Shown here: one piece after another, positions 1 to 32,168 of the stretch
Layout of the letters: every line of letters starts with the position of its first letter
Position numbering within the stretch: the first letter of the stretch is position 1
IMG/VR virus record: IMGVR_UViG_3300025646_000192
Location: 1-32,168 of that record
From: a virus
Reading direction: 5' to 3' (one strand)
Length of the DNA: 32,168 nucleotides
Notes under the pieces: generated by a model
Told to the model about the DNA's origin: nothing
The model's input: the letters and a program-made list of their open reading frames with translations, nothing else
Database searches by the model: none
Program-made: the position numbers and the translations under genes

Positions 1-1266
1 AAGCTAGATGTTTCTGATGTTGGAGGTAGTGGATACGCCACTATCTTTGATACAGGTGCTAATGGTGACAACTATTACACAGCAGGGACAAGTGGCGTTC
101 AGATTTTCCGAAATGGCTCTTCTGAAAGAATGCGTATCGACTCATCAGGTAATGTTGGTATAGGCGGAACACCTACTACATATCCGTTAGAAGTCTTTGA
201 TACAAATGGAAATGGAATTGCATATAAAGATACAACCAATTCTGTTACTAATTTTGTAGGAGCATATAACTCTGTCGGTATTTCAGGAACACTAACAAAC
301 CATCCTTACGCTTTATGGACAAACAACACAGAACGCATGAGGATAGACACTTCAGGCAGAGTTGGTATAGGTACGCAGGCTCCCGATGAAACCTTACACA
401 TAGAGAGAAACACAGTTGCAGGTGGCACTAATTATATATTCATGAGAAAAACAGATCAGGGTGCTAGTCAAGGTATTTTTATTGGAATGGCTGCAAATAG
501 TAATGATTTACAAATTTATAATGCAGCTAATAATAATATACTTTTTAAAAACCAAATTCCAGAAGCAGAACGCATGAGGATAGATAATTCTGGTAATGTT
601 GGTATTGGAGTAACCTCTCCTCAAACACCATTACAAATTGCAGGTGGTACAGATAATGCAAATGTGCAAGATTATATTACACTTAGCAGAACAGGTTATC
701 CAACAGCAAACTTTAGACAAGTTATCGCTTCTAGTTCAGGTTCAGCTGCTGCACAATGTAGTATTGTTTTTAAAACAAGTGATGGTACAAACGCTCCTGC
801 AACAGCAGTAACTATAGATGGCAATAAAGCCATGACTATTGTTGGTGCATTGTCTAAAGGTTCAGGTTCATTTAGAATTGACCATCCTCTAGAATCTAAA
901 AAAGATACACACCAATTAGTTCATTCATTTATTGAAGGACCACAAGCAGATTTAATATATAGAGGCAAAGTAGATTTAGTAGATGGCTCTGCAACAGTTA
1001 ATATTGATGCTGTAGCAGGTATGACCGAAGGAACTTTTGTAGCTCTTAACAGAGAAGTACAATGTTTTACCTCAAACGAATCAGATTGGGATGCTGTTAA
1101 AGGCAGCGTTTCAGGAAACATTCTCACCATTGAATGTCAAAATACATCATCAACTGCAACAGTATCTTGGTTGGTAATTGGCGAAAGACAAGACCAACAC
1201 ATGATTGATACACAATGGACTGATGATAATGGTAAAGTAATAGTAGAACCGCTTAAAGGAGAATAA
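1..1266 (+). CDS. Tail fibre, C-terminal part (5' end missing)
   Basis: The frame is open from base 1, so the gene begins outside the window; the first in-frame ATG (130) lies inside a repeat and is not a real start. Three copies of a motif of the form ERMRID(S/T/N)SG(N/R)VGIG occur at 124, 331 and 568, spaced by about 70 residues, each followed by a P-rich turn and a short beta-strand (LEV, LHI, LQI). This is a trimeric beta-rich shaft pattern common in marine phage fibres. The last 130 residues (HQLVHSFIEGP... to the ...TQWTDDNG... end) look like the conserved C-terminal cap of such fibres, presumably the receptor-facing or folding domain. No serine-peptidase (S74) chaperone motif is visible. 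The same motif series ends the gene at 28457-32168, so both are almost certainly one gene. Confidence 0.9.
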   Translation, partial: KLDVSDVGGSGYATIFDTGANGDNYYTAGTSGVQIFRNGSSERMRIDSSGNVGIGGTPTTYPLEVFDTNGNGIAYKDTTNSVTNFVGAYNSVGISGTLTNHPYALWTNNTERMRIDTSGRVGIGTQAPDETLHIERNTVAGGTNYIFMRKTDQGASQGIFIGMAANSNDLQIYNAANNNILFKNQIPEAERMRIDNSGNVGIGVTSPQTPLQIAGGTDNANVQDYITLSRTGYPTANFRQVIASSSGSAAAQCSIVFKTSDGTNAPATAVTIDGNKAMTIVGALSKGSGSFRIDHPLESKKDTHQLVHSFIEGPQADLIYRGKVDLVDGSATVNIDAVAGMTEGTFVALNREVQCFTSNESDWDAVKGSVSGNILTIECQNTSSTATVSWLVIGERQDQHMIDTQWTDDNGKVIVEPLKGE

Positions 1267-1270
1267 AATT

Positions 1271-1615
1271 ATGAGCATATCTTACCAATGGAATGTAAAC
1301 ACAGTTGATGTGTACCCATCCGAAGAAGGTCACAGCAATGTGATTTACAATGTACACTGGGTTTTAAACGCTACCGATACTGAAGTCGATGCAGAAGGTA
1401 ATCCTTATGTTGCTTCAGTCTATGGTACTCAAAGCCTTGATACTTCAGACCTATCTAACTTCACAGACTTTGACAGCGTGACAAGCTCACAAGTTCAGGG
1501 TTGGGTTGAAGCTGCTATGGGTGCTGAAGCTGTACAGGGTTTGAAAGATGGATTGGATGCTAATATTGCAGACCAAAAGAATCCAACTTCTGTTACCAAA
1601 ACTCTTGTTAGTTAA
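1271..1615 (+). CDS. Small conserved fibre-associated protein
   Basis: A 114-residue acidic protein that starts 5 bases after the fibre stop, with GGAG at about 1258 as ribosome site. It has no signal peptide or membrane segment. The N-terminal half (YQWNVNTVDVYP...NVIYNVHWVLNATD) is beta-rich. The C-terminal half, from about residue 60, is helical with an SQVQGWVEAAMG segment that resembles proteins encoded directly after tail fibres in many marine phages. The position suggests a virion-associated or fibre-folding partner. The function is not established from the sequence; the family resemblance is from memory and unverified. Confidence 0.75.
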   Translation: MSISYQWNVNTVDVYPSEEGHSNVIYNVHWVLNATDTEVDAEGNPYVASVYGTQSLDTSDLSNFTDFDSVTSSQVQGWVEAAMGAEAVQGLKDGLDANIADQKNPTSVTKTLVS

Positions 1616-1650
1616 TATATAATAAATTTTTAACTTTTTAGGAGAAACTA
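1616..1650 (+). promoter_or_regulatory. Short AT-rich gap with a perfect -10-like box
   Basis: TATAAT is present at 1618-1623. The best -35 match is poor (TTACCA at 1593-1598, 19-bp spacer), and no extended -10 TG is present. The gap also carries the ribosome site AGGAG for the next gene. It could be a weak promoter for the lysis cassette; chance occurrence in AT-rich DNA is equally possible. Confidence 0.25.
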
Positions 1651-1893
1651 ATGGAGAAAACTGAACAAGTAAACGAAAATCCAGTCATCATAACTTTAGA
1701 TGACAAGGAATACAGAAGAGAAGATCTTAACAATGATCAATTAGTCATTGCTGCGGAACTTCAAGGCATTGCAAGAGATATGCAACAACTAGAAGCTCAG
1801 TACAACAGACTTAACAGAGATAAGAACTATCGTATCTTGGATTTTCAAAATAGCTTAACTGTAGAAGAAGTTGAAGCTGAAGAGGAGAAATAA
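1651..1893 (+). CDS. Small coiled-coil protein, DUF6447-like
   Basis: An 80-residue acidic protein with a good AGGAG ribosome site 7 bases upstream of the ATG. The N-terminus has an I-x-L-D-D-K-E-Y strand typical of the small DUF6447-type proteins found beside tail-fibre genes. Residues 30-65 form a heptad-rich helix (ELQGIARDMQQLEAQYNRLNRD) likely to make a coiled coil, and the tail is Glu-rich. It lies between the fibre-associated protein and the lysis genes. A structural or assembly role is inferred only from context; family assignment is from pattern memory. Confidence 0.7.
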   Translation: MEKTEQVNENPVIITLDDKEYRREDLNNDQLVIAAELQGIARDMQQLEAQYNRLNRDKNYRILDFQNSLTVEEVEAEEEK

Positions 1894-2019
1894 ATGTTTG
1901 AAGTATTAACTATCGCAAATTCAATTTTCATTATCTTCTTATGCTTCTTGCATAAAGATCTAATTAAAGATCTTTATCCTTCCGCACCTGTTCCTAAAAC
2001 TAGGAGCAAGAAAAAATAA
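1894..2019 (+). CDS. 41-residue single-pass membrane peptide
   Basis: ATG at 1894 directly follows the previous stop, with GAGGAG inside the end of that gene as ribosome site. Residues 3-20 (EVLTIANSIFIIFLCFLH) form one hydrophobic helix, followed by a basic tail ending KTRSKKK: an N-out/C-in anchor by the positive-inside rule. The stop overlaps the next ATG (TAATG at 2017-2021). Its place at the head of the lysis cassette suggests a holin accessory, antiholin or small spanin-like element, but it has no lipobox and no diagnostic motif. Too short for family assignment. Confidence 0.6.
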   Translation: MFEVLTIANSIFIIFLCFLHKDLIKDLYPSAPVPKTRSKKK

Positions 2020-2255
2020 TGTCTACTCGTGCTACCGCTTCTGATGTTCATTTAGAATTATCTAAGCATGAAGTACAATGCAGTGAGCGGTGGACACAAA
2101 ACTGGAACAGAATGAAAAAGATAGAAGCTAGTATTGAGAGCTTAGATGCAAAGTTAGATACTCAATTTGAAAGATTGGATAAGAAGTTAACTAACATTAT
2201 GATTGGCGGATTCATTTTAATTCTTGGTGCTTTATTAACAGCAGCATTCACATGA
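2019..2255 (+). CDS. Holin-like protein with one C-terminal TM helix (XhlA-like)
   Basis: A 78-residue protein: a soluble amphipathic N-terminus, a coiled-coil stretch (about residues 32-58, ending ...FERLDKKLTN) and one C-terminal membrane helix of about 19 residues (IMIGGFILILGALLTAAFT). This layout, a coiled coil followed by a single terminal anchor, is that of haemolysin XhlA and related small phage lysis membrane proteins. It overlaps the previous gene by 1 base and the next by 4 (ATGA). It probably works with the following three-segment holin to open the inner membrane for the endolysin. Antiholin is an alternative. Confidence 0.65.
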   Translation: MSTRATASDVHLELSKHEVQCSERWTQNWNRMKKIEASIESLDAKLDTQFERLDKKLTNIMIGGFILILGALLTAAFT

Positions 2256-2734
2256 AATTTGCAAAAATTAAAAATCTAATAGGCACACTAGCACCAACCA
2301 TAGGAACTGCTTTAGGCAGTCCATTAGCAGGAATGGCAGCCAATATTGTTGCTGAAGCATTAGGTTGTAAACCTGAAGCTAAAAGCATAGAGCAGGCTAT
2401 TCAACAAGCTACTCCTGAACAAATGTTAGAGCTAAAGAAAGCTGAAACAGATTTTGAAATTAAGCTCAAGGAATTGGATGTTGATATCTTTGCTTTAGAA
2501 ACTGCTGATATTCAAGATGCTAGAACCAAATTCAATAGAGATTGGACTCCTAGAATCTTGGGGTTTGCAACTATTCTTGGATTCTTAGGATATATATTCT
2601 TAGTAACGCTACAACCACCTGATGCTAATTCTGATACTATCGTATCTTTAGTGCTTGGCTATTTAGGCGGTTTGGCGAGTGCTGTTATCTCTTTCTATTT
2701 TGGAGCAAGTCATACTCCTGATAAAAATGGCTAA
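2252..2734 (+). CDS. Holin, three-TM family (GTA_holin_3TM type)
   Basis: A 160-residue protein. The N-terminus (IGTLAPTIGTALGSPLAGMAANIVAEALG, residues 9-37) is a glycine/alanine-rich hydrophobic segment, followed by QATPEQMLELKKAETDFE, a hallmark of the three-segment holins also found in gene transfer agents (Pfam PF11351, from memory). Two further membrane helices occupy about 103-121 (ILGFATILGFLGYIFLVTL) and 131-150. The DW-P-R motif before the second helix also fits the family. Located immediately before the endolysin block, it is the best candidate for the pore that releases the endolysin, which has no secretion signal of its own. Confidence 0.8.
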   Translation: MKFAKIKNLIGTLAPTIGTALGSPLAGMAANIVAEALGCKPEAKSIEQAIQQATPEQMLELKKAETDFEIKLKELDVDIFALETADIQDARTKFNRDWTPRILGFATILGFLGYIFLVTLQPPDANSDTIVSLVLGYLGGLASAVISFYFGASHTPDKNG

Positions 2735-2870
2735 ACCAAAACAATCAGTAACAAAAACTCACGATTATCAAAGATCTAAAACCAAACGAACATCTATTGG
2801 TGCTTCACCAAACACTTATCCAAAAAATAAAAAAGCACAATTTAAAAAATATAGGGGGCAGGGCAGATAA
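2727..2870 (+). CDS. 47-residue highly basic protein
   Basis: The ATG at 2727 overlaps the end of the holin gene; the reading frame is open further upstream but those codons give a hydrophobic leader out of keeping with the conserved part. The product is Lys/Arg-rich with the core SKTKRTSIGASPNTYPKNKK and the end FKKYRGQGR. I recognise this as a small conserved type found near lysis genes of marine phages; its function is unknown. The charge suggests nucleic-acid or ribosome contact. Its stop overlaps the endolysin ATG by one base. Confidence 0.7.
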   Translation: MAKPKQSVTKTHDYQRSKTKRTSIGASPNTYPKNKKAQFKKYRGQGR

Positions 2871-3310
2871 TGTATCTCAAAATGAGAGAAGAACACTTTG
2901 ATCTTGAATTAATCAAGAAACGCTTATTAGACTTTGAAGGTATGGTGCTAAAACCTTACCATTGCAAACAAAATTACTTAACTATTGGGGTGGGGCGTAA
3001 CCTAGAGAGCAATGGAATAACTGAGGAAGAAGCACTATACCTGCTTGAAAACGATATTAAAGAAACAGTTGCTAAATTAGATAAGCAATGGTCTATTTGG
3101 ACAACCCTACCAGTAAAAGCACAACAGGTTTGCATAGACCTAGTATTCAATATGGGCATCAACACTTTTATGAGCTTTAGAAAGACCAGAGCTTTCATGG
3201 AACTAGGAGAATGGGAGAAAGCTGGAGATGAACTCCTTAATTCTAAGTACGCAGAACAAGTAGGCAGAAGAGCAATATTCAATTCAGAGGAATTAAAGTC
3301 TTTGGCTTAA
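2870..3310 (+). CDS. Endolysin, GH24 lysozyme (T4 lysozyme family)
   Basis: A 146-residue muramidase that cleaves the glycan of peptidoglycan. The catalytic block is at residues 22-40: Glu23 in FEG, Cys32 where T4 lysozyme has Asp20, and Thr38 in YLTIGVGRN, giving E-x8-C-x5-T. The E-x8-(D/C)-x5-T triad is accepted in GH24. The later FNMG-x-N motif (about residues 94-98) and the AGDELLNSKYAEQVGRRA stretch are also typical. There is no N-terminal signal or SAR segment, so export depends on the upstream holin. An alternative ATG at 2882 would lose only four residues. Confidence 0.92.
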   Translation: MYLKMREEHFDLELIKKRLLDFEGMVLKPYHCKQNYLTIGVGRNLESNGITEEEALYLLENDIKETVAKLDKQWSIWTTLPVKAQQVCIDLVFNMGINTFMSFRKTRAFMELGEWEKAGDELLNSKYAEQVGRRAIFNSEELKSLA

Positions 3311-3316
3311 TTTCTT

Positions 3317-3706
3317 ATGGCTCTGCATCATACTCACCACATAGGTAATGCAGGAGAGTTTTTAGCTGCAAGCATCATTGCCCAAGTTGCAGACCAAGTA
3401 TTCATAACCAGTCAAGGCATCGCAGATATAGTTTTTGAATACGATTACAAATTCTATAGATGCCAAGTCAAAACCAAATCACAACACGAAATCCATCGCA
3501 TCAATTGGCGATTTGATCTGAGACGTAGCAAAGCAAAAGACAGACAATATCCGGAGAACACGATAGATCTGTATGCTCTGGTTTCTTTAGAGCTGCGGAA
3601 CGTAGTCTTTATCAGAGATCATGATGATAAGCAGATCACCATCCAAGATGAACACATGAAGAACAATGATGCGGTCAAAAACCTCTTAGATATCTTAGAA
3701 AAATAA
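3317..3706 (+). CDS. PD-(D/E)XK nuclease, intron-associated endonuclease type
   Basis: A 129-residue protein with the layout of small PD-(D/E)XK nucleases: an N-terminal helix with G-NAGEFLAAS (Glu14), then D37 in GIADIVFEYD and the strand QVKTK (Gln50-x-Lys52) in place of ExK. Q-x-K replacement is known in this superfamily, for example in the intron-associated group (PF11645, from memory). There is no ribosome site of note and the gene lies 6 bases after the endolysin stop. It may act on host DNA, in recombination or as a homing-type enzyme; which is not visible. It is the last gene before an AT-rich regulatory gap. Confidence 0.75.
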   Translation: MALHHTHHIGNAGEFLAASIIAQVADQVFITSQGIADIVFEYDYKFYRCQVKTKSQHEIHRINWRFDLRRSKAKDRQYPENTIDLYALVSLELRNVVFIRDHDDKQITIQDEHMKNNDAVKNLLDILEK

Positions 3707-3793
3707 TTTTATTTTTTTTTATCAAAACTATATACAAATATATAAATATATGGACAATAGTAATTATTAACTAATTATTTCAAAGGGGAAAAA
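3707..3793 (+). promoter_or_regulatory. AT-rich gap: likely promoter of the early gene cluster
   Basis: This 87-bp stretch is the longest clearly non-coding gap between the lysis and small-gene blocks. It starts with an A/T-only region running into nine or more Ts (to 3720), which could act as a weak terminator. A sigma-70-like pair follows: TTATCA at 3719-3724 and TATAAA at 3741-3746, spacer 16 bp. A strong ribosome site (AAAGGGG) sits just before the ATG at 3794. It probably drives the overlapping run from 3794. The promoter match is moderate and AT-rich DNA yields such matches by chance. Confidence 0.4.
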
Positions 3794-3973
3794 ATGAAAA
3801 AATTTAAATTTAACTGCACTTACACTGTAAATCTTGATGTTGCTATTGAAGCTAATACTCAGGAAGAAGCTGAGAAAATTATCAGAGATCTATCATATGG
3901 CGATGCTGAAACAGATAAAACTGTTAAAAGAGTCAGAATCAATGAACTTCTTAGTGAAAGAGAGGTGGCGTAA
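3794..3973 (+). CDS. Small unknown protein (59 aa)
   Basis: ATG at 3794 follows AAAGGGG at 6-base spacing, one of the strongest ribosome sites here. The 59-residue product begins MKKFKFNCTYTVNLDVAIEA, a beta hairpin, followed by a helix with NTQEEAEKIIRDL and an acidic/basic tail. The strand-then-AxSxEEA-helix pattern resembles small phage proteins of ferredoxin-like fold, but I cannot name a family. It is the first gene of a run of seven overlapping small genes, so it is likely transcribed early and at high level. The stop overlaps the next ATG (TAATG). Confidence 0.65.
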   Translation: MKKFKFNCTYTVNLDVAIEANTQEEAEKIIRDLSYGDAETDKTVKRVRINELLSEREVA

Positions 3974-4272
3974 TGGCAATGAAAAAATCAATACTAATTA
4001 AATTAATTGCTGAAGATCTAATAAATTTTCCGCTATATGGAGATGAAGTTATATCTCTTGAAACTGATAGTCCTTATGGAAAGGATATAACTTATGCCAA
4101 ACATCTTAATCAGTGGTGCTTTTCAGGATGGAGAGGTAACAACTTTTTTGATGGTTATTGGGATTATGTTCATCCTCATAATTTAGAGAATTTTTTATAC
4201 AAATTATCTAATAAAGATCTTTTACATCTTCGTAAAGTTAGGGGAATTATTTATCAAGAGGATGCAGCCTAA
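3973..4272 (+). CDS. Unknown 99-aa protein
   Basis: Starts on the last base of the previous stop, with GAGG 6-10 bases upstream. The protein is rich in aromatic residues in its centre (HLNQWCFSGWRGNNFFDGYWDYVHP), suggesting a compact beta-rich core, and ends with a helix LSNKDLLHLRKVRGI. There is no membrane segment and no motif I recognise. The tight coupling to neighbours places it in the same transcript. A role in takeover of the host or in countering defence would be typical for this position, but that is only contextual inference. Confidence 0.6.
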   Translation: MAMKKSILIKLIAEDLINFPLYGDEVISLETDSPYGKDITYAKHLNQWCFSGWRGNNFFDGYWDYVHPHNLENFLYKLSNKDLLHLRKVRGIIYQEDAA

Positions 4273-4448
4273 TGAAATCAATCAGATTACTCAAGTGGGG
4301 TGGTGGCTATGTCACCATCCCTACAGAAAGCATCAGAGGTATTATCAATAGCTACGAAGGTACTTTGGTCTACACCACTGACAATGTGTACAAGGTTACT
4401 GCTTCTAAAGCAGAGATTGAAGAGCTATTGTTAAGGAGAGCATCATGA
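4272..4448 (+). CDS. Small unknown protein (58 aa)
   Basis: The ATG at 4272 overlaps the previous TAA and the end overlaps the next gene by 4 bases (ATGA). The 58-residue product starts MKSIRLLKWGGGYVTIPTES, then has a short beta stretch (GTLVYTTDNVYKVTAS) and a C-terminal helix KAEIEELLLRR. It looks like a small beta sandwich with a helix; no family recognised. Start and stop couplings on both sides and an even codon pattern support that it is real. Upstream ribosome site is weak, so translation probably depends on coupling to the preceding gene. Confidence 0.55.
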   Translation: MKSIRLLKWGGGYVTIPTESIRGIINSYEGTLVYTTDNVYKVTASKAEIEELLLRRAS

Positions 4449-4654
4449 ATAAACCAGATATCAATATGAACCAACAACCAATAGATAGAGTTGTGCAACT
4501 TTTGAATCTTGGTTTCTCTGAAAAAGAAGTTTACAAAGATATGTTGGAGCATTGTTCTCTATCCTTAGATACAGAATTAAAAAAAGAATCAATGAGATAT
4601 TTGATTACACAAACAAACAAGATGAATGTGTTTGCAACAGGAGAGCATCATGAA
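4434..4654 (+). repeat. Exact 16-base duplicated ribosome-site/start block
   Basis: AGGAGAGCATCATGAA occurs at 4434-4449 and again at 4639-4654, 205 bp apart. Each copy includes the ribosome site, spacer, ATG and first bases of a gene, so two neighbouring genes are started by the same initiation cassette. Confidence 0.85.
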
Positions 4655-4663
4655 CACATCTAA
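4445..4663 (+). CDS. Small helical unknown protein (72 aa)
   Basis: A 72-residue protein starting inside the previous stop, with the ribosome site AAGGAG 7 bases upstream. From residue 12 it is almost wholly helical: PIDRVVQLLNLGFSEKEVYKDMLEH looks like a helix-turn-helix-like or small regulatory fold, but the key glycine/turn pattern is not decisive. Its leader (16 bases ending in ATGAA) is repeated exactly before the next gene. The last residues (EHHEHI) lie over the next gene's start. Unknown function. Confidence 0.55.
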   Translation: MNKPDINMNQQPIDRVVQLLNLGFSEKEVYKDMLEHCSLSLDTELKKESMRYLITQTNKMNVFATGEHHEHI

Positions 4664-4940
4664 CCACGAACTATATTTCACCTCTAGCAAAGGTGTAGTG
4701 CAATGGGATTGGAAGGGTGAGAACTCACCTAGTGACAATCCTAGTCCCAAGTATAAGGCATACAACTATCAATGGTATGTGCCTAAGAAATCAGAATTCA
4801 CAATCATTAGTGACTTACCTGCAACAGATAAGCAGCAAGTCAAAGATGAACTGTGGGCATCTCTGGAAGCTGAGATTGATTACATGAAGGCTATCAGGAA
4901 AGTCCATTTAACTAACCAGAAAAACAGAAAGGGGGTTTAA
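4650..4940 (+). CDS. Unknown 96-aa protein
   Basis: I choose ATG 4650 because it has the duplicated AGGAG-7-ATG cassette; an in-frame ATG at 4626 lacks a ribosome site. The product starts MNTSNHELYFTSSKGVVQWDW and has a Trp/Tyr-rich beta region followed by a helical C-terminus (KDELWASLEAEIDYMKAIRKVH) and a basic end. It overlaps the end of the previous gene by 14 bases in another frame. No family recognised, no membrane segment. Part of the early small-gene run. Confidence 0.6.
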   Translation: MNTSNHELYFTSSKGVVQWDWKGENSPSDNPSPKYKAYNYQWYVPKKSEFTIISDLPATDKQQVKDELWASLEAEIDYMKAIRKVHLTNQKNRKGV

Positions 4941-4941
4941 C

Positions 4942-5070
4942 ATGGTTAATTTTACATTAGGAATAATCGCAACTTTGGTTGCACAAAAGCTGTACCAAGC
5001 ATACAAAATTAGACGTAGGCATTATCTTGCTTGGAGATATGTGCCACATCAATACAGGATAAAAGGATGA
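4942..5070 (+). CDS. 42-residue membrane-anchored basic peptide
   Basis: ATG 4942 is one base after the previous stop, with GGGGG about 8 bases upstream. Residues 3-15 (NFTLGIIATLVAQ) form a short hydrophobic helix, followed by a strongly basic region (YKIRRRHYLAWRYVPHQYRIKG). This is the layout of a small inner-membrane peptide with a cytoplasmic basic tail. The end overlaps the next gene by 4 bases (ATGA). No function known; such peptides in early phage blocks can act on host membranes or superinfection, which is inference only. Confidence 0.5.
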   Translation: MVNFTLGIIATLVAQKLYQAYKIRRRHYLAWRYVPHQYRIKG

Positions 5071-5144
5071 TTGATCAAGAATTTGTAGCGGTACTTACCT
5101 TCTTACTATTCATTGGAGCTGTTTTCTTTATGGTGCAGAAATAA
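5067..5144 (+). CDS. 25-residue single-TM micropeptide
   Basis: ATG at 5067 overlaps the previous stop, with AAAGG upstream, and its TAA overlaps the ATG of the exonuclease (TAATG). The peptide is MIDQEFVAVLTFLLFIGAVF followed by FMVQK: one membrane helix with an acidic N-terminus and a lysine at the C-terminus. Perfect end-to-end overlap with both neighbours is the main argument that it is translated. It may serve mainly to couple translation of the exonuclease. Real expression is unproven. Confidence 0.45.
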   Translation: MIDQEFVAVLTFLLFIGAVFFMVQK

Positions 5145-6106
5145 TGGGTGAGAAAGAAGGTAAATTAACCAGAGACGATAGATTAAGTGCAAGCACTTAT
5201 TCTCAAGCGAATGGCAACAGTCCTTATGGCTCAAGACAAGAGCTTATAGACAGAGCTATTAGAGCTAGTGAAGGAGAGAACGTTAGAGTGGAGCTAGACA
5301 GCGTGGCAGTTAATCTAGGTCATTTCATGGAAGGTCATATCATTCGCTATGCATGTGAGAAGCTAAATCTCAGGGATGTAAAAACGGAGTTTGGTCAGAA
5401 GTTTGAGCATCCCTTCTTCCCTGTTGAATGTTCTTTAGATGGAACTGCAATCGCAGATGATCTGACGTATGTAGAGAATCCAGATAAAGGAGTTTACATT
5501 CCAGAAGGTGATGAAATTCACTTAGATGGCATGGGTGTTATTGAGTGCAAGCTGACAAAAGCATATCCACCGCAAGACGGTAAACCTGCTATTTGGAGAG
5601 GATGGGAGCAGCTCAAGACACAGGTCGAATGTGTTGGGTGCAACTGGGGTGTCTTGGTTGTCTTCTATCATATTCAACCTGCGATACATTATTACTTCTA
5701 TCAAAGAGACCCTGCTTTTGAAGCGGAACTGAAACAAGTTGCAGAAGACTTTCAATACAGAGTCGATACCAAGACTTACTATGACCCTGTAACTTCTGAT
5801 GATGCATGGTTGAAGTATCAGAAAGTGATTCCAGATGAGGTGGCAGAATTGCCTGCTACAGCGATTAATTTATTAGCTCAGATAGAAAGACTAGATGAGA
5901 ACATAAAAGCATCGCAGAAAGCACGAGATGCTCTGCAGGCTACGATCATGGATATGATGGGTAATGCAGAGAAAGCTGTTGCAGGTGAGTACGAGATCTC
6001 ATGGGGCAACATTAGGTACAAGGCACAACCTGAAAAGTTAGTGGAAGCTAAACCAGAAAGGATTGTGAGACGTAAGAACATTAACTTTAGAAGGGTAGCA
6101 ACGTAG
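5144..6106 (+). CDS. YqaJ-type (lambda exonuclease-like) recombination nuclease
   Basis: A 320-residue protein with the lambda-exonuclease/YqaJ PD-(D/E)XK core: G-H-F-M-E63-G-H in a helix, D99 in ECSLDG, E134-C-K136 in GVIECKLTK, and the helix EQLKTQVECVG (Gln156/Gln160) that closes the active site. These digest one strand of double-stranded ends so that a single-strand annealing protein can recombine or repair phage DNA. The C-terminal third (about 235-320) has a helix LLAQIERLDENIKASQKARDALQATI, a coiled coil perhaps used for oligomerisation, typical of longer phage versions. No Bet/RecT-like annealing protein is evident nearby; the DIPF-tailed protein at 7205 could fill the DNA-binding role. 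Start overlaps the micropeptide stop. Confidence 0.88.
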   Translation: MGEKEGKLTRDDRLSASTYSQANGNSPYGSRQELIDRAIRASEGENVRVELDSVAVNLGHFMEGHIIRYACEKLNLRDVKTEFGQKFEHPFFPVECSLDGTAIADDLTYVENPDKGVYIPEGDEIHLDGMGVIECKLTKAYPPQDGKPAIWRGWEQLKTQVECVGCNWGVLVVFYHIQPAIHYYFYQRDPAFEAELKQVAEDFQYRVDTKTYYDPVTSDDAWLKYQKVIPDEVAELPATAINLLAQIERLDENIKASQKARDALQATIMDMMGNAEKAVAGEYEISWGNIRYKAQPEKLVEAKPERIVRRKNINFRRVAT

Positions 6107-6145
6107 GAGATATGTATATCTTGAAGGAGAGTTTTGTTGCTACCC
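6093..6145 (+). repeat. 10-bp perfect inverted repeat at the end of the exonuclease gene
   Basis: GGGTAGCAAC (6093-6102, last codons of the exonuclease) pairs exactly with GTTGCTACCC (6136-6145). The 33-base loop holds the stop codon, an AGGAG and the first of two copies of CTTGAAGGAGAGTTTT. An AAATTTTATTATATA stretch follows. The structure could end or attenuate transcription, protect mRNA ends, or hide the ribosome site in the loop. The long loop is unusual for a Rho-independent terminator. Confidence 0.6.
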
Positions 6146-6179
6146 AAATTTTATTATATACTTCTTGAAGGAGAGTTTT
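6120..6179 (+). repeat. Exact 16-base direct repeat containing a ribosome site
   Basis: CTTGAAGGAGAGTTTT lies at 6120-6135 and 6164-6179. Only the second copy is followed by an ATG (6180). The first copy is followed by TTG GTT-type codons of no obvious gene. An 18-codon reading frame (6112-6168) crosses the first copy but its ribosome site spacing is only 2 bases. Confidence 0.75.
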
Positions 6180-6365
6180 ATGGATACTGAAAAAGAAAAT
6201 CAAAATAATCAAGTTGACAACAAGGAACTAAGGGCAGTATGGATTGAACCAGATGTTCATGATCTTTTGTGGCAATACAAAGTCAAGCATCGCAAGAAGT
6301 CTATCGGTGAGGTTGCAGGGCATTTCATCAAGCTAGGTATTTGTAACGAGGAACTTGGGAAATGA
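6180..6365 (+). CDS. Small ribbon-helix-helix-like protein (61 aa)
   Basis: Start set at ATG 6180, 6 bases after AAGGAG; an in-frame TTG at 6165 precedes it but would place the ribosome site inside the gene. The N-terminal 15 residues are polar and flexible (DTEKENQNNQVDNKE). Then ELRAVWIEPDVHDLLWQYKVKH is followed by KKSIGEVAGHFIKLGI: a strand, a helix, a turn and a second helix, which matches the size and order of a ribbon-helix-helix DNA-binding domain. It may be a transcription regulator of the replication block. Fold prediction from pattern only. Confidence 0.55.
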   Translation: MDTEKENQNNQVDNKELRAVWIEPDVHDLLWQYKVKHRKKSIGEVAGHFIKLGICNEELGK

Positions 6366-6604
6366 GTGAGTACACAGACGAAGTAGCAAGACAAAGACTC
6401 AAGATAAGAGTTGAGAAGTGGCGTAAATGTGTTAAAAGCATTTATGCTGAAAATACTCCTAATGGCTCATTTATGACAGTTACTTATAACGATGATTCTA
6501 TTAAAAGAATTAATGAGGATGGTACTGAGAGCTATACAACATCACCGCATGATGATGATAGCTTGGTTTGGATGTTTACTCATGGAGAATCAACGCTGTG
6601 GTAA
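6362..6604 (+). CDS. Unknown 80-aa protein
   Basis: Starts with an ATGA overlap on the previous stop. The N-terminal half is a basic helix (DEVARQRLKIRVEKWRKCVKSIY); the C-terminal half has NGSFMTVTYNDDSIKRINEDG, a beta hairpin, and an acidic end with SPHDDDSLVWMF. No family recognised. The last 7 bases of the gene overlap the GTG start of the following nuclease. The pairing with the preceding putative DNA-binding protein may matter for control, but nothing shows this directly. Confidence 0.6.
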   Translation: MSEYTDEVARQRLKIRVEKWRKCVKSIYAENTPNGSFMTVTYNDDSIKRINEDGTESYTTSPHDDDSLVWMFTHGESTLW

Positions 6605-7014
6605 ATAGCAGAAACAAGGGTGCTGCATTTGAACGTAAGATCGTGAATCTAATTAATAAAAGATTAGAGGAACTTGGTCATGAAGATGTAGTCAAAAGAA
6701 ATCTAGATCAGTATCAAACAAAAGGCGAAGCTGATATCTACTTGCGGAACTTAGCGATTGAATGCAAATGCTATGCAGGAGACCCAATCAACTTTGCTAA
6801 AGGCTCTTGGTGGTCACAAGTATGCGAAGCAGCAGGAAACAGTCATACTCCAGTGCTTGTCTATAAGTACAACACTGGTCGTATTAAATATGTCATACCT
6901 GCTCATGCTGTTTGTCCAGATGACAGGATGCCTAAAAATAACAACACCGTAATGTTTGGAGATTTTGATGACTTTCTCGAGTCTCTTAATGTTATATTAC
7001 AGACATGTACATAA
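6598..7014 (+). CDS. PD-(D/E)XK nuclease, Holliday-junction-resolvase-like
   Basis: The likely start is GTG 6598, because GGAG at 6584-6587 has 10-base spacing; an in-frame ATG at 6568 has no ribosome site. With the GTG the protein is 138 residues and begins VVNSRNKGAAFERKIVNLIN, the usual N-terminal helix of archaeal-type resolvases (Glu12). The active-site strands follow: D46 in TKGEADIYL and E55-C-K57 in LAIECKCY. KGSWWSQVCEAAGNSHTPVLVYK and the ...PAHAV end fit the VRR/Hjc-like superfamily. It probably resolves branched replication or recombination intermediates before packaging. The GTG start is itself unusual here. Confidence 0.8.
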   Translation: MVNSRNKGAAFERKIVNLINKRLEELGHEDVVKRNLDQYQTKGEADIYLRNLAIECKCYAGDPINFAKGSWWSQVCEAAGNSHTPVLVYKYNTGRIKYVIPAHAVCPDDRMPKNNNTVMFGDFDDFLESLNVILQTCT

Positions 7015-7184
7015 TGTATGACAATGCTTTTGAATTGTTTTGCCAACAGCGATATCAAAATTACTGTTTGGCATGCGATATCATGGGAATTACTGAAATC
7101 GGTACTTACCATGATTGGAGAAACTCTAACATCGAATGGTTAGAGGATTTATATTTACAAAGTGAAGATCGTTTGCTTCACTAA
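7014..7184 (+). CDS. Unknown 56-aa protein
   Basis: ATG overlaps the resolvase stop (TAATG) and there is no ribosome site of its own, so translation must be coupled. The product MYDNAFELFCQQRYQNYCLA continues with CDIMGITEIGTYHDW and an acidic helix ending LYLQSEDRLLH. Three cysteines at 10, 18 and 21 are present but do not form a clear zinc motif. No family recognised. It sits between the resolvase and the DNA-binding protein. Confidence 0.55.
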   Translation: MYDNAFELFCQQRYQNYCLACDIMGITEIGTYHDWRNSNIEWLEDLYLQSEDRLLH

Positions 7185-7204
7185 TCACTTAATAGGAGAT
7201 ATGT

Positions 7205-7774
7205 ATGAGTGAAGATTTTTTCAGCAATGAAAGCAGCTCTGAGGGCGGTTCTTTAAGATTCTTAAAGTATCTGGTCAAAGAGAAAATGTGGATGGTAGGA
7301 GAAGATTCTGTTGATCTTTCTTACGTTCAAGTTGATGTAGAAACTATGAAAACAGGTATCGGTAGATACTCAGGCGGTTATGAATTTGAGTGGTCACCTG
7401 TATTTGGTTCTAAGTTATACAAAGACGGTTGGTCTGATGCTGTTAGTGTTTGGCTAATGATTCATGGTGAAGATAAACCAGTATTGTTAGAGACAATGGC
7501 AGGACATCAAGTGAGAGCATTCAAGAGCATGTATGAGCAGATCAGAAATGATTTTAGGAATAACCTTCCCAATCTACCTGTCTTCTCTTATAAAGGCTCA
7601 GAGACGTTCAAAACCAAAAGCGGTTATGACAGTGCATCACACACATTTAAGCTAGAAGGCTACAAACCAAGAAAAGACGGTTTTGTTGTACCAGAATGGT
7701 TTAAAGAAGAAGCAGCAGTTGATGCTGAGGTAACGAAGACAGAGGAACTTAAATCAGAAGACATTCCATTCTGA
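7205..7774 (+). CDS. Putative single-stranded-DNA-binding protein with SSB-like DIPF tip
   Basis: A 189-residue protein with AGGAG 6 bases upstream of the ATG. The middle (about residues 20-125) is beta-rich, with WSPVFGSKLYKDGWSDAVSV in a strand-turn pattern of an OB-like fold; I do not recognise the domain for sure. From about 155 the tail is disordered and acidic (KEEAAVDAEVTKTEELKSED) and ends exactly in DIPF. In bacterial SSB the last residues (DDDIPF) recruit repair and replication proteins, so the same tip here is strong circumstantial evidence. Position between the resolvase and the primase-helicase supports a DNA-binding replication role. It ends one base into the next ATG (TGATG). 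Confidence 0.65.
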   Translation: MSEDFFSNESSSEGGSLRFLKYLVKEKMWMVGEDSVDLSYVQVDVETMKTGIGRYSGGYEFEWSPVFGSKLYKDGWSDAVSVWLMIHGEDKPVLLETMAGHQVRAFKSMYEQIRNDFRNNLPNLPVFSYKGSETFKTKSGYDSASHTFKLEGYKPRKDGFVVPEWFKEEAAVDAEVTKTEELKSEDIPF

Positions 7775-9699
7775 TGACTAACGAGGACTGGGCATCAATA
7801 GCTAGACCTGTTGCCTTAGAAGTATTAGGCGAGCCTACATCTGAATCATCTTCTGAGATGAGGTGGAATAAAAAGGGCAGCATGTGCTTGAATAAGGACA
7901 CAGGTCAGTTCTATGATTTTGAAAATCGTGAAGGTGGCGGTACTCATTGGTTTCTAAATAAGTTTGACGTAGACGTGAAAGAAACGTTAGATAGATTTGG
8001 TTTTAGTGATGTGGGAGAAAATTTAGGCACTACTTATTTTTTCCCTTCTCAAAAGGTGTCTAAACCTTCCGCATCACTATCCTCAGAAGAGCTGAGAAAG
8101 CTCTGGACTGAAGCGGTAGTTAAAATCAAGTATGCAGACAATTTTATTGTTCTCAGATTCCCTGAGGGACATAAAAGAAGTTATCAAAAATATTGTCCAT
8201 TTAGTAAACAAGAGAATGATCAATGGCTCATGAAGAGACCATCTGGGCAATTGCCTTTATATTTAACACCTAACAGAGATGCGACACTACCTGTCGTATT
8301 GGTCGAAGGTGAGAAAGCAGCAATAGCTGCAGAAAAGATATATGAAGGGCAAGTAGCTTGTCATCATGGCGGTGTTAGCGGATGGAGCAAAACAGATTGG
8401 TCACCGTTGTTTGGTAGAGATGTATTTATTTTTCCAGATAATGATGATGCAGGTTTTGGATTTGCTAACGATATTGGTACTTATCTAGAGACACATAAGT
8501 GTAATGTTTGGAAAGCTAAACCACCTGTTGAATTAAATGAGAAAGAAGATCTGCATGAAGCATTAGAAAAAGGCATTTTTAGCAGTTCTGATGTGTTTGT
8601 GAATTATGTCAAAAGCAATCCATTACAAAGACCTAAAGGAACTTTCTATTTAGAACGTGCTGATAAGCTAATGTCAGAAGTAGATCATCCTGAATGGTTA
8701 ATAAAGAATGTGGTTGAGAGATCAAGTCTCTTAGGCATATTTGGTAAACCTAAAGATGGTAAATCTTTTGTGGCTATCGCAATGGCAGCATCTATTGCTA
8801 AAGGCTCTAACTATTACGGTTATGAGACAACTCAAGCACCAGTAGTTCTGTTAGCAGGTGAGGGTCTCAGAGGTGTTAAGCGTAGACTTGCTGTGTATTC
8901 GCAAGAAATGCATGATCTAAGCGGTTGTCCTTTGTTCTTATCTAACAGAGGAACAAGAGTTCTGGATGATGATGAGTTTGAGAAACTAAAGCAAGAACTG
9001 GATTTGATTGAAGCAAAACAAGGCTCAATCGGATGTATTATTTTCGATACCTTAAACAGAAACTACGGCAGTGGCTCAGAGAACTCCACAGAGGACATGA
9101 CATTGTTTATCAGTAGGTTAGATAGTCTTATTCATAAATACAACGCTGCGGTGATCGTAGTGCATCATACAGGACATAATAACTTTGGCAGACAAAGAGG
9201 GTCATCTGTTCTTGGTGCATCTATGGACTATGAATTTAAGGTCACGAGAGAAGATAGCGGTGGTGATATGTTTGTAACTGTTGAGCAGACCCTTAATAAA
9301 GATGGTATGGGCATGGCTACTATGGACTTTAAGTTTGTAGAAGCTCAGATAAATGGGTTTGACGGATTAACATCTGGATACTTAGAACTTACGGAAGATA
9401 AACCTGAAATTAAGAAGTCTATGAATGCAGCTCATGCAATGATAGATAAAGCACTTACTAATCTTGCGACACTAAAGGTCGTAGCAGATGGTGGTGCTTC
9501 AGAGGATTACTGGTTCAAACCAAGTGATCTAACAGGCAAGGTCAAGAAGGTTAGAGGTGAAGGAATTATGTCTGATGGCAATATTAGGACTTATTTAAGC
9601 AAAATGAAGGAGTCTGATGATATATGTCATGACCCTAAAACTGACACTTATCAATCTATTCAATACAAAAGAAAGGTCGATTTTGATGAAATTAACTAA
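7774..9699 (+). CDS. Bifunctional primase-helicase (Toprim + RecA-like helicase)
   Basis: A 641-residue protein. The N-terminal 60 residues carry C38 and C141-type positions but no full zinc ribbon. A Toprim domain follows: VEGEKAA (Glu178/Glu180) and FPDNDDAG (Asp222/224/225). A RepA/RecA-like ATPase occupies about 300-520: Walker A GKPKDGKS at 324-331, Walker B CIIFDT ending at Asp425, and VVHHTGH at 462-468. The C-terminal 100 residues look like a winged-helix region (SDLTGKVKKVRGEG...DGNIRTYLSKM). It would prime and unwind phage DNA with the host polymerase, as no phage polymerase is seen. The iteron array starts 7 bases after its stop, as expected if it or the next gene binds an origin. 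Most similar layout: RepA-like primase-helicases of marine siphophages. Confidence 0.85.
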   Translation: MTNEDWASIARPVALEVLGEPTSESSSEMRWNKKGSMCLNKDTGQFYDFENREGGGTHWFLNKFDVDVKETLDRFGFSDVGENLGTTYFFPSQKVSKPSASLSSEELRKLWTEAVVKIKYADNFIVLRFPEGHKRSYQKYCPFSKQENDQWLMKRPSGQLPLYLTPNRDATLPVVLVEGEKAAIAAEKIYEGQVACHHGGVSGWSKTDWSPLFGRDVFIFPDNDDAGFGFANDIGTYLETHKCNVWKAKPPVELNEKEDLHEALEKGIFSSSDVFVNYVKSNPLQRPKGTFYLERADKLMSEVDHPEWLIKNVVERSSLLGIFGKPKDGKSFVAIAMAASIAKGSNYYGYETTQAPVVLLAGEGLRGVKRRLAVYSQEMHDLSGCPLFLSNRGTRVLDDDEFEKLKQELDLIEAKQGSIGCIIFDTLNRNYGSGSENSTEDMTLFISRLDSLIHKYNAAVIVVHHTGHNNFGRQRGSSVLGASMDYEFKVTREDSGGDMFVTVEQTLNKDGMGMATMDFKFVEAQINGFDGLTSGYLELTEDKPEIKKSMNAAHAMIDKALTNLATLKVVADGGASEDYWFKPSDLTGKVKKVRGEGIMSDGNIRTYLSKMKESDDICHDPKTDTYQSIQYKRKVDFDEIN

Positions 9700-9705
9700 T
9701 AATTT

Positions 9706-9834
9706 ACTGCATAAAACTGCATATAAACTGCATAAAACTGCATATAAATTATCAATTTTTCCGCATATTTCTGCATATATACCCTTAGGGTATATGCAGT
9801 ATGCGGTAAATAATGGGCAGTAAACTTTATGCGG
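9706..9834 (+). repeat. Iteron array with palindrome: candidate replication origin/operator
   Basis: Nine copies of the heptamer (C)(T/C)GCATA lie in 129 bp. Six are direct, at 9707, 9717, 9728, 9738, 9761 and 9771, spaced 10-11 bp (one helical turn). Three are inverted, at 9793, 9800 and 9828. The first four form two perfect tandem 21-bp units (9706-9726 and 9727-9747). Around 9771-9799 a near-palindrome has arms ending TATACCC and GGGTATA around TTA. The last heptamer covers the ATG of the gene at 9829. This is the iteron-plus-hairpin look of a replication origin, or of an operator for the downstream gene; the neighbouring primase-helicase fits. Confidence 0.75.
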
Positions 9835-10359
9835 AAGAAGAATACAATATTAGAAAAGAAAGAATTTAGTCCTCATGTTCTGAGACTGATAAAAGAGTAC
9901 AAACAACAGGAGATTAATCTTCTCAATCTATGGGGAAGTGAAGCAAGAGTCCTATCGCTTGTGTCTAACGAATTACGTCTTAAATTTAAAAAGGCACGTG
10001 ATTTATACGGAGATGCATATCACTCAAAAGACGATGCCAAGATGCTTGAAATGATCAATATGATGAAACGTGCTTTTGACGTTTTGATTAAAGATCTAAG
10101 AGATCAGGGCTATCGAGAAGTAGAAGCTGATATCAGATGCTTTGATTGGGATGGTGATCTCTGGTATGTGACAGATATGGATTATCAATTACCAAGAGCA
10201 AGAGCAACAACTGGAGACCCTAATGCAAATTACATTAGCATTCAGGAACTATTGCGAGCTGTACCAAAAGAGATGATGGACATGAGACTTCTGTTAGCTA
10301 AACAATTTGAAGGTAGTAGCTTTCAGTATGTGAAGAAAGTAAAAAGCAATGATAGTTAG
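9829..10359 (+). CDS. Unknown 176-aa protein behind the iteron array
   Basis: The ATG lies inside the last iteron (TATGCGG). There is no clear ribosome site; GCAG at about 9817 is weak. The protein is basic at its N-terminus (MRKKNTILEKKEF) and helical through residue 95, then has EVEADIRCFDWDGDLWYVTDMDYQ, an acidic beta stretch with several aspartates that could bind metal. The C-terminus is helical (IQELLRAVPKEMMDMRLLLAKQF). No family recognised. An origin- or operator-binding protein that regulates itself would suit its site, but this is inference from position alone. Confidence 0.6.
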   Translation: MRKKNTILEKKEFSPHVLRLIKEYKQQEINLLNLWGSEARVLSLVSNELRLKFKKARDLYGDAYHSKDDAKMLEMINMMKRAFDVLIKDLRDQGYREVEADIRCFDWDGDLWYVTDMDYQLPRARATTGDPNANYISIQELLRAVPKEMMDMRLLLAKQFEGSSFQYVKKVKSNDS

Positions 10360-10855
10360 ATTTAGTAAACAGGAAACATCAGAATGCAAACAAGCAGCAT
10401 CATTAAGATGGCAATTAGCTAGAGCTGCTAATGTAGCTAATCAAAGAAAAGACCAGTCAAGAACAGATCAAGATATTGATTATATTGGAGTAAAAGGTGA
10501 ATTAGCTGTTGCTAAAGTGTTGCAAATCAATCATGACATACACAAAGGTGGCATAGACCCAAATATAGATATGTGGTATCTAGAGATATCTATAGATGTT
10601 AAAACCACATTTAAACCGAATGGTCATTTGATATTCAAAAGTCTTGATGCTTTCAAATCCGATATAGCTATTCTTTGCTCTAAGGTTGAAGACTCTGAAG
10701 ATATATTGATTGAGGGTTGGTGTACCAACAAAGAATTTAACAATGAAGCAAGAATGGTAAATCTTGGTGCATACGAATGCTTAGGAATTCCAAGTGTTGA
10801 GCTACGTAAGATAGAGCAATTGTGGAAATTTTTAACAATGAAAAGAGTTCAATAG
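10349..10855 (+). CDS. PD-(D/E)XK nuclease-like protein
   Basis: A 168-residue protein overlapping the previous gene by 11 bases. The N-terminus is a helix with conserved-looking KGELAVAKVL (Glu51), a helix typical of the first acidic residue in these nucleases. It is followed by IDPNID (Asp70/74) and the strand ISIDVKTTF (Asp83-x-Lys85), the (D/E)xK signature. Later strands GHLIFKSLDAFKSDIAILCSK complete the fold. This small-nuclease type occurs in many phages with no assigned role. It is the fourth such nuclease in this window and distinct in sequence from the others. Confidence 0.7.
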   Translation: MIVRFSKQETSECKQAASLRWQLARAANVANQRKDQSRTDQDIDYIGVKGELAVAKVLQINHDIHKGGIDPNIDMWYLEISIDVKTTFKPNGHLIFKSLDAFKSDIAILCSKVEDSEDILIEGWCTNKEFNNEARMVNLGAYECLGIPSVELRKIEQLWKFLTMKRVQ

Positions 10856-10863
10856 GAGAAGAA

Positions 10864-10977
10864 ATGACTGGGAAAGGTAGCAGACCTAGAAAGATTAAAG
10901 ATTATAAAAAGTTCTCAGAAGCATGGGATAAAATATTTGGCAACAAGAAAGATAAATCTAAGAAGGAGAAAAAATGA
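10864..10977 (+). CDS. 37-residue conserved basic protein
   Basis: AGGAG is 6 bases upstream of the ATG. The peptide starts MTGKGSRPRKIKDYKKFSEA and continues with WDKIFGNKK and a lysine-rich tail. The G-K-G-S-x-P-R ... W-D-x-I-F pattern is one I recognise in small proteins of many phages, often encoded near DUF3310 as here. The function is unknown. The end overlaps the DUF3310 start by 4 bases (ATGA). Confidence 0.7.
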   Translation: MTGKGSRPRKIKDYKKFSEAWDKIFGNKKDKSKKEKK

Positions 10978-11195
10978 AGAAAGATATGGTCAACCATCCA
11001 CCACATTACAATAGCGGTGGAGTAGAATGCATCGATTACATCAAACAACAATTGGGTGCTAACTTCCCTTCATATCTAGAAGGCAGTATCATTAAGTACA
11101 TGCATAGGCATAAATATAAAGATGCCAACATACAAGATCTGCAGAAGGCTAGATGGTATCTGGATAAGCTAATAGAACATTATGAAAACTTATGA
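10974..11195 (+). CDS. DUF3310 protein (73 aa)
   Basis: VNHPPHYNSGGVECIDYIKQ is the standard start of DUF3310, followed by SYLEGSIIKYMHRHKYKDAN and DLQKARWYLDKLIEHY. The family is often labelled a nucleotide kinase-like or 'protein 1.7' relative, after T7 gene 1.7, which phosphorylates dGMP and dTMP. That link is established for T7 but not for this short version. AAGGAG precedes the ATG. It likely acts in nucleotide supply during phage DNA synthesis. The end overlaps the next gene by 4 bases. Confidence 0.88.
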   Translation: MKKDMVNHPPHYNSGGVECIDYIKQQLGANFPSYLEGSIIKYMHRHKYKDANIQDLQKARWYLDKLIEHYENL

Positions 11196-11368
11196 AACAA
11201 AAGAAGACTATTGATTTAGATTATAAATGGCTCAAGAAACAAATTGACTCAGGCAAGTCGTCACATGATGTGGCTAACAGCTTGGATATCAGCAAGAGTA
11301 GTGTGCTTAGATATGCAGATGAGTTTGGTCTTAAGTTCAAAGGTAAGTCTCATTGGAGAAAGATATGA
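11192..11368 (+). CDS. Mini helix-turn-helix protein (58 aa)
   Basis: The ATG at 11192 overlaps the DUF3310 stop and the end overlaps the next ATG. Residues 11-46 (YKWLKKQIDSGKSSHDVANS then LDISKSSVLRYADEFGLK) form the helix-turn-helix used by recombinase/resolvase and sigma-like domains: a first helix, then SSHDVANSLDIS-KSSVLRYADEFG as the paired helices. The rest is basic. It may be a small transcription regulator for the late genes that follow, or the DNA-binding part of a packaging factor. Prediction rests on pattern alone. Confidence 0.65.
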   Translation: MKQKKTIDLDYKWLKKQIDSGKSSHDVANSLDISKSSVLRYADEFGLKFKGKSHWRKI

Positions 11369-12000
11369 CAGTTAAGATAGATATCAGAACTAACGTTAAA
11401 GAATTAGCAGCAGAATTAACTTTATTTCAAAAGAAACATCTGCCAAACATAGTATCTGATGCATTGAATGAAGTAGGTGTTGATGCAGTCAATGCATTGA
11501 GAAGTCAGTTCGCTAAGAAGTTAGACAGACCTAAACCAGACACTGTTAAATCACCAATACTCTTTAAAGCAAAACCTAAAGACTTGTCTGCATTGGTATT
11601 GATTAAAGATAAGTGGAATAAAGGTAAAGCACCTGCTGAATATCTTGAGCCAATGTTAGAAGGCAGCACACGTCTACCAGAGAAGAACTTTGTTATCACA
11701 CCTAGAGACGTAACCAAGACCAACAGGTTTGGTAACATCACTAAGGCACAGCGAACCAAGTACTTCGAAGATAAAGAAAAATATTTCACTGGTATTCCTA
11801 AGGGAATGCCAGATGCTAAGTATGGTATCTGGGAACGGATGGGCGGTGGTGCAAGTGGTAGTAGCATCAGGAAAGTAGTTAACCTAGCCAAGTCACAACG
11901 ATTTGCAAAACGCTTTGACTTCTTCAAAACAGTTAATGGAATTGTTAAAGCCAAGATGGATAAGGCATTAAGCAGGAACATGAAGCGATATGTCAAATAG
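11365..12000 (+). CDS. Minor tail protein Z-like / structural protein
   Basis: I start at ATG 11365 (TGGAGAA upstream); an in-frame TTG at 11353 contains the ribosome site. The 211-residue basic protein has an N-terminal helix (VSDALNEVGVDAVNALRSQF), a central strand region with KAKPKDLSALVLIKDKW, and a basic C-terminal helix. Size, charge and the ALN-x(n)-ALRSQ pattern recall lambda gpZ (Minor_tail_Z) and related head-tail proteins. If so it is out of place, just before terminase. No enzyme motifs are visible. The gene ends the accessory block: a 109-bp gap follows. Confidence 0.45.
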   Translation: MTVKIDIRTNVKELAAELTLFQKKHLPNIVSDALNEVGVDAVNALRSQFAKKLDRPKPDTVKSPILFKAKPKDLSALVLIKDKWNKGKAPAEYLEPMLEGSTRLPEKNFVITPRDVTKTNRFGNITKAQRTKYFEDKEKYFTGIPKGMPDAKYGIWERMGGGASGSSIRKVVNLAKSQRFAKRFDFFKTVNGIVKAKMDKALSRNMKRYVK

Positions 12001-12109
12001 CTGCAGATTCATATACATAGGTTCTTCTAGCGTAACCCATGTGGGTTATTCGCGACCCCAGAATTTTCCTAGTGTCAGTCTGTCTCAACTAAGGTAATTA
12101 GAGCAAAGT
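12001..12109 (+). other. Non-coding gap before terminase: hairpin and candidate cos site
   Basis: The 109-bp stretch has no reading frame of note. It contains the hairpin TAACCCA-TG-TGGGTTA (12033-12048), flanked by GCG (12030) and CGC (12051), then a GC-rich spot CGCGACCCCAGAA, unlike the AT-rich surroundings. Lambda-type phages carry cos just upstream of the small terminase gene, so this is the natural place for the TerS-binding and cutting site. The hairpin could also be a terminator or operator. The small subunit's ribosome site is weak (AGAGCAAAGT). Confidence 0.4.
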
Positions 12110-12634
12110 ATGGCTACACAGAGAGAAGTTGCTGAACATTTAGACTTATCAGTTAAAAGAGTCTCAGAACTCATTAGAGACGGTATTTTGCCCTCTAAAA
12201 TGGGTAAAAGTCCGCTAAATATGGATGTTTGCAGGATTGCTTACATTTCTTACCTTAGAAAACTGGGTGGATACCATAAAAGATCTGGTACAGGCGATAT
12301 TGCAGAAGAGAAGACCAAACTTACTGCAGCTCAAGCAAGAAAGGCAGAATTAGAAGTAGAGCAGTTAGAAGGAAATCTTATTCCTGCTCAATTGGTACAA
12401 GATACATGGATTGAATATGTATCTAACGCTAGAGCAAAGTTAATAGCTTTACCCACAAGAATTGCACATCAAGTAATCTCTGTGGATAACTATGCTGAAG
12501 CAGAACAAGTCATAAAGGAGAGAGTTCACGAAGCATTGGATGAACTAGCAAACAATGGAATACCTAAGAAATATAGAAAAGGTGATACAGGAGACGAACC
12601 AGATATGGGCAGCTCCACCGAATCTCAAGATTAG
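12110..12634 (+). CDS. Terminase small subunit (Nu1-like)
   Basis: A 174-residue protein. Residues 3-25 (TQREVAEHLDLSVKRVSELI) form the N-terminal winged helix-turn-helix of Nu1-type small terminases, which binds cos/pac DNA. This is followed by LNMDVCRIAYISYLRKLGG, a long helical middle with KTKLTAAQARKAELEVEQLEG (oligomerisation) and an acidic C-terminal tail that should contact TerL. It begins the packaging/head block. Its 3' end overlaps the TerL frame by 80 bases. A weak ribosome site suggests modest expression. Confidence 0.85.
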   Translation: MATQREVAEHLDLSVKRVSELIRDGILPSKMGKSPLNMDVCRIAYISYLRKLGGYHKRSGTGDIAEEKTKLTAAQARKAELEVEQLEGNLIPAQLVQDTWIEYVSNARAKLIALPTRIAHQVISVDNYAEAEQVIKERVHEALDELANNGIPKKYRKGDTGDEPDMGSSTESQD

Positions 12635-14375
12635 TTCTTGGGCAGATACCTATCGCAAACTTTCACCTGAAGCATCTGCTGAAGCAGGTCAGTGGAGAAC
12701 TGATAGGGCAGAATATCAAAGAGACATCATGGATTCATTCTGTGACCCTAATATTGAAAGAATTGTGGTCATGACCTCAGCACAAGTCGGCAAAACGGAG
12801 ATTCTGCTAAACTCCATTGCATATTACATAGATCAAGACCCATCACCTATGCTTATAGTGCAACCTACTCTTGCTATGGGTCAGGCATTCTCAAAAGACA
12901 GACTTGCAGCAATGATTAGAGACACAGAAAAGATCAGAGACTGTGTAAAAGACTCAAAAAGCAGAGATAGTGGCAATACAACTATGCATAAGAAGTTCGC
13001 AGGTGGTAGTTGTACTATCGTTGGGTCTAATTCGCCAAGTGGATTGGCTAGTAGAAGTATCAGAATCCTCTTAATGGATGAGATAGACCGTTGGGAAACT
13101 TCTGCAGGAAGCGAAGGTTCGCCTATATCTTTGGCTATTGCTAGAACCAAGACTTTCGCAAATCGCAAAATCTACATGTGTAGCACACCAACCATTAAAG
13201 GATTATCAGCAATTGAAGCTGCATTCGAAGAATCAGATAAACGTTATTACTATGTTCCGTGTCCAGAATGCCAACATATGCAAGTTTTGAAATGGAAAAA
13301 CGTAGTCTGGGAAGAAGACAAGCCTGAAACTGCTACTTATGCCTGCGAAGAATGCGGTTCAGTCATTGAAGAATCTAAAAAGCAATGGATGATTAAGAAT
13401 GGTGAATGGAGAGCAACAGCAGAAAGTTTCAAAACAGCAGGATTCCATATCTCAGAGCTTTATTCTGTTTGGTCAACTTGGGGTCAGATGGCTAAAGCAT
13501 TTCTTGAATCTAAAAAGAATCCAGAAACATTAAAGACGTGGGTCAATACAGCTCTTGGTGAAACTTGGGAAGAACAAGGAGAAGCTGTTGAGTATGAAAC
13601 ACTTCTTGAACGTAGATTGAACTATGATCACACCTCAGTTCCAGAAGATGTTTTAATTTTGACTACTGGTGTTGACGTTCAGAAAGATAGATTGGAATTA
13701 CAAACCGTTGGATGGGGTAAAAACTATCAAGCGTGGGTCTTGGATTATAAGATTCTTTGGGGAGACCCAAATGCATTTAATGTTTGGAACGATTTAGATG
13801 CTTATCTCAAGAAAAGATTTAAAACTGAAAGCGATAGAATGATTCCCATCTCTTGTTGCACCGTTGACTCTGGTGGTCATCATACTCAAAGAGTTTATGA
13901 ATTCACTAAAGCAAGACAGGGTAGAAGGGTATTTGCAATCAAGGGTTCAAATCAAACTGGTAAAGCAATTGCAAATAGACCTACTTTTGTTGGTAAAAAT
14001 AAAGCTGTTCTTTATCCAGTTGGAACTGACACAGCAAAAGAAGCAATTTTTGCAAGATTGTCTACCGACAAAGAAAATACAACGCTAAATTTTTGTTCAG
14101 ATCTAGACGAGGAATACTTTAAGCAGCTCACAGCAGAAAAAAGAATCACAAAGTTTGTAAGAGGAAGGAAAACTCTTGTTTGGAAGCAAGTTAGACCAAG
14201 AAACGAAGCATTGGATACATTGGTTTACAATTTTGCAGCTATCTACATCTTGAATCCCAACTTTGACATCATTGAAGAAAAAATACTGACTAATGAGTCA
14301 AAACCACAAGAAAAACATGAAAATAGACTAAAAAGACCCATAAATAGACCTAATTTCGCTACTTCTTGGAAATAA
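12555..14375 (+). CDS. Terminase large subunit, GpA family (lambda type)
   Basis: A 606-residue DNA-packaging ATPase and endonuclease. WADTYRKLSPEASAEAGQWR is the usual GpA N-terminus. Walker A SAQVGKT (75-81), Walker B ILLMDE (171-176) and STPTIKG (210-216, coupling motif) make the motor. A zinc knuckle is formed by CPEC (236-239) and CEEC (264-267). The nuclease starts with TTGVDVQKDRLE (Asp374), then TVDSGGHHT and later acidic residues. It cuts concatemers and pumps DNA into the prohead. The start is uncertain: ATG 12555 has no ribosome site, an in-frame GTG at 12582 is also possible, and the frame lies over 80 bases of the small subunit gene. Translational coupling is likely. Confidence 0.93.
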   Translation: MEYLRNIEKVIQETNQIWAAPPNLKISSWADTYRKLSPEASAEAGQWRTDRAEYQRDIMDSFCDPNIERIVVMTSAQVGKTEILLNSIAYYIDQDPSPMLIVQPTLAMGQAFSKDRLAAMIRDTEKIRDCVKDSKSRDSGNTTMHKKFAGGSCTIVGSNSPSGLASRSIRILLMDEIDRWETSAGSEGSPISLAIARTKTFANRKIYMCSTPTIKGLSAIEAAFEESDKRYYYVPCPECQHMQVLKWKNVVWEEDKPETATYACEECGSVIEESKKQWMIKNGEWRATAESFKTAGFHISELYSVWSTWGQMAKAFLESKKNPETLKTWVNTALGETWEEQGEAVEYETLLERRLNYDHTSVPEDVLILTTGVDVQKDRLELQTVGWGKNYQAWVLDYKILWGDPNAFNVWNDLDAYLKKRFKTESDRMIPISCCTVDSGGHHTQRVYEFTKARQGRRVFAIKGSNQTGKAIANRPTFVGKNKAVLYPVGTDTAKEAIFARLSTDKENTTLNFCSDLDEEYFKQLTAEKRITKFVRGRKTLVWKQVRPRNEALDTLVYNFAAIYILNPNFDIIEEKILTNESKPQEKHENRLKRPINRPNFATSWK

Positions 14376-14442
14376 TCTTGACATTTCCCATATAGACCAT
14401 AGTGTTTTACTTGGATATATCTAAATTAAACGAGGTTTTTGT
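14376..14442 (+). promoter_or_regulatory. Possible promoter for the head genes
   Basis: A consensus -35 TTGACA lies at 14378-14383, and TAGTGT at 14400-14405 (16-bp spacer) is a poor -10. CGAGG (14431-14435) is the ribosome site for the TTG start that follows. This 67-bp gap is one of the few in the late block, so a promoter that boosts head protein synthesis is plausible. Confidence 0.35.
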
Positions 14443-15057
14443 TTGGCTAACAAATTTGATTTGACAAATTATCCTACTCAAGTTCCTAGCGAATTACAGC
14501 TTGGGGATTTCTGGGCATGGAAAAGAGATGATCTTGCTAGCGATTATCCAGTAGCAGATTACTCACTATCTTATGAATTCAATTTAATTGATGGTGCAAC
14601 TGCATCTAATTTTACTTTGACTGCAACAGAGTCAGGAGATGAATACATAATTTCAACCTCAAGCACCTCTTCATATTCTAAAGGCAACTACAACTGGATT
14701 TCTTACATCACCAGAAGTTCAGACTCAGCTAGAATTAAATTAGAAGAAGGTTTTGTAGAAGTACAAGACAACTATGCAACTACTTCTGCTTCAGTTAGAA
14801 GTCATGCAAAGAAAGTTCTAGATGCGATTGAAGCTGTGATTGAAAATAGAGCAACTATGGATCAGCAATCCATGAGCATAGCAGGCAGATCATTATCAAG
14901 AATGTCTATCAATGAACTTTTAACATTCAGAGATAGATATAAGTCAGAATATTTACGAGAAGTAAAAAGAGCTAGAATCAAAAACGGTCTTGGTTCTGGA
15001 AATACAATAAAAGTTAATTTTGGACACAACGTCACAACACCTAAGAGTTATAAATAA
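14443..15057 (+). CDS. gpW-like head-tail joining protein with N-terminal extension
   Basis: A 204-residue protein with a TTG start (CGAGG at 7-base spacing); no ATG fits the conserved region. Residues 1-115 are a beta-rich domain (SYEFNLIDGATASNFTLTAT...) of the type seen in phage head completion proteins. Residues 125-185 (KKVLDAIEAVIENRATMDQQ ... GRSLSRMSINELLTFRDRYKSEYLREVKR) match the gpW pattern of lambda and relatives, with the GRSLSRMS turn. It likely plugs or extends the portal before tail joining. Located between TerL and portal, as gpW is in lambda. The fused N-terminal domain is a marine-phage feature by my recollection. Confidence 0.75.
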   Translation: MANKFDLTNYPTQVPSELQLGDFWAWKRDDLASDYPVADYSLSYEFNLIDGATASNFTLTATESGDEYIISTSSTSSYSKGNYNWISYITRSSDSARIKLEEGFVEVQDNYATTSASVRSHAKKVLDAIEAVIENRATMDQQSMSIAGRSLSRMSINELLTFRDRYKSEYLREVKRARIKNGLGSGNTIKVNFGHNVTTPKSYK

Positions 15058-16562
15058 TGGCATGGTATAACAACATCTTTAATAGAACTGAAGTCAAGGC
15101 AAAAAAACGTCAAGCCTATAGAAGATCTTATTCTGGTGCTAATGCAGGAAGATTATTTGCAGATTTTTTAACTACTTCTACCAGTGCTGATGCTGAAATA
15201 AAAGACAACATACGAGTCCTTAGAGACAGAGCAAGAGAGTTAGCAAGAAACGATAGCTATATTGCTAGATACTTAAATCTGATGGTGTCTAATGTTATCG
15301 GTAAGCATGGCATAAGAGTTAGCTCTAAGGCGAGACTAGATGACCCTGTTAACATGGGTAAGCTAGACCTAAGAGCTAACCAGTCCATTGAGGAAGCATG
15401 GAACGAATGGACAAGATTAGGAAATTGCACAACTAACAAAAGATTAACATTCTTAGATTGTCAGAAAATATTTATTGAATCTCTTTGCAGAGATGGTGAA
15501 GTTTTAATCAGAAAAATAAAAGATCTCAAATCACCTTTTGGATTTAGAATTCAATTCTTAGAAGCAGATCATCTGGATGAAAATAAAAATGATTACTACA
15601 AAGAAACTGGTAATCGTATCAAGATGGGTGTTGAAGTAGATAAGTTTGATACACCTATTGCTTATCACCTTTATAAAGATCATCCTTACGAAAGAACCTA
15701 CCTAAACAAGAACCAACACATTAGAGTGCCTGCTGATGAAATCATTCATGCTTTCTTACCACAGAGAGCAGAGCAAACTAGAGGTGTTTCTTTGGTTGCA
15801 ACAGCTATGGCTAATGTCAAAATGTATTCAGGCTATATGGAAGCAGAGGTAGTTGCAGCACGTGTATCTGCAAGTAAGATGGGATTCTTTGTAAGTCCAG
15901 ATGGTGACGGTTACGTTGGTGATGGTGAATACGAAGACGGATTCAGTCCTACTATGAATGCTCAAGCAGGTGTCTTTGAGCAACTACCTGCAGGAATGGA
16001 CTTTAGAGCATTTGACCCAAACCATCCTACATCTGCTTTTGAATCATTCACAAAAACTGTGCTTAGAAGTATCGCATCTGGTTTAAACATTTCTTATCAT
16101 TCACTTTCTAACGATTTAACTTCTGTGAACTACAGCTCTATCAGACAAGGAGCTTTAGAAGATCGCAGTATGTATCAGATCTATCAACAATTTGTAATCG
16201 AACACTTCATTGAGCCAATATTCAGATCATGGTTAGAAATGGCAGTTTCAACAAACTATATTAAACTTCCTGTTTCTAAAGTTGATCAATTTGCTAATGC
16301 GGTAACATTTATTCCAAGAAGTTTTGCTTGGATAGACCCACTAAAAGAAATGCAAGCTAACGTGATTGGATTACAAAACGGAACGCTTACTTATTCTGAT
16401 ATTTCTGCTTCTTATGGAAGAGATACAGAAGAATTATTTGAACAACATCAAAAAGAAATAGAGTTAGCTAAACAATATGATATCGAATTAGCCTATCAAC
16501 CTTTTGGCTCTAAGTTGCCAGTAGAAGCAAAGATACAAGGTGGAGATGACGATGAGCTATAA
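15057..16562 (+). CDS. Portal protein, lambda gpB family
   Basis: A 501-residue protein that forms the 12-fold portal ring at the head vertex and the DNA channel. Features of the lambda portal family are the start with RRSYSGANAGRLFADFL, the DSYIARYLNLMVSNVIGKHGIR stretch, the FLEADHLD and DKFDTPIAYHLY segments, the late SGLNISYHSLSNDLTSVNYSSIRQGALEDRSMY block, and the C-terminal acidic tail. Overlaps gpW's stop by one base and the next gene by 11. Length is typical (about 500). No insertion or truncation seen. Confidence 0.93.
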   Translation: MAWYNNIFNRTEVKAKKRQAYRRSYSGANAGRLFADFLTTSTSADAEIKDNIRVLRDRARELARNDSYIARYLNLMVSNVIGKHGIRVSSKARLDDPVNMGKLDLRANQSIEEAWNEWTRLGNCTTNKRLTFLDCQKIFIESLCRDGEVLIRKIKDLKSPFGFRIQFLEADHLDENKNDYYKETGNRIKMGVEVDKFDTPIAYHLYKDHPYERTYLNKNQHIRVPADEIIHAFLPQRAEQTRGVSLVATAMANVKMYSGYMEAEVVAARVSASKMGFFVSPDGDGYVGDGEYEDGFSPTMNAQAGVFEQLPAGMDFRAFDPNHPTSAFESFTKTVLRSIASGLNISYHSLSNDLTSVNYSSIRQGALEDRSMYQIYQQFVIEHFIEPIFRSWLEMAVSTNYIKLPVSKVDQFANAVTFIPRSFAWIDPLKEMQANVIGLQNGTLTYSDISASYGRDTEELFEQHQKEIELAKQYDIELAYQPFGSKLPVEAKIQGGDDDEL

Positions 16563-19125
16563 ACCAACTGAAGGAATGGTCACTGAAGCTCAAAGAGGTT
16601 TAGATTGGCGTAGAGAACATGGCAGAGGTGGTACTGAAGTTGGTATCGCTAGAGCAAGAGATATTGTTAATGGAAAGAATCTTTCTGAATCCACCGTCAA
16701 AAGAATGTATAGCTTCTTTTCAAGGCATGAAGTAGATAAGCAAGCTGAAGGATTCTCTCAAGGAGAAGACGGATATCCATCTAATGGCAGGATTGCATGG
16801 GCATTGTGGTCGGGTGACGAAGGCTATTCTTGGTCAAGACAGATTGTTGAAAGATTAAAGAAAGAAGACGAAAGAATGTACGAAGCTAGACCATATCCCA
16901 ACGAACATGCAGCAAGAATTAATAATCCAGATAAATACGTTGAATTTGCAAGAGATAATGATGAGTTTGGTTCAGGCATACACGTTATTTATGGAATATT
17001 AGAAGATCGAAGCTCAGAAGTTCAATCAATAAGATTCGATTCAAGTAAGTTTACACCAGATGAAGCTAAGGCATGGCTAGAAGAACATGATTATAATTAT
17101 ATTGAGTTTGAAGAAGCTATTGAAGAAAAGGCATTATCTGATAAATTAGAAGAAGGCACACTATCAACCGACAAGGAGTTAACAATGGATAGTAAACAAG
17201 ACAGACATATTCTTGAAGTGAATGAGACCGATGACTCTGTTGTTATCTCGTTTGCTAAAGAACACAAAGAAGATATAGAAGAATCTGAGCCAGTAGAAAT
17301 AGTGGATGAAGAGAATTCTATGCATGAGGAAGAAGAGAGAAAAGTAGTTGATCTTATGAGATACAGAACTATTGATCTTTCCAGAGCTGATCATATTGAT
17401 GAAAAAAATCGCAGGGTCAGAGTTGGTGTATCTTCTGAATCACCAGTAGACAGAAGTTTTGGAAGAGAAGTCTTAGGACACAGAGCAGAAGATATTGACA
17501 TGGAATTTATGTCAAGCGGAACTGCTCCTTTTCTATTAGATCATGATATGACCAAGCAAATTGGTGTTATCGAAGAGTTCAAACTAGACGAGACTGCTAA
17601 GAGGACAATTGCAGTAGTAAGATTTGGAAAATCTGCTCTTGCTCAAGAAGTGTTTGAAGATGTAAAAGACGGAATTCGAATGAATATATCCGTTGGATAC
17701 AAAATAAATAAAATGGAACGTGTCAGCGATGACAAAGGAGACTACTACAGAGCTAACTGGACACCTTTAGAGGTAAGTTCAGTTGCAGTACCTGCAGATC
17801 AGTCAAAAGCTGTCGGAGTTGGTCGTTCTGAAACTAACCTTAATTTCAAACAGGAAATAAAAATGGAAAAACAAATTAAACAAGATATTAATCTTGACGA
17901 GGTTAGATCTAAAACTGTTGAAGAAGCTAAAGCTGAGTTCAAAAGAAACTCTAAAGAGATCATTGATCTAGCTGTTAGACACAACAAAAGAGATCTAGCT
18001 GATAAAGCAATTTCTGAAGGTATTTCTGTGGAAGAATTTAGAGGTGTCCTCTTAGAGAATATCGCTAATGACAAACCATTAGAAACACCATCAGATATAG
18101 GTATGACAGCTAAAGAAGTCAAAAGATTTAGCGTAGTAAAAGCTCTTAGAGCTTTAGCTAATCCAACTGACAGAAAAGCTCAAGCAGATGCAGCATTTGA
18201 ATTTGAATGTTCAGAAGAAGCTGCTAGACAAAATAGAACAACTGCACAAGGCATCATGCTTCCTGCAGACGTTCTAGCTCAATGGGGTCGAAGAGATCTT
18301 AACTCTTCTAATGATTCAACTTTAATCCCTCAGGATTTCAAAGGTGGAGATTTCATTGACGTTCTAAGAAACCAATCTTCAGTTATGGCTGCAGGTGCAA
18401 CTATGTTACGTGGTCTTCAAGGCTCTGTAGTTATACCCAAGAAAACTGCTGCTTCTAGCGGTGGTTGGATTGCTACTGAAGGAAACGCTGCTTCTGAATC
18501 AGAGTTCACATCTGGAAGCGTAACCATGTCACCTAAAGTGATTGGTGCTTTCACAGATGTTACTAGATTGCTTTTACAACAAAGCTCACTAGACATTGAG
18601 AACTTGATCAGAGATGACCTTACTCAATCAATTGCTATCGCTATTGACTTGGGTGCATTAGCAGGTTCTGGTTCTTCAGGACAGCCTACAGGTGTCAAAA
18701 ACACTTCTGGTGTTAACACAACTACATTTGCAGCAGCTAATCCAACTTTCGCTGAGATCGTTGGAATGGAATCTGCAGTTGCAGCAGACAATGCTTTACT
18801 TGGCAACTTGTCTTACATTTGTAAGCCTGCTGACTACGGTACATTGAAAACTACTTCTAAAGATTCAGGTAGTGGTCAATTTGTAGTTGAGCCAGATGGC
18901 AGAATGAATGGCTACAACGTAGTTAGATCAAATCAAGTTACTTCAGGTGATTTCTACTTTGGTAACTTTGGTGATCTATTAATTGGTATGTATGGTTCTC
19001 TTGATATCACAGTTGACCCTTACAGCTTATCTAACACTGGTTCTATCAGAATCGTTGCTCTTCAAACAGTTGATGTAGCAGTTAGACATGCTGTTAGCTT
19101 CTGTGTATCTAATGACGGTGCATAA
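16552..19125 (+). CDS. N-terminal domain + prohead protease + HK97 major capsid fusion
   Basis: An 857-residue protein started at ATG 16552 (GGTGGAG upstream; GTG 16540 and ATG 16546 are in frame too). Residues 5-200 form a domain with KPTEGMVTEAQRGLDWRREH ... GRIAWALWSGDEG and RPYPNEHAAR, a known add-on in phage head genes of unclear role. Residues 270-420 are an HK97 gp4-like prohead protease: His331 in LLDHD and Ser380 in NISVGY, 49 apart as in HK97. Residues 438-857 are an HK97 major capsid protein, with a helical delta-type scaffold region then TLIPQDFKGGDFIDVLR and the fold through to the end. The protease would cleave the scaffold during maturation. Internal starts at 17185 and 17863 could give separate products. 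Confidence 0.92.
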   Translation: MSYKPTEGMVTEAQRGLDWRREHGRGGTEVGIARARDIVNGKNLSESTVKRMYSFFSRHEVDKQAEGFSQGEDGYPSNGRIAWALWSGDEGYSWSRQIVERLKKEDERMYEARPYPNEHAARINNPDKYVEFARDNDEFGSGIHVIYGILEDRSSEVQSIRFDSSKFTPDEAKAWLEEHDYNYIEFEEAIEEKALSDKLEEGTLSTDKELTMDSKQDRHILEVNETDDSVVISFAKEHKEDIEESEPVEIVDEENSMHEEEERKVVDLMRYRTIDLSRADHIDEKNRRVRVGVSSESPVDRSFGREVLGHRAEDIDMEFMSSGTAPFLLDHDMTKQIGVIEEFKLDETAKRTIAVVRFGKSALAQEVFEDVKDGIRMNISVGYKINKMERVSDDKGDYYRANWTPLEVSSVAVPADQSKAVGVGRSETNLNFKQEIKMEKQIKQDINLDEVRSKTVEEAKAEFKRNSKEIIDLAVRHNKRDLADKAISEGISVEEFRGVLLENIANDKPLETPSDIGMTAKEVKRFSVVKALRALANPTDRKAQADAAFEFECSEEAARQNRTTAQGIMLPADVLAQWGRRDLNSSNDSTLIPQDFKGGDFIDVLRNQSSVMAAGATMLRGLQGSVVIPKKTAASSGGWIATEGNAASESEFTSGSVTMSPKVIGAFTDVTRLLLQQSSLDIENLIRDDLTQSIAIAIDLGALAGSGSSGQPTGVKNTSGVNTTTFAAANPTFAEIVGMESAVAADNALLGNLSYICKPADYGTLKTTSKDSGSGQFVVEPDGRMNGYNVVRSNQVTSGDFYFGNFGDLLIGMYGSLDITVDPYSLSNTGSIRIVALQTVDVAVRHAVSFCVSNDGA
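17173..17187 (+). promoter_or_regulatory. Strong internal ribosome site and ATG within the capsid fusion
   Basis: AAGGAG (17173-17178) lies 6 bases before an in-frame ATG (17185-17187). Initiation there would give a 646-residue protein with only the protease and capsid parts, dropping the N-terminal domain. It is as good as the best sites elsewhere in the window. Confidence 0.6.
17852..17865 (+). promoter_or_regulatory. Possible internal start of the capsid domain
   Basis: AGGAAA (17852-17857) is 5 bases before an in-frame ATG (17863-17865). The product would be 420 residues, a normal HK97 capsid length, and would begin MEKQIKQDINLDEVRSKTVE. The ribosome site is weaker than the one at 17173. 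Confidence 0.45.
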
Positions 19126-19144
19126 TAGTTAATGCTTACTTGGA

Positions 19145-19166
19145 ATGGGGGGAGTAATCCCCCCAT
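19145..19166 (+). terminator. GC-only hairpin right after the capsid gene
   Basis: ATGGGGGG and CCCCCCAT pair perfectly (8 bp) around the loop AGTAAT. Six G and six C in a row are exceptional in this AT-rich genome. Only a weak U-stretch follows (CTTAAATATG), so it may weaken, rather than end, transcription or protect the 3' end of the capsid message. Confidence 0.6.
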
Positions 19167-19173
19167 CTTAAAT

Positions 19174-19386
19174 ATGAAAAAATTTTTAATTACACAAGAT
19201 ACAGTGGCAAAAGGCGAAAGAGTCAAAGCAGGAGATGTGGTTGAACTTCCTGAAGACGTAGGTTATGAGCTATGTGCTTATGGCAAAGCTGCTCCACACA
19301 TTGAAAAAGCTAAACCAAAAAAAGAAAATAGAAGCGTGGGTTTAGAAAGCTCAGAGGAAGCTCCTAAGAAAAGAGCTAAAAAATAA
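19174..19386 (+). CDS. Small head-associated protein (70 aa)
   Basis: Start taken at ATG 19174; an in-frame ATG at 19132 would run through the GC hairpin and add low-complexity residues. The product starts MKKFLITQDTVAKGERVKAG, then DVVELPEDVGYELCAYGKA, a small beta barrel-like stretch common to short proteins after phage capsid genes. The rest is a charged, disordered tail rich in Lys/Glu. Role unknown; perhaps head decoration or connection. The stop overlaps the next gene by one base. Confidence 0.65.
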   Translation: MKKFLITQDTVAKGERVKAGDVVELPEDVGYELCAYGKAAPHIEKAKPKKENRSVGLESSEEAPKKRAKK

Positions 19387-19787
19387 TGCCACCTATCGAA
19401 AGTGCTGCAGATTTTACTTCTTATCTTGATACCACAACAGGACACGGAGTAACTGCAACATTTTTCGAGACTGGGGTTTTATTTGATGATTTTCCCTTAA
19501 TAGATACTCTTGGTTTTATAGATGATGGATTATCTGTCTTTATAAAACTCATCATTGACCAAGAATATTTCAGCATACAAGGTGAATCGGTCAATGTTGC
19601 AGGTCATCAACCTAGAGCAATCATTAAATATTCTGATGCACCTAATGTTTCACAAAACGACAAAATTGTTGTTGATGCAATTACCACAGATCAAGGTAAT
19701 GTCTTAAAAGCACAAACAGAATTCAGAGTCAGAGTTGTCGAGCCAGATAACACAGGCATGGTTTCACTTGTGCTTGAGGAACAATAA
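19386..19787 (+). CDS. Head-tail joining protein, copy A (gpFII-like)
   Basis: A 133-residue beta-rich protein. DFTSYLDTTTGHGVTATFF at the start and DAITTDQGNVLKAQTEFRV near the end recall the gpFII/head-tail attachment family that closes the head and offers the tail socket. An insertion of about 20 residues (FETGVLFDDFPLIDTLGFID) separates it from the shorter paralogue encoded directly after it. The two can be aligned along their whole lengths (see the next gene). No enzyme motif. Family name is from pattern memory. Confidence 0.65.
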   Translation: MPPIESAADFTSYLDTTTGHGVTATFFETGVLFDDFPLIDTLGFIDDGLSVFIKLIIDQEYFSIQGESVNVAGHQPRAIIKYSDAPNVSQNDKIVVDAITTDQGNVLKAQTEFRVRVVEPDNTGMVSLVLEEQ

Positions 19788-20137
19788 TGTCTCAATTTAG
19801 ATTGGAGACAGAAGCAGATATGAGTGCTTACCTTGATATCAATTATGGTCATGCAATTACTGCAACTTATACAAGAAACGATGTAGATTCTACGATTAAC
19901 ATTATCTTAAATAATGAATACGTAGAACAAGAAGAAGGCATAGGAGTGGAAGCATTAAAACCTATTGCCTATTGCAGAACCGTAGATGCACCTAATGCAT
20001 CTTACGGAGATACATTAGCAGCAAGTGCTGTTACTGATATAGAAGGAAATATATTAAAAGCAGCACAAACTTACACGATAGTAAATGTGCAAACAGACAG
20101 AACAGGTTTTACAGCTATGGAGCTAGAGGAAGTATAA
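19787..20137 (+). CDS. Head-tail joining protein, copy B (tandem paralogue)
   Basis: A 116-residue protein with the same plan as its neighbour: TEADMSAYLDINYGHAITAT matches SAADFTSYLDTTTGHGVTAT, DAPNASYGDTLAASAVTDIEGNILKA matches DAPNVSQNDKIVVDAITTDQGNVLKA, and both end in a ME/VLEE(V/Q) strand. It lacks the insertion of copy A. Two copies in tandem could form hetero-rings or two stacked layers of the connector. Overlaps both neighbours by one base (TAATG / following gene starts right after). Confidence 0.65.
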   Translation: MSQFRLETEADMSAYLDINYGHAITATYTRNDVDSTINIILNNEYVEQEEGIGVEALKPIAYCRTVDAPNASYGDTLAASAVTDIEGNILKAAQTYTIVNVQTDRTGFTAMELEEV

Positions 20138-20575
20138 ATGTCTCATGTAAGACAACAGATCAGAGAATACTTTGGAACTACATTAACTGGTTTAACAACC
20201 ACAGGTTCTAACGTAACTGAATCAAGGGTTTATCCTCTTGAAACATTACCTGCTTTAGTGATTTATACAAAGTCAGAAAGCTCAGAACCTATGGTTATAG
20301 GAACAAACAGAGTATTAATGAGAGAGCTAGAAGTTGCAGTAGAAGGCTATGCAAAAGCTACTATCAACTTTGACGATACTATTGATACAATATGTAAAGA
20401 GGTAGAAGAAGCAATATCGGCAGACGTAACATTAGGTGGTATTGCAAAAGATGCATTCATCAATTCTACTGAAATTAATTTTAATGGAGAAGGCGAAAAG
20501 CCTTTGGGTTACGTAAATATGACATTCTTGGTTCAGTATCATACTCAAGAACAAGATGTTGAAACAGCAGTTTAG
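20138..20575 (+). CDS. Tail terminator protein (gpU-like)
   Basis: A 145-residue protein starting directly after the paralogue pair. HVRQQIREYFGTTLTGL at the start and the TLPALVIYTKSESSEPM, LEVAVEGYAKATINFDDTID, CKEVEEAIS ... NMTFLVQYHT segments follow the gpU/minor tail U fold: helix, strand pair, helix, strand. In lambda gpU hexamers cap the tail tube and join it to the head. Position between the head-tail connectors and the tube protein fits. The tail ends in EQDVETAV. Confidence 0.72.
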   Translation: MSHVRQQIREYFGTTLTGLTTTGSNVTESRVYPLETLPALVIYTKSESSEPMVIGTNRVLMRELEVAVEGYAKATINFDDTIDTICKEVEEAISADVTLGGIAKDAFINSTEINFNGEGEKPLGYVNMTFLVQYHTQEQDVETAV

Positions 20576-20584
20576 GAGACAAAA

Positions 20585-20746
20585 ATGAAAATGATTAGTC
20601 CAAATGGAAAAGTTTCTATAGATGCTCATCCTTCTAAGGTTGAAAGTCTAAAGAATAAGGGTTGGAAAGAAGAAGCAGCCCAAAAAGAAATTAAATCTTC
20701 TTCTAAAAAGTCGAAAGACGAGGTAATTGAAAATGGCGACACATAA
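20585..20746 (+). CDS. Small unknown protein (53 aa) before the tail tube
   Basis: Has AGGAG 6-10 bases upstream of ATG 20585. The product MKMISPNGKVSIDAHPSKVE continues with SLKNKGWKEEAAQKEIKSSSKKSKDE. A short strand with SIDAHPSKVESLKNKGW is a pattern of small phage proteins that resemble the 'rho N-terminal-like' or head-tail adaptor peptides, but I do not assign it. The C-terminus is Lys/Glu-rich and disordered. It overlaps the tube gene start by 14 bases, suggesting coupled translation. Confidence 0.55.
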   Translation: MKMISPNGKVSIDAHPSKVESLKNKGWKEEAAQKEIKSSSKKSKDEVIENGDT

Positions 20747-21122
20747 AGGTAGCGAAGGTATTATCAAGGTTGGAGCTAATTCTGTAGCTGAGATTAGATC
20801 TTATTCTATAGAAGAATCTGCTGATACTCTTGAAGATACTTCAATGGGTGATAGTGCTAGAACTTATAAAACATCACTAACTTCTTTTTCTGGAAGTTTA
20901 GATGTGTTCTGGGATGAAACTGATACCAATGGACAAGGTGCTTTAAGCATAGGTTCAGAGGTTACATTGAATGTTTATCCTGAAGGAGATACATCTGGTG
21001 ACACTTATTATACTGGTACGGCTATTGTCACAGGCGTTTCAAGATCAGCTTCATATGATGGTCTTATAGAAGCATCGATTTCTGTGCAGGGTTCTGGTGC
21101 ATTAACATCAACAACAGTATAA
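20733..21122 (+). CDS. Major tail tube protein
   Basis: Start at ATG 20733, GAGG about 9 bases upstream; an in-frame TTG at 20727 is less likely. The 129-residue protein starts MATHKGSEGIIKVGANSVAE and is nearly all beta strand with TSMGDSARTYKTSLTSFSGSLDVFWDE, LSIGSEVTLNVYPEGDTSGD and YYTGTAIVTGVSRSASYDGL motifs, the signature of siphovirus tube subunits of the gpV-type fold. Stacked rings of it form the tail tube. It is expected to be abundant. The next gene begins 4 bases later. Confidence 0.85.
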   Translation: MATHKGSEGIIKVGANSVAEIRSYSIEESADTLEDTSMGDSARTYKTSLTSFSGSLDVFWDETDTNGQGALSIGSEVTLNVYPEGDTSGDTYYTGTAIVTGVSRSASYDGLIEASISVQGSGALTSTTV

Positions 21123-21126
21123 GAAA

Positions 21127-21462
21127 ATGTCAGCAATAGATAATCTAGTAGCTCATTATAAGAGCAAAGGACAAAAACTTATTGAAGTACCTGAATGGGG
21201 TGATGGCGAACAACCTATGAAAATATTTTGTGAACCCATCACCTTATTTGATATGAAGAAGTTTATGAAACTTGCTAAAGATGATGAGGTTGAGATGCTT
21301 GTATATGTTTTGATATACAAAGCATTAGATGAAAATGGAGATAAGTATTTTACTATTGAGCATAAAAATAAATTATTAAATAATGTCGATAGTAGTGTTT
21401 TGGTGAGAGTGGCAACTGAGATAATGGGTAATATATCGCAAGGAGAGATGCAAAAAAAGTAG
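21127..21462 (+). CDS. Tail assembly chaperone, zero-frame product (gpG-like)
   Basis: A 111-residue acidic protein between the tube and the tape measure, exactly where lambda has gene G. Residues 30-70 (KIFCEPITLFDMKKFMKLAK DDEVEML) have the small-chaperone pattern. It ends CAA AAA AAG TAG, a run of seven A on the slippery site. The short form is the major product. It binds the tape measure and recruits tube subunits. No ribosome site beyond AAG is seen upstream; coupling to the tube gene is likely. Confidence 0.8.
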   Translation: MSAIDNLVAHYKSKGQKLIEVPEWGDGEQPMKIFCEPITLFDMKKFMKLAKDDEVEMLVYVLIYKALDENGDKYFTIEHKNKLLNNVDSSVLVRVATEIMGNISQGEMQKK

Positions 21463-21614
21463 CTGAAGATAAGCAGCTATATTCTATGTATGCTCTAGCA
21501 GAAAGATTACACAAAACTGTTGCTGAAATTGAGGAAATGACCTTAGAAGAATTTAACGGTTGGATTGCTTATCTAAATATACAACAAGAGGAAATTAAAA
21601 AACAAAATGCCTAA
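21127..21614 (+). CDS. Tail assembly chaperone, -1 frameshift fusion (gpGT-like)
   Basis: A slip of one base at A-AAA-AAG (21453-21459) lets reading continue from 21459 as VAEDKQLYSMYALAERLHKT and ...EEMTLEEFNGWIAYLNIQQEE, ending at TAA 21612-21614: 162 residues in all. The extension is 51 residues and has the EEF-x-x-W-I-A-Y-L motif found in the T part of such fusions. The long form is needed in small amounts to assemble the tail in lambda. It overlaps the tape measure start by 8 bases. The frameshift itself is inferred from sequence. Confidence 0.75.
21440..21479 (+). promoter_or_regulatory. Programmed -1 frameshift signal (dnaX-like)
   Basis: Three parts are in order: AAGGAG (21440-21445), an upstream ribosome-binding-like stimulator; the heptamer A AAA AAG (21453-21459) 7 bases later; and a perfect hairpin TAGCTG/CAGCTA (21460-21465 and 21474-21479) with an 8-base loop. 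This is the architecture of the dnaX signal. The hairpin starts immediately after the heptamer, closer than usual, so the upstream site may be the main stimulator. Confidence 0.7.
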
Positions 21615-23331
21615 ATCTGATTACAAAATTAGACTAACAGCAAGGAACGAAACAGGTTCTGCTTTTAATAAATTTAAGAGAGACATAGATTCTACTCAAG
21701 ATTCTATTAGAAGTCTAAGAAATCAGATCATAGCTGCTTTTAGTGCTAGAGAGTTAATTCAAGCAGGAGATACCTTTGTAAACCTACAAAACAGAATGGG
21801 TGCTTTAACTGGTACTGCTGAAGGAACAGCACAAGCTATGGCACATATGAAACGAATTGCATTAGAATCAAGAAGTGATTTTGATGCGGTTGGTGACTTG
21901 TTTGCAAAAATTACTTTTGCAACAAAAGAAATGGGATTGTCTCAGCAGCAAGTTGCCGATGCGACACAAACTGTTGCCAATACATTTATCATATCAGGTG
22001 CTTCAGCTATTGAAGCTGCAAACGCTTCTAGACAGTTAGCTCAAGGTTTAGCATCTGGAACTCTTAGAGGTGATGAACTTAATTCTGTTATGGAGCAGAA
22101 CTCTGCTCTGGCTGAATTATTAGCTAAAGGTTTGGGTGTTTCCACTGGTCAGTTAAGAGAAATGGGTGCTGCAGGAAAAATTACAGCACAAAATATATTG
22201 CCTACACTTATATCAGCAACAGCAGAGACATCCAAAACTGTTGCAAATATGAACACAACCATTGGACAAGCCATAGGTAATCTTAGAACTCAATTTATCA
22301 CTTTAGTTGGAGACTTTAATTCTTCAACCAATGCATTTGGAAATGTTGCTGCTGGAATTAATTATGTAGCACAAAACATGGAATTATTAATTATTCCAGT
22401 CACAGCTTTAGCAGTTACAGCTATTCCTTCTTTAATTTCTGCTTTAGCTGCTTTAAAAGTTGCAATCATGGCTAATCCAATTGGTTTGCTTGCCACTGGT
22501 TTTGCTGCATTAGTTAGTATCATGATGATAGCCAATAAAAATTCTCAAGAATTTGGCACAACTATTGAGGAATTAAGTCAATCACGTATAGAACAAGTAA
22601 ATTTATTGCTTGAAGCAGAAAAAAAATATGAAAGATTTGGTGCATTTAAATACGAACAAGATATAAAAAGACATAAACAAAATATTGAAGATATTGATGT
22701 ATTAATTCAAACAAAAGAGAAACAGTTAGATATAGAAGAAAAATTAAATAATGCACTTAAAGATTTAAGCAATAATACTAAAAATGATTTAAAAGATGCT
22801 ATACAAATTACCAAAGATTTTGCTGACACAATTGAGGGTCAACTTACTAATGCATTTCAAAACTTTTTTGATTATACAAGCAAACAATTTTTAGACTTTA
22901 AAAACTTGGCAACTTCAGTTGCTAGAGCTGTTTTTAATGAATTAATCAATGTATTCATAGTTCAAAAATTAGTTGGAATGGTAACAGGAAGTATAAAAGA
23001 TATTAGTGCAACGCTTGAAGGCTCTACCTCTAAAGCAGCATCATTTACCAATTCTTTATCTGTTCCAAGTTTAGAGGGCGGTGGTTTTACTGGAATGGGT
23101 TCTAGATCAGGTGGAATAGATGGCAGGGGTGGATTCCCTGCAATTCTACATCCAAATGAAACCGTCATTGATCATACAAGAGGTCAAAGCATGAATGGAG
23201 CTACTGTAAACTTTAATATATCAACAGTAGATGCAGCAGGATTTGATGAATTGCTTGCATCAAGAAAAGGAATGATCACAGCTATTATCAATAACGCTAT
23301 GAATCAAAGAGGTAAGATGGGTGTAGTATGA
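21607..23331 (+). CDS. Tape measure protein
   Basis: A 574-residue protein. Residues 1-60 are helical (NETGSAFNKFKRDIDSTQDS). Residues about 60-210 hold the tape measure domain (MGALTGTAEGTAQAMAHMKR, QQVADATQTVANTFIISGAS, GDELNSVMEQNSALAELLAKGLGV). Around 255-310 is a long hydrophobic region that could cross the membrane (LLIIPVTALAVTAIPSLISA). A helical stretch follows, then a glycine-rich region (GGGFTGMGSRSGGIDGRGGF, about 490-510) and HPNETVIDHT. Length sets tail length: roughly 570 residues correspond to a short tail of some 85 nm at 1.5 angstrom per residue, an estimate only. It overlaps the chaperone fusion. Confidence 0.9.
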   Translation: MPKSDYKIRLTARNETGSAFNKFKRDIDSTQDSIRSLRNQIIAAFSARELIQAGDTFVNLQNRMGALTGTAEGTAQAMAHMKRIALESRSDFDAVGDLFAKITFATKEMGLSQQQVADATQTVANTFIISGASAIEAANASRQLAQGLASGTLRGDELNSVMEQNSALAELLAKGLGVSTGQLREMGAAGKITAQNILPTLISATAETSKTVANMNTTIGQAIGNLRTQFITLVGDFNSSTNAFGNVAAGINYVAQNMELLIIPVTALAVTAIPSLISALAALKVAIMANPIGLLATGFAALVSIMMIANKNSQEFGTTIEELSQSRIEQVNLLLEAEKKYERFGAFKYEQDIKRHKQNIEDIDVLIQTKEKQLDIEEKLNNALKDLSNNTKNDLKDAIQITKDFADTIEGQLTNAFQNFFDYTSKQFLDFKNLATSVARAVFNELINVFIVQKLVGMVTGSIKDISATLEGSTSKAASFTNSLSVPSLEGGGFTGMGSRSGGIDGRGGFPAILHPNETVIDHTRGQSMNGATVNFNISTVDAAGFDELLASRKGMITAIINNAMNQRGKMGVV

Positions 23332-23933
23332 GTGGTGCTTTTCCTACAAGTCCTAAGTTTAGGGCATTAGAATTTAAAAACGTAAGACCAGTGATCATGA
23401 ATCACAGTCTTTCTGGTAGAAGGGTGGCAAGGCAAATAGGTTCACAATATTTCACATTCACAGTCCAGATGCCACCATTAAAATACGATAATGCTATGGA
23501 TGTATTTGCCTTTTTACAAAAACAAAAAGGTGGATTTGAAACTTTTACTATTCAATATCCAACAGATAATAGAGGAGCTGACAAGGCAGAAACAGATATA
23601 CAAGTAGTATCAGCTCATTCAGCTTCAGATGGAACAATAGACCTAGACGGTTTCTCTACATCAACATCTGGTGTTTTAAAGGCAGGAGATCTTATTTCTT
23701 TTGCAGGTCATTCAAAGGTTTATATGGTTCAAGCAGACGTAGATTCTGACGGAACTGGAGCTGCTACAGTATTAATAGAACCAAATCTTGTAACAACATT
23801 AGCAGATAATGAAGCGGTCACAGTCAATAAACCAAGTTTTACAGTTTATCTCACATCTGAGGAAATTTTATTTGCTACAGACCCATCTGGATTTTACAGC
23901 ATACAGTTTGAAGTAAGAGAAGTTATCACATAA
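23328..23933 (+). CDS. Tail tip / distal tail protein
   Basis: A 201-residue beta-rich protein starting with an ATGA overlap on the tape measure. It opens FPTSPKFRALEFKNVRPVIM and RVARQIGSQYFTFTVQMPPL, a pattern of minor tail proteins encoded right after the tape measure in siphophages. The middle has an acidic insertion with DVDSDGTGAATVLIEPN, perhaps a metal-binding loop. It probably forms part of the tip baseplate ring, like gpM/distal tail proteins. Family is inferred from order and fold; no exact match claimed. Confidence 0.6.
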   Translation: MSGAFPTSPKFRALEFKNVRPVIMNHSLSGRRVARQIGSQYFTFTVQMPPLKYDNAMDVFAFLQKQKGGFETFTIQYPTDNRGADKAETDIQVVSAHSASDGTIDLDGFSTSTSGVLKAGDLISFAGHSKVYMVQADVDSDGTGAATVLIEPNLVTTLADNEAVTVNKPSFTVYLTSEEILFATDPSGFYSIQFEVREVIT

Positions 23934-24484
23934 TGGCAAGATCAATTAGCTCAGGTTTGCAAACTCAAATAGCAAACGATGCTAATAAAATTGCTTTTCT
24001 TCTAGAATTTAATTTTTCAACACCTTTCAGAGTAACCAATCATTATAGCGATATCACTTATGATTCTAATTCTTATGAAGCAGGCGGTGAATATGTTTCT
24101 ATTGATGCAAGCACAGAAACTGGAGAAGCTAAATCAGAACAAATAAATATTGTGTTATCTAATGTTACTTCTGATGTTAGAAATTTAATTGAAAACGGCG
24201 ATTATACTAATGTTACTTGTAATATTTATATTGCCTTCTTTGATAGCAATGAAGCATTAGTAGATGCTACTACTTATTTTTCTGGTTTCATTAGCTCTGT
24301 ATCAATACAAGAAACAAGAAATATGTCTAATCTAACTATGCAAGTTTCTAATCACTGGGCAAACTGGAATCTAAAAAAGGGAAGACATTTTACAGATGAA
24401 TCTCAACAAAATGTTTATTCTGGAGATGTTGGTTTTGAATATGCAGACCAAACAAAAGAAGATATTAGATGGGGTGCTGACTAA
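23933..24484 (+). CDS. Minor tail protein (tip complex, gpL-like position)
   Basis: A 183-residue protein overlapping its neighbours by one base each side. It opens RSISSGLQTQIANDANKIAF and FSTPFRVTNHYSDITYDSNSYEAGGE, a start typical of the DUF2163/DUF1833-like tip proteins of marine phages. It ends with WANWNLKKGRHFTDESQQNV and VGFEYADQTKEDIRWGAD, in keeping with such proteins. It lies just before the gpJ-like protein, as gpL/gpI do in lambda. There is no NlpC/P60 peptidase motif, so it is not the gpK equivalent. Confidence 0.6.
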   Translation: MARSISSGLQTQIANDANKIAFLLEFNFSTPFRVTNHYSDITYDSNSYEAGGEYVSIDASTETGEAKSEQINIVLSNVTSDVRNLIENGDYTNVTCNIYIAFFDSNEALVDATTYFSGFISSVSIQETRNMSNLTMQVSNHWANWNLKKGRHFTDESQQNVYSGDVGFEYADQTKEDIRWGAD

Positions 24485-27400
24485 TGGTTTGGCAAAGTGT
24501 AGTAAGAGTATTTCAAGCAGTTGCAGCAACTTATGCAAAATATAAAACATATATAGATTTTGCAGCTTTTGTTATAACTGTTGGAACAGGTGTTAAAGCA
24601 TACAGACAAGGTCAAGAACTTTTATCAAAAGGTCAGGCAATTCTAGGTCAAAAAACTGCTCAAGGTGGAAAGATACCAGTCATTTACGGAAGAAGAAGAG
24701 TAGGTTCTACTCTAGCTTTTTTACATACTCATGATGGCAGAAGTAAAGATTTATTTGTGGTCTATGCTTTATCGGTTGGAGAAGTAGATGAGATTGAATT
24801 AGATACTATTGAAATCAATGGTGTATCTATTAAAGATACGAAAGTATTTAGACAGGGATTTTATGCAGGCTCAGATAAAATAGCTTCTGGTGCAGGCTCT
24901 TTATGTACAGCATCTCAGGTGGGAAGGGTGCAAGAAGAAAATGCAAAACCAAAAGGAACTGACCCAACAAAAAGATACAGAATGGTTTTTAATGCTCATC
25001 ACGGAGCAAGCGATCAAACAGCAGACCCCATGCTTAATGCATCAGTTCCTACAGAATGGACTACAAACCATAGATTGAGAGGAGTTGCTTATATTGCAGC
25101 ATCTTTTGAATATGATAGTAGAGGAATGTTTTCTAGCATTCCGCAGCTCACTGTAGTTGTTAGAGGTAAAAAACTTTATGACCCTAGAAAGGATGGCTCA
25201 ATATCTGGTGGCTCTGGTAGTCACAGGTACGACACACCAAGTACGTTTGAATGGTCAGATAATGCAGCTCTTTGTTTGCTGGATTATTTAAGAGACGATG
25301 AATACGGTAAAGGACTTGCGAGCAGTGCGGTTAACTTACAATCATTTCAAACCGCAGCAAGCACATCAGACGAATTAGAAGATACTCCAGATTATGACGG
25401 TACAGCATCTTCAGCTACGTTCTCTGGAACGTCTGGAAATAATTTTATTAACGTTGATGCAACCACTTGGGCAAATTCAAAAGTTGGTGGAAAGTTAACA
25501 TTAGTAGATTCAGGTGCTGCTACCGAATTTGATGCAGTAGATATTATTGATTCTTCTAGATGGCAAGAATACGATGCAGCTAATCCAACCTATCAGGTAG
25601 TTGTTAATGATACTCTTTCAGCGAATTACACCAATGAATCTGGAACTGCATTAGTTAAGGTAAAAAGATTTCATTGTAATGGTGTTGTAGATACCAACAA
25701 AAATGTCTTAGAGAATACACAAGAACTCTTAGGCAATATGAGAGGTATTCTTAACTACATAGATGGTAAATATGAAATAACCTTAGAAGATACAGCATCC
25801 TCTACATTCACAGTTACAGATGACCATATTGTTAGCGATAATGGCATAACCGTCAGCTATGAAAACAAATCAGAAAAAGCAAACAAAGTAGTAGTTCAAT
25901 TTTTCAATGCATTAAAGAAATACGAAATGGATACAGTCACTGTATTTCATGATGCGACACCTAATTACAAATCAGATGATGGTGGAGAAGAATTAGAACT
26001 GGTTGTAGATTTTCCTTATATAGTTAATAAGTACGTTGCTTACAATATGGGTGAAGCAATACTTGGTAGATCAAGAAACCAAATGACTATTAGCTTTACT
26101 GGTACTCCAGAGCTTTACAAAGTTAAAGTCGGAGATGTCATTACTGTTGCTTATACACCTGTAGGATTTACAGGAAAGCTATTTAGAGTTGAAGCAATGG
26201 CATTACAACCTAATGGATTAGTGGATGTGCAGTGTATTGAATATCTGGACATTTATACTTGGGAAGCACCGCCACAAGAAAACATAGAAAATATTGTAAG
26301 AATACCTGCAGGATTTGAGGTTAAAGCTCCAACAGGATTAGCATTTACTGATTCTAATAGCAGCTCAACAGGAAGACCTTTTCTTTCTTGGAACGAACCA
26401 ACAGACTTTCCTAATTACGAATACAGGGTTTCTATCGTAGATGCTTCAAGCAACAAACTACTTAATAAGATTGTTGATGATGAATTTGTTGATTGTAATT
26501 TCTTACCAGTAGGCTCTAACTATGTTGCTTCCGTCTCTTCTATCAATTCAGTAGGCTCAGAATCCGATGCTGCAACTCTTACTTTTAGTGTTAGCGTTGC
26601 ACCAGTTGCTCAAGCAGATTTAAAAGATGCAATAGTTTCTACAGCTAAACTGGTTGATGATGCGGTAACCAATGCCAAGATAGCTGTGGATGCAATTCAG
26701 GGCGATGTCATTGCAGCAGGAGCAATTACAGAAAACAAACTTTACACAGGTGCAGTAACTACAGACAAACTTGCTGCTAATGCAGTAACAGCAGCAAAAA
26801 TTACAGCAAACACAATTACTGCATCAGAAATAGCAACAGGAAGTTTAACTTCAGCTTCAGGAGTATTTGGTGATATATCTGCTGCAAGTATTACTTCAGG
26901 AACTTTAGCTACAGCAAGACTAAATGTATCAGACATTATTTCTACAGGATCTATTATTGTTTCAGGAGATAATGTTTCTTCTTTAACCAATGATTCTGCT
27001 TACATAAATGGCGGTCAAGTTAATTCTAATGTGACTTCAATAAGTGGTGGAGTTATAACTACTGGTACAGTTGCAGCAGCAAGAATAGATGTTTCAGGAG
27101 TTATCTCAGCAGGAAGCATTATTGTTAGCGGAGATAATGTTTCTAATCTTACGAATGATTCTGCTTATATTAATGGCGGTCAAGTTAATTCTAATGTGAC
27201 TTCAATAAGCGGTGGTGCGATAACTACTGGAACTGTGGCAGCAGCAAGAATAGATGTTAGCGGTGTAATTACAGCAGGCTCTATTATTGTAAGCGGTGAT
27301 AATATTACAACGCTTACCAATAATGCAGGTTATACAGATTTTGATGCAAACGATGTAGAAACTGCGATTGCTAATAATGTAACCACTATAAGCGGCTCTA

Positions 27401-28047
27401 AAATAACTACAGGAACTATTAATGCTTCATTAGTTTCTGTTACTAATTTATCGGCAACCAACATAACAACAGGAACTTTATCTGCATCAAGATTAAATAT
27501 AGATGGAATTACTTTAGAAAATAGTGGCGGTCAATTAATAATTAAAAGCGGTGGCGTAGATACAACTCAGCTTGCTACCGATGCTGTAACTACAGTTAAA
27601 TTGGTTGATAGAGCAACTTCAGTATTTGCAACTGCGACAGGTAGTGTCGGATATTGGTATGTAGATAATTTAGCTCAAACAGCTATTGTTACTACAGGTG
27701 TATTTCAAGCACCATCTGCTACAGGCAATACTTTCTTTGTTATTGGCAATACTTATATTAATGCTAACTCAGGTAGTTCTACTGCTGACTGGTGTGAGCT
27801 GCAAGTACAAAGAAGAAGTGCATCAACTAGCGGTGGTGTAAGTTCTGCTGCTTATTCAACCATTGCAACAATTAGAGCAAGGGGTGAAACAGGAGAAGCA
27901 TTGCAATCTATTATTGCTAACGATGCTTATACAGCAGATTATTATTATCAATATAGAGTAACGCTACAAACTAATGGAACTGGAGTGCTTTATAGCACTA
28001 GAAGTTATGGCATAAGTGGCATACAAGTTATAGTGAATTACAAATGA
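24484..28047 (+). CDS. Central tail tip protein, gpJ-like (host specificity)
   Basis: A 1187-residue protein. The N-terminus has a membrane-like helix (residues 10-40), then QGGKIPVIYGRRRVGSTLAF and FVVYALSVGEVDEIELDTIE, the usual TipJ start. About 180-600 is the tip core with EWSDNAALCLLDYLRDDEYG and EDTASSTFTVTDDHIVSDNG. About 612-705 is an FN3-like domain (APTGLAFTDS ... VGSESDAATLTFSV). About 715-1060 is a repetitive shaft: TTDKLAANAVTAAKITANTI and near-identical blocks of 55 residues. The C-terminus is a beta cap. It should contact the host receptor at the tail tip. The repeats are described separately. Confidence 0.9.
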   Translation: MVWQSVVRVFQAVAATYAKYKTYIDFAAFVITVGTGVKAYRQGQELLSKGQAILGQKTAQGGKIPVIYGRRRVGSTLAFLHTHDGRSKDLFVVYALSVGEVDEIELDTIEINGVSIKDTKVFRQGFYAGSDKIASGAGSLCTASQVGRVQEENAKPKGTDPTKRYRMVFNAHHGASDQTADPMLNASVPTEWTTNHRLRGVAYIAASFEYDSRGMFSSIPQLTVVVRGKKLYDPRKDGSISGGSGSHRYDTPSTFEWSDNAALCLLDYLRDDEYGKGLASSAVNLQSFQTAASTSDELEDTPDYDGTASSATFSGTSGNNFINVDATTWANSKVGGKLTLVDSGAATEFDAVDIIDSSRWQEYDAANPTYQVVVNDTLSANYTNESGTALVKVKRFHCNGVVDTNKNVLENTQELLGNMRGILNYIDGKYEITLEDTASSTFTVTDDHIVSDNGITVSYENKSEKANKVVVQFFNALKKYEMDTVTVFHDATPNYKSDDGGEELELVVDFPYIVNKYVAYNMGEAILGRSRNQMTISFTGTPELYKVKVGDVITVAYTPVGFTGKLFRVEAMALQPNGLVDVQCIEYLDIYTWEAPPQENIENIVRIPAGFEVKAPTGLAFTDSNSSSTGRPFLSWNEPTDFPNYEYRVSIVDASSNKLLNKIVDDEFVDCNFLPVGSNYVASVSSINSVGSESDAATLTFSVSVAPVAQADLKDAIVSTAKLVDDAVTNAKIAVDAIQGDVIAAGAITENKLYTGAVTTDKLAANAVTAAKITANTITASEIATGSLTSASGVFGDISAASITSGTLATARLNVSDIISTGSIIVSGDNVSSLTNDSAYINGGQVNSNVTSISGGVITTGTVAAARIDVSGVISAGSIIVSGDNVSNLTNDSAYINGGQVNSNVTSISGGAITTGTVAAARIDVSGVITAGSIIVSGDNITTLTNNAGYTDFDANDVETAIANNVTTISGSKITTGTINASLVSVTNLSATNITTGTLSASRLNIDGITLENSGGQLIIKSGGVDTTQLATDAVTTVKLVDRATSVFATATGSVGYWYVDNLAQTAIVTTGVFQAPSATGNTFFVIGNTYINANSGSSTADWCELQVQRRSASTSGGVSSAAYSTIATIRARGETGEALQSIIANDAYTADYYYQYRVTLQTNGTGVLYSTRSYGISGIQVIVNYK
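26941..27333 (+). repeat. 165-bp tandem repeats within the tip protein
   Basis: Two near-identical units of 165 bp (55 codons) start at 26941 and 27106, and a partial third unit starts at 27271. The core reads S(T/A)GSIIVSGDNV ... NDSAYINGGQVNSNVTSISG and differs mostly at third positions. In protein terms they are serine/glycine-rich beta repeats of the trimeric fibre type. Confidence 0.85.
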
Positions 28048-28430
28048 TGAAACAGATAAGTTGGTACGATTCAGAAGGCAATATAAAACATTGCCAAACA
28101 GTGCAAGAAGGTCTTGAGGATGTTTCTTGTCCTGAAGATGGTTTGCAATGGATAGAAGGTCATCCTGAATTAATACAGAATTCTAAAGTTGTTAATGGCG
28201 AAATAGTCAATGGTAATAATGATTCGATTCTTCCAGTATTAGAAGAATTAAGAATATATAGAGATCTTAGACTAAGAAGATCTGATTGGACACAAATGAT
28301 TGATTCGCCTTTATCTGATGCAAAGAAAGCAGAGTGGGCAACTTACAGGCAACAATTAAGAGATTTACCATCTCAATACACAGAGAACGACAATATTGAT
28401 GATGTAGTATTTCCTACACAACCAACATAA
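28044..28430 (+). CDS. Tail fibre assembly chaperone (Phage_tail_APC type)
   Basis: A 128-residue protein overlapping the tip gene by 4 bases, with the C-terminal pattern LRIYRDLRLRRSDWTQMIDS and LSDAKKAEWATYRQQLRDLP-S ... VVFPTQPT. This signature (RNxxLxxSDWTQL...WxxYRQxLRDLP...WP) is the tail assembly chaperone family, PF16778 by memory. It is thought to help fold or attach fibres and stands next to the fibre gene here. ATG 28044 and ATG 28047 are consecutive codons and both could serve. The N-terminal part is a variable beta domain. Confidence 0.85.
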   Translation: MMKQISWYDSEGNIKHCQTVQEGLEDVSCPEDGLQWIEGHPELIQNSKVVNGEIVNGNNDSILPVLEELRIYRDLRLRRSDWTQMIDSPLSDAKKAEWATYRQQLRDLPSQYTENDNIDDVVFPTQPT

Positions 28431-28456
28431 ACTACAATAGGGGAAGAGGATTTTAA

Positions 28457-31400
28457 ATGGCAACTCACGATTATAATATAGCAAATCAGACTGGTGCTAA
28501 TTTTAGAGCAGACTTAAATAATGCTCTATCAGCAATACTTTCTAACAATGCATCAGCTACAGAGCCAACAACTACTACTGCTTACATGCTTTGGGTGGAT
28601 ACAACTAATAATCTACTCAAAATGCGAAACAGTGCTGATAATGCATGGATTACTTTACCAGTATCAATAACTACCTCAAACACTGTAGATATTGATGGTG
28701 GCACAGTTAATACCATTACTTCTCTTTCTTTTAGTTCTGGTGAAACAGTTACAACAATATTAGATGAAGACGATTTATCTTCTGATTCTGCTTCTGCATT
28801 AGCTACACAACAATCAATTAAAGCGTATGTAGATAGTCAAGTTACAGCTCAAGATCTGGACTTTCAAGGCGACACAGGTGGAGCTTTATCTATAGACTTA
28901 GATTCTGAAACTTTTACTATTGCAGGTGGCAATGGTATAGATACTAGCGGTGCTTTAAATACATTAACTATTGCTATTGATAGCTCAGTTGTAACTCTTA
29001 CTGATACACAGACACTAACAAATAAAACTATAGATGCAGATAGCAATACTATTTCTAACTTAGAAGTAGATAACTTAAAATCAGGAGTTCTGGACACAGA
29101 TCTCACATCTGTTTCTGCTTCAGACGATACTCTAGCTTCTTCTAAAGCAATTAAAACTTATGTTGATGCACAAGTAACAGCTCAAGACTTAGACCTCACA
29201 GATGGCATTACAAGCATTTCTATAGACTTAGATTCTGAAACACTTTCAGTTCTTGGCGGTACAGGTGTTACCTCTACTGCTTCAGGTAATGGAGTTACTT
29301 TAGCTATTGGTCAAGATGTTGGCATAACTGCTGATGTTACCTTTAATACAGTTTCAGCAGATTTGACTGGTGATGTTACTGGTACAGTTTCAAGCATAGC
29401 CAATCATTCAACCTCAGATCTTTCTGAGGGTACAAACCTCTACTATACAACTGCAAGATTTGATTCTGCTTTTAGCGGTAAATCCACCTCAGACTTAACT
29501 GAAGGAACTAATTTATATTTCACAGACGAAAGAGTTGATGACAGAGTTAATAGTCTTTTAGTTGCAGGCAGCAATGTCACACTTACTTACGATGATGTTT
29601 CTAATACTTTAACTATTGCAGCTACAGAAGATAATTTATCCAACAACGATACAGACGATTTAGCTGAAGGCAGCACTAATCTTTATTACACAGATGCAAG
29701 AGCAAGAGCAGCTATTTCTGCTTCAGGCGATTTATCTTATAACTCCACCACAGGAGTAATATCATTTACAGAAAGAACTGATGCAGAGGTTAGGGGTTTA
29801 GTATCTGCTTCAGGTGATCTTTCTTACAATTCAACTACAGGCGTATTTAGCTTTACAGAAAGAACTGATGCAGAGGTTAGGGGTTTAATCTCAGGTGGTA
29901 CAGGAGTTACTTATAACAACACCACTGGTGTTATTTCTATTGGTCAAGCAGTAGGAACTTCCGACAATGTAACCTTTGGTGATGTCATAGTTTCAGGAGA
30001 TCTTACTGTTTCAGGAACTACTACTACAGTTAATACTGAAACTATTAATCTTGCAGACAACATCATTCTATTTAACTCTAACGCTACAGGCACACCTACT
30101 GAAAATGCAGGTATAGAAATTGAAAGAGGAGATGCAACTAATAAAACTCTTCTTTGGAACGAAACAGATGATAAATGGACTGTTGGCTCAGAAACTTTTG
30201 TTGCAGGCACTTTTGAAGGTGCATTAACTGGTAATGTTACAGGTACAGTTTCTAGTCTTGCTAATCATGACACCGATGATCTTTCTCAAGGTTCAACTAA
30301 TTTATATTATGCAGATAGCTTAGTAGATTCTCATCTATCAGGCGGTACTGGTGTCACTTACTCAAGTGGTACTATTTCTATAGGACAATCAGTAGGTACG
30401 ACAGATGATGTCACATTCAATAGCGTAACAGTTACAGATGAAGTAATAGGTGATATTGATGGTGCAATTCAAACACCTATTCGCAATACTACAGGAAGCA
30501 CCATCTACAAAGGACAAGCAGTTTATGTTACAGGTTTATCAGGTAATACACCTACAGTAGCTTTAGCAAAAGCAAATAGTGCATCAACCATGCCTGCGGT
30601 TGGTATAGCAAGAGCCGATATTAATAATAATGCAACTGGACAAATGACTGTTCTAGGTACACTAGATGGTATTGATACTTCAGGTTCAAATAACATAGAA
30701 ACTGGAGTGACATTAAGCGTCAATGATGTCTTATATATTAGTGCCACAGAAGCAGGTAATGTTACAAATACTCCACCAACAGGCGAAAGCAATCTTATTC
30801 AAAACTTAGGTAGGGTAGTTAGAGTTAGCCCTAACACTAATATGACATTTAGTGTACAGGGTGCAGGAAGAACTAATGCAACACCAAACCTAAACTCAGG
30901 CAAGATCTTCTATGGCAATGGCTCAAATCAATCTGTAGCTACTACCCTAGATACAAGCATAGTTCCTGAGAATACCAACCTTTATTACACTGATGCTAGA
31001 GCAAGATCAGCAATTAGTGTTTCAGGTAACGCTCTTTCTTATGATTCAGGAACAGGGGTTATCACTTCTAATTATGAAGAAAGCCCTACTTTTACAGGTA
31101 CAGTAACTGCTGCTGGTTTGACTGTTGATGGGGCTGGAACATTTCAAGGCTCTTCAACGCAAGTCGATCTTATCGAAACTGATGTAGTCGGAAATAATAC
31201 ACGATTGCGTCAAACGGTTGGGGATTTCTTCATCCAGACTGTAGATGATGCTGGAACAAGCCCTGTTTCTCGTTTCAACCTTGACCACGCCACAGGAGAC
31301 ATCTCTTTCTATGACGACACAGGCACAACTCAAGCATTATTTTGGGATGCAAGTGCTGAGAGATTGGGAATTGGAACGACTAGTCCTGCTTCAGAAATTC

Positions 31401-32168
31401 ATGTAGTTGATGCAGTAGCAAGTGCAGGTATAAGATTAGAATCTTCAGATACAGGAAATAGTTTTATTGCATTTGATGACCAATCTGCATCCAATCAATC
31501 AAGAATATACTACAACCATTCAACAGATTCTCTGCAATTTACTGTTAATGGTGATTCAGAAAAACTTCGCATAGACTCATCAGGACGCGTTGGTATTGGT
31601 ACGACTTCGCCTAGTGAGAAGCTAGTAATACAAGAAGGCAATGTTGCAATTAAAAGTACTACTATATCGCAAGAAACTCCTTTTTACTTTATGCGTGATG
31701 ATAGTGGACAAACGGCAGATTATGTAGCCAGTATTGGAATGCAAGCGGCTTCTTCAAGTGATTGGCGAGGTGTTATTACATTTAATGCAAAATCAGGGTC
31801 AGCCTACAACAATAACACAATTGCAGAACGCATGAGAATAGATTCATCAGGCAACGTTGGTATTGGTACGAGTAGTCCTACACAAAAATTAGATATATCG
31901 GGCGGTCACCTTAGGCTGGACGATGCTCGGAGAATTAGGTTTGGCGGTGGAACAGCAGCTATCGAAGGTAGTGGCTCGTCTAACATCTTGAGCCTTATTA
32001 CAAACAACACAGAAAGAGTGCGTATCGACTCATCAGGAAATGTTGGTATAGGCACTACAAGTCCTGCTTCTACATTGCAGATATATACTGATGTTAATGG
32101 AGTATCAAATGTTTTAGATGTAACAAACCAAGCATTATCATCTTCTGCTGGTGCTAGTGCTGTAATAC
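28457..32168 (+). CDS. Tail fibre, N-terminal part (3' end missing)
   Basis: ATG 28457 follows GGAAGAGG. The frame stays open to the end of the window (1237 codons plus one base). It starts MATHDYNIANQTGANFRADL and ...SAILSNNASATEPTTTTAYM LW, the virion-attachment start of many marine phage fibres. Then come repeats of DL(S/T/A)EGTNLYYTDARAR type, LDSET(F/L)(T/S)(I/V)LGG blocks, NLADNIILFNSNATG with ...ERGDATNKTLLWNETDDKW, and near the end the RIDSSG(N/R)VGIGT series (31562, 31826, 32012). The same motif continues at the left end of the window, which is the C-terminal part. The total protein would exceed 1650 residues. Confidence 0.9.
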   Translation, partial: MATHDYNIANQTGANFRADLNNALSAILSNNASATEPTTTTAYMLWVDTTNNLLKMRNSADNAWITLPVSITTSNTVDIDGGTVNTITSLSFSSGETVTTILDEDDLSSDSASALATQQSIKAYVDSQVTAQDLDFQGDTGGALSIDLDSETFTIAGGNGIDTSGALNTLTIAIDSSVVTLTDTQTLTNKTIDADSNTISNLEVDNLKSGVLDTDLTSVSASDDTLASSKAIKTYVDAQVTAQDLDLTDGITSISIDLDSETLSVLGGTGVTSTASGNGVTLAIGQDVGITADVTFNTVSADLTGDVTGTVSSIANHSTSDLSEGTNLYYTTARFDSAFSGKSTSDLTEGTNLYFTDERVDDRVNSLLVAGSNVTLTYDDVSNTLTIAATEDNLSNNDTDDLAEGSTNLYYTDARARAAISASGDLSYNSTTGVISFTERTDAEVRGLVSASGDLSYNSTTGVFSFTERTDAEVRGLISGGTGVTYNNTTGVISIGQAVGTSDNVTFGDVIVSGDLTVSGTTTTVNTETINLADNIILFNSNATGTPTENAGIEIERGDATNKTLLWNETDDKWTVGSETFVAGTFEGALTGNVTGTVSSLANHDTDDLSQGSTNLYYADSLVDSHLSGGTGVTYSSGTISIGQSVGTTDDVTFNSVTVTDEVIGDIDGAIQTPIRNTTGSTIYKGQAVYVTGLSGNTPTVALAKANSASTMPAVGIARADINNNATGQMTVLGTLDGIDTSGSNNIETGVTLSVNDVLYISATEAGNVTNTPPTGESNLIQNLGRVVRVSPNTNMTFSVQGAGRTNATPNLNSGKIFYGNGSNQSVATTLDTSIVPENTNLYYTDARARSAISVSGNALSYDSGTGVITSNYEESPTFTGTVTAAGLTVDGAGTFQGSSTQVDLIETDVVGNNTRLRQTVGDFFIQTVDDAGTSPVSRFNLDHATGDISFYDDTGTTQALFWDASAERLGIGTTSPASEIHVVDAVASAGIRLESSDTGNSFIAFDDQSASNQSRIYYNHSTDSLQFTVNGDSEKLRIDSSGRVGIGTTSPSEKLVIQEGNVAIKSTTISQETPFYFMRDDSGQTADYVASIGMQAASSSDWRGVITFNAKSGSAYNNNTIAERMRIDSSGNVGIGTSSPTQKLDISGGHLRLDDARRIRFGGGTAAIEGSGSSNILSLITNNTERVRIDSSGNVGIGTTSPASTLQIYTDVNGVSNVLDVTNQALSSSAGASAVI
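29717..29890 (+). repeat. 87-bp tandem duplication in the fibre gene
   Basis: Two 29-codon units (29717-29803, 29804-29890) encode SASGDLSYNSTTGV(I/F)SFTE plus RTDAEVRGL. Their last 36 bases (29765-29800 and 29852-29887) are identical, while the first parts differ at synonymous sites. Confidence 0.85.

Follow-up and report, generated by a model that had tools for sequence, protein, structure and literature searches.

Iteron origins are already known in phages and in their satellites (lambda O, P1, P4 and the SaPI satellites), and finding one in a phage would therefore be no novelty on its own. In lambda, an iteron origin (ori-lambda) lies beside replication genes; however, lambda uses a separate O initiator, carries its iterons inside gene O and recruits host DnaB, unlike the module described here. 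The helicases SaPI Rep (S. aureus pathogenicity islands) and SCCmec Cch2 are AAA+ enzymes (SF3/MCM/D5-like), and PLE RepA of Vibrio cholerae satellites is a RepA_N initiator with an N-terminal DNA-binding domain and no fused helicase or primase. SaPI Rep uses its own C-terminal domain to read iterons directly downstream of the rep gene, and binding of two hexamers has been proposed (PMC7581432). In the P4 alpha protein it is a winged helix that binds the origin repeats, and RSF1010 oriV (RepA, RepB', RepC) has iterons and palindromes near the priming site (PMC4234260). In the PLE system the DNA-binding domain and the iteron word are swapped together and a cognate pair is needed (PMC8263062).

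The locus that we compare with these systems comes from a single IMG/VR virus record of 32,168 bp, the whole of which is referred to here as the window. Its replication gene encodes a RepA-like primase-helicase (PH; 7774-9699, plus strand, 641 aa) made up of a Toprim/DUF6371-like primase part, an AAA_25 helicase domain (residues 295-469) and a C-terminal domain (CTD). PH matches Pfam AAA_25 with an E-value of 1.2e-30, matches DUF6371 and Toprim weakly, and belongs with PHROG 906/2850; a search for solved structures with PH profiles found none. The AAA_25 match and a similarity to WO gp5 ('similar to RepA of RSF1010') identify PH as an RSF1010-type RepA-like helicase, predicted to be a hexamer. 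The AAA+ (SF3/MCM/D5-like) helicase domain of the P4 alpha/SaPI Rep family was not found in it and, because the helicase class differs (AAA_25, PHROG 906/2850), PH stands outside that protein family.

SaPI Rep/ori and SCCmec Cch2 have iterons 3' of the helicase gene, as is the case here, but the window PH matches the AAA_25/RepA type, is fused to a primase module and occurs in tailed phages, and the arrays here add a shared CCCTTTAGGG-type palindrome. The likeness to P4 alpha and its ori is that primase, helicase and (as proposed here) origin binding reside in one protein; in contrast to P4 alpha, PH is of a different helicase class, the word varies by lineage and CRP-type PHs seem to carry another primase module (PHROG 906). 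RSF1010 shares the helicase type with PH, but there a separate RepC reads the iterons whereas here the reader appears to be fused to the helicase. As with PLE RepA, domain and word change together, the difference being that PH is a helicase and primase with the CTD as its putative reader.

Nine YYGCATA heptamers, six direct and three inverted, fill positions 9707-9834 of the window. The repeats had been described in an earlier note on this DNA, and the repeat features that it lists were all confirmed, from the 10-11-10 bp steps and the pair of identical 21-bp units to the palindrome and the last heptamer with an ATG inside it. Direct copies start at 9707, 9717, 9728, 9738, 9761 and 9771, and inverted copies at 9793, 9800 and 9828. 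The first four, at steps of 10-11-10 bp, occupy the two 21-bp units on the plus strand, one at 9706-9726 (heptamers 9707-9713 and 9717-9723) and the other at 9727-9747 (heptamers 9728-9734 and 9738-9744). Between this phased block and the dyad the sequence contains an A+T-rich linker (9745-9760) that may be a melting site. The next two direct iterons, CCGCATA (9761-9767) and CTGCATA (9771-9777), both on the plus strand, point as a pair into a central palindrome, TATACCCTTAGGGTATA (9778-9794), which is enclosed by a longer dyad, CTGCATATA...TATATGCAG, at 9771-9799. On the minus strand are the inverted iterons TATGCAG (9793-9799), TATGCGG (9800-9806) and a second TATGCGG (9828-9834), the last of which contains the start codon (ATG at 9829) of the next gene, encoding a 176-aa protein. 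Where these 129 bp have nine heptamers, the maximum over 200 dinucleotide shuffles of the entire window was three, and no 6-mer cluster in the window is denser than the array. The hairpin of 9768-9806 has a z-score of -4.2, and the A+T content of the array is barely higher than background (0.67 versus 0.63).

The repeats are real and conserved. All nine heptamer sites are kept in the relatives L001-L006. In L005, whose PH is 93% identical to that of the window, 0 of 42 sites in the GCATA cores have changed versus 9 of 72 outside the heptamers, while the YY positions have changed at 4 of 16 (CT to CC in the first four copies). The palindrome core ACCCTWAGGGT is common to the window, L005 and CRP-406, and ACCCTTTAGGGT is the form that the palindrome takes in CRP-811/821/823/831.

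The genes of the window run from a RecE-like nuclease through a PDDEXK/RusA-like nuclease, a 189-aa gene (sitting where relatives have the single-strand-binding gene), PH, the array and the 176-aa gene to a DUF5843-like gene, DUF3310, a minor tail gene, TerS and TerL. With local changes this order matches that of roseophages CRP-811/821/823/831, and the window TerL is 49-53% identical to those of CRP isolates (51-53% for the four just named). In TerL relationship and gene order the window goes with the CRP-822-type roseophage family. The four roseophages have been described as forming a new phage family in Microb Genom 2025 (PMC12629253), and a search of the text of that paper for 'iteron' or 'repeat' found neither. 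The primase part seems to differ between the window (Toprim/DUF6371-like; 7774-9699) and the CRP phages (DNA polymerase/primase (PHROG 906)-like; L034:4035-6260), the helicase and the array arrangement being similar. The first and last ORFs of the window (1-1266 and 28457-32168) both have RIDSSGNVGIGT-type tail-fibre repeats, both run off the ends and cannot be joined in a single frame; the record seems to be broken within a repetitive tail-fibre region rather than closed.

The earlier note had suggested looking for such an array beside the primase-helicase genes of related contigs, and the same kind of array is indeed found there, with a word that differs by lineage. In approximately 20 related phages, prophages or plasmid-borne relatives, a short-iteron array lies directly, or up to about 1.7 kb, 3' of a RepA-like PH gene, i.e., at or near the 3' end of a replicative helicase gene. 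The words include CTACAAA, GTATAAA, GCGTGACA, CGGTACA, GGAACA and others, and in most arrays a set of phased direct iterons precedes a dyad in which iterons converge on a short palindrome, often CCCTTTAGGG. In the gap after PH, CTACAAA iterons surround AACCCTTTAGGGTT in CRP-811, CRP-823 and viral contig L037, and GTATAAA iterons surround AACCCTTTAGGGTT in CRP-821, CRP-831 and viral contig L040; in CRP-406, GCTGGAAA iterons and GGGAAACCCTAAGGGTTCCC are located directly 3' of the PH stop codon. Arrays 3' of PH were also found in further viral contigs with TTGGATT (L121), CGGAA (L122), GTGTG (L123), CTACAAA (L124), GGAACA (L125) and GGTGGGG (L127), and elsewhere with GCGCCACTG (L038, a Rhodobacteraceae MAG contig), GCGTGACA (Rhizobium phages RHph_X2_25 and 16-3) and CGGTACA (Idiomarinaceae phage 1N2-2), as well as in three plasmid-borne relatives (Xanthobacter, Pseudorhodobacter and Caenibius); in L031 (GGGACA) and G020 (CCCACC) the array is a little further downstream. 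The first eight regions tested each gave P=0.0005, the limit of 2000 shuffles, and RHph_X2_25, 16-3, 1N2-2 and the three plasmid-borne relatives were at the limit of 500 shuffles. In both sets the statistic is the best 6-mer per region and per shuffle, but the consensus words were picked after inspecting each region. The annotated ORF CRP406_2 spans the iteron array of CRP-406 (L032:161-487) and its start is probably misplaced.

Nine PH-bearing phages (Salmonella SHWT1, Mycobacterium prophi79-1, Gordonia Morrissey, Caulobacter GB2A, Vibrio 1244, Vibrio 1.210, WO, Microcystis Mae-JY30 and RHph_X2_26) had nothing convincing within 320-350 bp after PH, and the module is therefore confined to part of the PH family. 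A candidate array in Mycobacterium Knocker (P=0.024) was rejected, since its repeats resemble noise from G+C-rich sequence. No match to the window PH was obtained in a scan of bacterial genomes. Rfam gave no match. Beyond relatives of the window, the remaining pattern-scan matches were discarded as tandem repeats or TTGCATA clusters. TTGCATA clusters with 10-bp steps occur in apparently unrelated contigs (L019:5939-5973, L021:1074-1108 and L023:450-484), and inspection of these three contigs revealed no obvious helicase ORF near the clusters.

What most of the arrays share is geometry. Numbered within its own region, the window array has direct iterons at 8, 18, 29, 39, 62 and 72 and inverted iterons at 94, 101 and 129, and L031 has direct iterons at 54, 66, 77, 88, 119 and 129 and inverted iterons at 150, 158 and 169, a nearly identical layout built from unrelated words. 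A second layout, common to CRP-823, CRP-831, L040 and L124, runs two direct, four inverted, two direct, palindrome, two inverted, although in L124 an exact-word search finds three of the four inverted iterons. Across the palindrome, the distance from the start of the last direct iteron to that of the first inverted iteron is 19-24 bp in these genomes. The palindromic cores of the dyads fold as hairpins (z-scores of -2.2 to -6.4), and the gaps of the CRP phages, L040 and L124 are A+T-rich compared with their surroundings (0.66-0.70 versus 0.45-0.48).

We think it probable, on the strength of these sequence comparisons, that PH reads the array, through its own CTD, as a replication origin. An origin had already been proposed in the earlier note, and this is the best-supported reading; the change in GC skew that might have accompanied it was not seen, as neither GC skew nor third-position skew marks the array. 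A different possibility is that the array is an operator or control region where binding of PH or of the 176-aa protein to the iterons represses the following operon, with no origin role. This would fit with the last iteron covering the start codon at 9829 and with the array lying, in most genomes, immediately 5' of the following gene, but we consider it unlikely. The array stays 3' of PH while the downstream genes vary (176-aa family, DUF5843-like, minor tail, NTP-PPase), a scan of 9550-9950 found no terminator and no promoter match (sigma-70-like sites being the only promoters covered), and a conserved converging dyad is unnecessary for simple repression. Autorepression by the 176-aa protein, as envisaged in the earlier note, also finds no support, since this family varies independently of the word and was not found in G040, a record with an array.

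With regard to which protein reads the word, the earlier note had named the helicase and the 176-aa protein as candidates; co-variation favours the former, through its CTD, and not the latter. The proposed reader comprises about residues 540-641 of PH (9391-9696, plus strand), and it is these C-terminal ~105 residues, rather than the downstream 176-aa family, that the word follows in relatives. In four CRP isolates the helicase core of PH is 99-100% identical and there is a sharp split into two types (A and B) at about residue 633, where the CTD starts. The A and B types of CTD are 67% identical and go with different words. CTD identity is 83-99% with the same word and 63-68% with different words (CRP types A/B); for the 176-aa family the corresponding values are 75-96% and 71-92%, and the groups are not separated. 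CRP-821 combines the N-terminal part of CRP-823 with the CTD and word of CRP-831. In a partial Mantel analysis of 17 non-redundant genomes, word correlated with CTD once the helicase core was controlled for (r=0.28, p=0.0036). Substitutions between the window and L005 are enriched in the CTD (19/97 versus 26/544, p=4e-6), and an F-x-(R/K)-(A/C) stretch near the C-terminus, noticed post hoc, is common to the genomes with ...GACA words (16-3, RHph_X2_25, Pseudorhodobacter, Xanthobacter and MW202711). L124, on the other hand, has the CRP-A word and yet a CTD nearly equidistant from the two types (53% to A, 49% to B). The co-variation supports the idea that the helicase CTD sets iteron specificity, but the CTD adjoins the array. 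Linkage therefore contributes, and recombination that transfers both together could give the appearance of functional coupling.

These comparisons also bear on the scenario in which the 176-aa family reads the iterons as a separate initiator, in the manner of lambda O or RSF1010 RepC, and PH is recruited second. The window member (9829-10359, plus strand) has a confident helical bundle in the N-terminal half of its predicted structure, the family often lies 3' of the array, and in L031 and G020 the array precedes the 176-aa family gene and does not touch PH. We nevertheless regard this scenario as quite improbable. Across a change of word the protein remains 86-92% identical (CRP A/B) or 90% identical (L121/L122, where CTDs are 32% identical over 88 residues), and the word is constant while the protein is 76% identical (CRP-831/L040, with similar CTDs) or just 28% identical (CRP-823/L124). 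Moreover, two fixed A/B differences in this family, one of them the first residue, compare with 17 in the CTD, and array-bearing G040 did not yield the family. The window protein is clearly related to those of L121 and L122 (33-34% over 157 residues); its link to the CRP family protein consists of a weak profile similarity (hhalign E 0.0016, probability 16%) and a shared position. It has no match in phage records and its model has nothing significant in PDB; in BFVD (Foldseek) the model matches solely uncharacterised phage proteins and one annotated 'terminase small subunit'. The homologue in a close relative has one in-frame stop codon (L011:5001-5528), a hint of dispensability or a sequencing error, and in L038 (532-1610) the DUF5843-like and 176-aa family genes are in swapped order relative to the window. 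That terminase annotation, and a small terminase gene ~2.3 kb downstream of the array, could point to a packaging (cos/pac-like) or a partition/incompatibility site to which TerS or a host protein binds, but this is highly improbable given that the word follows the PH CTD, that plasmid-borne relatives keep the array 3' of PH and that the window has a separate TerS (PHROG 57; 12110-12634).

Returning to an origin read by PH, our working model is that the CTD, which is probably a winged helix, would bind the heptamers, and that the four helically phased iterons would direct nucleoprotein assembly. The converging iteron pairs round the CCCTTAGGG palindrome would place helicase subunits face to face, the A+T-rich and palindromic DNA would melt, a hexameric RepA-type helicase would load and the fused primase would make the first primers. 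Binding, melting, loading, priming and origin activity are all steps that we infer. The AF2 model of the CTD, which is of low confidence (pLDDT 45), has the order helix-helix-helix-strand-strand; three helices followed by a beta hairpin is the order of a winged helix, and this fold is only weakly indicated. The CTD has no credible Pfam match and a fold search with its model gave no match in PDB.

Functionally, the module is most likely a variant of the helicase-read iteron origin, on a different helicase class. We raise only tentatively, as something with slightly less than an even chance of being correct, the further suggestion that phage origins of this kind form a class of their own, where a primase-helicase of the RepA type (RecA fold) brings its own iteron-reading CTD and assembles on a converging-iteron dyad round a conserved CCCTTTAGGG-like palindrome. 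On this view the palindrome would be a further element whose reading does not depend on the word, and phages would exchange CTD and word as one specificity cassette.

The module offers an origin that can be tested in temperate Rhizobium phage 16-3 and in a group of marine phages, the CRP-822 type, that has been reported as a new family. The natural A/B pairs, with near-identical helicase cores but different CTDs and words, are ready-made domain swaps for origin recognition by an initiator-helicase. The module would also supply replication-specificity types, which could help to predict whether co-infecting phages interfere with one another and be of use for small alphaproteobacterial vectors.
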